Shown here one piece after another: positions 1 to 64,000 of a stretch of 64,000 nt of DNA (the stretch's first letter is position 1; each line of letters opens with the position of its first letter). The translations under genes and the position numbers were made by a program. Source of the DNA: Verrucomicrobiaceae bacterium E54 (GTDB taxonomy: Bacteria; Verrucomicrobiota; Verrucomicrobiia; Verrucomicrobiales; Akkermansiaceae); contig JAKZES010000002.1 in NCBI GenBank assembly GCA_022548915.1, forward strand, positions 62,001 through 126,000, given 5' to 3'. The notes beneath the pieces were generated by a model. The model was not told the origin of the DNA, made no database searches, and saw only the letters and a list, made by a program, of their open reading frames with translations.

Positions 1-1219
1 GCTCAAGCGTGCCTCCGGCCTCGACGAATGTCGCCGGATCCTCCGCCGGACAGCGCCAGCCGACCGTGCCGTCCTCACGCTCGTAGGCTTCACGCAGGTA
101 ACCCAGGTCACATTGACGTTCCCGGCACTGATAAACCTCCTCCTTCGACAGCGTCTCCGGCAGCGCCAGCACCTGGAAGGGAAAGCCGGTCGGCGAGGCC
201 ACCGGATCGCGGAACACCGTCACGTCTCCCGAAATCACGGCTTGGATCGCAGCCTGTTTGAGGTCCTCACGAAGTCCCGACTCCTCACAGAAGGCAAACA
301 CGGTGCCGACCTGGACGCCCGCCGCCCCGACGCCGGGAGCCTCGCGGAGTTTCTCCGGACTGCCGTTCGAACCCGCCAGCCAGAAGGGCAGCCCAAGAGC
401 AGCGATGGCGGCCGGGTCGACCGCGTCGCGGGTCCCGTAAACCGGCTCGCCGTGGTCATCGAGTTTCAGCGCGCCGCGTGGCGGGGCGTTGTGACCACCG
501 GCCGTGGGATCCTCGATCACCAGCCCGTCGACTCCTCCCCCGGCTTTCCGGACCAGTACCGTGGCCAGCGCGACCGACGACACGATCGGAAAGAATGCCG
601 GCCGCTTGAGTTCCGGTGCCCCGTCCGGAAACATCCGCGCCGGATCGAAGCGCAGCTTGTGTTCCCGGGTGGCCCCCGTGACCTGGAGCGCCATCTCCAC
701 CGGCTCACCCGCCGCAAGTCCATCGAGAATCGATGGGATTTCCAAAGGGATGCCCGCACCGACCAGCACCACATTGACGCCCGCGAGCATCGCTCCGAAA
801 AGCGACGGCAAGGTCGGCGTCTGGATCTTGTGCAGGTAGTTGATGCCGACCATCCCCGGATGTCCTTCCTTCGCCAGCCAGACCTCGACAAAGTTCGCCA
901 CCACCAGCAACTCCTCCAAACGGGCTCCGGGTGCCTCGCCGACCAACGGCTTGCCGGCATAGGGCACGGCCTCGTCCTTCCCGTCCTCGACAAACCACCG
1001 GTCGAGAATCCGGCCGACGATTCCCGGTTCGGGAAAGGCCGCCAGGGCACGGCGCACGTGACCCTGCGGATCACCTTCCTGCAACCGCCGCGTCAGGATC
1101 AGGTCCAGCGCGGTACCGGAGACCACCCCGAGTTGCCCGGCAGTCGCCACCGCTCTCGCCAACCTCCAGTCCGAAACGCCGGCACCCATGCCCCCCTGGA
1201 TGATCTTGGGAAATTTCAT
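1..1219 (-). CDS. Nitronate monooxygenase family FMN enzyme (3' end outside window)
   Basis: Predicted FMN-dependent oxidoreductase of the nitronate monooxygenase/2-nitropropane dioxygenase TIM-barrel family, which oxidises alkyl nitronates in the cytoplasm. About 406 codons lie in the window and the C-terminus runs off the left edge. The protein opens with MKFPKIIQGGMGAGVS, the usual start of the barrel. Around residue 240 it has the family signature IEDPTAGGHNAPPRG, whose GGH histidine sits in the active site, and further on the phosphate-binding stretch GVGAAGVQVGTVFAF. The ATG at 1219 was chosen because the conserved first strand begins directly there. The substrate is not evident, and many members of this family are not true nitronate oxidases. 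It stands alone, followed on the same strand by nothing visible in the window. Confidence 0.85.
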   Translation of the reverse strand, partial: MKFPKIIQGGMGAGVSDWRLARAVATAGQLGVVSGTALDLILTRRLQEGDPQGHVRRALAAFPEPGIVGRILDRWFVEDGKDEAVPYAGKPLVGEAPGARLEELLVVANFVEVWLAKEGHPGMVGINYLHKIQTPTLPSLFGAMLAGVNVVLVGAGIPLEIPSILDGLAAGEPVEMALQVTGATREHKLRFDPARMFPDGAPELKRPAFFPIVSSVALATVLVRKAGGGVDGLVIEDPTAGGHNAPPRGALKLDDHGEPVYGTRDAVDPAAIAALGLPFWLAGSNGSPEKLREAPGVGAAGVQVGTVFAFCEESGLREDLKQAAIQAVISGDVTVFRDPVASPTGFPFQVLALPETLSKEEVYQCRERQCDLGYLREAYEREDGTVGWRCPAEDPATFVEAGGTLE

Positions 1220-1403
1220 GAACACTGGTTCGGAGTTCCTGCATCGGTGCTGTCTGCAGCACCCGCGCGGCCATTCCTTCAAGCCGACCCTTCCGCGGCC
1301 TTCCCGTCGGGGAAAGCACAAAACCTCCGGACAGCCTATGGCGCGTGATCTTCCACAGCCCATGCGGAGGGCAATCCGCCGGTAAGCACCGAAACGCAGC
1401 CTT

Positions 1404-2744
1404 TCAGCCGTCGTTCGAGGCCTTGCAGGATGCCATCCATTTCTCCAGCGCCGCCTTCATCCGGGCGAGATCCTCCGGGCGGTCCGCGGCGATGTCGGTC
1501 CCTTCACCCGGGTCCGCCTTCAGGTCGTGAAGTTCAAAACCCCTGCTGCCCTTGGCCCGCACAAGCTTCAGATCGCCCTCGATCCAAGCCAGCTGGTTCT
1601 GCGATTGAAAACCGATGGGCTCCCTGCGCTCCGTGAGCCCGCCCTCGAAGACCGGCAGCAGCGAGCGACCGTCCAGCAACTCCACCGTTTCGGCTCCCAC
1701 CATTTCCGCGATGGTCGGCAGGTAGTCGCTGGTCACCACGGCGAAGTCGGTGCGCCCCGGTTTCACCCGCCCCGGCCACTCGACCACTCCGGGAACCCGG
1801 ATGCCGCCCTCCCACAGGCTGACCTTGAAGCCCTTGAAGGGACCCGCCGAACCGACGTGCTCCTTGTCCCCCTGCCGTGCGGGACCGTTGTCCGAACAGA
1901 AGGCGAGCAGCGTGTTCTTTTCGACGCCGAGCTCGCGCAGCTTCGCCCGAAGCCGGCCGACTTGCTCGTCCATTTCGGTCACGCAGGCGTAGTAGTGCTG
2001 ATGCGCCTCCGGGTGCTGCGCGTAGCGTTTGCGGTACTCCGGGCCACCCACCACCGGACTGTGCGGCGCATGGAACCAGATCGCGGCAAAGAAGGGTTTC
2101 TCCTCCCCGGCCGCCTTCTCGATGAAGGGAATGGCCCGGTCCATCACGATGCGTCCGCTTCCCCCTTCCAGAGGTCCGGTGACGTTCTCGCCGTTGTGCC
2201 AGAACAGCCGGCGCGGGTCGAACTTGCCACCGCCGTGCTGGTTCTTCGGGTCGTAGGGATCCCAGGTCGCCACCGAATACTCGGTCGAGAACCACTCGTC
2301 GAAGCCCGCCATCGCCGGAGTCATGTGGTTCTGCTCCGGCTTGCGGCCCTTGCCCTTGCCCGACCAGTCGGGCAGCAGCGTCCCGAGGTGCCATTTCCCG
2401 AAATGACCGGTGGCATAGCCCAGCTCGCCCAGCATCTCCGGCAAGGTGCGCTCGCTTGCCTTCAGGTGTCCGGTGTTGGCGAAGAACACGCCGTAGCGGA
2501 ACGGGTGCCGTCCCGTCAGGCACGAACCCCGGGTCGGCGAACACACCGGTGCCGCCGAGTAGAAACGATCGAAGACGAGTCCGTTCTCCGCCATCCGGTC
2601 CAGTTCGGGTGTCTCGATGATCTTGCCTCCATTGAACCCGACATCTCCCCAACCGAGGTCATCGGCCATCATCAGGATGATGTTCGGGCGCGGAGCGGCG
2701 AAGGACTGGCCGATCAGAAAAGCCGCAAGCAGGGCGGAACGCAT
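1404..2744 (-). CDS. Secreted type I sulfatase (arylsulfatase/GalNAc-6-sulfatase-like)
   Basis: A 446-residue formylglycine-dependent sulfatase, likely acting in the periplasm or outside the cell on sulfated glycans. I start it at the ATG at 2744, which gives a signal peptide MRSALLAAFLIGQSFA; a longer frame upstream would only add translated repeat DNA. Visible family features are the metal-binding PNIILMMADDLGWGD (residues about 20-34), the sulfatase signature CSPTRGSCLTG with Cys68 as the residue converted to formylglycine, GKWHLG, and the C-terminal metal ligands in FCSDNGPA. The length is normal for the family. The substrate cannot be read from the sequence. A 209-bp MITE-like repeat lies immediately upstream of the start, so the promoter must lie within or beyond it. 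No formylglycine-generating enzyme gene was seen in the window. Confidence 0.93.
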   Translation of the reverse strand: MRSALLAAFLIGQSFAAPRPNIILMMADDLGWGDVGFNGGKIIETPELDRMAENGLVFDRFYSAAPVCSPTRGSCLTGRHPFRYGVFFANTGHLKASERTLPEMLGELGYATGHFGKWHLGTLLPDWSGKGKGRKPEQNHMTPAMAGFDEWFSTEYSVATWDPYDPKNQHGGGKFDPRRLFWHNGENVTGPLEGGSGRIVMDRAIPFIEKAAGEEKPFFAAIWFHAPHSPVVGGPEYRKRYAQHPEAHQHYYACVTEMDEQVGRLRAKLRELGVEKNTLLAFCSDNGPARQGDKEHVGSAGPFKGFKVSLWEGGIRVPGVVEWPGRVKPGRTDFAVVTSDYLPTIAEMVGAETVELLDGRSLLPVFEGGLTERREPIGFQSQNQLAWIEGDLKLVRAKGSRGFELHDLKADPGEGTDIAADRPEDLARMKAALEKWMASCKASNDG

Positions 2745-2763
2745 GGACTTGGATACGCGGGCA

Positions 2764-2972
2764 GGAGTGGCTCCTTGCAGGAGCCATGCCGGGGCCGGGC
2801 GGCTTTCCAGCCGCGGATGGGCGATCCGCCTGCCTGTGACCATGCTTGCCACACTCGATGGCTCTTCGGGTGGCCGCCGGGAGTGTTTGCCTCAGCCCCA
2901 TGGCGAGTCATCCCCAACAACGCGGCTGGAAAGCCGCCACGCCCCGTCATGGCGCTCGAAGAGCGCCACTCC
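2764..2972. repeat. MITE/REPIN-like repeat, copy 1
   Basis: About 209 bp, close to 90% identical by eye to 5943-6152. The ends are inverted: GGAGTGGC on the left and GCCACTCC on the right. Each end carries its own small palindrome (GGCTCCTTGCAGGAGCC on the left, GGCGCTCGAAGAGCGCC on the right) followed by an inverted GGCGGCTTTCCAGCCGCG-type block, giving imperfect terminal inverted repeats of about 50 bp around a core of about 105 bp. There is no coding capacity. It fills most of the 318-bp gap between the sulfatase start and the next gene; nothing else is obvious there. Confidence 0.85.
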
Positions 2973-3062
2973 CCCCGGCCCCATCGGAACTTCCCCGAAA
3001 TTGCCGTGCCTCTTCACCGCGCCTTCATCATGCCTTGACGAAGGACCGGGAAGCTCGGGTCG

Positions 3063-4724
3063 ATGAAACGATACCTTCTCCTGATCATGCTCATCTCGGC
3101 AGGCGCCTTCGCTGCCGAGCCAGCCGACCTCGACCATGCCGAAGTCCGGCTGCCCTACGCCGAGCTCCTCAGGTTGCTCACCGAAGCGCGAAGCGAGCCC
3201 GTGCCCGAAGCGGAGCCACCCATTCCCGCAGCACTCCTCTCGGCCCGTTACCGCATGAGCTTCGAGGACGGCATTCCCGCACTCACGGCCGACTTCCGGG
3301 CCGACCACCTCGACGGCGGCTGGCACCTGCTTCCCCTTCTGGGCGGCTCGGTTTCCCTCGAATCCGTTGAGCCCGAGAAGACCCGGGTCATCGCCCACGA
3401 GGGACAGTTGTGCCTCCTCCTGCGCGAACCGGGCTCTCAATCCCTCAGCGCTCGATTCCAACCGATCGAAGAAGATCCGCAAACCTACGGTTTCCAGACG
3501 CCTCCTTGTTCCGCGCCCGTTCTGGAGATTCCGGCTCTTCCCGTGGAGCGGGGGCTGCGCATCGAAATCAACGGGCAGTCACAAACGCTGGGCGGCCCTA
3601 CCCGACTACCCCTTCCCGTTGCTGGAGCACGTGTCGTCGTCCGCCTGATCGACACCGCCGAAGCCGAGGCCGCGCTGCTCCCCCCGGAACCCTCCAACTG
3701 GTCGTGGCAGCACCAGGCCGTGGTCATGCGCCACGACGGCCAGCTTCACTACCGGATCTTCGCCCACGCCTCGGCAAGCGATGGCTCCGGCATCAAGGCC
3801 AGGCTGCGGCTTCCCGATGAAGCCCGGGAGATCCAAGTCGAAGGCGACGATCTGGTCGGGCACGGCCATCGCCGGCATGCCGACGGCAGCCGCTGGCTCG
3901 AGATCGAGTGGAAGGGCCGCGACATCCTCGACCGGGAGCTCGTCATCGACTACCGCATGCCTCTTCGCCCGCTCGACCCCGACTGGACCCTCGCCGCTCC
4001 GGCCGCACCCGACGCGGAAAAGACACGCACCCGCTTCCTCATCGCCGGCGTGGATCAACTCGCCTACACGGCGGAGACCCTCACCGGCCCCTTCGATCCG
4101 GCCACCCTGCCCGCTCGACTCGCCAAGGTGCTGGGCGGGCACCCCTGGTTCCTGATCGAGGGCCAGCACAGCAGCTCCATCCAGGTGAAGCCGCTCCCGG
4201 TCGCCGCGACCGCCGACGCCGTGATGGTCGCGACCGAGTGGATCCAACAGATGGAGCCCGACGGGGCGTCGCTGACGCGGGGATCGCTGAAAGTCGACCA
4301 CCGCACCGCGATGCGCGTTCCCCTGCGTCTGCCGGAAGCGACCAAACTTCTCACCTGCACGGTTGCCAACCAGCCGGTCAGCCCCGTGCAGAGGGATGAC
4401 GGCACTCTGGAAATCCCTTTGCCGCCGCCCGGCGTCGAATCCCCCACGCTCCTCGAAATTTCCTACACCAGCCGGGTCGGGGCCCTCGATCCGCTGGAGG
4501 GTGTCATCGCCGCCGAATTGCCGACCAGCCGGTTGTTCGTCCACGAACTCACCTGGACGCTCAAACTGCCGCCCGGCTATCGCGCCGAGGTCAGCGGCAA
4601 CCTCACCCGACTGCCAACTCAAGACACATCCCGGCCGTCCGACATCCTGCTCGGCAAGAAGCTCCTGCGTGCCGAGACACCCGCCGCCCGCATCTTCTAC
4701 ACCCACAACAACATCCTCCATTGA
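3063..4724 (+). CDS. Secreted hypothetical protein, partner of CreD-like protein
   Basis: A 553-residue protein of unknown function with a clear signal peptide (MKRYLLLIMLISAGAFA, cleavage near residue 18) and no further membrane segment, so probably periplasmic. The rest is rich in alternating hydrophobic/polar stretches with many Pro and Gly, consistent with stacked beta-sandwich domains, but I recognise no named domain or catalytic motif. Its stop is three bases before the start of the CreD-like membrane protein downstream, so the two are almost certainly cotranscribed and probably work together at the envelope. The ATG at 3063 directly begins the signal peptide. The upstream region is occupied by a MITE-like repeat ending about 90 bp before the start. 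Confidence 0.8.
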   Translation: MKRYLLLIMLISAGAFAAEPADLDHAEVRLPYAELLRLLTEARSEPVPEAEPPIPAALLSARYRMSFEDGIPALTADFRADHLDGGWHLLPLLGGSVSLESVEPEKTRVIAHEGQLCLLLREPGSQSLSARFQPIEEDPQTYGFQTPPCSAPVLEIPALPVERGLRIEINGQSQTLGGPTRLPLPVAGARVVVRLIDTAEAEAALLPPEPSNWSWQHQAVVMRHDGQLHYRIFAHASASDGSGIKARLRLPDEAREIQVEGDDLVGHGHRRHADGSRWLEIEWKGRDILDRELVIDYRMPLRPLDPDWTLAAPAAPDAEKTRTRFLIAGVDQLAYTAETLTGPFDPATLPARLAKVLGGHPWFLIEGQHSSSIQVKPLPVAATADAVMVATEWIQQMEPDGASLTRGSLKVDHRTAMRVPLRLPEATKLLTCTVANQPVSPVQRDDGTLEIPLPPPGVESPTLLEISYTSRVGALDPLEGVIAAELPTSRLFVHELTWTLKLPPGYRAEVSGNLTRLPTQDTSRPSDILLGKKLLRAETPAARIFYTHNNILH

Positions 4725-4727
4725 TCC

Positions 4728-5936
4728 ATGAAACCGCTCCACCTCCTCACCACCGCCGCCATCCTCGCGGGCACCGCCCTCGCCTGGTTCATCCTCGGAG
4801 CCGCCATCGGAAAGCGAAACCACGACTTCGGTCGATCGACTACGGATGACGTCTCCCACGTCTGGGGGCCCTCGCTGGTCCAGCGGCATCCGTCCGCCTT
4901 CTTCCTGACCCCCAACGCCGTCGGCGGGCGGGCGGCCGTGCAACCCTCCGAAAGCAGTGTTCATGTCGATCTCGGCTTTGAACCCAAGAAGCGGGGCCTC
5001 CTCCAGCATCGGACCTATCAGGTTCGCTACGCCGCCGACTACGTCTTCACCAACCCAACGCGCATTCCCCAGACCCTGTATCTCAACTTTCCCCTGCCGG
5101 CTGCGGCGCAAGGACTCCACGAGTTCAGTCTCAGCGTCGATGGAGAAAGCGCCGATACGGTCTCGGGCATCAGCAGCGGCGTGATCACCCGCAGCGTCGA
5201 GGTGCCGGCGGGAGAAACCGTGCCACTGCATGTCTCGTATCTCACCCGGGGCACCGACGACTGGCGCTATGAATTTCCGGATGCCTCGAGGATCTCCGGA
5301 TTCGACCTGACGATGTCCACCGACTTCAGCGAGATCGACTTTCCGGTCGGCACGGGTTCTCCGACCGACCGTCAGCAGACCCCGGACGGCTGGAGGCTCG
5401 ACTGGAGCTATCCCGACGTGATCGGCGCGCACCACATCGGCATGTCGATGCCCAAGCTCCTCAACGCCGGCCCGGTGGCGGCACGGATCGCCTTCTTCGC
5501 GCCGGTATCGCTGCTGTTCTTTGTCACCGTCGTCCTGCTCATCGGAGGGCTGCGCGGGGTGCCGCTCCACCCCATGCACATGTTTTTCGTTTCGGCCGGC
5601 TTCTTCGCCTTCCACCTCCTCTTCGCCTATCTGGTCGACCTGCTTCCGGCAGCCGCGAGTTTCCTGATCGCCGCATTGGTGTCGGTGGCCCTCGTGAGCG
5701 GCTATCTCCGGGCCGTCGGAGGACGGAAACTGTTCCGCGTCGCCCTGCCCGCCCAAACCGCCTATATGGTGCTCTTCAGCGCGTCGTTCTTCTTCGACGG
5801 ACTCACCGGGATCACCATCGCCATCGGAGCCGTGGTCACCCTGGGCATCCTCATGATTCTCACCGCCCGGGTCGACTGGAAAACCATCTTCGCCTCCAAG
5901 GCAGCACCACCTCCCGCCATTCCAAGCCGCACATGA
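4728..5936 (+). CDS. CreD-like inner membrane protein
   Basis: A 402-residue membrane protein resembling CreD (PF06123). An N-terminal transmembrane helix (residues about 7-26) is followed by a periplasmic beta-rich domain (about 30-250) and a C-terminal group of about five or six helices (about 255-385). The part HPMHMFFVSAGFFAFHLLF and the closing ILMILTARVDW match the pattern of the CreD C-terminus, where a last helix ends in an R/K-x-DW motif. CreD proteins are linked to envelope stress and beta-lactam or colicin tolerance in enterobacteria, but the biochemical role is unknown. Here no CreBC two-component system is adjacent; instead it follows a secreted protein with a three-base gap. The last codons abut a second copy of the MITE-like repeat, which probably defines the end of the transcript. 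Confidence 0.65.
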   Translation: MKPLHLLTTAAILAGTALAWFILGAAIGKRNHDFGRSTTDDVSHVWGPSLVQRHPSAFFLTPNAVGGRAAVQPSESSVHVDLGFEPKKRGLLQHRTYQVRYAADYVFTNPTRIPQTLYLNFPLPAAAQGLHEFSLSVDGESADTVSGISSGVITRSVEVPAGETVPLHVSYLTRGTDDWRYEFPDASRISGFDLTMSTDFSEIDFPVGTGSPTDRQQTPDGWRLDWSYPDVIGAHHIGMSMPKLLNAGPVAARIAFFAPVSLLFFVTVVLLIGGLRGVPLHPMHMFFVSAGFFAFHLLFAYLVDLLPAAASFLIAALVSVALVSGYLRAVGGRKLFRVALPAQTAYMVLFSASFFFDGLTGITIAIGAVVTLGILMILTARVDWKTIFASKAAPPPAIPSRT

Positions 5937-5942
5937 TGCAGG

Positions 5943-6152
5943 GGAGTGGCTCCTTGCAGGAGCCATGCCGGGGCGTGGCGGCTTCCAAGCCGCGTGCTGG
6001 TGATCCGCCTGCCTGTGACCATGCTCGCCACACTCGATTGCTCTTCGGGTGGCCGCAGGGGAGTGTTTGCCTCAGCCCCATGGGGAGTCATCCCCAACAC
6101 CGCGGCTGGAAAGCCGCCACGCCCCGTCATGGCGCTCCAAGAGCGCCACTCC
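5943..6152. repeat. MITE/REPIN-like repeat, copy 2
   Basis: Second copy of the element at 2764-2972, about 210 bp, with the same inverted GGAGTGGC/GCCACTCC ends and an inner inverted block, left CATGCCGGGGCGTGGCGGC and right GCCGCCACGCCCCGTCATG. It fills the gap between two converging genes almost exactly: seven bases after the CreD-like stop, and its right end touches the TAG stop of the giant amylase (6152-6154). It could act as a bidirectional terminator or mRNA-stabilising hairpin. Confidence 0.85.
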
Positions 6153-9100
6153 TACGGCGCGGCGATCTGCAGTCGGTAGAAGCCAGTGCCGGAGCCGATC
6201 GGGACATCGTCGAAGTTCACCGTGCCGGGACCACCGGCACCCTCGGTCGAGACCGGAGCACCGTAGTCGTCCCACGCGTTGAGATCGCTCGAGAACTCAA
6301 GCTGATAGACCCGGTCGGGCAGACTCGGGAAGCTGATGTCGAGACCACCACCGTCACGCGTCATGCCGAGGCGCGGGAACTGGTCGGCATCCTTGATCTG
6401 CGGGTTCAGGCCCACCAGCCACTCGTCGTAGTTCCTCACCCCGTCGCCATCCGGATCGCCGTCGGGACCGTTGTCTCCGGTGGCATCCCCGTCATCGAGG
6501 CCGTTCGCCTGCTCCCAGTCGTATGGCAGCCCGTCGAGGTCGCCGTCGAGCACTCCGACATCGAGCGCGAGCGAAACGGTGAAGCTCGTCGCCAGGCTCT
6601 CCACTTCGACCTGCTGGACCTGCGACTGGTTGCGCATGGCCACGGTGTCGAACGCATCGTCGTCATCGACCGCCGCCGACTGCCAGGCGACGTTGGAATC
6701 GAGTCCCACGGTCGACCGGCTCAGCAGGTCGGGCGTGGTGTTCGTCACCTCGACGCCACCTCCCGCGTTCCCGATCGAGAGCCCTTCCTGTCCACGGACG
6801 AGCAGGTCGTCGAGGTCGGGACTCAGGCCGAAGCGGACGAAGAGCTTGTCGACCGGGCCGGTGAGCGCGTAGTCGGCGACCAGGGCATCGGCTCCATTTG
6901 CCAGGGTGATCGTTTTTGAAATCGCCCCGTCGCCCGACGTGAAGGCCCAGCCATTGGTGGCCGCGACCGGCGTGTAGAGTTGGTTCACGTAGGCACTCGA
7001 TCCGCCGCCGCTGCCATTGGCGAACCAGTCCTTGAAGGCCGAGGTGCGGCGGGCCAGCACCGTGCCGTCCGGATTGCGGTTGCCGGCACCTTCCTCCTCG
7101 GTCTCGAAGGACGGATGCGAAAGCGGGTTTCCGACCATCTGGACGATGTCGCCGTTCGCCGCCAGACGCCAGGCACCGACGCAGCGCCCGCCCATCGCCT
7201 CGAAGATCGCGAACACCCGGTCATTGCGCAGGATGTACTCAGGCTCACCATCGAGATCGACGTCCTCCGATGCCACCTCGGTGGTTGCCGGAGGTGCCGC
7301 CGCCCATGCCGCCACCGCCGCATAGCGCGCCGCCATCCGGGTCTGGGCCTGCGCCCGCTTCGAGAAGCCGGCGAGGAAATCGAAGGTGGTGTCCGGATAG
7401 ATGAAGTCGCCGGTCGAATAGGTGCGAAGGTCGTTGTTATCCTCGTCGTGCCAGCCGGCGAGAAAGGTCGAGGCGTGATAGGTGCCGCGCGCCAATCGCC
7501 CGAGCCGGTTATCCGGAAGCCCGGAAACCGCATTCCACGAGGCATCGGCCAGACCGGATCCGCTGCCGCCAAAATCCTGAACCCCATAGAAGGCGTCACC
7601 GGGCGGATTCACGTTCACACCGGGACGGACCTCGAAGACCTTGTCGCGCAGGCTTTCCTCCTGGCCCGAGCCGAAATACCAGAAGTCGTAGTTCCCCTGC
7701 GTCGCATGATCGAGCCACAGCGGCCCCAATTTTCGTCCGAAGGTGGTGGTGCCCCGGTCGATCACCGCGAAATTGTCGCCACCACCGTCCGGCGGCAGCG
7801 AGAGATCCACCTGCCCGGAAGCCACCTGCTCGGGACCGACCAGCTCGACCCATGGCCGGCTGGCGAGCCAGGCGAGATTCCGGTCGTAGGCCGTCGCCTG
7901 CCCGGCGCTGCCGAAATCGGAGAGATCGCTGTAGAAGACGATGAGCTGGTGCTGCTCGCCGCTGCGTGCCTTGCGCGAAATCAACTGCCGCAGGTTGATG
8001 TCGAGGCCATTGTCGGTGTTGCGGAAACGGAAGGTCGAGGCCTGGTCGTTGATCACGATGGCGTCGACACCGTTGATCCGGTTGATCCGGTAGCCGTCGT
8101 CGAGCAATGCCGCCTGACGCCCGAAGCGATCGAGGATGTGACGGAACTGGTCGACGAACACGTGGGTGTAGCCCAGCGACGAAACCTTCGACAGCACATC
8201 CTCATCGATCACCCGCTCGGGGATCCAGAAGACCCGCGACGACGGCGCCACCCCGTAGATCGACTGGAGCGTGCGGTTCGAGAGCGCGACGTTGTCGACC
8301 AACCAACTGGAGTCGTAGTAGGAAAGTGGTGCGTCGGCAAAGGTCGAGGCGATCAGTTCGATCGTGCCGTCCGCCGCCATCGCCCCGATGCGCTGATTGA
8401 AGGCCGGCCCGTCGCGCCACGGCTTGTTGGCGGCCGGGTCCACACTGGCCCACTGCGCGGCGGCGGCGAGGGTCGGGGTCAGGTGCAGGCCGAGTTTCGC
8501 GCCGAAGGCGTCGTGGGCATCGAGCAGGCGCGACCACCCCCCTACCTCGCCGGATGCGATCTGGGCCGTATCGACGGCCGGATTGATCCGGTCCTGGATT
8601 TCCGATCCGGGACTGAGAGCCTGGTTGCCGTGGGCCAGCATGATGACCTTGGTCCGGCGGCCCTTGTCCGGCCCGTTGTAGCCGAACCAAGAGCGCAGCT
8701 CGCTGTTCTGGCCGATGAAGCCCTGGTCCCGCCAGTAGTCCTCGGCCAGATAGTCGTCGTAGATCGTGTCGCGGATGTCGGTGCGGCCACCGATGTCGCC
8801 GGCTCCCGTGCCGTCGTTCTGGGTGCCGTCGCGGGTCGTGAAGACCTGGAAATTGAGCGTCGAGGGGTCTTCCAGCCAACCGGCGTCCTTGAGCGCCTGA
8901 CGGCTGATCGAAAACTCGACGGCATCGAGCCGGCTGTCGAAGTAGGCTTTGCCGAAGCCGTTGGCGGTATTCTGGTCACGCCGCTGGACGCCCTTGCCGG
9001 TCAGGTCCTCGTTGATGCTCGTCGTGTTGTCCGCCGGGTTGGTGTCGACGAGGACGGCCCCGGCATTCGACTGATAGACGGCCACGACCGCCTCCCAGCG

Positions 9101-12100
9101 CATCGTCGTGCCGGTGTCCACCTCGTCCGGCAGGGCATACTCGCCGACCGCCGGGTTGCCGGTGTCGATCACCACATACAGGTCGAGATTTCCCTCCTCG
9201 GCGAAGGGGCGCAGGTCGTGGAAGTCGACCCGGAAGTAAAACTCCCCGGTGCCACCCACCGAGGTTGCCCCTCCGTCGCGGGCATAGAAGGCGACGATGT
9301 CGCGCGAACTGTCGAAGCCATCGAAGCCGAGGTAGGTGTCGCCGCCCTGGTTGCCGGAACCGTCGCCCTCGAAGGTGTCCAGCACCACGAGGTCGTCGAT
9401 CTTCCAGTCGGTGAACTCCTGCCGGTTGCTCACCGCGCCGCGGATGATCGCGTCGTCCTCGGAGACCGGCCCGATCACGACCGCCTCGCCGGGCTCCAGC
9501 ACGATGCTGTTGTCCACCGTGGGATCCGTTCCGGCCGCCAACTCCTGCAGGTTGGTCAACCCGTCACCGTCCGGATCTCCACCGCCACCGTTGTCCGGAT
9601 CCGGGGTGGTGCCGTCGAAGGCGTCGATGCCGTTGTCGAGGGGATTGAGTCCGAAGCGGCGCTCCCAGCCGTCCGGCAGGCCGTCGCCATCGGTGTCGCT
9701 GTTGAGCGGATCCGTTTCCGTCCAAACCTCGCCGGTCTCCCAGACCCGGTTGGCATTGGTGTCGCCGGTGATGCCGCCGTTGAAGTCGGTGTCCTCGCCG
9801 AAGCCATCCGAAAGCTCGTCGTCATCGGTGTCCGAATCGTTCGGCGAGGTCTCCAGCCAGGTCTCGCCGGCATCGATGCGGCCGTTCGGCCAGCTGCGGG
9901 CGAGCGTCGGCGACTCGGTCGTGCCAAGCGGGGCACCATCGCCATCGACCCAGCCGTTGGCGTTGGCATCCTCGATGCCGTCACGCAGCCCATCGCCGTC
10001 CGTATCCGGATTGCCGGGATTGGTCATCGAGCCGAAGAGCTGCCTCGCCCGGTCGCCGCCTTCACTGGCGCTGTTCACACCCGGCACGGATCCGAGGTTG
10101 TCGAGCGTGTTGTAGAAGGGCGGATCGAGGTCGCCGATGAAGTTCGGTCGTCCATCGCCATTGGTGTCGGACGCCGTGTTGGTGTCCGGGCCCGGCGTCC
10201 GCCAACCCACCTCGAGTCCGTCGGGCAGTCCGTCGCCATCCGTGTCGGGCATGAAGGGATTGGACTGGCCGGAGGCGAAGTGGATGTGCACATCGCCATT
10301 CACCCAATCCTCGGGATTCGGCTTGTAGCCATCTTCTCCCAAGGAAAAGCCATTCGGCAGCGGCAGCAGCGTGCCCTCGTCGAAGTCCGCAAGGCCATCG
10401 TCGTCGTCATCGAGATCCCCGTCGTCAGCCTCCACCAACTGCCGCCGGATCACCGTGGCATTCCGGATATCCTCCGCAGTGCCACCGGGCGAGGTCGCAA
10501 CCGCCTGGAGGCGGTACTGACCGGGCTCGGTGATGGTCCAGATGAAGTCCCAGAAGGCGCTCGATCCCTGGATCACGGGATCGATCTCCGGCGTGTTCTC
10601 ATCCGCGTCGACGGGCGTGAGCGTTCCGGATCCGAGCAGGAAACTGAGGTTGACCGAGGTCGTGTCGGCATCGGTATCGACCCGGACCGTGTAGTCGAGG
10701 GAATCCGCCCCGGGACCATCCGGCAGCACGATCTCCACGCGGCGACCATTGCTGTCGAACTCCTGCGGCTGGATGATGCTGACCCTCGGGGCGGTGCTTT
10801 CCGCCGCCTGCACGCGACGGGTTGCCACCAGGTCCGCCAGCGGATCCGGTCGATCATGGGTCACCTCGATGCGGTGCAGGAACTCGGGGATGCCGTTGTA
10901 GAGGTTCGGCAGGGAGAAGGCGAGGGCGTGGTAGTCGGAGGTCTCGTCGTAGATGATCGAGAGCCCCGCCGGGTCGAGCACCTGGGCCGACGCCGGCCAC
11001 GACTCATTGCCGCCATAGCGAACCAGAAACCGGCCCTTCAAGTCCTGCTCGCTCAAGCCATCGGCGAGCGACTTCGAGAAGTAGGCCTTCACCACGTAGC
11101 TCTCGTCGATCACGGTCCCATCCGATGGCGGGAAGGCAACGAACATCCGGAGGTCGGGACCTGCCGTGTTCACCGTGCGGGTCAGGGTCGTGAAGTGGCC
11201 GTCGACATCCGAGAGCAGGTCGTCTTCGGACGAGCTCAGCTCGCGCAGCCGCACCTCGATGGTCGCGGTGCCGGTCGAGGGAATGTTGACGTAGTTGAAG
11301 CGGAACTCGCGCCGATAGGATGGATCGCTTGGCGTGATCGCGGGCGAGGGAGTGACCTCGGTCGCCTGGACCCAGGCCCCGTTGCCGTTGTCGGCCGTCG
11401 TGACCGAATCGTCGTTCGAGGCATCGCCGTCGGTGATCCGATACCAGACGCTGCTGGTCGAGGCGTCGGCCCGGACCACCACCCCGTATTCGCTGCCGCC
11501 CACCGTGTCCCCGTTGTTGGCGGGAAAGACGATCTCCCCGCCCGGCCGTTCGGCGTCGTAGTAGAAGGTCTGCTGGAAGGTGTGGTAGAGCGAGGCCTTG
11601 CCGTCGCGGCGGAGGAAGGCGCGGGCCCGCAGCATGTGAAAGCCCTCGTCGAGGCCGGTGGCGGTCGAGTTGTAGTCGTTGTGCGGCGAGTAGGTGATCG
11701 TGGAGGGATTGAAACCCTCGACCTTGAACTCGGTGAGCATCTGCTTCTTGCGGTCGACCGAGGCCTGGCTGGAAGGGTAGATGCTGCCGGCGTTCTCCTT
11801 GAAGATCCCGATCTTGTAACGCAGCTCTTCCCCGTTGGCGGGCTGCGGCAGCGTGGCGGTCATCCACCAATCGGCCCCCGACTCGTCGTGCGAGTAATTC
11901 ATCTCCACCACCCCGGTGGAACCGGTGCCCCGACCCCCGGCACCCTCGGGGTTCGATCCGTCGGTGGTGTAGTAGCAGAACATCCGGAAGCCACCACCGA
12001 CCGCATTCGGCTTGGCCCACAGCGAGATGGTCGAGCCATTCTCGACATACTGCAGCGGAGCCGACCCACCCGGCCAGCCGCCGCCCGGCGTGCCGCCGAC

Positions 12101-14431
12101 CACTGCCGACGGATCGTGATAGAGAAACTGGGCGCGGTTTCCCCCGTCATCCGAGAAGTCGTTCGCACCGACCGGCCCGTTCACCACCGACACCGAGCCG
12201 GAGCCGATGGTCTTGATGTAGGTTTCCGCGCCGGGGGCCCCGAGCTGACAGCGTGTCGTGTCGACCGCCGCGAACTTCTCGACGTGCATGCGCCGGACGA
12301 AGGTCGGTTGCTCGTAGCCGAGGAAGACGTCGGTGCTGACCGCCGGAGGATTGTCGCGCAGGAAAGGATCGGCATTCCCCGGCGGCACGGTGCCGTTGAG
12401 GTCGATGCCGCCGTCGAGCTTGAAGAGGATGTTCTCCGCCGAGCCGTCGGTGCGGGCGACGAAATCCAGGTCGCTCGCGGAAGTCACCCGGGGCAACGAG
12501 ATCGTGTAGCTGAAATCATCGGTGACCGGGTCCGGCAGGCCATAGGGGTTGAAGCCCGGATCACCGTCCGGTCCGTCGCGCCGCTCGACCTCCACGGTGC
12601 CCGCCGGCTCGCCGTTCTGATAGATTGTCAGCGGCGCACCACCGGCGTTCCTCCACAGGTCGGACTCCTCGGGCGTGCGGGGGGCGAAGATGAAATAGCT
12701 TCCCGGATCGACCACGACCGAGCCGAGGTTCGAGGCGTAGGTGTAGAACCCGGTCTGGCTGCCGTAGCCGCGGGCATACTGGTAAAGATACTCGTCGCCG
12801 GTGTTCGGGTCGTTGTCGCTGCCGGCCAGCGGGGTGGCGCGGAAGGAGGTCGACAGCGGCCGCGACTGACCGGCAGCGTAGTTGTCGTTGAGCATGATCA
12901 GCATCGTCACGCCGTCCGAGTCGTTCATGCCGCCGTTCTCGCGCTTGTCGATCCGCTCGTAGGCGACGAAGTCGCCATCGCTCCAGCGCCCCACCTGGTA
13001 GCCGCGGGCGAACTCCTGATGCAGGGTGGCGAGGTTCGGCAGGCGCGTGTCACCCCACTGGCCGAGAAACGAGGTGTTGGCGTGCCGGGGAAACGCCCCG
13101 CCGCTCTCGCCGAGTGTTTCGGCATGATAGTTTCCGTCGGTGTAGACGAGGCCGAGCCCCTCGCGCGTGAAGTAGAAGGCGTGCTGCAGTTCGCGCCGCG
13201 CCGCGAAGTCGTTGTCGTGGCTCTGGGCGTGCATCACCGCCACCGACACCGGAAAACCGCCGGAACCGGGTTGGTCGAAGCCATTGAGCCCGGCGGAAGG
13301 ATTGCCGAGCAGGTTGTTGAAGTTCGAGCGCAGGTCGTTGTCGATCAGGCGCATGCCGGCATCAATGTAGGAGCCGTAGGCCGGCGGCTGGCCGAGGTGC
13401 TCGCCGAAGAGCATGGCGTCGTCCCGGCCCTGCTCGGTATTGAAGACCGAGTCGCGGTGGTTGTCCCAGTCGGAGAAGCCACGGGTCAGGTTGAACTGCG
13501 CCTGGATCTGGCCCATGTAGCCGTAGTTCGACGAATCCTTGTCCGCTCCGAAGGTGGCCCCGTAGAAATCCGCCGGCGTGTGCTTCACCGCGTCCAGGCG
13601 CAGACCGTCGGCCTTGGTCCGGTCCATCTTCCAGCGTGCCGAGCGATGGAGCATGTCCTCGACCAGCTCGGAGTAGAAGGAGGGGTTGTCGGCGATCGTC
13701 TGCACCGTGATGCCGTTGCCGGGACCGAAGCCGACGTAGTTGCCCTCGCCGTTCGAGTGCTTCTGCCCCGGGGCCGTCGGGATGTAGCAGTAGTACTCCG
13801 GGTTGTCGGGGTGACGCACGAAGGCGAACTTCGGAATCGTGTCCCCTTCGTAGGCCCCATGATTGTAGTTCAGGGTGCCCGGCTCGGTGGCGATGTCGAT
13901 CAGGTCCGAAAGCCCGAGATTCTGGACCTGCCACGCATCGTTCCAGTCGCGGGTGTTGTCCCATTTCCGGTAGAACCCCTCCTCTGTCCGGCGCAGGTGG
14001 AAGTCCTCGGGCAGAAAGCCGGGGTAGATGTCGATCGGCGTGAAGGCATTGAAGCCGGGCACGTCGAAGGCGTTGTGGTTCATCACGTTGTCGAAATAGA
14101 CGCGGATCCCGAAACGGTGGGCGACCCGGACGAGCTCCAGCAGTTCCGCCTCGGTCCCGTAGCGGGTGCGGATGCTTCCCCGCTGGTCCTTGGAGCCGAG
14201 ATCGAAGCGGTCCCAGCAGTCGTAGCCGACCGACAGCCCGCCGGAAGCCTTCGTCGGCGGGGGCAGCCACAGCGATGAGTAGCCCGCCTCCGCGATCTCC
14301 GGCATCTTCGCCGCGACTTCGGCCCAGCTCGTGTTGAAATACTGGAGCATCGCCTCGCCATGCAGAGGGCCGACGAGAGAAAGGAGCCAAGCGGCAAGGA
14401 GAACGCAGCAGTTCCTGGAACGGGAAATCAT
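6152..14431 (-). CDS. Giant secreted GH13 amylase - TSP3 - glucodextranase-C - GH57-like protein
   Basis: A 2759-residue extracellular protein predicted to hydrolyse alpha-glucans. The ATG at 14431 gives a signal peptide ending near LLSLVGPLHGEA. Residues about 28-520 form a GH13 alpha-amylase with all catalytic positions: FDNVMNH, nucleophile Asp280 in DGLRLDAVKH, acid/base Glu344 in LFGEHLG, and Asp406 in QSHDND. Beta-sandwich regions follow to about 1330. Residues about 1335-1640 hold acidic thrombospondin-type-3 calcium repeats such as DTDGDGLPDG. About 1650-1870 resembles the glucodextranase C-terminal/DOMON-like domain. About 1890-2200 resembles a GH57 catalytic core, with AHGNQ, GTIELIASTF and WIPERV (Glu2072 in the position of the GH57 nucleophile). 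The C-terminus has another TSP3 repeat and a YQLEFSSDLNAW...FYRLQ tail common in verrucomicrobial secreted proteins. The GH13/TSP3 assignment is firm; GH57-like is inferred from short motifs. Confidence 0.88.
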   Translation of the reverse strand: MISRSRNCCVLLAAWLLSLVGPLHGEAMLQYFNTSWAEVAAKMPEIAEAGYSSLWLPPPTKASGGLSVGYDCWDRFDLGSKDQRGSIRTRYGTEAELLELVRVAHRFGIRVYFDNVMNHNAFDVPGFNAFTPIDIYPGFLPEDFHLRRTEEGFYRKWDNTRDWNDAWQVQNLGLSDLIDIATEPGTLNYNHGAYEGDTIPKFAFVRHPDNPEYYCYIPTAPGQKHSNGEGNYVGFGPGNGITVQTIADNPSFYSELVEDMLHRSARWKMDRTKADGLRLDAVKHTPADFYGATFGADKDSSNYGYMGQIQAQFNLTRGFSDWDNHRDSVFNTEQGRDDAMLFGEHLGQPPAYGSYIDAGMRLIDNDLRSNFNNLLGNPSAGLNGFDQPGSGGFPVSVAVMHAQSHDNDFAARRELQHAFYFTREGLGLVYTDGNYHAETLGESGGAFPRHANTSFLGQWGDTRLPNLATLHQEFARGYQVGRWSDGDFVAYERIDKRENGGMNDSDGVTMLIMLNDNYAAGQSRPLSTSFRATPLAGSDNDPNTGDEYLYQYARGYGSQTGFYTYASNLGSVVVDPGSYFIFAPRTPEESDLWRNAGGAPLTIYQNGEPAGTVEVERRDGPDGDPGFNPYGLPDPVTDDFSYTISLPRVTSASDLDFVARTDGSAENILFKLDGGIDLNGTVPPGNADPFLRDNPPAVSTDVFLGYEQPTFVRRMHVEKFAAVDTTRCQLGAPGAETYIKTIGSGSVSVVNGPVGANDFSDDGGNRAQFLYHDPSAVVGGTPGGGWPGGSAPLQYVENGSTISLWAKPNAVGGGFRMFCYYTTDGSNPEGAGGRGTGSTGVVEMNYSHDESGADWWMTATLPQPANGEELRYKIGIFKENAGSIYPSSQASVDRKKQMLTEFKVEGFNPSTITYSPHNDYNSTATGLDEGFHMLRARAFLRRDGKASLYHTFQQTFYYDAERPGGEIVFPANNGDTVGGSEYGVVVRADASTSSVWYRITDGDASNDDSVTTADNGNGAWVQATEVTPSPAITPSDPSYRREFRFNYVNIPSTGTATIEVRLRELSSSEDDLLSDVDGHFTTLTRTVNTAGPDLRMFVAFPPSDGTVIDESYVVKAYFSKSLADGLSEQDLKGRFLVRYGGNESWPASAQVLDPAGLSIIYDETSDYHALAFSLPNLYNGIPEFLHRIEVTHDRPDPLADLVATRRVQAAESTAPRVSIIQPQEFDSNGRRVEIVLPDGPGADSLDYTVRVDTDADTTSVNLSFLLGSGTLTPVDADENTPEIDPVIQGSSAFWDFIWTITEPGQYRLQAVATSPGGTAEDIRNATVIRRQLVEADDGDLDDDDDGLADFDEGTLLPLPNGFSLGEDGYKPNPEDWVNGDVHIHFASGQSNPFMPDTDGDGLPDGLEVGWRTPGPDTNTASDTNGDGRPNFIGDLDPPFYNTLDNLGSVPGVNSASEGGDRARQLFGSMTNPGNPDTDGDGLRDGIEDANANGWVDGDGAPLGTTESPTLARSWPNGRIDAGETWLETSPNDSDTDDDELSDGFGEDTDFNGGITGDTNANRVWETGEVWTETDPLNSDTDGDGLPDGWERRFGLNPLDNGIDAFDGTTPDPDNGGGGDPDGDGLTNLQELAAGTDPTVDNSIVLEPGEAVVIGPVSEDDAIIRGAVSNRQEFTDWKIDDLVVLDTFEGDGSGNQGGDTYLGFDGFDSSRDIVAFYARDGGATSVGGTGEFYFRVDFHDLRPFAEEGNLDLYVVIDTGNPAVGEYALPDEVDTGTTMRWEAVVAVYQSNAGAVLVDTNPADNTTSINEDLTGKGVQRRDQNTANGFGKAYFDSRLDAVEFSISRQALKDAGWLEDPSTLNFQVFTTRDGTQNDGTGAGDIGGRTDIRDTIYDDYLAEDYWRDQGFIGQNSELRSWFGYNGPDKGRRTKVIMLAHGNQALSPGSEIQDRINPAVDTAQIASGEVGGWSRLLDAHDAFGAKLGLHLTPTLAAAAQWASVDPAANKPWRDGPAFNQRIGAMAADGTIELIASTFADAPLSYYDSSWLVDNVALSNRTLQSIYGVAPSSRVFWIPERVIDEDVLSKVSSLGYTHVFVDQFRHILDRFGRQAALLDDGYRINRINGVDAIVINDQASTFRFRNTDNGLDINLRQLISRKARSGEQHQLIVFYSDLSDFGSAGQATAYDRNLAWLASRPWVELVGPEQVASGQVDLSLPPDGGGDNFAVIDRGTTTFGRKLGPLWLDHATQGNYDFWYFGSGQEESLRDKVFEVRPGVNVNPPGDAFYGVQDFGGSGSGLADASWNAVSGLPDNRLGRLARGTYHASTFLAGWHDEDNNDLRTYSTGDFIYPDTTFDFLAGFSKRAQAQTRMAARYAAVAAWAAAPPATTEVASEDVDLDGEPEYILRNDRVFAIFEAMGGRCVGAWRLAANGDIVQMVGNPLSHPSFETEEEGAGNRNPDGTVLARRTSAFKDWFANGSGGGSSAYVNQLYTPVAATNGWAFTSGDGAISKTITLANGADALVADYALTGPVDKLFVRFGLSPDLDDLLVRGQEGLSIGNAGGGVEVTNTTPDLLSRSTVGLDSNVAWQSAAVDDDDAFDTVAMRNQSQVQQVEVESLATSFTVSLALDVGVLDGDLDGLPYDWEQANGLDDGDATGDNGPDGDPDGDGVRNYDEWLVGLNPQIKDADQFPRLGMTRDGGGLDISFPSLPDRVYQLEFSSDLNAWDDYGAPVSTEGAGGPGTVNFDDVPIGSGTGFYRLQIAAP

Positions 14432-14621
14432 GGGTTTGAAGGGTCCGCTCTGGGTTCGCGGGCCATCGGGTTGCGATGGGCACATGGCCCGGGCACCCCG
14501 CGGGTTTAGAAACAAAGCACACCCCCAAGCCCCTGCCAACCGGGGGAATCGACGAGTCCGGGTTCCCAGACCGCGCCTTCGGGACCTTTTCTTCTCCAGA
14601 AATCGGGCTAGACTGCCCGCC

Positions 14622-15122
14622 ATGCCCGAGTCCGTCCCCGAAATCGGGCCGCTGATCACCGTCACGGTCGTGTCCGCGTGGATCATCGGCGGCGGGCTTT
14701 ACTGGTGGCTCAAGCGGCGCGGGATGGCCCGCTTCGAGCGACTGGAGGAGGCGGATCCGAAGGACACCCTGCGCGAACTCAAGGACGAGTGGAAGCCACG
14801 GCCCGAGATCACCATCCGGACCCAGACCGAGTACCTGCCATTCCTCATCGAGGCGATTCGCGAAGTCGTCGATCAGGGCCTCGGCGACGACCAGGTCATC
14901 TGCCTGCAGGAACGCTTCGAGCACAGTCGCGCCCACGAGACCCGCCGGGCAACCTTCACGGTGGAAACCGGAGGCTGCACCGACACCCTTTCGCTTGAGT
15001 GGCACCGCGACGATTCCGACCGTATCGAACTCCGCGTGCGTGCCGCCCCCCGGATCATCGGTGCCCTCCGGAAGCACCGACGGAAGATCCCGGGCGCGCA
15101 GCCCTCGAAGGCGCGCGGATAA
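14622..15122 (+). CDS. Hypothetical membrane-anchored protein
   Basis: A 166-residue protein with one transmembrane helix near the N-terminus (residues about 11-29, ITVTVVSAWIIGGGLYWWL) followed by a charged soluble domain, probably cytoplasmic judging by the positive KRR stop sequence. The soluble part has an alpha/beta character and a basic C-terminal tail (LRKHRRKIPG). I do not recognise a family. I chose the ATG at 14622 because upstream codons of the same frame run through the divergent amylase gene's leader. It lies 51 bp before mgtE on the same strand and may be cotranscribed with it. Confidence 0.75.
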   Translation: MPESVPEIGPLITVTVVSAWIIGGGLYWWLKRRGMARFERLEEADPKDTLRELKDEWKPRPEITIRTQTEYLPFLIEAIREVVDQGLGDDQVICLQERFEHSRAHETRRATFTVETGGCTDTLSLEWHRDDSDRIELRVRAAPRIIGALRKHRRKIPGAQPSKARG

Positions 15123-15173
15123 GACTGCCCCCGCAGGCTTGCCGGTCCGCGGGCACGGCCGCATGCTTCCCCC

Positions 15174-16574
15174 ATGCCCGAGGAGACGGTCATCACCCCG
15201 ACCGAAGAACTGGTCCGCGCCCTCGAGGCGGGAGACCAGAGCGCGATCCTTTCGGCCGCGACCGAGACCCACTACGCCGACCTCGCCGACCTCTATGAGG
15301 AGACCGACCAGGAAAAGCACGAGCTCTTCCTGCGATCGATCGGTCCCGAGCTGGCAGCCGACCTGATCGTCGAACTGCCCGAGCCGATGATCGAGGAGGC
15401 GCTCGACTACTTCAGCCCGTCGGAGCTCAAGATCCTCTTCCGCGAGCTGTCCGACGACGACCGGGTGGACATCCTCCAGTCCGTCGGCGACGAGGCCCGC
15501 CTCCGCTACCTCGGCCTGCTCGGTCCGGAGGACGAGGAGCTCACCCGCAGCCTGCTGCGCTACGAGCCCGAGACGGCCGGCGGACGCATGACCACCCGCT
15601 TCGGGCGGCTGTTCGCATCGATGACCGTCAAGCAGGCGCTCGACCAGCTCCGCCGCGACCAGGAGAACACCGAGACGCTTTCCCGCATCTTCGTCATCAA
15701 CGCCAAGGGCCACCTGATCGGCCGGGTGCGGTTGCGTGACCTCGCCTTCAACACCTGGGACACCCCCATCCGCGACATCATGGCCGTGGTCGAGCCGGAG
15801 CAGCGCGTGCTCGCCACCGCCGACCAGGAGGAGGCCGCCAACACCCTGCTGCGCTACGACCTGATCGTCCTGCCCGTGGTGGACGAGTTCGACCACCTGC
15901 TGGGAATCATCACGCACGACGACGCGATGGAGATCCTCCAGGAGGAAAGCACCGAGGACATCGAGAAACAGGCCGGTATCGTCAGCGAGCAGAACGAGGA
16001 AACCTACCTGCAGAGCTCGGTGATGACCCACTTCAAGCGGCGCTTTGTCTGGCTTGTGGGACTGGCCTTTCTTGCGATCGCCTCGGGCTACGTGATGATG
16101 CGCTTCGAGGACACCCTCACCGGCGTCTTCCTGCTCTCGCTCTACCTGCCGATGGTCGTCGCCGCCGGCGGCAACACCGGCGGCCAGGCCTCGACCATGG
16201 TCATCCGCGCGATGTCGCTGGGGGAACTGGAGGCGGGCCAGGCCGGTCGCGTGCTGTGGAAGGAACTGCGCCTCGGCGCCCTGCTCGGGCTGCTGCTTGG
16301 CGCGACGATCGCCGCGGTCACCGTCCTCATCCTGCCCGCATTCCGGCCCGAGATTCCGGAAGGCATCAGCTTCACACGGTTCGGACTTGCCGTCGCCCTC
16401 GCACTCACCGCCCAGGTCATCACTTCCACCTGCATCGGCGCGGTGCTGCCGCTCGGGGCCCGCGCCATCAAGCTGGACCCCGCCGCCGTCGCCGCCCCCG
16501 CGATCACCACCCTGGTGGACGTCACCGGGATGGTCATTTACTTTACCATCGCCCAGGCCATGCTGGGCCTCTGA
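15174..16574 (+). CDS. mgtE: Magnesium transporter MgtE
   Basis: A 466-residue Mg2+ channel of the MgtE family in the inner membrane. The order is typical: an N-terminal acidic helical domain (residues about 15-140), two CBS domains (about 145-275) that sense cytoplasmic Mg2+, a connecting helix, and five transmembrane helices (about 290-466). Diagnostic membrane motifs are present: LYLPMVVAAGGNTGGQAST in the pore helix region and PAITTLVDVTGMVIYF in the last helix, which includes the conserved Asp of the ion pathway. The length is normal for the family. The next gene starts seven bases after the stop, so the kinase-like protein downstream is very likely in the same transcript. Confidence 0.96.
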   Translation: MPEETVITPTEELVRALEAGDQSAILSAATETHYADLADLYEETDQEKHELFLRSIGPELAADLIVELPEPMIEEALDYFSPSELKILFRELSDDDRVDILQSVGDEARLRYLGLLGPEDEELTRSLLRYEPETAGGRMTTRFGRLFASMTVKQALDQLRRDQENTETLSRIFVINAKGHLIGRVRLRDLAFNTWDTPIRDIMAVVEPEQRVLATADQEEAANTLLRYDLIVLPVVDEFDHLLGIITHDDAMEILQEESTEDIEKQAGIVSEQNEETYLQSSVMTHFKRRFVWLVGLAFLAIASGYVMMRFEDTLTGVFLLSLYLPMVVAAGGNTGGQASTMVIRAMSLGELEAGQAGRVLWKELRLGALLGLLLGATIAAVTVLILPAFRPEIPEGISFTRFGLAVALALTAQVITSTCIGAVLPLGARAIKLDPAAVAAPAITTLVDVTGMVIYFTIAQAMLGL

Positions 16575-16581
16575 AATCGTC

Positions 16582-17013
16582 ATGCGTGAACTCAAGGACG
16601 GCATCCGCGCGGAGGTCCGGCTCGACTGGATGGGGCGCGTGCACAAGCGCTTCCGCGGCACCGATGCGGACAAGCGCTACGCGACCGAGGTCGAGGTCCT
16701 GAAGGTCCTCGAACAACGGGGCTGCCCCTACGTCCCCCGCCTCCTTGAGGAACACCCGGAGGAGCTCTACTTCGTCAGCACCTCGTGCGGCGAGGTCGCC
16801 TCACAAATCAGCAAGGAACGCGCCACCGCTCTCTTCGACGACCTGGAAAACCACTACGGCGTCCGCCACCTCGACGCCGAGCGCCGCAACATCACCTACG
16901 ACCGTCAGCGCGGACACTTCTGCATCATCGACTTCGAACTCGCGGAAATCCTCCCCGACCCCACGGGTGGCGATGGAGCGCCGGATTCATCCGGCCAGAG
17001 TCCGGACGCCTGA
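16582..17013 (+). CDS. Small kinase-like protein (143 residues)
   Basis: A short protein that seems to hold the core of a protein-kinase fold. Visible positions are VHKRF with Lys22 where the ATP-binding lysine would sit, Glu36 in a following helix, a catalytic-loop-like HLDAERRN (Asp98, Asn103) and IIDFE (Asp117) in the place of the DFG motif. At 143 residues it is about half the size of a usual kinase domain: the glycine-rich loop is poorly defined and the C-lobe after DFE is almost absent. It resembles the small RIO/Bud32/LPS-kinase-type folds, but the family is uncertain. The ATG at 16582 lies seven bases after the mgtE stop, so the pair is probably cotranscribed. The substrate is unknown; it could be another small molecule or lipid rather than protein. 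Confidence 0.65.
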   Translation: MRELKDGIRAEVRLDWMGRVHKRFRGTDADKRYATEVEVLKVLEQRGCPYVPRLLEEHPEELYFVSTSCGEVASQISKERATALFDDLENHYGVRHLDAERRNITYDRQRGHFCIIDFELAEILPDPTGGDGAPDSSGQSPDA

Positions 17014-17072
17014 GTCAGCACACTCCCGCAAACTCCGCTAGCCTCGCCACCGATCCCGCCTAGGCTCCGCGC

Positions 17073-22862
<5,790 letters not shown>

Positions 22863-22995
22863 TCCCCCCTTCAGGGGGTCCAGTGCACAACCCGGGCTCC
22901 GCAGCCCCCTAAAGGGGGAACTACGAACCCTGATCGTGTGTTCCAAAGCAACGTCCGGGGCTCCGCAGCCCCCTAAAGGGGGAACTACGAACCAC
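22863..22995. repeat. Two direct copies of a hairpin repeat after uvrA
   Basis: A 36-bp sequence beginning GGGCTCCGCAGCCCCCTAAA and ending AACTACGAACC occurs at 22894-22929 and again at 22958-22993. Each copy holds the hairpin CCCCCTAAAGGGGG. A related inverted unit (TCCCCCCTTCAGGGGGTC) begins right at the uvrA stop. Probably a REP-type cluster that also ends uvrA transcription. Confidence 0.8.
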
Positions 22996-23064
22996 ACAGG
23001 CGACCCTCCCATCTTCTTCAGGAGAATCGACATTCCTGTCGATCAACCACCGTAGATAAGCCCC

Positions 23065-24495
23065 ATGCGTCTCCCCAAATGGCTCTGGCGGATGATCCGC
23101 TCCAAGCGGGTTCATCGCTTCCTCGCGATCGCGCCCTTCGTGGCGGTGGTCGGGGTGGTGGTGTTCTACTGGGGCGTCAATCGCTGGGGGCAAGCCAAGA
23201 TCGATGCGACGTGTGAGCGGTTGCAGAAATCCGGAATTCCTTTAGCTCTGAAGCAACCTACTGCCCAACCCACCATTTCCGACACAGCACTCCGCTTCTA
23301 CAAAGATGCCCGTGCCACTGTCTTTCCAAGAACCGTCTTCGAGACCGGAGGACTAACGCACCCTACAGCTTGGAACGATTTCATCACAGGCACTTCGAGC
23401 CATCCCCCTGGCGACCTCCGAATCATGATCGCAAGCCCTGGCTACGATCAAACCGAGGAAATGCTCGCCGAGCAAATCCTCGACTCGCTCCGAACAACCC
23501 GGGAAGCAGCAGACTCCATCATCGAGGCGATCCGATTGCCGGAAGCAACCGTTGGCCGAGGAGTGCGGGAACAGCGCCTGGTTTTAGAGACAGCGCACTA
23601 CACCGGATGGTTCTCTCTCATCCACAGCATCCTGCTCATGAAAGCAGGAGATCTCGATGGAGCAGTCCGTGACTTCCAGCTAACGATCCAGATTGGCCTC
23701 ACCTGGCAGAGCCCCTATCTTCCCAATAGGTCGGTGGGTGAATGGCTCGTGCATGAGGCGAATCGAGTGACGCCGTTCCTCATCGAGGCGGCGCGCGAAC
23801 GACCCAAGCACCTCCAGAAACTCGATCAATCACTTGCCTCAGTCGATTCGATCCTGCCCACGCTACGGGCGGAACAGATGAGACTACACCACCTCTGCAA
23901 AACCTGCTCGGAGCTCGATGGCATCACCAACGATACTTTGCGGTATTCCTTCGAAGACCTCCCTTGGGCTGGCAACAGCTCGGATTGGCGCCAGCTCGTT
24001 CGCGAGTATTGGTGGCAGACCCAACCCATCGGGTATCGGAAGGCCAATCTGGCCAAGGACATTGATTCCTTGATTCCCATCATCCAAGGACTGCCTGAGG
24101 TCGCGACGCCAAACACCACCACTTTCGCTGATTTGGATTCCTACGAGTTTCATTCAGACCCACGCACCAACTCCTTCGCTGCTTCGGCGGGCGCCTGGCA
24201 ATGGATCCCGGACAGCGTCGGCCACAAAATGGTGACACTCCTCAACCTCCGCTTCCACCGCCTCTCCATCGCCGCCGAACTCCATCGCCACCGGACAGGT
24301 TCCTATCCTGAAACCATCCATCAACTCATGCCGAAGCCCTTGATCTCGCCTTTCGACGGCGAGCCGATCCGACTCGCCCCACTGCCGGATGGACGGCTTC
24401 GGTTCGAAGCGGCAGGTGCCACGCTTCTCCCGGATGGCACCCTCCATTTCGACCCAACGACCCCCATCACCTTCGACTACCCGCCCAAACCCTGA
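23065..24495 (+). CDS. Single-TM hypothetical protein
   Basis: A 476-residue protein of unknown function. It begins with a basic stretch and a transmembrane helix (residues about 19-40, FLAIAPFVAVVGVVVFYWG), so most of the chain is probably periplasmic. The large middle part is helical and has no motif I recognise. The C-terminus (about 400-476) has the pattern RTGSYPETIHQL...SPFDGEPIRL, a G-x-YP...DPFxG-x-P(L/I)R module that I know from many planctomycete and verrucomicrobial hypothetical proteins. The middle of the gene is less GC-rich than its neighbours, which may point to transfer or relaxed selection. A stretch homologous to its last 70 bases is found again after the next gene, at 24931-25003. 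Confidence 0.75.
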   Translation: MRLPKWLWRMIRSKRVHRFLAIAPFVAVVGVVVFYWGVNRWGQAKIDATCERLQKSGIPLALKQPTAQPTISDTALRFYKDARATVFPRTVFETGGLTHPTAWNDFITGTSSHPPGDLRIMIASPGYDQTEEMLAEQILDSLRTTREAADSIIEAIRLPEATVGRGVREQRLVLETAHYTGWFSLIHSILLMKAGDLDGAVRDFQLTIQIGLTWQSPYLPNRSVGEWLVHEANRVTPFLIEAARERPKHLQKLDQSLASVDSILPTLRAEQMRLHHLCKTCSELDGITNDTLRYSFEDLPWAGNSSDWRQLVREYWWQTQPIGYRKANLAKDIDSLIPIIQGLPEVATPNTTTFADLDSYEFHSDPRTNSFAASAGAWQWIPDSVGHKMVTLLNLRFHRLSIAAELHRHRTGSYPETIHQLMPKPLISPFDGEPIRLAPLPDGRLRFEAAGATLLPDGTLHFDPTTPITFDYPPKP

Positions 24496-24497
24496 AC

Positions 24498-24524
24498 GTG
24501 GCGCAAAGCTGTGCTTTGCGCCAC
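24498..24524. repeat. Perfect hairpin, GTGGCGCAAAGC core
   Basis: A perfect 12-bp stem GTGGCGCAAAGC / GCTTTGCGCCAC with a TGT loop directly after the stop of the preceding gene, followed by CCTCA. There is no T-run, so it is better seen as a REP-type hairpin than a classic terminator. The flank GCGCCACCCTCA recurs at 25094 and 25871. Confidence 0.8.
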
Positions 24525-24582
24525 CCTCAGCCGGCGCCTGAATCCCGTTGCCGGATCACGAAACGAGCGGCAGCCTTTCCCC

Positions 24583-24930
24583 ATGAAAGTCGAAAAGGTG
24601 AAGTATGCCCTGTGGGCGGCCGACTGGCAGCGCTGCCTCAAGTTCTACCACGAGCTCTTCGGAGGTGAGGTCACGATGCAGTCCGAAGTCTGGAGCGAGA
24701 TCGTCATCGAGAATGCCATCATCGGCATCCACGGCGGCGGCGAAGGCAAGCGCACCTGGACCGGCCTATCCTTCCAGCTCGACGACCTCCGCGAGGGCAT
24801 CCGCCGCCTGAATGAATGCGGCGGCGAACTCACGCGCGAACCGACCGATACCGCCGAGGACCCCCTGCACCTCGCCATGTGCATCGACCCCGACGGCAAC
24901 GAGTTCATGATGACCCAGAAGCGGGGCTGA
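24583..24930 (+). CDS. VOC (glyoxalase/bleomycin-resistance fold) family protein
   Basis: A 115-residue protein of the vicinal oxygen chelate superfamily, made of two beta-alpha-beta-beta-beta modules. The first module opens with KYALWAADWQRCLKFYHELFG, the second ends with MCIDPDGNEFMMTQ, the characteristic D-P-(D/E)-G-N closing motif that carries a metal-ligand position in active members. The ATG at 24583 begins the first strand; the frame upstream is only leader. The reaction is unknown: members include lyases, dioxygenases and binding proteins for drugs. The gene lies between two direct copies of an approximately 95-bp sequence (24423-24520 and 24931-25027), as though it had been inserted in, or framed by, a duplication. 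Confidence 0.85.
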   Translation: MKVEKVKYALWAADWQRCLKFYHELFGGEVTMQSEVWSEIVIENAIIGIHGGGEGKRTWTGLSFQLDDLREGIRRLNECGGELTREPTDTAEDPLHLAMCIDPDGNEFMMTQKRG

Positions 24931-25003
24931 GCTTCTCCCGGATGGCACCCTCCTTTTCGCCCCAACGACCCCTACACCTTCGATTACCCAGCCAAGACCT
25001 GAC
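24931..25003 (+). pseudogene. 3' remnant of a paralogue of the 476-residue protein
   Basis: This stretch matches the end of the gene at 23065-24495 (from 24423): GCTTCTCCCGGATGGCACCC is identical in both. A one-base deletion near 24972 changes frame, after which the codons read PNDPYTFDYPAKT-stop, corresponding to DPTTPITFDYPPKP-stop in the intact gene. No other part of the gene is present here. Confidence 0.7.
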
Positions 25004-25105
25004 CGTGGCGCAAAGCTTGGCTTTGCGAGAGATCGGCAGGGCTCCTGTCGTGCCGGCGGGACGCCGACAGAGCCACTCGCAAAGCAGAGCCTTGCGCCAC
25101 CCTCA
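25004..25105. repeat. Nested inverted repeat (REP doublet)
   Basis: The outer arms GTGGCGCAAAGCTTGGCTTT (from 25004) and, inverted, GCAAAGCAGAGCCTTGCGCC (from 25079) form a long imperfect stem. Inside, GGCTCCTGTCG and CGACAGAGCC form a second hairpin. It ends in the 12-mer GCGCCACCCTCA (25094-25105) shared with two other hairpins nearby. Confidence 0.75.
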
Positions 25106-25143
25106 CCATTGACATGGTTCGTTTCTCACCGTAATGGTGAACC
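25103..25143 (+). promoter_or_regulatory. Promoter/operator of the PIN toxin-antitoxin pair
   Basis: A perfect -35 hexamer TTGACA (25109-25114) stands 17 bp from a weak -10 candidate TAATGG (25132-25137). Two palindromes overlap it: ACCATtgacATGGT (25105-25118) and CACCgtaatGGTG (25127-25139). TCACCATT and AATGGTGA form a larger inverted pair. Such palindromes over the promoter fit autoregulation by the antitoxin, which starts only a few bases downstream. Confidence 0.5.
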
Positions 25144-25398
25144 GTGAAATCGATCACCATCCACAAGCTCGACGATGCGACCGAGGAGCGGCTCGTCGCC
25201 CGCGCCCGGAGCGAGGGGGTGAGCTTGAACCAGTTGGTGAAGCGTCTGCTGCGCGAGTCTCTGGGCGTCCACAACGCCGCGCCGGACCACCGCCGGGATT
25301 TTGCCGCATTCTGTGGTCGCTGGTCGGAGCAGGAGGCCGAGGAATTCGACCGGGCCGTCGCTGGCTTCGATGAGATCGACGAGGAAGTATGGCGATGA
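25144..25398 (+). CDS. Ribbon-helix-helix antitoxin (VapB/FitA-like)
   Basis: An 84-residue protein, GTG start at 25144. The N-terminus KSITIHKLDDATEERLVARA followed by VSLNQLVKRLLRESLG is the pattern of a ribbon-helix-helix DNA-binding domain of the Arc/FitA type (residues about 2-43). The acidic C-terminal part (about 48-84) would wrap around and inhibit the toxin. The end overlaps the toxin start in the ATGA manner, the usual coupling in type II toxin-antitoxin operons. It probably represses its own promoter through the palindromes directly upstream. Confidence 0.85.
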   Translation: MKSITIHKLDDATEERLVARARSEGVSLNQLVKRLLRESLGVHNAAPDHRRDFAAFCGRWSEQEAEEFDRAVAGFDEIDEEVWR

Positions 25399-25802
25399 AC
25401 GAGACGGTCGTCCTCGACACCAATGCCTACTCGCACCTGTTCCGGGGCGACGAGGCGGTGCTGGATGTGATCTCCCGGGCGAAGCGCGTGCTTCTTCCGG
25501 TCACCGTGCTGGGCGAACTGTTCGCAGGATTCAGGATCGGCAACCGGGAAGGCAGGAATCGGCGGGATCTGGAGGACTTCCTGTCGCGGCCCTCGGTCCG
25601 CGTGCTGACCACCACCCCCGAGGTTGCCGACCTCTACGGAGTCATCGTCAGTGACCTGCGGGCAGCGGGCGACAAGATCCCCACCAACGACCTCTGGATC
25701 GCTGCCCACACTCTTTCCGTCGGAGGAGTGCTGGTGACCTACGACCGGCACTTCGAAAAGGTCCCCGGGCTGAGACGGTGGCCGGGGCCGGGGGATACAT
25801 GA
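25395..25802 (+). CDS. PIN-domain toxin (VapC-like ribonuclease)
   Basis: Predicted PIN-domain endoribonuclease of a type II toxin-antitoxin pair. Acidic active-site residues are visible: Asp in VVLDTNAYSHLF, Glu in VLGELFAGF, Asp in IPTNDLWIAA and Asp in VTYDRHF. The length of 135 residues is normal. Two ATGs are possible, 25389 and 25395. I prefer 25395 because GAGGAAG (25381-25387) is then at ideal Shine-Dalgarno distance and the ATG overlaps the antitoxin's TGA. It probably cleaves a specific tRNA or rRNA, but the target cannot be read from the sequence. Confidence 0.9.
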   Translation: MNETVVLDTNAYSHLFRGDEAVLDVISRAKRVLLPVTVLGELFAGFRIGNREGRNRRDLEDFLSRPSVRVLTTTPEVADLYGVIVSDLRAAGDKIPTNDLWIAAHTLSVGGVLVTYDRHFEKVPGLRRWPGPGDT

Positions 25803-25810
25803 TCCCAGAT

Positions 25811-25882
25811 GGAGCGCGGACTTCAGTCCGCACCTGGTGACGCTCTCCCCCATCATGCGGACTGAAGTCCGCGCCACCCTCA
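25811..25882. repeat. REP doublet with GCGGACTTCAGTCCGC core
   Basis: GCGCGGACTTCAGTCCGCA (25814-25832) and its inverted copy TGCGGACTGAAGTCCGCGC (25856-25874) flank a 23-bp spacer; each arm can also fold on itself. It ends in GCGCCACCCTCA (25871-25882), the same 12-mer as in two other hairpins of this region. Confidence 0.8.
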
Positions 25883-25944
25883 GTCCCCTGACTTCAGCAT
25901 CCCGCCCCGGCGGGACCCCGCGAACGCGGGGCCAGGTCTTGAAA
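25880..25944. repeat. REP insertion flanked by a duplicated lepA 3' end
   Basis: TCAGTCCCCTGACTTCA at 25880 repeats, with one mismatch, the first bases of the lepA 3' end at 25945 (TCAGTCCCCTGATTTCA), including the stop codon. Between them lies a GC-rich hairpin segment (CCCGCCCCGGCGGG, then CCCCGCGaaCGCGGGG). This looks like a REP element with a long target-site duplication. Confidence 0.6.
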
Positions 25945-27744
<1,800 letters not shown>

Positions 27745-27854
27745 GGGTGGTCGGAGCGCCCCGGGAGGGCGCGGCGGATGAGAACCACGGAATACACCGA
27801 ACGCACGGAAAAAGAAAGGGACTCGCGGATTCCGGGCGGGCGGACCTGCGGATA

Positions 27855-27889
27855 CAAAACGACCGCCGGGCGCATCGCGCCGGCGGTCG
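27855..27889 (-). terminator. Rho-independent terminator
   Basis: Inverted repeat CGACCGCCGG (27860-27869) and CCGGCGGTCG (27880-27889). Read on the minus strand the stem is followed by TTTTG, fitting a terminator for the secreted charged protein whose stop lies at 27912. Confidence 0.7.
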
Positions 27890-27911
27890 TGGGGAACAAA
27901 GGTCGTGGAAA

Positions 27912-28601
27912 TCAGTCGCGCAGCTCCTCATTGAGCTCCCTCGCCAATTCGGCGGCTTCCTCAAAGAGCTTCTCGCGCTCGCGGGTGCTGAGCCCGCCGG
28001 CCTTGGCCTTTTCCTCAAGCGCATTGAGCTTGGCCAGATCGCGCTTCAGTCGGCTGGCCTCGCCGGACGAGAGCCGACCGGAGCGCTCGCCGAATTCGAT
28101 CTTCTCCTCGAACCGGTGCTGGGCGTGGTTGAGGATCGGCGTCCGCTGGCTGGCCTTCTCCGACTCTTCGAGAGCGGCATTGATCTCGTCGTTCAGATCG
28201 TCGAGAGCGCCACGCAGTTCGGCCCTTTCCTCTTCGGTGAGCTCGCCGTCGGCACGCATCTGCTTGCCGTTCTGGGTGATGGTGGTGTGCTTCACCTTGA
28301 AGATCTGTCCATTCTCCTCGGTGATCGAACCGTGGTGGAGAAGCCGGACGATGCGCTTGTAGGTGTGGTTGTGGTACTCGACGAGATTGGACGGGCGCTT
28401 GTCGGTCGCCTCGGGATCCTTCTTCCACTTGTGGGTGTCCAGATGGTCGAGGAGTTGTTCCTCCCTCATCGCACCCCTTTCGCCGGCATCGCGTTGATTC
28501 CAGGCAGCGCGGTGGTTGGGCTTGCGGCCTTTCCCGGGCTTCTGGGCAAAGGCAGGCGGGATCAGGAGGGCGGAGAGCAGTAGAATGGGAATGATCTTCA
28601 T
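27912..28601 (-). CDS. Secreted charged helical protein
   Basis: A 229-residue protein with a signal peptide (MKIIPILLLSALLIPPAFA) starting at 28601; longer frames upstream would run through the divergent gene. The mature part is very hydrophilic, rich in Glu, Lys and Arg, and predicted largely helical with coiled-coil character, especially the last 110 residues (for example LREELTEEERAEL-type heptads around ELTEEERAELRGALDDLND). No catalytic motif or known domain is seen. It probably has a structural or chaperone-like role in the periplasm, but this is only inferred from composition. The next gene is divergent, with starts only six bases apart if the first possible start is used. Confidence 0.75.
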   Translation of the reverse strand: MKIIPILLLSALLIPPAFAQKPGKGRKPNHRAAWNQRDAGERGAMREEQLLDHLDTHKWKKDPEATDKRPSNLVEYHNHTYKRIVRLLHHGSITEENGQIFKVKHTTITQNGKQMRADGELTEEERAELRGALDDLNDEINAALEESEKASQRTPILNHAQHRFEEKIEFGERSGRLSSGEASRLKRDLAKLNALEEKAKAGGLSTREREKLFEEAAELARELNEELRD

Positions 28602-28607
28602 GGCAGA

Positions 28608-30029
28608 TTGGAACAGGTTCAGGCAGGAGAACCCCGGCTCACGCGGAAGGTTGCGCATCACCCGAAGAATTTGATACCCGTTTGGGCCGTGAGCGACCGC
28701 TATGAGATCCTCGACATCCTGACTCAGGATGCGGACGGCGTCGCCTTTCACGCAGAAGACCGAGAAACCGGCACCGAGGTGGTGCTGCGCCGGTTCTTTC
28801 CATTCGGGGCCAATGGCGGTGGGCTCGTTGATGAAGAACGGTCCGCCTACGAGATCGCCGTGCGCCGCCTGATGGGGGTTTCGCACCCGGCACTGCGCAA
28901 CGTGCTCGACGGCGGCACCGACCCGGTGGATGGCATGCCCTTTCTGGTAACCGAATGGCTCGGTGGCCGCCCGCTGGCCCACCGGCTGCAGGACAAACCC
29001 CTGAGCCCTCACTCGGCCAAGGCACTGATCGATCTCGCTCTGGAAACCTGCCAGGTCCTTTCCGAGGCATTCCAGGAAGAGTGCGTCTGGATCGAAACGG
29101 CGACCAGCTCCATCCTGCTGAACGGCAACGATGAGAACCGTCAGGTCACTTTCCGGATCTCACCACTGCGCTGGCTCGGTGAGGATGAATCGCGCAAGGG
29201 TCTGCGCTCGCTGCTCCGGCTTTGCGAAGAAGTGACCGGCTGGAGCCGCCGAATGCTCTCCGATGGCTCGGGTGATGGCCTCGGGGGCTGGATCCGGGCA
29301 CTGCGAAAGGATCCTGACCAATGGAGTCTCGAGCAGGCACGCTATGCCCTTCATTATGGCCCTGCGGCCCTTGAAAACGCATCCAGTGGAGTCGTTCAGA
29401 ATTCCTCCCCGATCTCGCCACCCGACGCCACCATCCCTGCCCAGGCATCGGCACCGGCGCTGCGGTCCACGAGTTCCACCAACTGGTGGCCTTGGATCAT
29501 CGCCGCGTCGCTGACCGTTCTCGCGATTGGATTCATCTTCTGGCAGGCCTATCGTCACCGCGACCCGGCCGCGCCACCGATGGCGGCGGCCACCGAGGAG
29601 GCGCAGATGACCGATGTCGAACGCGCCTCGGCCCGGGTCGCCGAGCTGATGGCGGAGAGAGAAGCCGCCAACGCCGCCGCCAATCCGAATCCCGCGCCCG
29701 CCGTCGATCCAACGGAAGACAAGCGTCTTGTCGCCCGGGGGAAGGCACTCCACAACAAGCTCGGCGAAGTGGATCATGTCGAAGGTCAACTCCGGCAGGT
29801 CCGGGCCAGCAGGAGTGGCGACACGATCTACCTCGAGCTGGGATCCTTGAGAGGACCCAACGCCATCTGTGGTCGATACAAGACCAAGCTCAAAGTCTTC
29901 ACCGAGAAAGAGCTGAGAGATCTTGTAGGCAAACGCCTGCGCCTGCGTGGAAAGGTTGTGAAGGATCCGGGCAACCGGATTGCGATCGACCTGACAGCGA
30001 AAGATACCATCGAGGTGATCGCAGACTGA
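28608..30029 (+). CDS. Membrane pseudokinase with C-terminal OB-like domain
   Basis: Up to 473 residues. The N-terminal half (about 30-260) follows a bacterial Ser/Thr kinase plan: YEILDILTQDADGVAF where the glycine loop would be, an N-lobe strand VVLRRFFPFG, and the hinge PFLVTEWLGGRPL. However, the ATP-binding Lys is Arg in VVLRRF, the HRD loop is replaced by WIETATSSILLNG, and the DFG site reads FRISP, so catalysis is unlikely. A transmembrane helix follows (WWPWIIAASLTVLAIGFIFW, near 290-310), then a low-complexity Ala/Glu linker and a C-terminal small beta domain (about 385-473), possibly OB-fold, predicted periplasmic. The start is uncertain: a GTG at 28689 (SDRYEIL) would begin exactly at the kinase domain and leave a normal divergent promoter region. 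Its stop lies inside the left arm of the following inverted repeat. Confidence 0.7.
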   Translation: MEQVQAGEPRLTRKVAHHPKNLIPVWAVSDRYEILDILTQDADGVAFHAEDRETGTEVVLRRFFPFGANGGGLVDEERSAYEIAVRRLMGVSHPALRNVLDGGTDPVDGMPFLVTEWLGGRPLAHRLQDKPLSPHSAKALIDLALETCQVLSEAFQEECVWIETATSSILLNGNDENRQVTFRISPLRWLGEDESRKGLRSLLRLCEEVTGWSRRMLSDGSGDGLGGWIRALRKDPDQWSLEQARYALHYGPAALENASSGVVQNSSPISPPDATIPAQASAPALRSTSSTNWWPWIIAASLTVLAIGFIFWQAYRHRDPAAPPMAAATEEAQMTDVERASARVAELMAEREAANAAANPNPAPAVDPTEDKRLVARGKALHNKLGEVDHVEGQLRQVRASRSGDTIYLELGSLRGPNAICGRYKTKLKVFTEKELRDLVGKRLRLRGKVVKDPGNRIAIDLTAKDTIEVIAD

Positions 30030-30169
30030 AGGAGCGCGCGACGCTGTCGCGCATCGCCCAAGCTGAAGACTCAGCGTTCCCTTTCCCGATCCGCAAGATG
30101 TGACAATCGCTGATTGGCAAATGCAGACACGATGAACACACCATGCGCGACAGCGTCGCGCGCTCCTTC
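30028..30169. repeat. MITE-like element with perfect 27-bp inverted ends
   Basis: GAAGGAGCGCGCGACGCTGT... (30028-30054) and its exact inverse ending CGCGCGCTCCTTC (30143-30169) bound an 88-bp core without coding capacity. Each arm also contains a GCGCGACGCTGTCGCGC hairpin. It fills most of the gap between the pseudokinase gene, whose TGA overlaps the left end, and recG. Confidence 0.85.
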
Positions 30170-30216
30170 TCACCTCCGCACTTGGTCTTCGCCCGGATAC
30201 CCTCTTCACTGCTCAA

Positions 30217-32256
30217 GTGATTCCGGCCGATTCGGACCTCGCCCGCGTCGACTTCCTTGCCCCCAAGGAAGTGCTCGCGCTGGCCTCGGCGGGACTCAGG
30301 ACCGCGAGGCAGCTCCTCGACCACCTGCCGCGCCGCTACGAGGACCGGCGGCGGTTCGACTCCTTCCCCGCCGAAGCCGGCGGCGCGCCGGTCTGCATCC
30401 GCGGCACGGTCATCGACACCCGCAACCGCTTCGGCCCGCGGGTGCGTTTCTACGAGGCCGTCGTCGCCGACGCCTCCGGCTCGGGGGTCGGACCCGCCAC
30501 CCTGACCTGCCGCTGGTTCAACATGCCCTTCCTTTCGAAGGTGCTCGCCGCCGGCCAGGAGATCATCCTCCACGGCAAGCCGAAGGAATTCCAGGGGCGC
30601 ATCGTCATCGACCACCCCGATTTCGAGGTCATCAAGGACGATGCCGGCCCGTCCATCCACCTCGAGCGCATCGTGCCGGTCTACCGCAACGTCTCCGGCA
30701 TCGCCCAGCGGAGACTACGGGAGATCCAGTACTCGACACTCGACGCCGTCGATCCCGCCACGCTGGCCACCGCCTTCGACGTCGATCCGACCTACCCGCG
30801 ACATGAGGCCTGCCGCGAGGCCCACTTCCCCGAGGCCATGGAACAGGCCGAGGCGGCCCGCCGTCGCTTCGCCCTCGAGGAGTTCTTCGCCGTGCAACTC
30901 AACGTCGTCTGGCGGCGTCGCCGCATCCACGACTGCAGCGGGAGGGTGCTCGGGAGGAAGACCGAGTTGCTCACCGCATTTTATGAAAGCCTGCCCTTCG
31001 ACCTGACCGGCGCCCAGAAGCGCTCGATCAAGGAGGTCGTCGCCGACATGCGCCAGCCGCGCCCGATGAACCGGCTGCTGCAGGGCGACGTCGGCTCGGG
31101 AAAAACCTTCGTCGCCATGGCATCCATGCTTCTGGCGGTGGACTCCGGAGCCCAGGCCGCGCTGATGGCGCCGACCCAGATCCTCGCCGAGCAGCACTTC
31201 CTCACCTTCCGCCAATGGCTGGAGCCGCTGGGGGTTCGCGTCGCCCTGCGCACCGCCGACCGGCAGGAGAGCACGCACGTCGAGCTCGAGGGCGACGCCC
31301 AGATCATCATCGGCACCCATGCGCTGCTCTATGATGAGGCGCTGTTCTCCGACCTCGGGCTGATCGTCATCGACGAGCAGCACAAGTTCGGCGTGATGCA
31401 GCGCGGTCGACTCATCGACCGGGGTACCCGCCCCGACGTGCTGGTCATGACCGCCACGCCGATCCCGCGGACGCTGACCATGACCATTTACGGCGACCTC
31501 GATGTCTCCATTCTCGATGAACGGCCCGCCGGCCGCGGAAAAATGGTCACCGCCCTGCGGGTGAAGCCGAGGCAGAGCGACCTCAACAAGTTCGTCAAAA
31601 CCCAGCTCGAAGAAGGCCGCCAGGCCTACCTCGTCTATCCACTGGTCGAGGAAAGCACCAAGCTGAAGGCCGAGTCCGCCACCGCCGCCCATGAGAAGTG
31701 GCTCAAGCGCCTAACAAAATTCGAAGTCGGCCTGCTCCACGGCAAGATCGACGCCGAGGAGAAGGAAAGCGTGATGCGCCGCTTCCGCGACCATGAGATC
31801 GATGCGCTGGTGGCGACCACCGTGATCGAGGTCGGCGTCGACGTGCCGAATGCCAACCTCATGATCATCCACCACGCCGAGCGCTTCGGCCTCGCGCAGC
31901 TCCACCAACTCCGGGGCCGGATCGGACGAGGTGAGCACAAGAGCTACTGCATTCTCCTCACCGACGGCAAATCACCCGACGCCATGGAGAAGCTGCAGGT
32001 CATGGAAAAGACCTCCGACGGCTTCGTCATCGCCGAGGAGGACCTGCGGCTGCGCGGGCCCGGCGACGTGCTGGGCACCCTGCAGAGCGGCCTCGGCGAC
32101 TTCCGCTTCCCGGATTTCCTCGCCGACACCGCCCTGCTCCGCGAAGCCCGCGCCCTCGCCGACCAGGTCATCGGGGAAGACCCGAAACTCGACGGCCCGC
32201 ACTCGGCGCTGCGGAGTTGGATCTCGGACGAGGAAAAGCCCGCACCGACGTCATAG
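30217..32256 (+). CDS. recG: ATP-dependent DNA helicase RecG
   Basis: A 679-residue branch-migrating helicase that rescues stalled replication forks. An N-terminal wedge/OB domain (residues about 1-200) binds the junction. The SF2 helicase motifs are all visible: GDVGSGKT (Walker A, near 290), MAPTQILAEQH, DEQH (Walker B, near 386), TATPIPRTL, ATTVIEVGVDVPNA and QLRGRIGRG (motif VI), followed by the C-terminal TRG region (RLRGPGDVLGTLQSG). The length is close to E. coli RecG. Translation appears to begin at the GTG at 30217; no better start lies in frame downstream before the wedge domain. A MITE-like repeat is directly upstream. Confidence 0.97.
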   Translation: MIPADSDLARVDFLAPKEVLALASAGLRTARQLLDHLPRRYEDRRRFDSFPAEAGGAPVCIRGTVIDTRNRFGPRVRFYEAVVADASGSGVGPATLTCRWFNMPFLSKVLAAGQEIILHGKPKEFQGRIVIDHPDFEVIKDDAGPSIHLERIVPVYRNVSGIAQRRLREIQYSTLDAVDPATLATAFDVDPTYPRHEACREAHFPEAMEQAEAARRRFALEEFFAVQLNVVWRRRRIHDCSGRVLGRKTELLTAFYESLPFDLTGAQKRSIKEVVADMRQPRPMNRLLQGDVGSGKTFVAMASMLLAVDSGAQAALMAPTQILAEQHFLTFRQWLEPLGVRVALRTADRQESTHVELEGDAQIIIGTHALLYDEALFSDLGLIVIDEQHKFGVMQRGRLIDRGTRPDVLVMTATPIPRTLTMTIYGDLDVSILDERPAGRGKMVTALRVKPRQSDLNKFVKTQLEEGRQAYLVYPLVEESTKLKAESATAAHEKWLKRLTKFEVGLLHGKIDAEEKESVMRRFRDHEIDALVATTVIEVGVDVPNANLMIIHHAERFGLAQLHQLRGRIGRGEHKSYCILLTDGKSPDAMEKLQVMEKTSDGFVIAEEDLRLRGPGDVLGTLQSGLGDFRFPDFLADTALLREARALADQVIGEDPKLDGPHSALRSWISDEEKPAPTS

Positions 32257-32331
32257 TTGTCTTCACCGGGTAGAACGGATTCCCGACCCTCCAAGTCGGT
32301 GCGCCCTGTACGGACCACAAGAACGCCCGCC

Positions 32332-32351
32332 TCCTCGCGGAAGCGGGCGTC
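32332..32351 (-). terminator. Inverted repeat between recG and small basic protein gene
   Basis: ACGCCCGC and GCGGGCGT form a short GC-rich stem in this gap between two convergent genes. The minus-strand read continues into TTCTTGT, a weak T-rich tail, so it may end the small-protein transcript and perhaps recG as well. Confidence 0.5.
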
Positions 32352-32372
32352 GGGAAAAGCAGGGGAAATCCC

Positions 32373-32579
32373 CTATTCGCCGGCGAACTCCTTCTGCACC
32401 TTCGCCGGGCGCTTGAGGAGGTCGCGGATCTCCTTCGGGTTCATCTTGGAGACCTCCTCTTCGGAGACGCCGAGGGCGATGAGACGCCGCCGGTGCTCGA
32501 GTTGGCGGCGGCGCTTGGGACCCGGTGCCTTGGTCGGGCGGGTCATGTTGGTTTTGGAGTACTTGCGGTTTCTGGCCAT
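32373..32579 (-). CDS. Small basic protein
   Basis: A 68-residue, strongly basic protein starting MARNRKYSKTNMTRPTKAPG, followed by RRRQLEHRRRLIALGVSEEE and MNPKEIRDLLKRPAKV. The first 30 residues are probably disordered and resemble a ribosomal or nucleic-acid-binding tail; the second half is helical. I recognise no family name. The ATG at 32579 is preceded by a plausible purine-rich stretch, and a terminator-like hairpin follows the stop, supporting a real gene. Association with RNA or DNA is inferred only from charge. Confidence 0.7.
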   Translation of the reverse strand: MARNRKYSKTNMTRPTKAPGPKRRRQLEHRRRLIALGVSEEEVSKMNPKEIRDLLKRPAKVQKEFAGE

Positions 32580-32668
32580 GGCGTCTGGGGAGCGGGAGAT
32601 AGGCGCTCCGCATCCCGGGGTCAAGTCGAGAAGAAACCCGGCATGGAACCCTGACCGCCGGGGCCGGA

Positions 32669-34045
32669 TCAGAGCTTGTAGAACTCCTCCCAGCCTTTCC
32701 GCGGGGCGGGGTCGAGGAGAGCCTGGGCCGCGTCGTTGCCGACGATGGTGTTCGTCTTCGGGTCGAAGGTCAGCTCACCACCCAGTCGCTGGGCGATGAT
32801 TCCGAGGTTGAAGACCTGGCACAGCTCGCCGGAGACCTTGAAGGGTGAGCGGGCCTCTTCCTCCCCTTTGCAGGCGAGGATGAAGTTGGCGTAGTGGCTC
32901 GAGGCCTTGGCGTTCACCTTGGGCAGTTCGCCGCGCATCTCCATGAACTTCTCGCGTGGCAGGATCTGCAGGGTCGAGGCGTGGCTGCCTCCCTGGAAGG
33001 TGAGGTCCTTGCCGTAGATGATCTTGCCGGGCGCGCCGAGCTTCACCTCGCCGAGTTCCTCGGGCACCGGCGGTTGGTTGCCCTTGCCGTCGAACCAGGT
33101 CACGTCGCAGGCCGGCATGTCGCCGCGCTCGGGGAACGCGAAGTTGATGGTCGAGGCCTGGGGGAAGACCAGGTCGTTCGGCCCCTCGCGCTTGACCGCC
33201 GTGATCGAGGTCGGCAGGCCGAGCTTCAGGAAACGGTGGGCGGTGTCGAGAATGTGCGGACCCCAGTCGCCAAAGGCGCCGGACCCGTAATCGAACCAGC
33301 TGCGCCACTCCTGCGGGTGCAGCCGCTTGCTGAAGGGATGCACCGGCGCCGGACCGCACCACACCGGCCAGTCCATGCCCTCGGGCATCGGATCCTCCGG
33401 ATACTCGCTCACCGTCGCCCCCCAGCCGTGCCAACGGCGCGGCTTGTTCATGTAGGCATGGATCTTGGTGACGTCCTTGATGATCCCGGCCTTCGTCCAC
33501 GCGTCGAACTGGAAATAGTTGGCGCCCGAGTGGCCCTGATTCCCCATCTGGGTCACCACGCCGCTCTTTTCCGCCATCGCGATCAGGCGGGCGCACTGGC
33601 CGAAGGTGTGGGCCAGGGGCTTCTCGACGAAGACGTGCTTGCCCAGCGACATCGCCAGCATCGCCATGCAGAAGTGGGCATGGTCCGGCGTGGCGATCAT
33701 CACCGCGTCGATATCGTCGGCCATCTCGTCGAACATCTTGCGGAAGTCGGTGTACTTCTTCGCCTGCGGATGCGCCTTCTGGGAACCCTGGGTGTGCCCG
33801 CCCTTGAGGTCCACGTCGCACAGCGCGACCACCTCGCAGTGGCCGGAGGCGACCATGTTCTTGAGGTCGCCCCCACCTTGGTTGCCGATCCCGATCGCCG
33901 CGAGCCGGACCTTTTCATTGGGCGAAACCGTCGCCGCGCGCGAGCGGGTGCCCATGACCACGGAGGCCGGAACAATGGTGAACGCGCCGAAGGCGGCGGA
34001 ACGCTTGAGGAAATCGCGGCGGGAGGCGGTGGTCGGTTGCTTCAT
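32669..34045 (-). CDS. Tat-exported Gfo/Idh/MocA family oxidoreductase
   Basis: A 458-residue predicted NAD(P)-dependent sugar or polyol dehydrogenase exported by the Tat system. The N-terminus has the twin-arginine motif SRRDFLKRSAAFGAF followed by a hydrophobic stretch and an AxA-like cleavage site (RAAT). The Rossmann fold begins at VRLAAIGIGNQGGG (about 46-60); VEKPLA (about 145) contains the conserved catalytic Lys-Pro of the family. The C-terminal domain has the glycine/tryptophan-rich pattern (WFDYGSGAFGDWGPHILD) typical of the secreted planctomycete/verrucomicrobial subgroup. The substrate is not evident; related genes often sit with sulfatases and glycosidases and are presumed to act on sugars. 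It stands alone here. Confidence 0.93.
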   Translation of the reverse strand: MKQPTTASRRDFLKRSAAFGAFTIVPASVVMGTRSRAATVSPNEKVRLAAIGIGNQGGGDLKNMVASGHCEVVALCDVDLKGGHTQGSQKAHPQAKKYTDFRKMFDEMADDIDAVMIATPDHAHFCMAMLAMSLGKHVFVEKPLAHTFGQCARLIAMAEKSGVVTQMGNQGHSGANYFQFDAWTKAGIIKDVTKIHAYMNKPRRWHGWGATVSEYPEDPMPEGMDWPVWCGPAPVHPFSKRLHPQEWRSWFDYGSGAFGDWGPHILDTAHRFLKLGLPTSITAVKREGPNDLVFPQASTINFAFPERGDMPACDVTWFDGKGNQPPVPEELGEVKLGAPGKIIYGKDLTFQGGSHASTLQILPREKFMEMRGELPKVNAKASSHYANFILACKGEEEARSPFKVSGELCQVFNLGIIAQRLGGELTFDPKTNTIVGNDAAQALLDPAPRKGWEEFYKL

Positions 34046-34161
34046 GGTGAAATGCTAGGTTCGGCCGATTTCTACGACCAGCCCCGATTCGATCATTCAT
34101 CGTCCCGGCGAAGCGGCCGGCGGCACCCCGTCCCCGACCGGTCCCGGAGGCTCCCGGTTCC

Positions 34162-36384
34162 TCACCCCAGCCACCGCCAGACGGCGGCGACCGCGGCACA
34201 CAGGACCACCCCGATGACCAGCGGCATGAAGGCGGCAACCACCGTCCACTTCCATGACTTCGTCTCCCGGTAGATCGTGTAGAGCGTCGTCGAGCAGGGG
34301 TTGTGGCAGAGTGAAAAAAGCATCAGGCAGACCGCGGTCAGCAGGGTCCAGCCACCCGCTTCGAGGATGCCGCGGGTGGCGTTCTCCCCGGCCTCGAACA
34401 TCACGCCCGATCCCTCGCCCAGGCCGTGCTGACCGGTGACCAGCACGGTGAGCATGAGCACCGTCGGGATCACGATCTCGTTGGCTGGAATCGCGACGAT
34501 GTAGGCCAGCACAATGACGCCGGTGAGCCCCATCCACCAGGCCAGAGGGTCGAGCGCCCCGATGGCCCATTCGGCCAAGCTCGCATCCCCGGCGGGAATG
34601 TTCGACACCAGCCAAATCACGGCACCGGCGGGCAGGGCGAACACCACGGCCCGCCACAAGACGATCAGGGTGCGATCGATGAGCGAGGTGTAGAGGGTGC
34701 GGAGGAAGGCCGGCGGACGGTAGGGCGGCAACTCGAGGGAAAACGAGGTCGCCTCGCCGCGCAGCATCGTGCGCGCCAGCAGCCACGAGGTTGCGAAGGT
34801 GAAGCCGAAGCCAAGCAGCGCGACCAGCAGCACCGAGCCGGCGGCCACGGTGCCCGACCAGGCGGCCGGCACCGCCGCGCCAAGGAAGATGGTCGCGAGC
34901 AGGATCTGTGTCGGCCAGCGGCCGTTGCACAGCGAGAAGTTGTTGGTGAGAATCGCGATCAGGCGCTCGCGCGGCGAGTCGATGACCCGCGTGGCCACCA
35001 CGCCGGCGGCATTGCAACCGAGACCCATCGCCATCGTCAGGGCCTGCTTGCCGTGGGCGCCGACCTTCTGGAACAGGCGATCGAGGTTGAAGGCGACCCG
35101 CGGCAGGAATCCGAAGTCCTCCAGCAGGGTGAAGAGCGGGAAGAAAATCGCCATCGGCGGCAGCATCACGCTGATCACCCAGGCCGTGGCCAGATACATG
35201 CCGTCGGCCAGCAGTCCGGTGAGCCACCACGGCGAGCCGATCGACTCGAGCAGCCCGCGCAGGGCCGGGTGACCCGCTTCGACCAACAGACCGGAAAGCA
35301 GCTTGGATGGGTAATTCGCGCCGGTGATGGTGATCCACAGCACCGCTCCCAGGACCAGCACCATCGTGAGGAAACCGAACACCGGATGGGTGAGCAGCTG
35401 ATCCACCCGCTGCTGCCAGACCAGGCGCCGGGACTCGCCCTCACGCGTCACGCTGCGGCCCGAAATCCGCGCCGCCTCCGCATAGACCGACTCCGTCAGT
35501 TGGTCGTGCAGGTTCTGGGGAAGTTGCCAGCGGAGTTCCGCGGCCTTCGCCAGCACGGGCTCCAGCACCTCCCCGGGCGGGGCCGCCCCGGGGTCCACCG
35601 GGGCGAGTTCGGCCAACTCCCCGCTGCGGACAGCCTCGATGATCTGGCGATCGCCTTCGAGCAGCCGCAGCGCGACCCAGCCGGTCTGGGGCAGGGCCGG
35701 AAAGGCCCGCGCGAGACCCTCCTCCACCTGATCGATCGCGCCGCGCAGCCGGGGCAGGTCGAGCGGCAGCCGCCGCGGCGGTGGCTCGTCGGGCATGGCC
35801 GCGACGGTCGCAAGCTCCCGGATGAGTTCCGGGATTCCCTCGCCCGAGCGCGCCGCGCACGGCACCACCGGGACCCCCAGGTCACGGGCCAGCGTGCGCG
35901 CATCGATCTCGATCCCGTGGGCGCGCGCCTCGTCCATCAGGTTCAGGCAGACCACCGTGCGGCGGGTGATTTGCAGGATCTGGAGGGTCAGGTTGAGGTT
36001 GCGCTCGAGGCAGGTCGCATCGACCACCACCAGCGTCACATCCGGCCGGCCGAAGAGCAGAAAACCGCGGGCCACCTCCTCGTCCGGCGAGGCCGACATC
36101 AGCGAGTAGGTGCCGGGAAGGTCGACCAGCTTGTAGCGCTTCTCCTGGTAGGAAAACGCCCCCTCGGCGCGGGCAATCGTCTTGCCGGGCCAGTTGCCGG
36201 TGTGCATCCGCAGTCCGGTCAGGGCATTGAACACGGTCGTCTTGCCGGTGTTCGGATTGCCGGCCAGGGCGACCACGAAATCCGAGTCGCCGACCTTCAG
36301 CCCCAGCTTCTGCATCGTGCCGAATCGCGACGGACAGCGGACGCAGGCCTCGCCCGGCTCGTGCGAAGTCGGCGGGCCGCTCAC
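34162..36384 (-). CDS. feoB: Ferrous iron transporter FeoB
   Basis: A 740-residue Fe2+ permease of the inner membrane. The start is the GTG at 36384, which overlaps the upstream TGA as GTGA and has a strong AGGAGG six bases before it. A short N-terminal tail with CVRC precedes the G domain: GNPNTGKT (G1, residues about 42-49), DLPGTYSL (G3) and NLMDEA (G4). The membrane part has the two Gate regions; PRVAFNLDRLFQKVGAHGK and MGLGCNAAGVVATR are in the first, and SLCHNPCSTTLYTIYRETKS is near the C-terminus. The length is typical. The gene is translationally coupled to the DtxR-FeoA fusion upstream, so expression is presumably controlled by that metal-sensing protein. Confidence 0.97.
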   Translation of the reverse strand: MSGPPTSHEPGEACVRCPSRFGTMQKLGLKVGDSDFVVALAGNPNTGKTTVFNALTGLRMHTGNWPGKTIARAEGAFSYQEKRYKLVDLPGTYSLMSASPDEEVARGFLLFGRPDVTLVVVDATCLERNLNLTLQILQITRRTVVCLNLMDEARAHGIEIDARTLARDLGVPVVPCAARSGEGIPELIRELATVAAMPDEPPPRRLPLDLPRLRGAIDQVEEGLARAFPALPQTGWVALRLLEGDRQIIEAVRSGELAELAPVDPGAAPPGEVLEPVLAKAAELRWQLPQNLHDQLTESVYAEAARISGRSVTREGESRRLVWQQRVDQLLTHPVFGFLTMVLVLGAVLWITITGANYPSKLLSGLLVEAGHPALRGLLESIGSPWWLTGLLADGMYLATAWVISVMLPPMAIFFPLFTLLEDFGFLPRVAFNLDRLFQKVGAHGKQALTMAMGLGCNAAGVVATRVIDSPRERLIAILTNNFSLCNGRWPTQILLATIFLGAAVPAAWSGTVAAGSVLLVALLGFGFTFATSWLLARTMLRGEATSFSLELPPYRPPAFLRTLYTSLIDRTLIVLWRAVVFALPAGAVIWLVSNIPAGDASLAEWAIGALDPLAWWMGLTGVIVLAYIVAIPANEIVIPTVLMLTVLVTGQHGLGEGSGVMFEAGENATRGILEAGGWTLLTAVCLMLFSLCHNPCSTTLYTIYRETKSWKWTVVAAFMPLVIGVVLCAAVAAVWRWLG

Positions 36385-37325
36385 GACCCGCCTCCTTTCC
36401 CCGGCAGGACCAGCACCCGCTCGGCCTGCTCGCGTCGCAGCCCGACCATGGAGCCGCGGATGAGGTAGGAACGCGGCGAGCCGAAGGGACTGGCAAACTC
36501 GCAGCGAATCCCCGTGCCCGGCACGATGCCGAGGTCGAGCAGCCGGCGCCGCTCCGCGCCGACACAGGCCGGCGAAAGCCCGACCACCCGGCACGCCGCA
36601 CCGACCGGCAGGTCGCTCAAGCGACGGATCGCCGCATCGGCGCGCTGCTCGTCGGCAAGCTCCGCCAGATGGATCAGCCCGGTCCAGCTGCCCGGCACCT
36701 CGAGCTTCCGTCCTTCGCCCACCATCTCCATCGACCCATCCGGCCGCCGGGTGATCCCGCTGAGGACCATCCCGGGGTGCAGGCCGATTCGGACCATTTC
36801 CCGGTAGAGCGACTGGGGTTCGTCCTCAAGGTGCTCGATCACGGCCTCGCCGCCCTCGGCCCACTCGGCCAGGGAAACCCGCTGCGCCCCGGGCAGCTCG
36901 CCCTCACGGGTCGGGATCGGGTCGCCGTGGGGATCAAAGCGCGGATTGCCCAGGCGGTCGGCCAGCTCGTCGGTCTCGGCCGTCCCGAGCCGGTGCTCGG
37001 CGACGTGAGCAGCCCGGTGCCAGTCCTTGGCCGGCACGCCGGTTTCACGCGCCAGCCACGTCTCCATCAGGCGGTGGCGACGCACCACCTCCACGGCCGC
37101 CTTGCGGCCTTCCGCCGAAAGCGTCCAGCCGTCACCGCGCGGCCCGGCCAGCCCGCTCGCGGCAAGCGACGCGAGCGTCTTCGCCGCCCGTGGGCGACGC
37201 AGGTCGAGGGCGCCGGCGACGCTGTCGACGCTCGCCACCACCCCACCCTCTTCACAATCGAGGAGGTGCTTGAGCACATCCTCTTCACGCTTGTCGACGT
37301 GTTCCGGCAATCGATCGGAACTCAC
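36381..37325 (-). CDS. DtxR/MntR-type regulator fused to FeoA
   Basis: A 314-residue fusion. Residues 10-75 form a winged-helix DNA-binding domain; 76-140 is the DtxR metal-binding/dimerisation domain with candidate ligands His84 and Glu88 (RRHRLMETW), His107, Glu110 and His111 (HVAEH) and the hallmark DPHGDPIP (131-138). Residues 150-212 are an SH3-like domain as in DtxR, and 232-310 a complete FeoA domain (RLSDLPVGAACRVVGL...RRRLLDLGIVPGT). It is thus expected to sense Fe2+ or Mn2+, repress transcription, and supply the FeoA partner for FeoB. Its TGA overlaps the feoB GTG. The operon probably regulates itself, although I see no clear operator in the 158 bases before it. Confidence 0.93.
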   Translation of the reverse strand: MSSDRLPEHVDKREEDVLKHLLDCEEGGVVASVDSVAGALDLRRPRAAKTLASLAASGLAGPRGDGWTLSAEGRKAAVEVVRRHRLMETWLARETGVPAKDWHRAAHVAEHRLGTAETDELADRLGNPRFDPHGDPIPTREGELPGAQRVSLAEWAEGGEAVIEHLEDEPQSLYREMVRIGLHPGMVLSGITRRPDGSMEMVGEGRKLEVPGSWTGLIHLAELADEQRADAAIRRLSDLPVGAACRVVGLSPACVGAERRRLLDLGIVPGTGIRCEFASPFGSPRSYLIRGSMVGLRREQAERVLVLPGKGGGS

Positions 37326-37483
37326 GGTGAAACCATGACTCCTCTTCGTCAGAATTCAAAGCACGGACCTTGGCCAAAGCCCGGACCTTGGCCAGAGAGA
37401 CGCCGTACGAAAGCCCGATCGCCCCGGCCATGTTCTCCGCGCCAATAAGCCGATAAACGACGAAGCCGGAGTCGGCGTGACCG

Positions 37484-40400
37484 TCAGGGTGGCGATTGCG
37501 CCGATCGGATCGCTCCCTGATCCTGAGAGCCCGGTGACCCGACCGTTTCAACCTCCAGGCCAACACTCTCCCCGGCGCGTTGGGGCTCAAGGCGGATGAA
37601 GCCGCGGGGCCTGCCCAGCACCGGAATCCTTGCCTCCATCGTGTCGATCCCCTCCTCGGACGAAAGCACGCGCTGCTCAAGCCCTGGATGATCCCAATCG
37701 GACAGGTCCTCGCTGGCGCGACAGACCAAATCCATCCCTGACTCGGGCTGGGACAAACGGGTGTATCTGAAGAAAAAGTAGCCTCCTCCCATCCCGCTTC
37801 CCAAGACTCCGGTCGAGTCCGGATCGTGGGGATCCGATCCACGCAAATACTCTTCCCAGTTCCTCACCCCGTCACGGTCGGGATCCTCGTTGTCACCCGA
37901 CACCGACAGGGGTTCCCCGGGGAAATGCTCGGCCCGCCAAGCTTCAAGCGGGAGCATGAAGGTCGCTGTCACGACCTTCGGGCCATCCATCAGGATGGTC
38001 GTGGCAGGGGTGGTTTCCGTCGAAGCGCCCGACCATCCGGCGAAGGTCCAGCCCGGAACCGCGGTTGCGGAGAGTGACGCGGTCTCGCCCAGAGGATAGC
38101 TGCCGGAATCCGGCACGCCGGACACCGACCCGGCACCGCGGACCAGCACCTGCAGGCCGGCACGAGCCTCGAAATGGGCCTCCACCGATTTGTTCGAATC
38201 CATCAGCACCGTGATCTGACTTTCCTGTCCGAGCGCATCGCCACCCCACCCGGCGAAAGTGGCACCCTTGCCCGAGTTGGCAGCGAGTGAGACGGTGGCT
38301 CCGGCCGGATAGACACGCTCGGCAAAGTCCCGGTCGACGGATCCTTCGCCGAAAACCTCCAATCGAAGCTCGAAGCCCGCGACCGAAACATCGGGAACCT
38401 CGCCGACCCAGATGTTGTTCGAGCGGGTGGTCTCGCGGAGGGCGCGGTCGGGATCCAGTTGCACGACCAAGCGGCTCTCTCCCACGGGTATTCGCCGCGG
38501 CAGGCGAAACGCCGTCGTGATCGTGGCCGAGCCGCCGGGGGGCAGCTCCGGCAGGACGACTCGGGACCTCCCCACCGCCCTGTCGTTGCCGTCACCGAAA
38601 AAGCGGTCGGTGCTCAACCATCCGGCGACCTCGGTCTCGACCGCGGACTGGGTGACATCCCCCCGGTTCGAAACGTGCAGGACGACCGGAACCACCGTGC
38701 CCACGATTGCCGGGATTCCACCCAGCGGATCCACCTCGAGGGCGAGATCCACCTCGGGCCATTCCCTGATCCAGTTCCTTCCGATGAGGAAGAGGCGTCC
38801 GCCGACCCGTTCCGCATTGATGAAGTCGGGCTGCAGCGGCTCGATCCTATACCATTCCAGCCCGTCATGCGGTAGGAACCATGTCCCGTCGTTCTGGTTG
38901 AACGAGGGGCTGCTCGCAAACGCCATGTAGCCGCCCGCCACTCCGACCACATCGTTGTAGCGATCACTTGAGGTCGAGCCGATCCACCCTTCACCCAGGG
39001 ATTGCCATTGAAGCCCGTCGCTGGAGTAGAGCGGGGCCTCCCAGGAATCCGTGCCAATGATCAATCTCCCGTGCGCCACCCGGTAGTAGGGATCCCTGGG
39101 CAATGAGGAGCCGGGAATCGGGTTCAACTCGCCGCCAACGCCCGCGCTCAGCCAATTCTCCACGTCGGCGGAACTGAACACCGTCCCGAGCGTGGGATCC
39201 GCGGCTTGGCCGAAGACGATCCAACGGTCCGCGAAGCGCGTGATGCCCCTCCCGGCGACCAGCGGCGACCCCGGAACCAGCGCCCACTCCACTCCCCCAT
39301 CGATCGATTGATGGAGCAGGCCGGTTTCGCCGACTGCCAGCCACGTCGTTCCATCGGTCGCCAGATCCACGATCGCCTCGTCTGCAAGAGCCGCAACCTC
39401 TTCCCATGAGCGGCCATCCGCACTGCGGAACACCGCGTAGGTATTCAGGTAACCCGACTGCACATAATTCACGGCCGCGAAGAGGGAGGTGCCATCCGAC
39501 TCGAGACGGTGCACCCAATCATCCGCGTCGAGCCCGGCGATGCCGAAGTCCACCTGCGTCCAATCAGGAAGACCCTCGGCCTCGCCGATCAGGATGCCGC
39601 CACGGCCGGCAGCAAAAAAGTTTCCGTCGTGTTCAATCATCGCCATCACGACATCCACTTCCGGCGGGTCGCTCGGCGCCGGCCTCCAGAGCACTCCGTC
39701 GGTGGAAGTGAAGTGCTCGGCCGTGGTCGGACTGATGTATCGCAAGGGACCTCCTTCGCCGCCAATCACCGCTGGCTGCCACACGACACCGTCGAGACTG
39801 TAGACCAGGCCCACGGAAGAATTGCCGTGGGCAACGTAGCCGTCGCCCGCCCTTGCCACGTTGGCCGCAGGAGCATTCCCCGAGATTTCCTCCCACGAAT
39901 CGGAATCGAGCGAGGTGAAAAGCCGCCAATCGACGGACAATCCATCGCGCCAGATCCAGTAGCGACCTGCTTCGTAATCCAGATAGAGCGGCTGGTTCTG
40001 AAGATACCATGGAATGGGCACGGTCGCCGCAAGGCTCCACGTCGGCTCAATCTCCGAGCGACGAAACAGCTTGCCGTTTCCAAAGCACGCAAGCAGTCCT
40101 CGATCGGTTGCCAGCACATCGAACGCCCTGTAATACTCCGTCTCGCTTCCAATCGCCTCGATCGCGCCCCACGCACCGTCCACACCACGAATCGAACACA
40201 CGGGATGACTGGACCCTCCAGTGGTGTCCTGCCCACACACCACCGGCCGTCCTTCCCACCAAAGGGCTTTCGACCCCGCAGAAAGTCCCTCGACCGTGGC
40301 GGTCGACCAACTGACGCCACGATTGGGCGAGCTCCAGATCGTCCCATCGCCTGCCACCGCCACCGCCTCCCAGGCATCGCAGGCCACATCGGCGATGCCG

Positions 40401-43400
40401 GCCGTGTTCAACTCCGGAATGAGCTGCCAGTTGATCCCGTCAGTCGAACGCGAGACCTCACTGGGCGCTCCATACGCGGATGAGCGGGAAAGCATGATCA
40501 CAAAGCCGTTGCCTTGGGAAATGGTGTGATTCTTCCGTGCGTCGAAGGCGCGTCCGGAGAGATTCGCCGCGTGCCACGTCACTCCACCGTCCCGGCTGAA
40601 GGTCGGCACGTTGCCCTCGGCTCCCGCAAGCAGCAGATTGCGAAACTCGATGACCGGCGCTCCCAAAGTGCGCTGGACCGGATCCACCACCAGCGGTGCC
40701 GCCTCGATCGCGGTCGTCCAGACGATTCCCCTGGATGAGCGCCAAATCCCGCCCTGGGGGTCGGCGGCCAGCACGATGCTCCCGATCGAGGTAAGCGTCT
40801 CGGGCATGACATACGAGGCCCCGATGCTCTTCCACCAACGGATCCCATCCCGGCTCCACAATGGTTCGGCGTAGCCTGCCGCGAGGAACTGCCCCGCAAA
40901 CTGAATGATGCGGCCCACCAGCACCGGCTCTCCGGCCAAGGGCGTCCACGAAACGCCGTCTTCCGAAGTGTAGAGCCACTCGCCCCTCGCACCGAGGTAG
41001 AACCTTCCGGATTCGTGGCGGAGTGCGAGTGGCGTGTAGGCGTTGACCCACTCGTCCGGTATTGGAGGAATGCTCCCTGCCTCGCTCCACGTGAGCCCGC
41101 CGTCCAAGGAACTGAACACGCGCCCGTCCTTCAGGGCAGCCAGGCATCGCTCCGGGGAAGCCTCGATGGCGATCTCATGAGCGACTCCGGTCTCGATTCC
41201 GTCGCCGGGGAACCAGTTGTTCCCACCATCCACCGAGTACTCGACCGTGCGGCCGTTCCGGAGCCCGACCCAATGGCCCTCCGCCGTGACTACCATTGAG
41301 CTGAGGCTGGATTTGCCATTGGCAACACCCACCTGCCACACGGACCCGTCGGACGAAGCGAAGGCCTGCGCACGGGCACTGGAGTCGCCGCCTGAATTGG
41401 AACTGATCAACCATCCATTCGAATCGTGGATCGGGGTCGAAATGGTGCCGAACTGCCAGTTCTGGAACTGCGTCCAGCCGGCTCCATCGCGCGTGACCGC
41501 CAGCGCCCCCCCTTCAAACTGCACCACAAGCGCCCGGTCGTTGGCCGCCATGCCGTGAATCCCACGACCGGTCGATGGGATCTCGATCTCGGTCCAGGTC
41601 CTGCCATCGACCGACCGGGTCACTTGATTTTCCGTCGCCGCGTAGGCAACCCCACCGAACTCGGTGAGTGCAACCACTGGGGACGGAGTGCCGCCAGTCA
41701 TCTGATTCGGCAACTCGGGCTCGGTAGCGCTCACCGAAATCTCGTCCGAACCCCACAGCCCATGCTCATCCACGGCCCGCACCACCACGACATGGCCTTC
41801 GCTCAGGTGGACCGGGAACTTGAAAAGATAATCCCCTTCCGAAGCACTCCCGATGGAAACCCCGTCCACCAGACACTCCACCTGCAGGGCCGAGCCCTCC
41901 GGATCGACCGCCCGACCACTCACCTTCACCGTGCTCCCCTGGAGGTGAATGCTGCGGTCGGGAGGGTAGCTGATCCGCACATCGGGAGCCGAAGTGCCCG
42001 GATGCTGGGACCCGGCCTGCACGATCCCGCCGTCCGAGGTGAGGCCCACCAGTTGATCGGCCCCGGTCGCAATGTCGATGAGCATGCCCGGAGTGCGGGC
42101 CACGTACCAACCGGCCCCGTCTCCGGAAAAAAGGAGGTGCGTTTTGGTGCCCCAGTTGTTGCTGAGCAGGATGAAGATGGCATCCCCGAACACCTCGGCG
42201 TCCTTCACATACCAGGAACCGCTCAGGCCTTCCAGCGTCAGCGGCAGCAATACCGGCAGGGCGCTCCAGTTGGCCCCGTCGATGCTGCTTGAGACCTCAA
42301 GGCCTGTGCCGAGGGAGCCATACATGTCGATGGCGTAAAGCGTGCCGTCCTTCACGCAGAGCTTCTGGGCCTTTGCGCCGGAAACTTCCGTCCAATTCAC
42401 GCCGTCCTCGGATCGGGCGAAGTCCACCTGATACCAACTCGACGATCCTCCCGCGACAAACCAGTGATTTCCAAAACGATGAAGCTTCGAATAGGCCCCG
42501 ACGTTGGTCGGGAACGGGCCGGTCGTCAGTTCGGCCACCGACCACGGAGAATCCGTGACCTGATAAAAGCCGTAATCCGCCCCTGCTCCAGACTGGCCCA
42601 ACACCAGCGTTCCTCCGGTCGAGGAGCCCGTCGATACGATGACCTCGGGCAGATCCCCGTCGGGGTGGTCTTCCCGGAAATGCACCGGCGACCAGCCGCG
42701 GATCGGCGAATCGGAGCCTTTGCCGAACGCAAAGTAACGGCCATCCAGAAAAGCAGTGGGGCGGAAGGGGTTGACTCCAAGCGAACTCCGTTCGCGCCAT
42801 GTCACGCCGTCGCCCGAAATCAGCACCGGCACTTCATCGTCGTTCCTGACAAGGTCATCGACACCGGTCGCGATGAACTCGCCGTTCAGGAAGGCAAGAC
42901 TGACCAGCGGCCTCGTACTGCCGGTGGAGGTCGCAAGCTCCCTGGGGTGGCCCACCCGATGGATCTCTCCATTTCGCGTTCCGTAAACCACCTGGTCTCC
43001 GAAGACGATCCCGGCGGTGAAATTCCGGTCACCTTCGGGCAGGAGCACACCCGTTTCGATATCATCCAGTGCAGGACCCCAGCCGTAGCCCTGGGAATCG
43101 ATCTGCAGCTGAAGCACACCACCGGGAAGCCCGAAGGTCATCGTATTCAAGGGCCACCAACTCGCCGGGGGCCGCTCCTCGAAGGGAAACTCACTCCAGT
43201 TGATACCGTCGGGGCTCTGCCAGACAAACCGGGTGTCGCTCACGTAGTACTGGCCACCGAGAAAACAGCCGTTGGACAGGTCGGAGGAGCCCACATCCGG
43301 GATATCGGTCACCACCCAACTACCGGAAGAAGCAAGCAGGCAGGTCTGCTCCCACATGCAGACCAGCAAACGGTCGGGCCCGACCGTCATGCGCGTGGCG

Positions 43401-46400
43401 GTCCTCAGCTCGAAGCCGGTGGGCAGCATGATCCGCGACCAATGGATGCCATCCGTCGATTCAACCACCCAGCCGAGCCCGTATCCTGCTCCGTATTGGA
43501 CACCGTCCCGCGCCCACCCATAGAGCTTGCCATCGAAGGCGACCATCTGTCGCAGGGCCGCCGGATCGGAGACGTAGTAGCGGGTCACTCCCGTCGTGTC
43601 CTGCGGTGCCGTCCAGACAACCCCGTCGCTCGAGGTCGTCATCTTCGCCTCGCCACCCACCGTGCCACTGCAGAACCAGACGCCGCCCAGCCTGGCGAGG
43701 CTCGTTCCGCGGAACCCGACCGGCAGCAACCACGGCTGCCAGTTGACCGCGTCGTCGGACACCAGGATCTTCTCGCCGGACACCGCGTAGAGCCTGCCGT
43801 CGAATTCGCGGATGTCGGTGATCGAGTCGTTCCGGAAGCCCTCGCGCCGCCACTCCCACCCATCGAGCGGCGACTCGACCACCGAGACCCTCATGTCGGT
43901 CGAGGCGCTGCCCGCCGCATTGACCGCCGTGCAGCGGTAGACTCCGGCATCTCCAAGTTCCGCCGAGGAGATGGAAAAACCCGGCGAACCTTCGCCGGCC
44001 AGCGGCGACCCATCCTTCTCCCATGAAAACGAAATCGGCAGGGATCCGGAAACCACCGTCGAGAGCCGCACGGGATCCCCGACCAGCACCGCTTGGTTTC
44101 CCGAGGTCCGCTCGAACACCGGCGGGGTCAGGATCTCCCGCAATTCCGCCGGTTCGCTTCGGATTTCAGCAACCTGGTTGCTGACCACGACCTCATAGGT
44201 GCCGAAGTCGTCGTTGCCCACCGGATCGATCACCAGTGTTCCGGAATTCCCGCCAGGCACCGGCTCGTCGTCCAGCAACCATTGGTAGCGGACATCGCCC
44301 CCTGCCAGAGCCACCACGTTGAAGACCACCCGTTCACCCAGCTCGGCTTCGGCATCCTGCGGCTGGCGGGTGATGGAAAGCGTCCCCAACCCGAAACCGT
44401 TGAGCACGATCGGGCCCGCAGCGTCACTGCGATAGCTGTCCACCGCGATGTAGTAGTCCGTCCCCCCGACCGCCTCGAACTCCACCTGGCTGGTCCAGTC
44501 GAAGGGACTCCGGTCGTCATTGGAGGCGATCTCGGTCAAACCCGAGGCGGGATCGCCCTCGTAGACGGCCAGAACGGAATCGAACGCGCTGCCCAGCGTG
44601 CTGATGACGAAGTCGCTGGTCGCGGGAGCGTTCCAGACCCACCAAACCGACATTCCCTGGCCCACGCCGGCGTGCGGAGAGGCCACCTCGAACGGTTCGG
44701 CGGTGGCTCCCCGGTTGGTGCCCTCCGTCGCGAACGCATCGCCACTCAGGCGGATCGCTCCAAGCACGTTGTCGTTGCCCGGCATCAACCGGAGCGACAC
44801 CTTCAGGCGCTGCCCGGCAGGATCACTGCTGTCCACCAGGAAGCGATACTCGACTCCTTGCTCAGTATGGAAACGGATGCTTTGGCGGCTGGCATCGGAC
44901 CCCGAGTCCCCGCGCACCTCAAGGCCCTCCTTTTCCGCCCCTTCGAATGCGACCAAGCGCAGCGAGCCACGGTCCGCCTCGGCCTCGAAACCGACAAACC
45001 CCTCGGCGGGCGCCGTCCAGGCGAACCACAGGCTGCGGTCCCCGGTGCCGGGCAGGGAAAAGTCATCCTCGCCGGGTTCCCGGGTCGCGCCTCCATTGCT
45101 GCCGCTCCAGTAGCCGAAGCCGCCGTCGAATCGATAGGCTCCGTCGAAGGCATCGAAGGTGGCACTGCTGCTCGATGCGCCGAGCAGACGATGAAGATTG
45201 AGGCGCCCGCCGGTGGCCACCTTTCCATCGAGAACCGGCACGGAATCGACCGACGAATAGAGCCGGTTGATGAGTTCCTCGACGCCCTCACCGGGAAAGT
45301 GGGCCTTCGCCAGGGCCAGGGCACCCGCCACGTGCGGTGTGGCCATGGATGTGCCGTTCAGGCTCCGGTAGCTACTGTCGGATCCGATGTAGGATGACCA
45401 GATCCCGCTTCCGGGAGCGGCAAGGTCGACCGAGTAGCGCCCGAAACAGGAGAAGTGGGACAACTCGTCGTAGGCGGTCGTAGAAGCGACCGCCACCACG
45501 TTCGTCAGGTCGTAGCTCGACGGATAGTGCGGCCGGGAATCGTTGTCTGAAGCGCTGTTGCCGGCGGCCGCGACGAAGGGGATGCCGGCTTCGCCGCAGG
45601 CCTCGATCGCGTTGGCGAGGGACTGGCTGTAGCCACCGCCCCCCCAGCTCGCACTGATGATGTCCGCGCCGTTGAGCCGGGCATAGTTGACCACGCGGAT
45701 CGCATCCGACGTGGTGCCTCCACCTTGCCCGAGGAAGCGAAGCGCCATCAGTTGGATGTTCCATGCGACACCGGCGCTTCCGATGCCATTGTTGCCGCGG
45801 GCTCCAATCGTTCCGGCGCAGTGCGTCCCGTGCCCCCCGAAGTCCATCGGGTCGTCATCGTCATCATAGGCATCGAAGCCATACACGCCCCCCGGACCGG
45901 TCCACATGTTGGGAGCCAGATCCTCATGATGATACTGGATGCCGGTGTCCGTCACCGCGACCACCACTGAGGAGGCATCGTGGCGCAGGTCCCATGCCTC
46001 AGGTGCATCGATGTCGGCATCAATCACCGATCCAGCCTCTGAACCCGGATTGTTCAGGCCCCACAACTGGCCCGAAGCGAAGAGCGGATCGTTCGGCTGG
46101 AGACAGGGAAAGACAAGGTAGTCCGGTTCGGCGAAATCGATGAACTCTTCGAGGGCCTCCAGGGCCAGAAGCGCCTCGGGCAGACTCTCGATTCGGGTGA
46201 AATCAGAAACCTCAAGAATCACCGGACCATCCGTCAACTTATCACGAAGCCCGAACCCGGCACCCCGGAGGACTGCCTGAAACCGCTCCTGGTTCACTCC
46301 CGGATCCGGTTCAACGATCAAGTGATCGGCGACCGACGCCTTCACCAACCGGACACTTCGTTCCCCACTCTGAGGGTCGATCACTTCCTCCTCTTCGAGC

Positions 46401-46768
46401 CGGAGCATCGGATACTTGAAGTCGGCCTCAACGATCCGGGTCCGTCGCCTCGACGGCTTGCCTTCAACATCCCTCCAAGCCACCGCGATCTCCCCACGAA
46501 TGACATCTGCCAGCGGGTGGCCCACGAGAGGGAGGACCATCCCGTCCGTCGGGCCGGAGTCCGGGAGGGGCTGCCTGCGCAACCCGGCGACATCCTCCGC
46601 TCGATCAGGATTCTCTGCTTTCATCCGCGTCTTCTCCACGGATACGGGAAGAGCTGCCGGTGACGTCGCCTCGAGGTTGGCGACCTCCACTCGATGTTGA
46701 ATCAACAGGCCGACCAGCAGCCCCAATATGAGAACTACAGAGGCGGCAGTGAGGAGCTTCCTTTTCAT
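37484..46768 (-). CDS. Giant secreted subtilisin-like protease with Ig-like and SxDGxxW repeats
   Basis: A 3094-residue protein, ATG at 46768; a TTG four codons earlier is also open. An N-terminal membrane/signal segment (KLLTAASVVLILGLLVGLLI) and a propeptide lead to an S8 peptidase domain (residues about 230-520) with Asp274 (VAVTDTGI), His313 (GGHGTHCAG), Asn in AAAGNS and Ser474 (LNGTSMATPHVAG): a complete triad. Beta-sandwich domains and two Ig-like domains follow (about 790-970). About 975-2670 is a long array of some 25 S-x-D-G-x-x-W motifs, probably beta-propeller or BNR-like blades. Then come a CARDB-like domain (NRGDVTQSAVETEVAGW...), two divergent InlB-B-type repeats (AGATVSLAANSGKGATFAGW) and a TSP3-like DPDRDGVRNWEEYLRGSDP tail. 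It probably acts at or outside the cell surface in protein degradation or adhesion. The repeat array's ligand is unknown. Confidence 0.92.
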   Translation of the reverse strand: MKRKLLTAASVVLILGLLVGLLIQHRVEVANLEATSPAALPVSVEKTRMKAENPDRAEDVAGLRRQPLPDSGPTDGMVLPLVGHPLADVIRGEIAVAWRDVEGKPSRRRTRIVEADFKYPMLRLEEEEVIDPQSGERSVRLVKASVADHLIVEPDPGVNQERFQAVLRGAGFGLRDKLTDGPVILEVSDFTRIESLPEALLALEALEEFIDFAEPDYLVFPCLQPNDPLFASGQLWGLNNPGSEAGSVIDADIDAPEAWDLRHDASSVVVAVTDTGIQYHHEDLAPNMWTGPGGVYGFDAYDDDDDPMDFGGHGTHCAGTIGARGNNGIGSAGVAWNIQLMALRFLGQGGGTTSDAIRVVNYARLNGADIISASWGGGGYSQSLANAIEACGEAGIPFVAAAGNSASDNDSRPHYPSSYDLTNVVAVASTTAYDELSHFSCFGRYSVDLAAPGSGIWSSYIGSDSSYRSLNGTSMATPHVAGALALAKAHFPGEGVEELINRLYSSVDSVPVLDGKVATGGRLNLHRLLGASSSSATFDAFDGAYRFDGGFGYWSGSNGGATREPGEDDFSLPGTGDRSLWFAWTAPAEGFVGFEAEADRGSLRLVAFEGAEKEGLEVRGDSGSDASRQSIRFHTEQGVEYRFLVDSSDPAGQRLKVSLRLMPGNDNVLGAIRLSGDAFATEGTNRGATAEPFEVASPHAGVGQGMSVWWVWNAPATSDFVISTLGSAFDSVLAVYEGDPASGLTEIASNDDRSPFDWTSQVEFEAVGGTDYYIAVDSYRSDAAGPIVLNGFGLGTLSITRQPQDAEAELGERVVFNVVALAGGDVRYQWLLDDEPVPGGNSGTLVIDPVGNDDFGTYEVVVSNQVAEIRSEPAELREILTPPVFERTSGNQAVLVGDPVRLSTVVSGSLPISFSWEKDGSPLAGEGSPGFSISSAELGDAGVYRCTAVNAAGSASTDMRVSVVESPLDGWEWRREGFRNDSITDIREFDGRLYAVSGEKILVSDDAVNWQPWLLPVGFRGTSLARLGGVWFCSGTVGGEAKMTTSSDGVVWTAPQDTTGVTRYYVSDPAALRQMVAFDGKLYGWARDGVQYGAGYGLGWVVESTDGIHWSRIMLPTGFELRTATRMTVGPDRLLVCMWEQTCLLASSGSWVVTDIPDVGSSDLSNGCFLGGQYYVSDTRFVWQSPDGINWSEFPFEERPPASWWPLNTMTFGLPGGVLQLQIDSQGYGWGPALDDIETGVLLPEGDRNFTAGIVFGDQVVYGTRNGEIHRVGHPRELATSTGSTRPLVSLAFLNGEFIATGVDDLVRNDDEVPVLISGDGVTWRERSSLGVNPFRPTAFLDGRYFAFGKGSDSPIRGWSPVHFREDHPDGDLPEVIVSTGSSTGGTLVLGQSGAGADYGFYQVTDSPWSVAELTTGPFPTNVGAYSKLHRFGNHWFVAGGSSSWYQVDFARSEDGVNWTEVSGAKAQKLCVKDGTLYAIDMYGSLGTGLEVSSSIDGANWSALPVLLPLTLEGLSGSWYVKDAEVFGDAIFILLSNNWGTKTHLLFSGDGAGWYVARTPGMLIDIATGADQLVGLTSDGGIVQAGSQHPGTSAPDVRISYPPDRSIHLQGSTVKVSGRAVDPEGSALQVECLVDGVSIGSASEGDYLFKFPVHLSEGHVVVVRAVDEHGLWGSDEISVSATEPELPNQMTGGTPSPVVALTEFGGVAYAATENQVTRSVDGRTWTEIEIPSTGRGIHGMAANDRALVVQFEGGALAVTRDGAGWTQFQNWQFGTISTPIHDSNGWLISSNSGGDSSARAQAFASSDGSVWQVGVANGKSSLSSMVVTAEGHWVGLRNGRTVEYSVDGGNNWFPGDGIETGVAHEIAIEASPERCLAALKDGRVFSSLDGGLTWSEAGSIPPIPDEWVNAYTPLALRHESGRFYLGARGEWLYTSEDGVSWTPLAGEPVLVGRIIQFAGQFLAAGYAEPLWSRDGIRWWKSIGASYVMPETLTSIGSIVLAADPQGGIWRSSRGIVWTTAIEAAPLVVDPVQRTLGAPVIEFRNLLLAGAEGNVPTFSRDGGVTWHAANLSGRAFDARKNHTISQGNGFVIMLSRSSAYGAPSEVSRSTDGINWQLIPELNTAGIADVACDAWEAVAVAGDGTIWSSPNRGVSWSTATVEGLSAGSKALWWEGRPVVCGQDTTGGSSHPVCSIRGVDGAWGAIEAIGSETEYYRAFDVLATDRGLLACFGNGKLFRRSEIEPTWSLAATVPIPWYLQNQPLYLDYEAGRYWIWRDGLSVDWRLFTSLDSDSWEEISGNAPAANVARAGDGYVAHGNSSVGLVYSLDGVVWQPAVIGGEGGPLRYISPTTAEHFTSTDGVLWRPAPSDPPEVDVVMAMIEHDGNFFAAGRGGILIGEAEGLPDWTQVDFGIAGLDADDWVHRLESDGTSLFAAVNYVQSGYLNTYAVFRSADGRSWEEVAALADEAIVDLATDGTTWLAVGETGLLHQSIDGGVEWALVPGSPLVAGRGITRFADRWIVFGQAADPTLGTVFSSADVENWLSAGVGGELNPIPGSSLPRDPYYRVAHGRLIIGTDSWEAPLYSSDGLQWQSLGEGWIGSTSSDRYNDVVGVAGGYMAFASSPSFNQNDGTWFLPHDGLEWYRIEPLQPDFINAERVGGRLFLIGRNWIREWPEVDLALEVDPLGGIPAIVGTVVPVVLHVSNRGDVTQSAVETEVAGWLSTDRFFGDGNDRAVGRSRVVLPELPPGGSATITTAFRLPRRIPVGESRLVVQLDPDRALRETTRSNNIWVGEVPDVSVAGFELRLEVFGEGSVDRDFAERVYPAGATVSLAANSGKGATFAGWGGDALGQESQITVLMDSNKSVEAHFEARAGLQVLVRGAGSVSGVPDSGSYPLGETASLSATAVPGWTFAGWSGASTETTPATTILMDGPKVVTATFMLPLEAWRAEHFPGEPLSVSGDNEDPDRDGVRNWEEYLRGSDPHDPDSTGVLGSGMGGGYFFFRYTRLSQPESGMDLVCRASEDLSDWDHPGLEQRVLSSEEGIDTMEARIPVLGRPRGFIRLEPQRAGESVGLEVETVGSPGSQDQGAIRSAQSPP

Positions 46769-46967
46769 GGATTCCGGCAATGGTGGAGATTAAGGAAGAC
46801 CCTACGGTGACAACCACGGAACCCTACGCGTTTCCTGCCAATTCCTGTGCAACGGGGGCCCTACCTCGGACCGGATGTGAAAGCAAGCAGGAGGCTCCAT
46901 CGTCTCAACAAAGGCCCGAAGCCTCTTGGCAATGCCCGGACATCACACCAAGATCCACCCCAAGCCC

Positions 46968-48308
46968 ATGATCCGCACCTTGCTCTTTCTTCTCATCTTC
47001 GTCGCGCCACTCCGCGCCGAGAAGCCGATGAACGTCGTCCTGCTCTTTGCCGACGACTGGCGCCACGACACGCTCGGCGTCGCCGGCAACCCCGTCGTCC
47101 GGACGCCCCACCTCGACCGGCTCGCCGGCCAGGGGATCCGCTTCACCTCGAACTGCGTGACCACCTCGATCTGCGGGGTCAGCCGCGCCAGCCTCTACAC
47201 CGGCCAGTGGATGGCGCGCCACGGATGCCGCGGTTTCACGATGTTCAAGACACCGTGGGAGGAGACCTACCCGGCCATCTTCCGGAAGAACGGCTACCAC
47301 ATCGGCCACGTCGGCAAGTGGCACAACAAGCCATTCCCCAAGAACGCCTACGACTTCGCCACCGTCTACCACGGCAGGCACTGGTACAAGCTCGAGGACG
47401 GACGCCGCGTCCACGTGACCCAGCGCAACGAGGAGGACGCGCTCGAGTTCCTGCGCACCCGCCCCAAGGACAAGCCCTTCCTGCTCAACGTCTGCTTCTT
47501 CGCCACCCATGCCGAGGACGGCCACAAGGATCAGTTCCTCCCCCAGCCGCAGAGCATGAAACTCTATCAGGACGTCACCGTTCCCGTGCCGCCGAACGCG
47601 ACGCAGGAATCGTGGGAGCGCCTGCCGGATTTCTTCGACGAGGAAAACGAGGGCCGCAACCGCTGGCATTGGCGCTTCGACACGCCGGAGAAATACCAGC
47701 GGATGATGAAGAACTACTACCGCCTCGCGACCGAGGTCGACGCCACCTGCGGCAAGGTGATCGCCGAACTTGAGAAGCAGGGCGTGCTCGACAACACGCT
47801 GGTCGTCTTCACCACCGACAACGGCTACTACCACGCCGAGCACGGGCTGGCCGACAAGTGGTACCCGCACCAGGAAAGCATCCGCGTGCCGCTCATCATC
47901 CGCGACCCCCGCATGCCGAAAGCGAAGCACGGCACGACGAACGACGCGTTCACCCTCAACGTCGACCTCGCCCCGACCTTCCTCGCCGCCGTCGGCCTGC
48001 CGGTGCCGAAGGGCATGCAGGGGAAAAACCTCGCCCCGCTCTACCTCGCGGAGAAGGCCCCCGAATGGCGCGACGAGTTCTTCTACGAGCACCCGACCCT
48101 GCGCGACGCCGACTTCATCCCCGCCTCCGAGGCACTGGTCCGCAAGGACTGGAAATACTTCTACTGGCCCGAGGCCGACCTCGAACAGCTCTTCAACCTC
48201 ACGGCCGATCCGCGCGAGGAAAACGACCTCGCCGACGATCCGCAGCACGCCGACCAGCTCACGGAGATGAGGGAGCGCTTCCGCGAGCTGAAGGCGGCGG
48301 CGAAGTGA
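46968..48308 (+). CDS. Secreted type I sulfatase, CGVSR variant
   Basis: A 446-residue sulfatase with a signal peptide from the ATG at 46968 ([17 protein letters not shown]). Metal-binding elements are [11 protein letters not shown] and the C-terminal [26 protein letters not shown] is in the usual place. The formylglycine site reads [12 protein letters not shown], with Cys69 and Arg73 but Val in place of the usual Pro/Ala at the third position of C-x-(P/A)-x-R. Related planctomycete and verrucomicrobial sulfatases with C-x-x-S-R are known, so it may well be active. It resembles the heparan/iduronate-type subgroup in its C-terminal metal motif. The substrate is unknown. A long inverted repeat follows the stop. 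Confidence 0.92.
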
Positions 48309-48312
48309 GTGC

Positions 48313-48382
48313 GTGACCGGGCCTTCCAGGCCCGTTGTCCCAAATCGATGGGTGTGGCCCCGGGCCTGGAAGACCCGGCCAC
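48313..48382. repeat. Inverted repeat after the sulfatase gene
   Basis: GTGACCGGGCCTTCCAGGCC (from 48313) and its inverted copy CGGGCCTGGAAGACCCGGCC (from 48361) flank a 26-bp spacer; each arm contains its own GGGCCTTCCAGGCCC-type hairpin. A REP doublet lying between two convergent genes. Confidence 0.75.
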
Positions 48383-48452
48383 GGCTCCCGCAGGCCGTCG
48401 CGCAAAAGGAACCGATGGAGCCGGCAGGCGATCCACCCTGCCGACCCGTTCA

Positions 48453-49340
48453 TCAACCCATCTCGATCGGATGCCGCAGGGGCACGCGGACCTCGAATTC
48501 CTTGAGATACTCGCCGCTGTCGTGCTGACGGCGCCTGGCCACGATCTCTCGGGACCCTTCCGTGAACTCCAGAACGTAAGACTGGCTCGCCTTGGTGTTG
48601 TAGGCGTGGCTCACCGAGGCGATGTTGATGTAGGTGGTGCCGTCCTTCCGCGCGATCCGGGTCTTGTTGTAGGGGCTGTGGTGCTCGTGGCCGCACATCC
48701 ACAGATCGATCTTCGACTTGCCAATGATCTCCGCCAGACGCTCGCTCGGCCGGATGTGGCGTTGCGGATGGTCCGACTTGTGGATCGTATCCCGGACGAG
48801 TTGATGCGAACACACGATCACCGTTTTGTCCGCATGGGCGGCGAGTTCCGCCTCCAGCCAGTCGCAGGTTTCCTTCGATAGATCGCCGGGGACCCCGGGC
48901 TTCTCATCGGAGAGCATGAACCAGGCGACATTGCCGTCGATCACCCGGTAGGGGTCACGGCTGCGGATCAGCTCGTCGTAGGCCTCGGCCTTGCCGCGAT
49001 GATACTCGTGATTGCCGGCCAGCTCGTGCCACGCCCCGACCCCGCTGTCCTTGCGGGCGGCAAGGAAGCTCTTCAGTTCCTCCTCGGTGCCGTTCTGGGT
49101 CAGGTCGCCGAGGAAGAACGCGTGGTCGACCGGAGTGCCCTGCATGTCCTGGCACGCCTTGGCCAGCCATTCGGCACCATCCAACCCGTCCTCGACCCGC
49201 CCGGCGTGGGCGTCGGAAAGCACCCACGCCAAGCGGACCTTGCCCCTTCCGTCGGCTGCCGCCTCCAGCCGGCGGGTGCCGATGCCGGCTCCTGCCAGAC
49301 CTGCGACAGTCTGCTTGAGAAATGAACGACGGGTTCTCAT
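48453..49340 (-). CDS. Tat-exported metallophosphoesterase
   Basis: A 295-residue calcineurin-like phosphoesterase, exported by Tat: MRTRRSFLKQTVAGLAGAGIG, start at 49340. The di-metal ligands are visible in order: Asp43 and His45 (LSDAHAG), Asp79 (FLGDLTQNG), Asn110 and His111 (LAGNHEY), then VCSHQL and MCGHEHH. The enzyme would hydrolyse phosphomono- or diesters in the periplasm or at the surface; the substrate is not evident. It is the last gene of a likely unit with the TPR protein upstream (68-base gap). Confidence 0.93.
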   Translation of the reverse strand: MRTRRSFLKQTVAGLAGAGIGTRRLEAAADGRGKVRLAWVLSDAHAGRVEDGLDGAEWLAKACQDMQGTPVDHAFFLGDLTQNGTEEELKSFLAARKDSGVGAWHELAGNHEYHRGKAEAYDELIRSRDPYRVIDGNVAWFMLSDEKPGVPGDLSKETCDWLEAELAAHADKTVIVCSHQLVRDTIHKSDHPQRHIRPSERLAEIIGKSKIDLWMCGHEHHSPYNKTRIARKDGTTYINIASVSHAYNTKASQSYVLEFTEGSREIVARRRQHDSGEYLKEFEVRVPLRHPIEMG

Positions 49341-49408
49341 CGTAAATCGGGAATCGGCAGGGCTGTTTCTGGAATCTGGCATGGTCTGTATTCGTTGAAT
49401 GGCTGGGT

Positions 49409-50221
49409 TCAATCGGTGAGTTCCTGCAACTCGCGATGCTTGGTGCGCATCGCCTCACGGATGCGGATGGCTGGCGAAAGGGACGACCAGGCACGCTCCG
49501 CTTCTTCAATGGCGTGGCGGGCGCGGACTTCGTCGTGTCCTAGCCACAATCGCGCCTCGTCGACATATGTTGTGAAGGCCAGTCCCGGCACCTTGTCGCG
49601 CAGCTCGGCATAGAGCCTCGCCGCACCGGGACGGTCGCCGACTTTCGCCAACCAGACCGCCTGTCGCTGGAGCAATACCGGAAAGTCCCCGACCGCTCCT
49701 CTGGCAGCGGAGAAGGCGGCCGCGACATCCGCCGCTTCGCCATGGGTTTCGAGCAACTGGATGAGGCGAAGGTGATCCCGCAGCGAGGGTTCGGGAGCCT
49801 GCTTGAGCACCTCCCGGGCATCCCTGATGGCCTCGGCATTCCGGCCGAGAGCCTCAAGGATCTGTCCACGCAACGAGAGCCCGGCGAGCGACTGCGGCTC
49901 CTTGACGAGAAGCTGTTCGATCGCCTCGAGTGCGGACTCCGGCTTCTCCAGGGCGAGCTGGATACGGGCTTCGAGCAACCAACGATCACCACAACCGGGG
50001 TCGATTCTGCCGACGGCATGCAGGTCCTCCAGAGCCTTGTCATGATCACCGTGCTCGTGATGCAAGCGCGCGCGCTGGAGGAGAAGCGATACGTCCTGAG
50101 GCGACTTCGCGAGCCCCTCCTCCACCGCCGCAAGCCGCTCATGCACGCTGCCGTGTCCCGAAACAGATGTGGGCCACAAAGCCACAAGAAGCAGGACGAG
50201 GAAATGGCAGGGACGGAGCAT
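49409..50221 (-). CDS. Secreted TPR-repeat protein
   Basis: A 270-residue protein with a signal peptide (MLRPCHFLVLLLVALWPTSVSG, start at 50221). The rest is helical with several tetratricopeptide-like repeats, for example ALEDLHAVGRIDPGCGDRWL and ALEAIEQLLVKEPQSLAGL (about residues 35-170), followed by more degenerate helices. TPR domains mediate protein-protein contacts. It lies between the LamG remnant and the metallophosphoesterase in the same direction; a scaffold for the phosphoesterase is plausible but not shown by the sequence. Confidence 0.85.
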   Translation of the reverse strand: MLRPCHFLVLLLVALWPTSVSGHGSVHERLAAVEEGLAKSPQDVSLLLQRARLHHEHGDHDKALEDLHAVGRIDPGCGDRWLLEARIQLALEKPESALEAIEQLLVKEPQSLAGLSLRGQILEALGRNAEAIRDAREVLKQAPEPSLRDHLRLIQLLETHGEAADVAAAFSAARGAVGDFPVLLQRQAVWLAKVGDRPGAARLYAELRDKVPGLAFTTYVDEARLWLGHDEVRARHAIEEAERAWSSLSPAIRIREAMRTKHRELQELTD

Positions 50222-50247
50222 GGTGGGTTCCAAACTGGCCCCCGGCT

Positions 50248-50907
50248 TCAATTCTGCGTGCCCCTCAGTCGACCAAACAACCTGCCATCGACGGCGTTGC
50301 CCGCCGGGATGGTCGCGGTGATATCGTCTGGCGCGCTGCCGTTCTCCTCGATGGTGTAGGTCACCCCTCCGACCGTGTCGCTGGCCGCCGGGACGGTGGA
50401 CGTGTGATTGTCCGTATCAAACAGGTCGTTGCTGAAGTCCACTGCGAGGGCAGCCTCGCCTTCCGAGTCATCTTCGCGGGTGAAGGTGAAGGTCAGCCCG
50501 GTAGTGGAATCGCCGGTGAAACCGAGCAGGTCGGCAAGGGAGTCGAAGCCGAGAGGGTCGCCACCGAGAATCCACTCGAGGCCGTTTCCGAAAGGATCGC
50601 CGTCCGGATTCCCGTCAAAAGTCGCGTCGGCCCCGGCATCAATGTTGGTGATGTTGGTGGTGGCCCATTCATCAAACGGCGGAGACGTCACCGAGCTGAG
50701 CGGACTTCCGGGGTTGCTGTAGAGGTAGGCAACGTCATCCGTCGAAAGAGCCTCATCGTAGACCTGCACGTCGTCCAGGGCACCGGTTGCGGATCCGGGA
50801 CCGCTCTTGGTCGGAGTCCAGACCTGGGCCACGACCGCGAGATTCGACAACCTGGCGATCGTCCCGCCCCCACCGGCACCCACGGGGCCAGGGGAGTGAC
50901 GGACCAT
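50248..50907 (-). pseudogene. C-terminal remnant of a LamG-domain secreted protein
   Basis: The 219-codon frame begins right after an in-frame stop at 50920-50922 and has no signal peptide. Near residue 43 it shows GALDDVQVYDEALSTDDVAY, the last strand and hinge of a LamG/concanavalin-like domain, followed by the verrucomicrobial tail NPDGDPFGNGLEWILGGDP and LTFTFTREDDSEGEAAL up to a normal end (DGRLFGRLRGTQN). The preceding 100 or more residues of a LamG domain are not found in any upstream frame. I therefore read it as a 5'-truncated gene. It could still be translated as a short tail, but export would be impossible. Confidence 0.65.
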
Positions 50908-51174
50908 GAGCTCATGGAGTCAGGGTCGCCGTTTCCGCTCCACGGACACCGTAATAGAGCCAGAGACACCCCTGGAAGGCATGCATTTTGTTCCGCGGAA
51001 CAAGCCGCCCACTCCCCGGTTTTTGGGTTTTCCGGGGGTGGGCGGCGCATCCACCCAAGCGAATGGAATGCCCCTCCGCGCCTCCACTCCCTCGCCACTG
51101 CCCCGCTCCATCATTTCGGCTAATCCACGTTTTTTTATTGGATTGGCATATTCAAGTCCTATGCTTGACGGCCC
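50908..51174. other. Intergenic region with palindrome and strong hairpin
   Basis: No gene is seen. It holds a perfect 16-bp palindrome TTGTTCCGCGGAACAA (50986-51001) and directly beside it a strong hairpin, GCCGCCCACTCCCCGG (51002-51017) with CCGGGGGTGGGCGGC (51030-51044), loop TTTTTGGGTTTT-like. Between 51130 and 51165 the DNA is AT-rich, with a possible weak promoter TTGGAT (51138) and TATGCT (51160) for the ATPase gene. Confidence 0.6.
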
Positions 51175-52356
51175 ATGAAGATTGAGCGGGATCTGGCCCG
51201 AGAGTTGACGGAGGCTGCGGCGCGCCTGCCGATCGTCACGGTGGTGGGTCCGCGCCAGGCCGGGAAGACGACTCTGGTGAAGGCGGTTTTTCCGGACCGG
51301 ACCTACCGCACGCTGGAGGATCCGGACGTGCGTGCGTTTGCGGTGGAGGATCCCCGGGGGTTTCTCAAGGAGGTCGAGGATGGAGCGGTGCTGGACGAGA
51401 TCCAACGCGTGCCGGAGCTGATGTCCTATCTGCAGGGGATGGTCGATGCCGACCCGACGCCGGGCCGGTTCATCCTGACCGGCTCGCAGCATTTCCTGAT
51501 GATGGAAAAGGTGAGCCAATCGCTCGCGGGCCGCACCGGGATCCTGACGCTGCTGCCGCTGAGCGTGCGCGAGCTGGCCCGGTCGGGCGTCCGGGACCCG
51601 GGCACCGATGAACTCATGCAGCGCGGCTTCTATCCCCGGCTCCACGAACGCCCGCTGGATCCCTATCCGGTGTTGCGCGACTACTTTGCGACCTACGTCG
51701 ATCGCGACGTGCGACAGTTGCTGAAGGTCCACGACCTGATGGCCTTCGAGCGTTTCATGCGCCTGTGTGCCGGTCGCGTCGGCCAACTTCTCAACCTCAG
51801 CTCGCTGGCCGTCGATGCGGGGATTTCCGCCACCACCGCCCGCGAGTGGATCGGGCTGCTCGAGACCAGCTTCGTGCTCTTCCGCTTGCCGCCGTGGCAC
51901 GCCAACATCGGCAAGCGGCTGATCAAGACACCCAAGCTCTACTTTCACGACGTGGGCCTGGCCACCTGGCTGTGCGGCATCGAGGAGGCGGGTCAGCTTG
52001 CAAGCCACCCGCTGCGCGGCGCGTTTTTCGAAAACATGGCGATCGGCGAGTTGCTCAAGTCGCGCACCAACCGCGGGCGCGACCACCGCCTGCTCTTCTT
52101 CCGTGATCGGGCCGGGCACGAGGTGGACGCATTGCTGCCGTCCGGCCCCCGGCTGCTGCCGGTCGAGATCAAGTCGGGCCGCACCCTTCGCGGCGAGTGG
52201 TTCGCGGGCTGCGCCGGCCTGGACGCGCTTGCGGGCGATTTCCTGCCCACCGGCGTGGTGATCTACGGGGGCGATGAGATCCAGCGCCGCAGCTCCGGAA
52301 CGGCCTGCGGACTCTGGCAGCTCGACGAAGTCCTCCACGAAACTCTCGGTGCCTGA
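51175..52356 (+). CDS. ATPase of the DUF4143 family
   Basis: A 393-residue P-loop ATPase of the AAA-like family with a C-terminal DUF4143 domain. Walker A is VVGPRQAGKTTL (residues about 23-34), Walker B is in GAVLDEIQRVPEL (about 69-81), and sensor-like FILTGSQHF follows. The C-terminal part has the pattern LPVEIKSGRTL, resembling a restriction-endonuclease-like core (E-x-K). Such proteins are common in mobile or accessory regions; their role is unknown, although some are suspected to act in defence or toxin-antitoxin-like functions. The ATG at 51175 has no Shine-Dalgarno before it; transcription may start just upstream (leaderless). There is no partner gene beside it. Confidence 0.92.
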   Translation: MKIERDLARELTEAAARLPIVTVVGPRQAGKTTLVKAVFPDRTYRTLEDPDVRAFAVEDPRGFLKEVEDGAVLDEIQRVPELMSYLQGMVDADPTPGRFILTGSQHFLMMEKVSQSLAGRTGILTLLPLSVRELARSGVRDPGTDELMQRGFYPRLHERPLDPYPVLRDYFATYVDRDVRQLLKVHDLMAFERFMRLCAGRVGQLLNLSSLAVDAGISATTAREWIGLLETSFVLFRLPPWHANIGKRLIKTPKLYFHDVGLATWLCGIEEAGQLASHPLRGAFFENMAIGELLKSRTNRGRDHRLLFFRDRAGHEVDALLPSGPRLLPVEIKSGRTLRGEWFAGCAGLDALAGDFLPTGVVIYGGDEIQRRSSGTACGLWQLDEVLHETLGA

Positions 52357-52415
52357 ATGCGTAATCACACTCTGAAACCGTGGCGGCACAATCGCAAAGC
52401 CATGAAACCGATCCC

Positions 52416-53981
52416 ATGAAAGCCATCATCATCCCATCCCTCATCGCCGCCCTCGCACTCCCGCCGCTCGCGGCCGAACCCATTCAGGTCTTCATCCTCG
52501 CCGGTGACGAATGCGTGTTGGAAGAGGGCGTGGTCGCGGCCGACGACAAGCCGGGGACGCTCGAAAAGGTCGTCGCTTCGAATCCGGATTACGCCTTCCT
52601 GAAGAAGGATGGCGAGTGGATCACGCGCGACGACGTGTTCGTTTACGACGCCCATCCGATCCACAACAACACCGAGGCCCCCGCCCGGCCGCTGCGGGTC
52701 GTGACCGATTTCCAAAAGGGCGGCGAGAAGGGCCCGCGGATGGGAGTCGACCTGATGCTGGGTCACACGCTCGGTGAGGCCATCGAGGAGCCGGTGATGA
52801 TCTTGCGCTTCGCGACGCGGCACCCCACTTGGTTCAAGCGCGGCTCGCGCGACCTTTCCCACGACTTCCGTCCGCCCTCCAGCGGCGGTGGCAATGATCT
52901 CGACGGAAGCTGGGACGTGATCCACTTCAACTTCGGCGTCTGGGACGCGACCTACCGCGAGGCCTCGTCGAAGTATTTCTCCGGCGTCAACACGACCTCG
53001 CCCGAGGACTTCGAAAAGAACCTGCGCACGCTGGTGGCGAAGATGAAGAAGACCGGAGCGACGCTCATCTGGGGCAGTGTCACCCCGGTCTGGGAAGGTG
53101 AGGAGGGCAAGCCCAACGGCGACGAGGATGCCTACAACCGGGTGGCGGAGAAGGTGATGAAGGAGAACGGGGTCATCATCAACGACCTCAACGCCGAGAC
53201 GCGGCGCCAGGGCAAGGGAACCGGAAAGAACGTCCACAACGTCGGCAATCTCGCGCCAAAGGTGACCGAGACCGTGCTCGCCGCGCTCGAGGCGCGCGAG
53301 AACCCGACCCAGCCGCTGCCGCGCGTCCTCTTCATCGGCGACTCGATCACCGGCACCTACTGGAAGGCGGTCGAGCAGAACCTCGACGGCAAGGCGGTCG
53401 TCTTCAAGAACCCCGGCAACGGGGAGGACACCTGGAACGGGCTCGACCGGATGGACGAATGGCTCGAACTCGATCGCTACCTGCTCAACGGCCAGGCCTA
53501 CCTCGAACTGGTCGATGCGGTGAAGAAGGCCCTCGGCGAGGAGCTGGAGCGGGTCTTCCCGGGAGACGTCAGCCAGGGTGCCGAGCTGGCCGGGCTGGTG
53601 TGGTTCCAAGGCATGGAAGACGGCGGATGGGAATCCAAAGCCACCGAATACGAGACCCACCTTGCCAACCTCATCCGCGACCTGCGCAAGGATCTCGACG
53701 CCCCGGAACTCCCGGTCGTCGTCGGCGCCCTGGCCCGCAGCGACGGCAACATGACCCCCAACCAGCAGAAGGTCTTCGACGCCCAGATGGCGGTCGGCGA
53801 CCCGGAAAAACATCCGGAGTTCAAGGGCACGGTGCAAAGCATCGACACCCGCCCGATGTGCCGTCCGGCCAAGGAGTCTCCCGGCGGCCGCGACCGCTAC
53901 AAGGGCCACGCCGCATCCTACCTGGAGATCGGAAAAGCGATGGGCGAGGCGATGGTGGAGTTGCTCAAGCAAGAGCGTTGA
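52416..53981 (+). CDS. SASA esterase with inserted, circularly permuted SGNH domain
   Basis: A 521-residue secreted protein; the ATG at 52416 gives a signal peptide MKAIIIPSLIAALALPPLAA. The outer part is a SASA-type acetylesterase domain: VFILAG (24-30), DLSHDFRPPSSGG (146-158), then after a long interruption YLELVDAVKKAL, LAGLVWFQGMEDG (391-403) and the C-terminus. At its nucleophile site the usual GQSN is replaced by GDEC, so that Ser is missing. The interruption (about 162-355) reads like an SGNH hydrolase in swapped order: SWDVIHFNFGVWD and TLIWGSVTPV with NVHNVGN (His274) first, then VLFIGDSITGTYW with Ser310 and NGLDRMDEWL. In ordinary SGNH proteins the GDSI block comes first. The activity probably rests on Ser310, inferred. 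Annotated enzymes of these types deacetylate glycans. Confidence 0.75.
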   Translation: MKAIIIPSLIAALALPPLAAEPIQVFILAGDECVLEEGVVAADDKPGTLEKVVASNPDYAFLKKDGEWITRDDVFVYDAHPIHNNTEAPARPLRVVTDFQKGGEKGPRMGVDLMLGHTLGEAIEEPVMILRFATRHPTWFKRGSRDLSHDFRPPSSGGGNDLDGSWDVIHFNFGVWDATYREASSKYFSGVNTTSPEDFEKNLRTLVAKMKKTGATLIWGSVTPVWEGEEGKPNGDEDAYNRVAEKVMKENGVIINDLNAETRRQGKGTGKNVHNVGNLAPKVTETVLAALEARENPTQPLPRVLFIGDSITGTYWKAVEQNLDGKAVVFKNPGNGEDTWNGLDRMDEWLELDRYLLNGQAYLELVDAVKKALGEELERVFPGDVSQGAELAGLVWFQGMEDGGWESKATEYETHLANLIRDLRKDLDAPELPVVVGALARSDGNMTPNQQKVFDAQMAVGDPEKHPEFKGTVQSIDTRPMCRPAKESPGGRDRYKGHAASYLEIGKAMGEAMVELLKQER

Positions 53982-54211
53982 GCCCCTGACGCAGAGTGAT
54001 CAGGCTAGGGGAAGAGGTTGCTTGATGGGGAGGATTAAAAGGATCGAGAGGATGAAATTCGATGTCTGAACCTCCCATAGCCACGGGTTTCACTGACAAC
54101 AGAGAGAAAAAGAGTCCAAAGCATCCCATTCATCCTGACCATCAAGTCCATCATGCACCCGAATTCCCAGCGCTCCGCTCGATTCACTCCCTGGGTTGAT
54201 CGCCCTGGTCC
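53982..54211. other. Intergenic, no gene
   Basis: About 230 bp without a coding frame. It is less GC-rich, with purine-rich stretches such as GGAGGATTAAAAGGATCGAG near 54030 and a loosely complementary ATCCTGACCATCAAG stretch near 54140. I see no clear hairpin or terminator. Confidence 0.5.
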
Positions 54212-54256
54212 TTGACGCCGGCATCCATGGCGCTATTGTTGGTCAACAGACCAACA
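54212..54256 (+). promoter_or_regulatory. Promoter and operator of the second toxin-antitoxin pair
   Basis: TTGACG (54212-54217) and TATTGT (54234-54239), 16 bp apart, form a good sigma-70-like promoter. A perfect inverted repeat TGTTGGTCaacaGACCAACA (54237-54256) overlaps the -10 and the likely transcription start (near 54246). The antitoxin ATG is at 54260, so the leader would be about 14 bases. This is well placed for autorepression by the Phd/YefM-type antitoxin. Confidence 0.7.
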
Positions 54257-54259
54257 TTT

Positions 54260-54484
54260 ATGGAAACCATCTCCCTGCACGAAGCCAAAGCGAGGCTGTC
54301 GAGCCTCGTTTCCGAAGTGGAAAAGAGCGGAGCTAAGATCGTCATTTCCCGCTATGGGAAACCGGTTGCCGAAATCTCCCCGATCCGGAAGCGGAAGCGG
54401 ACCCAGATCGACTCGAAGCTTTCAAAGGTCACGGTAAGCGGCGACCTTACCGCGCCAACGAGCGACGAGTGGGACGATGTCTGA
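54260..54484 (+). CDS. Phd/YefM-family antitoxin
   Basis: A 74-residue antitoxin. METISLHEAKARLSSLVSEV followed by VISRYGKPVAEISP is the typical Phd/YefM N-terminal DNA-binding domain (residues 1-50), and the acidic end TAPTSDEWDDV would bind the toxin. The ATG at 54260 fits the family start; the longer frame beginning at 54212 would start within the promoter. The gene overlaps the PIN toxin by eight bases, as usual for such operons, and a perfect palindrome lies directly before it. Confidence 0.92.
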   Translation: METISLHEAKARLSSLVSEVEKSGAKIVISRYGKPVAEISPIRKRKRTQIDSKLSKVTVSGDLTAPTSDEWDDV

Positions 54485-54866
54485 CAACCTGCTGCTCGAC
54501 ACCTGCGCATTGATCTGGCTCGCCACCGGCAGCCGCAAACTGAGCGCGGACGCCAAGAAGCGCATCAATGCCGCTCCTCAGGTATTCGTGTCCGCAATCA
54601 CCGCTTGGGAGATCAGCCTGAAAAGCGAGCGCGGCGACCTCACACTTCCCGAAGAGATGGAGCAATGGTTCCCGAAGGTTCTGCTTCAGCACGATCTGGT
54701 TCTCGCCGACCTCACTCCTGAAATCCTCATCGCCGCCAACCGTCTCCCCTGGCATCATCGCGACCCAGCCGACCGCTTCATCCTCGCCACCGCCCAGCTA
54801 CGAAGGCTGACCATCGTGACCGGAGACAAACGCTTCAAAGCCTACGCCATCCCCGTGGTCGGGTGA
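54477..54866 (+). CDS. PIN-domain toxin
   Basis: A 129-residue PIN-domain ribonuclease. Acidic positions are Asp in LLLDTCALIWL, Glu in AITAWEISLKSERG, Asp in HRDPADRFI and Asp in TGDKRF. The pattern W-H-x-R-D-P-x-D-R is typical for the PIN toxins that pair with Phd-type antitoxins. The ATG at 54477 overlaps the antitoxin end. The RNA target is unknown. This pair is unrelated in sequence to the one at 25.1-25.8 kb except for the PIN fold. Confidence 0.93.
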   Translation: MSDNLLLDTCALIWLATGSRKLSADAKKRINAAPQVFVSAITAWEISLKSERGDLTLPEEMEQWFPKVLLQHDLVLADLTPEILIAANRLPWHHRDPADRFILATAQLRRLTIVTGDKRFKAYAIPVVG

Positions 54867-54876
54867 TGCTCCAACC

Positions 54877-54906
54877 ATTCGTGCGAATTCGTGTCCATTC
54901 GTGGTT
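54877..54906. repeat. Three 10-bp repeats of ATTCGTGnnn
   Basis: ATTCGTGCGA, ATTCGTGTCC and ATTCGTGGTT stand in exact 10-bp register between the toxin gene and the next sulfatase. Sequences of this kind are widespread in bacterial intergenic DNA. They could be a degenerate repeat relic; a binding site on one face of the helix is possible. Confidence 0.6.
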
Positions 54907-54929
54907 CATATCTTTCCAAACATGTGAGC

Positions 54930-56267
54930 ATGATCCGCCACTCCATCATCGCCCTCACGCTGGCCGCGGCCGTTCATGCCACGCCGCCGAACATCATCCT
55001 CATCATGGCCGACGACCTCGGCTACGGAGACCTGGGCTGCTACGGCCAGAAGGCGATCGAGACGCCGCGCCTCGACCGGATGGCGGCGGAGGGGAGAAAG
55101 TTCACCCAGTTCTACGCCGGCTCGACCGTCTGCGCCCCCTCGCGCAGCGTGCTGATGACCGGACTTCACACCGGCCACACGACCGTGCGCGGCAACGCCT
55201 CGAAGCACGCCGGCGTGAAGGGCCTCGGTGGCGCCACGGGACGTGTGCCCTTGAACGACGAGGACGTCACCATCGCCGAGGTCCTCAAGCAGGCCGGCTA
55301 CGTCACCGGCATGACCGGCAAGTGGGGCCTCGGTGAACCGGGGACCAGCGGCGAGCCGAATGCCCAGGGCTTCGACGAGTGGTTCGGCTTCCTCAACCAG
55401 CGCCGCGCCCACAACCACTACCCGGACTACCTGTGGAAAAACCGCGAACGCGTCCCGATGCCGGAAAACGAAAAAGCCGAGAAGAACTACAGCCACGACC
55501 GCTTCACCGACTTCGCCCTCGACTTCGTGCGCCGCCATCGGGACCAACCGTTTTTCCTCTACCTCCCCTACTGCGTGCCGCACGACCACTACCAGCTGCC
55601 TCCCGACGACCTCCGCTACATGGACCGGGATTGGACGAAGGACGAGAAATCCCATGCCGAGATGGTCACGCGCCTCGACCGCGATGTCGGGCGCCTTCTC
55701 GATCTGCTGGACGAGCTCAAGCTCAGCGAAAGGACGGTCGTCTTCTTCTGCTCGGACAACGGCGCGGCCCGCCGCTGGGAGGGCCGCTTCGACAGTTCGG
55801 GCGAATTGCGCGGCCGCAAGCGCGACCTCACCGAAGGCGGGTTGCGCAGCCCGATGATCGTGCGCTGGCCGGGCACCGTGCCCGCAGCGACGGTCAGCAC
55901 CGCTCCTTGGTGGGCCGCCGACATCCTGCCGACCTGTGCCACCCTGGCCGACGTGGATTCCCCCGCCGGCCTGGATGGCGCAAGTGTGGTCCCCCTCCTC
56001 ACCTGCGGTGGCAATGCATTGGGAGAGCGCTCATTCTACTGGGAATTCCACGAGCGCGGTTTCCAGCAGGCCGCCCGCATCGGTGACTGGAAGGCCATCG
56101 TTCACGGCCCCGGCAAGCCGCTCGAACTCTACCACCTCGCCGAAGACCCCGGCGAAACCAAAAACCTCGCCGCCACACACCCCGCCGAGGGCGGGCGCTT
56201 GCGGGACTTCATCGAGGGCGCCCGCACCGAATCCAAGGCATGGCCACAGAAGCCCGGCTCCCGATAG
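54930..56267 (+). CDS. Secreted type I sulfatase
   Basis: A 445-residue sulfatase with signal peptide MIRHSIIALTLAAAVHA from the ATG at 54930. Metal-binding PNIILIMADDLGYGDLGCYG (residues 20-39), formylglycine signature VCAPSRSVLMTG with Cys68, GKWGLG, and FCSDNGAARRWEGRF with the C-terminal metal ligands are all present. It belongs to the arylsulfatase A/GALNS-like group. The substrate is unknown; it probably removes sulfate from extracellular glycans. A hairpin follows the stop and a SASA acetylesterase comes next on the same strand, which may deacetylate the same kind of polymer. Confidence 0.94.
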   Translation: MIRHSIIALTLAAAVHATPPNIILIMADDLGYGDLGCYGQKAIETPRLDRMAAEGRKFTQFYAGSTVCAPSRSVLMTGLHTGHTTVRGNASKHAGVKGLGGATGRVPLNDEDVTIAEVLKQAGYVTGMTGKWGLGEPGTSGEPNAQGFDEWFGFLNQRRAHNHYPDYLWKNRERVPMPENEKAEKNYSHDRFTDFALDFVRRHRDQPFFLYLPYCVPHDHYQLPPDDLRYMDRDWTKDEKSHAEMVTRLDRDVGRLLDLLDELKLSERTVVFFCSDNGAARRWEGRFDSSGELRGRKRDLTEGGLRSPMIVRWPGTVPAATVSTAPWWAADILPTCATLADVDSPAGLDGASVVPLLTCGGNALGERSFYWEFHERGFQQAARIGDWKAIVHGPGKPLELYHLAEDPGETKNLAATHPAEGGRLRDFIEGARTESKAWPQKPGSR

Positions 56268-56315
56268 CGGGCCTCCGATGACGGAAGCCCTCCAGCATGG
56301 AGCGCCGGACAACGC

Positions 56316-56337
56316 CGGTCCCGTTCATGCGGGACCG
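56316..56337 (+). terminator. Hairpin after sulfatase gene
   Basis: CGGTCCC (56316-56322) and GGGACCG (56331-56337) form a 7-bp stem with loop GTTCATGC, about 50 bases after the sulfatase stop. There is no T-run, so its terminator role is uncertain. A REP-like GGAGCGCCGGACAACGCCGG segment lies just before it. Confidence 0.4.
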
Positions 56338-56413
56338 ACTTTCGAAACCGTGGGGCCACCCCCCGCCGTCCACCTGCCTTGACCCGAAGCCCCGGTCTGC
56401 GAGGATTGCAGGC

Positions 56414-57169
56414 GTGCTGAAAATTCTTCCCTGCCTCCTCGCCGCCCTTGTCGCTGTCGCCGTCCCGGCATTGGGAAAGCCGCCCCAGCCACAGGACCAA
56501 CCCCAGGTCTACCTCCTCATCGGTCAGTCGAACATGGCCGGGCGGGCGAAAATGGAGCAGGCGGACACCGAGCCGATCGAGCGCTGCTTCCTGCTCAACG
56601 CTGACGACGCGTGGGAGCCGGCGGCCAACCCCCTGAACCGCCATTCGACCATCCGCAAGGGCCTCGGGATGCAGAAGATCGGCCCGGGCGCCAGTTTCGC
56701 CCAAGCCATGGCCGAGAAAAACCCCGAGATCACGATCGGCCTCGTGGTCAACGCCAAGGGCGGCACCAAGATCGGGCAGTGGAAGCGCGGGACGAAATTC
56801 TACACCGAGGCGGTCCGGCGCACCCAGGCCGCCCGAAAAAACGGGACACTCAAGGGCATCGTCTGGCATCAGGGTGAAAGTGACGGAGGCGCTCCGGAAG
56901 GCTACCTCGACGCGCTCGCCCAACTGATCGCCGACCTGCGCGAGGATCTCGGCGTCGCGGACCTGCCCTTCGTCGCCGGACAGGTGAAGGACCTACCGGC
57001 CATCAACGACCAGATCGCCAAGCTCCCCGACACGGTCGAGCACACCGCCTTCATTTCATCCGAAGGGCTGAAGACCACCGACCGCTGGCACTTCGATGCC
57101 CCGAGCGTCCGCCTGATGGGTGAGCGCTACGCCGAGGCGATGATCCGATTGCAGAAGGCCAAACGGTGA
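56414..57169 (+). CDS. SASA-family sialate O-acetylesterase-like protein
   Basis: A 251-residue secreted esterase. The GTG at 56414 gives signal peptide MLKILPCLLAALVAVAVPALG. VYLLIGQSNMAGRA carries the nucleophilic Ser of the SASA family (PF03629), NAKGGTKI and KGIVWHQGESD are the other conserved blocks, and WHFDAPSVRLMG near the C-terminus holds the catalytic His. The length is normal. The enzyme would remove O-acetyl groups from a glycan. It follows the sulfatase by about 145 bases and is intact, in contrast to the aberrant SASA/SGNH protein at 52.4 kb. Confidence 0.9.
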   Translation: MLKILPCLLAALVAVAVPALGKPPQPQDQPQVYLLIGQSNMAGRAKMEQADTEPIERCFLLNADDAWEPAANPLNRHSTIRKGLGMQKIGPGASFAQAMAEKNPEITIGLVVNAKGGTKIGQWKRGTKFYTEAVRRTQAARKNGTLKGIVWHQGESDGGAPEGYLDALAQLIADLREDLGVADLPFVAGQVKDLPAINDQIAKLPDTVEHTAFISSEGLKTTDRWHFDAPSVRLMGERYAEAMIRLQKAKR

Positions 57170-57212
57170 ATCCGATGGAGACGGAAAAGCGTTTCGCTGG
57201 GGGGGGCGCGAA

Positions 57213-57275
57213 AGCTTGAAGGGGCGTCCGGCAGGATGCCGAACGCTGCCGGCGAGACGCCGGCGCTCCCCGCTT
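57213..57275. repeat. REP-like inverted sequence between convergent genes
   Basis: GGGGCGTCCGGCAGGATGCC (from 57219) and GCCGGCGAGACGCCGGCGCT (from 57250) form imperfect GC-rich hairpins. The minus-strand read of the end, GGGGAGCGCCGGCGTC, has the GGAGCGC border also seen in other hairpins of this window. Confidence 0.55.
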
Positions 57276-57288
57276 TCCGACAGCCCTG

Positions 57289-58404
57289 TCACCCCCCGTT
57301 CGCCGCCTTGTCGCGGGCCACGGCCTTCTCCCGGATCGCCTTCTTGATGTTCTCAAGGCGCTTCGGCCATTTGAAGGTGGGCGCCTTGGAAGGATCGTAG
57401 CCCTCGAGATGTCCGTGCAACCGGGTCACCGGCTTGGTGTAGCTGAACTCGGTGTCCCGGAAAACCTCGCGACAGATCGCCGCCAGAGCGGGGTCGTATT
57501 CGAGCAACTCCTTGCGGGTGTTCACATGGTTATGGTCGTGATCGTTCTCGCGATTGTCGTCGAACCACGACTGCACGCCCTCGGCAAAATACTCGAAGTG
57601 GTTCACCGCCGCATACTTCCCCTTCCACAGGCCCGCCTTCATCGCCTTGTCGTAGGTTTCCTTGAGCCGACGGTCGAAGGTCGGATCGACGTTGACCAGG
57701 CCACGCAGGTGGATGTTGTGGGCAAACTCGTGGATGAGAATGTTTTCCGCGGCGTAGGGATCGCCCTCGTAGCCGAGCAGGTTCTCCTCACCACAGGTGC
57801 AGTAGGGATCGGTCCGACTGCCGCCGGTGCCCCGGGCCCGGGCATCCCAGAAATCCTTTCCGGAAAAGTCCTCGAAGCCGTGCATCGGCTCCGCCCCCAT
57901 CCGCACGAACTCGGGGAGGTCGGTGGTGTATTCATCATGGGCCATGATGCACAGCCGCGCACCACTCAGGATCATGGCCTCCAGCACGTCGGGGCGCTTG
58001 GCCAGCATCAGGTCGGCAAGGTAGGCCGCCTCTTTCAACGCGTAGGGGTTCACCTTTTCCGAGGCCACGATCGGGAAGCCGCGCATCCGGACCACCTGCG
58101 TGTAGAACTCCGGGATGCCCTCGGTGCCGGGCGGATCGAAGCGGAAACCCTGAACGGGGACCTTGGCCGCAACCCGCATCTCCTTGCCGCCGGCCCCGCG
58201 AACCACGAACTCGTGACCGAGGGTCGTCCCGATGATCCGGCTCTCCCCGGCCGGAACGAGACCGTTGGAGACCCGCTTCCCTTCCGACTCGAGCCAGAAG
58301 ATCTCCATCTCCCGGTCGCTGCCGTTGAGGAACTGCAGCTGCGGACGTCCGGCTGCTGGACAGGCTGCCGAGAGAATCCAGATCGCAAGCAATACACGAA
58401 GCAT
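57289..58404 (-). CDS. Secreted VHL-beta-like domain plus HExxH metallopeptidase-like protein
   Basis: A 371-residue secreted protein with signal peptide MLRVLLAIWILSAACPAAG. Residues about 22-72 (LQFLNGSDREMEIFWL..., LVPAGES, TTLGHEFVVRG) resemble the beta domain of the von Hippel-Lindau protein, including the terminal H-x-F-V-V-R. The remainder has a zinc-protease-like motif ILIHEFAHNIH (His225, Glu226, His229) and, 45 residues later, NHFEYFAEGVQSWF with a candidate third ligand Glu (271 or 275). Such HEFAH...E arrangements occur in gluzincins. No known peptidase family was recognised, so activity is inferred. YCTCGEENLLG may form a small metal or disulfide site. It is convergent with the SASA esterase and alone on its strand. 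Confidence 0.75.
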   Translation of the reverse strand: MLRVLLAIWILSAACPAAGRPQLQFLNGSDREMEIFWLESEGKRVSNGLVPAGESRIIGTTLGHEFVVRGAGGKEMRVAAKVPVQGFRFDPPGTEGIPEFYTQVVRMRGFPIVASEKVNPYALKEAAYLADLMLAKRPDVLEAMILSGARLCIMAHDEYTTDLPEFVRMGAEPMHGFEDFSGKDFWDARARGTGGSRTDPYCTCGEENLLGYEGDPYAAENILIHEFAHNIHLRGLVNVDPTFDRRLKETYDKAMKAGLWKGKYAAVNHFEYFAEGVQSWFDDNRENDHDHNHVNTRKELLEYDPALAAICREVFRDTEFSYTKPVTRLHGHLEGYDPSKAPTFKWPKRLENIKKAIREKAVARDKAANGG

Positions 58405-58548
58405 GCTCCCGCTACTCGACTGACCACGCCAACCTTGCAGACGAGCGGCATTGTCAAGCCCCGGAACCTCCCGCCCCCCCGGTCCGCACCGGATTCGGAC
58501 CGATGCAGATCGCCATCAACGGGGGTGACCGTGCCGGGCCTGGGAATC

Positions 58549-58902
58549 CTACGGGCTCGTCAGGTCCAGCGCCCAGCGGTCGCCTACCCTGATGAAAAAC
58601 CAGCTCCGTCCGTCGTGCATGACGCGGATTACTGTAGGCGACTCAAGGATCGCCACCGCCGGAGTTGGCTCGGATCTGGTGGGAAAGCTGATGCTTTCCA
58701 CCAAGCCGTCCAGACTCAATCGGGCGGGTCGGAACCCTCCGCGGTTCTCCTTCCAGTCGAAGATCACCTCCTCGGCCTCCGGGGGGATCTGGTGGTCCAC
58801 CAGAAGCTCGGGCCGCAGGTAAAACTGGCGACTGCACCAAATGGTGTAGCCCAGCACTCCGGCCATCAGGATTCCGAAGACAATCGCATGCTTGCGCTTC
58901 AT
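58549..58902 (-). CDS. Small membrane-anchored hypothetical protein
   Basis: A 117-residue protein, start at 58902. A transmembrane helix at residues about 6-22 (AIVFGILMAGVLGYTIW) is followed by a soluble, probably periplasmic, beta-rich part with several Trp and Phe (DGRSWFFIRVGDRWALD at the end). No family was recognised. It is 30 bases downstream of the gene at 58933-59295 and likely cotranscribed. Confidence 0.6.
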   Translation of the reverse strand: MKRKHAIVFGILMAGVLGYTIWCSRQFYLRPELLVDHQIPPEAEEVIFDWKENRGGFRPARLSLDGLVESISFPTRSEPTPAVAILESPTVIRVMHDGRSWFFIRVGDRWALDLTSP

Positions 58903-58932
58903 AGGGGCGGGCTCCTTTCGGGGTGCCCAAGA

Positions 58933-59295
58933 TCAGCGGTGCCTCGAAATGAAGTCGATGGCGGCAAGCAGCTCGTCGGTCGACATCTCCCCGTGCTGGT
59001 AAAGGGCCCGGGCCATGGATATCAGCTCAATTTCCAAAGGTGCATTCCGTTTCCGCAGCTCGTCCTTGGAAATCGCCTTGACCCCGTATCTGGCAAAGTT
59101 GGCCGCGATCCGAACCTTGAGCAGATCCACCATGCTGGCGGCTCCCTCCTTCATGCGCTGCTCCGCCACTTCGACGACCGCGTCCAGTTCACCGGCGATC
59201 GTCTTGTCCGCCGATCGCGCCGGACCGGTGAGGACGAGGCTGAGGCAGGAAAAACCCAGAAGGGCGAAACGGTGGCTGGTGGGGATGGAGTTCAT
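58933..59295 (-). CDS. Small secreted helical hypothetical protein
   Basis: A 120-residue protein with a signal peptide (ALLGFSCLSLVLTGPARS, cleavage near residue 28) and a helical mature part of about 90 residues (ELDAVVEVAEQRMKEGAASM, LEIELISMARALYQHGEMST). No known motif. The helical pattern loosely recalls the periplasmic helices of TolC-like proteins, but this is not enough for assignment. It probably forms an operon with the membrane-anchored protein at 58549-58902. Confidence 0.6.
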   Translation of the reverse strand: MNSIPTSHRFALLGFSCLSLVLTGPARSADKTIAGELDAVVEVAEQRMKEGAASMVDLLKVRIAANFARYGVKAISKDELRKRNAPLEIELISMARALYQHGEMSTDELLAAIDFISRHR

Positions 59296-59511
59296 TGGAT
59301 GGGCTTGGATTTCGCGGGCGACGGGTGCGGTTTGGAGGGCGGAATTTCTGCATCGGTCGCGCTGGCGTCGACCGACCCGACAGGGCGAAGGCCGGCGGCG
59401 ACAGCAGGGTTAAGACTAGCCGGCCATCGACCGGGAGTGCCAGCCCGGTTTTCGTCCCCTGAGCCGGCTGTTTCTGGACAACCGGCGCTTCCGGGAGACC
59501 ATGTGCCCTCC

Positions 59512-61386
59512 ATGAAACCGATGCTCCTGCTCGCGTTCGGACTGATGGCCGCCACGGCTTCGGCCCGCTCGTGGAATGACGAGGTGATCTACTTCGTGAT
59601 GACGGATCGCTTCCACGACGGGGATCCGGCCAACAACACCCCCGAAGGCTGCGATCCATCGCTGGACGACCCGGCGCAGGACGACATCGACCGTTACCAT
59701 GGAGGAGACCTGCGCGGGCTGGAGCTGGCGCTGAAGTCCGGCTACTTCAACGAGCTGGGCGTGACGGCGATCTGGATCACCCCGCCGGTGCGCAACGTCT
59801 GGCGCTCGGGCTACGACCTCGGTGGCTGGAAAAGCGGCTACCACGGCTACTGGACGCAGGACTTCCTGGACATCGATCCGCACCTCACCAGCGCCACCGC
59901 CCTTTCCGGCGAAGCCTATCCGCCGGGGGCGGAGGGCCGCATGCGGCACTACCGCGACTTCGTGCAGCTGGCCCGCGCGAAGGGGATCCGCATCATCCAC
60001 GACGCGGTGCTCAATCATGCCGGGCCGGTCTTCTACTACGACTCGGACAGCGACGGGGTCTTCGACGTCGAGGAGAAGAACGAATGGGTGCTGCCGTTCC
60101 GGCGGTCCGGTTTTTATGACAACGCCAAGTGGGGCGACATCGCGAAATGGAGCCTGCACCGGACCGGGCCGTCCGGGCCGGTGACCCTGCTGGGGCGGGA
60201 GATCAAAACCACGGGGGTTCTTGCGGACATCGAGTCTTACGGGCGAAAGGGCTTTTCCTGGGACAGCCTCGGAAAACGGGACGGGGAGGAGGTGATGGCC
60301 GACTTCTTCTCGCTGCGCGACCTGTGGACGGATCCCGGCAGCGACCACTTCGACCGTTTGGTCGACGAGTTCGTCGAGATCTACCATTTCTACATGACCG
60401 AGGTCGGGGTGGACGGGCTGCGCCTGGACACGGTGAAGCACGTGCACCACGAGTTCTGGGATGCCTTCACCCGGCGCCTGCGGGCGCGTCTCGGCGACCA
60501 GGCGAAGGACAAGATCCTCTTCGGCGAGGTCTTCGACGGTGATCCGGCGAAGCTGGGGCAGTACACCTGGCGGGCGGACGCGGCGACCGACCCGGCCCCG
60601 TCGCTCGACTCGGTGCTGGCCTTCCAGCTGTGCTTCATGCTGCGGGACTACCTGTGGCGACCGGGCGGGGAATTCGGCACCGCCCACCAGGCCGAGGAGG
60701 CGCTCAAGAACCTCTTCGAGGGCAGGTTCGACGACGGGCGCCACTACCTCAATCGTACTCCGGGGCCGGACGGGCTGAATGCGCTGCAGAAGTCGATCAC
60801 CTTCATCGAGAACCACGACAGCATCAATCGCTTCCGCGTGCGTGGCATCACCGAGCGCCGCAACCAACTGGCGCAGGGTCTGGTGATGACCTTGCCGGGC
60901 ATCCCGTGCCTTTACTACGGCACCGAGGTCGCGCTGCAGGACACCCGCAGCAACATCGGCGACGACAGCGAGAACGGCCGCATGACCTTGTGGGAGCGCG
61001 GGTCGGCACCGACACTCGCGAGCCTGCGCGAGAACGAGAATTTCCGCGCGATCCAGCGGCTGTCGAAGGCGCGGGGCCGGGTGCCCGCGCTCCGTGATGG
61101 TGGTTTCAAGGCGTTGTGGTGCGACAGTGGCGACAGCTCCGAAGACGACGGACTGTTCGTCTTTGCACGCCCGATGGAGGATCCGACGAAGACGGTGGTG
61201 GTGGTGTGCAACCTCTCGGCGAAGGAATCAACGACCGGCCCCGTGAACCTCGCGGGCCTGGTGCCGGAGGGAGCGTCCCTCACCGGGCACCCGGTGATCG
61301 GGGAACCGGGGGAGCGGGTGGCCGCAAACCGCTTCTCGGCGCCGGCCGAATCGCTGGTGATCTACCGGGTCGCGGCGGCGGAGTGA
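59512..61386 (+). CDS. Secreted GH13 alpha-amylase
   Basis: A 624-residue secreted alpha-amylase, ATG at 59512 with signal peptide MKPMLLLAFGLMAATASA. The GH13 barrel begins DEVIYFVMTDRFHDGD. Catalytic positions: IIHDAVLNH (region I), nucleophile Asp306 in DGLRLDTVKH, acid/base Glu339 in LFGEVFDG and Asp436 in FIENHDS. GIPCLYYGTEVAL closes the barrel, and a C-terminal beta domain (about 530-624, LFVFARPMEDPTKTVVVVCNLS) follows. A calcium-binding-like loop with DSDSDGVFDVEEKNE is inserted near residue 185. It would hydrolyse starch- or glycogen-like glucans outside the cytoplasm. Reading further upstream in the frame only adds antisense of the opposite genes. The GH116-type gene follows 127 bases later in the same direction. 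Confidence 0.95.
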   Translation: MKPMLLLAFGLMAATASARSWNDEVIYFVMTDRFHDGDPANNTPEGCDPSLDDPAQDDIDRYHGGDLRGLELALKSGYFNELGVTAIWITPPVRNVWRSGYDLGGWKSGYHGYWTQDFLDIDPHLTSATALSGEAYPPGAEGRMRHYRDFVQLARAKGIRIIHDAVLNHAGPVFYYDSDSDGVFDVEEKNEWVLPFRRSGFYDNAKWGDIAKWSLHRTGPSGPVTLLGREIKTTGVLADIESYGRKGFSWDSLGKRDGEEVMADFFSLRDLWTDPGSDHFDRLVDEFVEIYHFYMTEVGVDGLRLDTVKHVHHEFWDAFTRRLRARLGDQAKDKILFGEVFDGDPAKLGQYTWRADAATDPAPSLDSVLAFQLCFMLRDYLWRPGGEFGTAHQAEEALKNLFEGRFDDGRHYLNRTPGPDGLNALQKSITFIENHDSINRFRVRGITERRNQLAQGLVMTLPGIPCLYYGTEVALQDTRSNIGDDSENGRMTLWERGSAPTLASLRENENFRAIQRLSKARGRVPALRDGGFKALWCDSGDSSEDDGLFVFARPMEDPTKTVVVVCNLSAKESTTGPVNLAGLVPEGASLTGHPVIGEPGERVAANRFSAPAESLVIYRVAAAE

Positions 61387-61513
61387 GGCGGCCGGGCCTT
61401 TTGACTTTCGACCACCCTGCTCTGCCGAAGCTGCTCGGCCTGAGAGTCCGCGCAATCCGGCGAAGTGGGGGTTGAAGCCGGGGGGCGTCGCGGTATGGTC
61501 TGCCCAGCCGAGC

Positions 61514-64000
61514 ATGACCGACTCCGACACCTCATTTCCCAATCCTCCCGCGCCGTCCAGACCCTCGTCGTTGCCGCGGCGGGATTTCCTGCGGGGCCTC
61601 GGGGTGGCCTCGGCCGGGGTGGCCTTCGGGGGCGGCCGGCTTTTCGGCCAGGAGACCCTTTCCCCCGAAGCCCTGTATGCCAGGTATGTGCCGGCGGACA
61701 AGAGCCTCGATCCGAAGTGGGTGGCGTCGCTCTACAAGCGCGGCCATGAACTCGATGCCGCGATCGCGCATGCCCGCGACGAGGCCGACCTGGAGGTGAT
61801 CGGGATGCCCGTGGGCGGCATCGGCTGCGGCACGGTCTATCTTTCGGGCGACGGGCGGCTGTGGATCTGGGATATTTTCAACCAGCACCACGAGGGGGTG
61901 GTGGCGAACAAGACGGCGAAGAACCCCGAAGGCACCGAGGGCATCCACAAGAACCCGCCGCGGGAGCGCGATGGAGCCAACTTCCTCGAGCCGCCGCGGG
62001 TGAAGGATCATCTCAACGGTGTCGACGCCCGCTTCAGCCTCGAGCATGCCGGAAAGGACCGCCCGCTCGACCTTTCGGGTTGGGACGAGGTGAGGTTCAC
62101 CGGCCGGTGGCCGGTCGGTGTGGTCGACTACGCCGCCGACAAGTCGCCCCTGAAGGTCCGCCTCGAGGCATGGACGCCCTTTATTCCGCTGAACCTGAAG
62201 GACTCGTCATTGCCGGTCACGGTCCTCGAGTACACGGTCGAAAATCCGACGACAAAACCTGCCGAGGTCATCCTGCGGGGCCACCTCAACAATCCGGCAG
62301 GACGGTTTTCCGGCCTGGAGGCGATGCGCGTGACCGAAGTGATCGAAGGTGACGGCATCGGCGGGCTTCACCACCGGCTCCGCCCGGCCGACGGGGCGGC
62401 TCCATTGACCCAGCCCGATGCCGGGTCGATGGCGATCGCGGGGCTGGCGGAAAAAGTAAAGACGGTTCCGGAAGAAGGCGGGGTCACGCTGTCCGGCACG
62501 GTGCCGGCCGGGGGCAACCGCACCTTCCGCTTCGTGATCGGCTGGCACTTTCCGAACATCCACCCCAAGGTCGGCGAGAAGGACGAGAAGGGGCTCAAGC
62601 GCCACTACGTCAATGAGTTCGACGATGCGGCCGCGGTCGTCCGCCACCTGGCGAAGCGGCTCGACCACCTCTCGAAGCTCACCCGGCTGTGGGTCGAGAC
62701 TTGGAACGACTCGACGCTGCCGCAGTGGTTGCTCGATCGCACGATCCTCACCGCCAACACGCTGCAGACGACCAACTGCTATCTTTTCGAGGACGGCCGC
62801 TTCTGGGCGTGGGAAGGGGTCGGTTGCTGCCCGGGAACCTGCGGCCACGTCTGGCAGTATGCGCAGGGGCACGCGCGGCTTTTCCCGGAAATCGAGCGCC
62901 GCCTGCGCGAGAAGACCGACTACGCGGTGGCGCAGAAGGACAACGGCGAGATCCGCTTCCGCGGCACGCGGAACGACATTTCCGCGATCGACGCACAGAC
63001 CTCCTACATCCTCCGTACTTTGCGCGACCACCAGCTCTCGGACGACCCGGGGTACCTGCCCCGCGTGTGGGAGCCGACGAAGAAGGCGCTCCGCTACCTG
63101 ATCGACTTCGACAAGGCCGACCCGCGCGGCGGCCTTGACGGCCTACTCGACGGGCGCCAGCACAACACGCTCGACGCCGAGTGGTATGGCAAGGTGCACG
63201 TGCTGTGCTCGATGTATCTCGCCTCGCTGCGGGCCGGCGAGATGCTGGCTCTGGCGATGAATGATACCGGCCTGGCGGAGGAACTTCGGGGGATCTACGA
63301 GAAGGGCCGTGGCAACATCGGGAAGCTTTACAACGGCGAGTTCTACGAGCAGATCGAGGATCCGGACCACCTCAAGGCGATCGGGGTCGGCAAGGGCTGC
63401 TACATCGACCAGGTCATGGGCCAGTACTGGGCGAACCAGGTGGGTCTCGGGCGGCTCTACGAGGCGGAGGAGCAGAAGTCGGCCCTGCGCGCGCTGTGGA
63501 AATACAACTTCGTGCCCGAGTATGGGGCCTTCCGCAAGGCCTTCCCGCGCGGGCGCCACTATGCCATCGCCGGTGATTCCGGCCTGCTGATGTGCACCTG
63601 GCCGAAGGGTGGGTTGCGCGACGACTTCACGAAGCACTGGCAGTATGCCTACTTCAACGAGTTCATGACCGGCTTCGAGTACCAGGCCGCCGCGCACATG
63701 GTCGCCGAGGGGGACAAGGACCTCGTCGAACACGGCCTCGCGATCACCCGGGCAATCCACGACCGCTACTCGGCGACGCGCGGGCGAAATCCCTACAACG
63801 AGATCGAGTGCTCCGACCACTACGCCCGCGCCGGTTCGTCGTATGCGGTCTTTCTCGCGCTGTGCGGGTTCGAGTTCGACCAGGCTCGCGGACGCCTCGC
63901 CTTCGCACCGGTGGTTCCGGAGGGTCAGAAGCACTTCCGCGCCCCCTTCACCACCAGCAAGGCCTGGGGCACGTACGAGCAGAACGGCGGCACGGCGTCG
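61514..64000 (+). CDS. Tat-exported GH116-type glycosidase (3' end outside window)
   Basis: At least 829 residues without a stop before the window edge. A Tat signal with PRRDFLRGLGVASAGVAFGG stands near residue 22, ATG at 61514. The N-terminal part (about 95-390, IGMPVGGIGCGTVYLSGDGR) fits the GH116 N-terminal beta domain, and the C-terminal part (about 400 on) the DUF608 alpha-helical barrel of glucosylceramidase/beta-glucosidase-like enzymes: GVGCCPGTCGHVWQYAQG, NTLDAEWYGKVHVL with the Glu that corresponds to the family's nucleophile region, NEFMTGFEYQAAAHM. It would cleave beta-linked glucose or xylose from glycosides or glycolipids. It is probably in one transcript with the alpha-amylase upstream or close to it. 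Confidence 0.92.
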   Translation, partial: MTDSDTSFPNPPAPSRPSSLPRRDFLRGLGVASAGVAFGGGRLFGQETLSPEALYARYVPADKSLDPKWVASLYKRGHELDAAIAHARDEADLEVIGMPVGGIGCGTVYLSGDGRLWIWDIFNQHHEGVVANKTAKNPEGTEGIHKNPPRERDGANFLEPPRVKDHLNGVDARFSLEHAGKDRPLDLSGWDEVRFTGRWPVGVVDYAADKSPLKVRLEAWTPFIPLNLKDSSLPVTVLEYTVENPTTKPAEVILRGHLNNPAGRFSGLEAMRVTEVIEGDGIGGLHHRLRPADGAAPLTQPDAGSMAIAGLAEKVKTVPEEGGVTLSGTVPAGGNRTFRFVIGWHFPNIHPKVGEKDEKGLKRHYVNEFDDAAAVVRHLAKRLDHLSKLTRLWVETWNDSTLPQWLLDRTILTANTLQTTNCYLFEDGRFWAWEGVGCCPGTCGHVWQYAQGHARLFPEIERRLREKTDYAVAQKDNGEIRFRGTRNDISAIDAQTSYILRTLRDHQLSDDPGYLPRVWEPTKKALRYLIDFDKADPRGGLDGLLDGRQHNTLDAEWYGKVHVLCSMYLASLRAGEMLALAMNDTGLAEELRGIYEKGRGNIGKLYNGEFYEQIEDPDHLKAIGVGKGCYIDQVMGQYWANQVGLGRLYEAEEQKSALRALWKYNFVPEYGAFRKAFPRGRHYAIAGDSGLLMCTWPKGGLRDDFTKHWQYAYFNEFMTGFEYQAAAHMVAEGDKDLVEHGLAITRAIHDRYSATRGRNPYNEIECSDHYARAGSSYAVFLALCGFEFDQARGRLAFAPVVPEGQKHFRAPFTTSKAWGTYEQNGGTAS

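Follow-up and report, generated by a model that had tools for sequence, protein, structure and literature searches.

A candidate circularly permuted SGNH domain nested in a SASA-type esterase of Verrucomicrobiaceae bacterium E54

Layout of the gene and its product

The window analyzed here is a stretch of 64,000 nucleotides from contig JAKZES010000002.1 of Verrucomicrobiaceae bacterium E54. An open frame on its forward strand (positions 52416 to 53981) encodes a protein of 521 amino acids plus the stop, designated P0001. In a preliminary description, this protein had been read as a SASA acetylesterase that has lost its nucleophile and is interrupted by SGNH motifs in swapped order, and all the motifs on which that reading was based are found at the expected residues of the translation. 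The features of the gene are the following:

52416..53981, + strand: whole gene, an open frame with relatives that have the same segment order
52416..52478, + strand: probable Sec signal peptide, residues 1 to 21, judged by eye
52479..52889, + strand: SASA N-terminal part, residues 22 to 158, from an ordinary-SASA HMM and alignment
52890..53483, + strand: insert, residues 159 to 356, a putative circularly permuted SGNH domain, from HMM and an AF2 model of residues 156 to 360
52905..53300, + strand: C-terminal SGNH half, first in order, residues 164 to 295, from an ordinary-SGNH HMM
53313..53474, + strand: N-terminal SGNH half, second in order, residues 300 to 353, from the ordinary-SGNH HMM
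53478..53972, + strand: SASA C-terminal part, residues 355 to 519, from the ordinary-SASA HMM, with the Pfam SASA match at 358 to 460

The signal peptide was recognized by a hydrophobic start and an LAA end before EPIQVF, and the protein is probably secreted. In the N-terminal SASA part, which has no PA14-like segment in this protein, block I is dead and reads GDEC (residues 30 to 33), with Asp31-Glu32 in place of the Gln-Ser of GQSN, the block II region is RGSRDLSHDFRPPSS, and the DFRPPSSGG motif runs up to residue 158. The C-terminal SGNH half contains block III (Asn172, within WDVIHFNFGVWD, residues 166 to 177) and block V (N272-V-H274), and the N-terminal half contains block I (GDSI, with the presumed nucleophile Ser310) and block II (NPGN, with Gly334). 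In the C-terminal SASA part, block III is WFQG (LAGLVWFQG, residues 391 to 399) and block V is RDRYKGHAASY, without the catalytic His. Pfam SASA matched one stretch, corresponding to the C-terminal half of that family (residues 358 to 460, 56 bits versus a cutoff of 24.8), while Lipase_GDSL_2 matched in two stretches, the best being residues 162 to 265 (39.8 bits versus a cutoff of 32.9). Among the five permuted proteins scanned, the latter family fell just under its cutoff in P0006 (31.6 bits) and L114 (32.0 bits). A scan of NCBIfam gave no match.

Directly upstream of the esterase gene and on the same strand is a gene for an AAA_14/DUF4143 ATPase (51175 to 52356), and a small PIN-domain gene (54477 to 54866) is located between the esterase gene and the next sulfatase gene (54891 to 56267). 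The window also holds another sulfatase gene (46926 to 48308) and an ordinary SASA gene (56297 to 57169).

A rare family with a constant order of segments

At least 15 related proteins were found in ten genomes, 14 of them with the complete succession of four segments described for P0001. Two members each were found in the window's own genome (G000), UBA6015 (L002 and L003), G294, G357, and G749, and one each in G066, G331, G251, G697, and G742; in most genomes the best three or four candidates were scored, and a copy could be missed. Thirteen members are complete. One G749 copy is truncated by a contig edge just past block V, and the permuted gene of G251 (L073:8032-9846) has in-frame stops (two reported), which might reflect either a decaying copy or sequence errors.

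At an E value of 1e-80, matches were obtained in 8 of the 260 genomes searched in the window's family, one of them being G745, with a SASA protein that has no insert; the 17 other genomes of the window's genus gave none at this threshold. With the same E value, matches were found in one of nine genomes of the order of G697 and, at the class level, in 1 of 384, the window's own. The order search at 1e-45 gave matches in 32 of 386 genomes, six of which had permuted proteins and the others ordinary SASA proteins, as judged by short matches, and the phylum search at the same threshold in 4 of 387, of which two encode permuted proteins. Other phyla were scanned with just six exact peptide patterns of P0001. 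Plasmids gave no match, and the viral contigs contained neither permuted nor SASA relatives, with eight loci of ordinary SGNH proteins. The permuted family is rare.

The window's genome is a draft in 255 contigs, and the gene might for that reason be suspected to be an assembly or recombination artifact of one genome. This reading is refuted because the homologues keep the order, with the whole arrangement in fourteen proteins from ten genomes and its first half in the fifteenth, and with frames that are open except for the stops of the G251 copy and the contig edge of the G749 copy; we regard it as extremely improbable.

The insert interrupts a SASA domain

An HMM trained on 44 ordinary SASA proteins matched P0001 on both sides of the insert. 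The outer N-terminal part corresponded to profile positions 149 to 247 (57.8 bits), with block I matched very weakly (positions 2 to 23, 1.8 bits), and the outer C-terminal part to positions 254 to 418 (4.1e-58, 189.8 bits). Removal of the insert from P0001 gave a single SASA match over the joint (254.9 bits), and the same result was obtained in 13 of 13 complete members. Across these proteins, the profile stopped at positions 244 to 250 in 12 of 13, running on to 279 in L105, and resumed at positions 252 to 256 in all of them. This continuity after excision agrees with the nesting proposed in the preliminary description, which the profile matches show at the level of sequence. The insert would occupy the SASA loop that follows block II (DFRPPSSGG) and precedes the helix ahead of block III, a site that in ordinary SASA proteins is a short loop, e.g., 11 residues between DFRPPSSGR and YQLML in L075.

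Circular permutation of the inner SGNH domain

Relatives of the permuted family included 23 ordinary SGNH proteins, and an HMM was built from 21 of them, the two truncated ones being left out and no permuted protein being included. Given the whole of P0001, this HMM started and ended within the insert and matched in the swapped order that had been proposed, first residues 164 to 287 (profile positions 56 to 188, 8.7e-37, 122.7 bits) and then residues 300 to 353 (profile positions 3 to 56, 1.2e-15, 52.6 bits). The two pieces meet at one profile position, in agreement with the joint between the D-x-WL and WDVIHFN segments at which the preliminary description had located the break. When the insert was joined to itself, a single match covered positions 3 to 189 of 195 (181 bits), and five of five shuffled inserts gave no match, which puts the arrangement well outside what chance would produce.

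The break was found at profile positions 54 to 57 in all 13 complete members, and the doubled insert gave a single match across the joint in every one, from positions 3 to 4 up to 175 to 193 of 195. In about half of them the match ends at 175 to 179, and block V is therefore matched there by reading only. In a search with the half profiles, the halves were in natural order in 23 of 23 ordinary relatives, separated by 1 to 4 residues in 21 and by 7 and 12 in the other two. The block order is N-H-S-G in all 13 complete members, versus S-G-N-H in the SGNH family, and these comparisons establish the permutation at the level of sequence. In the arrangement that we propose, the C-terminal half would come first and would be followed by a linker of about ten residues, connecting the old C terminus to the old N terminus, and by the N-terminal half, with N172-H274-S310-G334 as the resulting order. 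The new termini are neighbors in ordinary SGNH proteins, so a domain permuted in this way would be easy to fit in a loop.

Structural models and the alternative of two hybrid domains

The AF2 model of residues 156 to 360, obtained with a 21-row alignment, contained five strands and had a pLDDT of 82.9 and a pTM of 0.86, this one model's pTM being what places the N-terminal half on the C-terminal half. The alignment was made with unpaired halves of ordinary SGNH proteins, leaving out block V of the ordinary rows, and modelling the insert without the SASA parts favors a nested-domain outcome. The prediction supports the insert being one compact domain. The full-length model from four sequences (pLDDT of 44.8), in which the outer SASA parts were poorly modelled, was not used.

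The best Foldseek match was the SGNH protein 4h08 (8.5e-4), the only one below 0.001 among the matches listed. The other listed matches with a probability of at least 0.95 were SGNH esterases, such as Axe2 and AlAXEase, and the unrelated ShosT was at rank 4 with a probability of 0.85. VIA-align placed model residues 8 to 137 mostly on the C-terminal halves of its matches, with Z values up to 8.9, which is what sequential aligners would be expected to give on a permuted fold; unrelated folds were close behind (a phosphatase at a Z of 7.7), and a Z near 8 is possible by chance. AlgX-type structures were not among the 50 Foldseek or the 50 VIA matches listed, an absence that carries no weight. 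Both comparisons of the model favor an SGNH fold without proving it, and the sequence HMMs do so better.

The SASA domain is itself of the SGNH fold, so the succession SASA-N/SGNH-C/SGNH-N/SASA-C can also be read as two tandem hybrids, which is the main rival to nesting. Two tandem SGNH-fold domains would have swapped halves at the block II/III boundary, producing the reciprocal hybrids A (SASA blocks I and II plus SGNH blocks III and V) and B (SGNH blocks I and II plus SASA blocks III and V). The SASA insertion point and the SGNH break are indeed nearly equivalent places in the same fold, and a natural-order SGNH-SASA fusion exists (L076). Moreover, Pfam GDSL matches, all below the curated cutoff, span SASA block II into the C-terminal SGNH half in P0006 (residues 286 to 433, 0.0086) and L114 (159 to 297, 2.1e-7) and the N-terminal SGNH half into the C-terminal SASA part in L116 (404 to 539, 0.052). 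However, neither hybrid has a complete catalytic set, and yet the SGNH parts keep their Ser, Gly, Asn, and His across the family while the SASA nucleophile is lost; in addition, the insert modelled alone is compact, and the ordinary-SGNH HMM was confined to it in P0001. The compact model, and the retention of the inner catalytic set alongside the loss of the host's, also disfavor the contrary outcome named in the preliminary description, that of a tandem pair of truncated domains lacking a common core. We consider a swap of halves unlikely. With Ser310 in hybrid B and Asn172 and His274 in hybrid A, activity would need a site common to both domains, and interdigitated SASA/SGNH hybrids with a composite site across their interface, Ser coming from one and Asn/His from the other, seem to us quite unlikely. 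It is, in our judgment, likely that the active site lies within one inner domain.

Decay of the host site and conservation of the inner one

Residues were counted in 12 aligned proteins, with block I of G697 read separately and three more proteins included by reading. The GQSN of SASA block I is replaced by GDE in 15 of 15 members, meaning that SASA has lost its oxyanion Gln as well as its nucleophile, and the loss claimed for P0001 extends to all its relatives. The block V His is found at its column in one of the 12 aligned members (P0006) and is absent from the window protein; a His is present two residues further on in G331, G294a, G251, and G742 (the last by reading). Ordinary SASA open frames have GQSN in 44 of 46 cases, with no such motif in two, and the block V His in 46 of 46 (40 by pattern and 6 by eye). 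In the inner domain, Asn (15/15), [DN]VH (15/15), GDSI (14/14), and the block II Gly (14/14) are kept. These alignments show that the host nucleophile is lost and the putative inner catalytic residues are conserved.

One claim of the preliminary description does not stand. It had expected the usual Asp three residues before the SGNH His, found Lys271, and considered the triad uncertain. In this SGNH group, the acid is instead located two residues before the His (D/N-x-H), and Lys271 therefore does not indicate that the triad is damaged. At that position the window protein has N272, and of the 15 members four carry Asp and 11 carry Asn; in the 21 of 23 ordinary relatives with block V covered, it is Asp in 18, Asn in two, and Lys in one (by eye). 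The predominance of Asn and the dead host site would suit a pseudoenzyme, with both domains inactive and the protein binding glycans. However, the insert has retained its Ser, Asn, His, and block II Gly wherever these positions are covered, in 14 to 15 proteins, Asn is also used by the two ordinary relatives just mentioned, and CE20 enzymes are described with Asp/Asn in a water-mediated triad (PMC12313940). A pseudoenzyme is, in our view, very unlikely.

The reading that we prefer, to which we assign a probability of about 0.8, is that catalysis passed to a circularly permuted SGNH domain (N-H-S-G) nested in SASA and that the site of the host degenerated. Ser310 would be the attacker of the ester, activated by His274 with Asn272 (Asp there in relatives), and the oxyanion hole would be formed by Asn172, Gly334, and the Ser backbone. 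The host SASA domain, having lost Gln-Ser and mostly the His, would act as a scaffold and possibly in substrate binding.

Phylogeny and the likely state before insertion

In quick trees, the 13 complete members fell on one branch with their outer SASA parts (SH-aLRT of 100) and also with their inner domains put in natural order (SH-aLRT of 99). The subgroups L035/L038/L039, L072/L074/L106, and the window protein with L001, L066, and L105 were found in both trees, which disagree on the place of L040 and on the nearest partner of the window protein. Because the single branches and subgroups recur in both, the trees fit one origin followed by joint inheritance of the outer and inner parts. The subgroup of the window protein comes from three families (f1, f6, and f29), so some horizontal movement is likely. 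In a tree of the N-terminal half (50 columns), the permuted group enclosed two SGNH proteins of the ordinary type, versus none in the tree of the C-terminal half, where the support of the group was 94; the halves might thus have different parents. An ordinary SGNH gene of G357 (L072:1638-2375), located a few kilobases away from a tandem pair of permuted genes and from an ordinary SASA gene, encodes an N-terminal half, but not a C-terminal half, that groups with the permuted family.

A PA14-like segment is present in nine of the 15 members and absent from the window protein, G697, one G749 and one G294 copy, G742, and G251. The absences fall in two subgroups beside members that carry the segment (G251 is not in the tree), and the segment was therefore probably lost more than once. 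The idea of a deletion unique to the window copy was dropped, since five other members also have no such segment.

Two SASA proteins of G745 (L112:2127-3674 and L113:1795-3618) have the PA14-like segment in common with the permuted family (Pfam PA14 in L113 scored 21.0 bits versus a cutoff of 24), but they have no insert, and their GQSN and GHHY are intact, unlike those of the permuted proteins. G745 gave the highest SASA_N match among ordinary SASA proteins (6.2e-83, the next being 2.2e-35), with a SASA_C score no higher than that of the others. A long-branched pair also belongs to the fork that joins G745 to the permuted group (support of 86), and the position of G745 as sister is therefore likely rather than certain. 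These proteins likely represent the state before insertion.

Comparison with known systems

Circular permutation in SGNH proteins is already known from AlgX, AlgJ, and PatB1 (DHHW), with the block order H-S-G-N and a D-x-H block V in AlgX/AlgJ (PMC9487903, PMC4148444). The break lies between blocks III and V in AlgX/AlgJ, whereas in the window family it lies between blocks II and III (N-H-S-G), and block III of AlgX/AlgJ has Tyr in place of the Asn found here. In the accessible parts of these sources, nesting in another SGNH-fold domain, as proposed for the window family, is not described for AlgX, AlgJ, or PatB1. The permuted SGNH enzymes recognized in the literature searched, part of which was accessible, were those of a review, AlgJ/AlgX, and WssI, and no recognizable case of this break point and nesting was found in that literature, which mostly excludes subscription papers. 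Since permutation itself is known, the new architecture claimed in the preliminary description narrows to the break point and the nesting; its interpretation as a whole is supported.

In CE20 enzymes, an ancillary domain interrupts the SGNH-fold domain, and there are a D-x-H motif and a water-mediated Ser-His-(H2O-Asp/Asn) triad (PMC12313940). The permuted family resembles CE20 and SASA (PF03629) in its SASA host, a discontinuous SGNH-fold domain, and several members resemble CE20 in carrying the PA14-like segment after block I. Unlike in CE20, the host nucleophile and oxyanion Gln are lost, and what is inserted between blocks II and III is itself an SGNH domain carrying a catalytic set of its own. 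The inner domain has both halves and the IGDSI, WDVIHFNWG, and DVH motifs of ordinary verrucomicrobial GDSL_2-type SGNH proteins (such as L031 and L083) and of PDB 4h08, which, in contrast to the permuted family, are contiguous, un-nested, and in the natural order S-G-N-H. The natural-order SGNH-SASA fusion of G035 (L076:1761-3557, 599 amino acids), with GGLS for GQSN in SASA block I (by eye), is another pairing of both domains with a degenerate SASA site. In L077, L078, L080, and L081, a natural-order SGNH domain is C-terminal to an apparent sulfatase (by eye).

Possible function and significance

The protein is probably a serine esterase, most likely an O-acetylesterase that takes part in breaking down complex glycans, and its family and gene neighbors suggest that the activity would be on carbohydrates. 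GH29 alpha-L-fucosidase genes adjoin the permuted gene in four of the 14 loci searched (L001, L035, L003, and L116); none is within reach of the window's permuted gene, which is one of the 14. As for the substrate, a fucose-containing polysaccharide that is acetylated and sulfated is no more than a plausible guess. Large DUF6288 proteins are also encoded near permuted genes in three genomes (L070:13638-17273, assigned by similarity only, L071:1185-4784, and L075:9279-12437).

For the annotation of genomes, these proteins are a warning, as they match SASA despite a SASA site without a nucleophile. The family would extend the permuted SGNH hydrolases by one more block order. It also provides an apparent natural case of a permuted enzyme domain inserted into an enzyme of the same fold, where it may have assumed the catalytic role as the site of the host decayed. 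As an intact host type survives in a related genome, the order of events (insertion, takeover, decay, and loss of the PA14-like segment) is testable.
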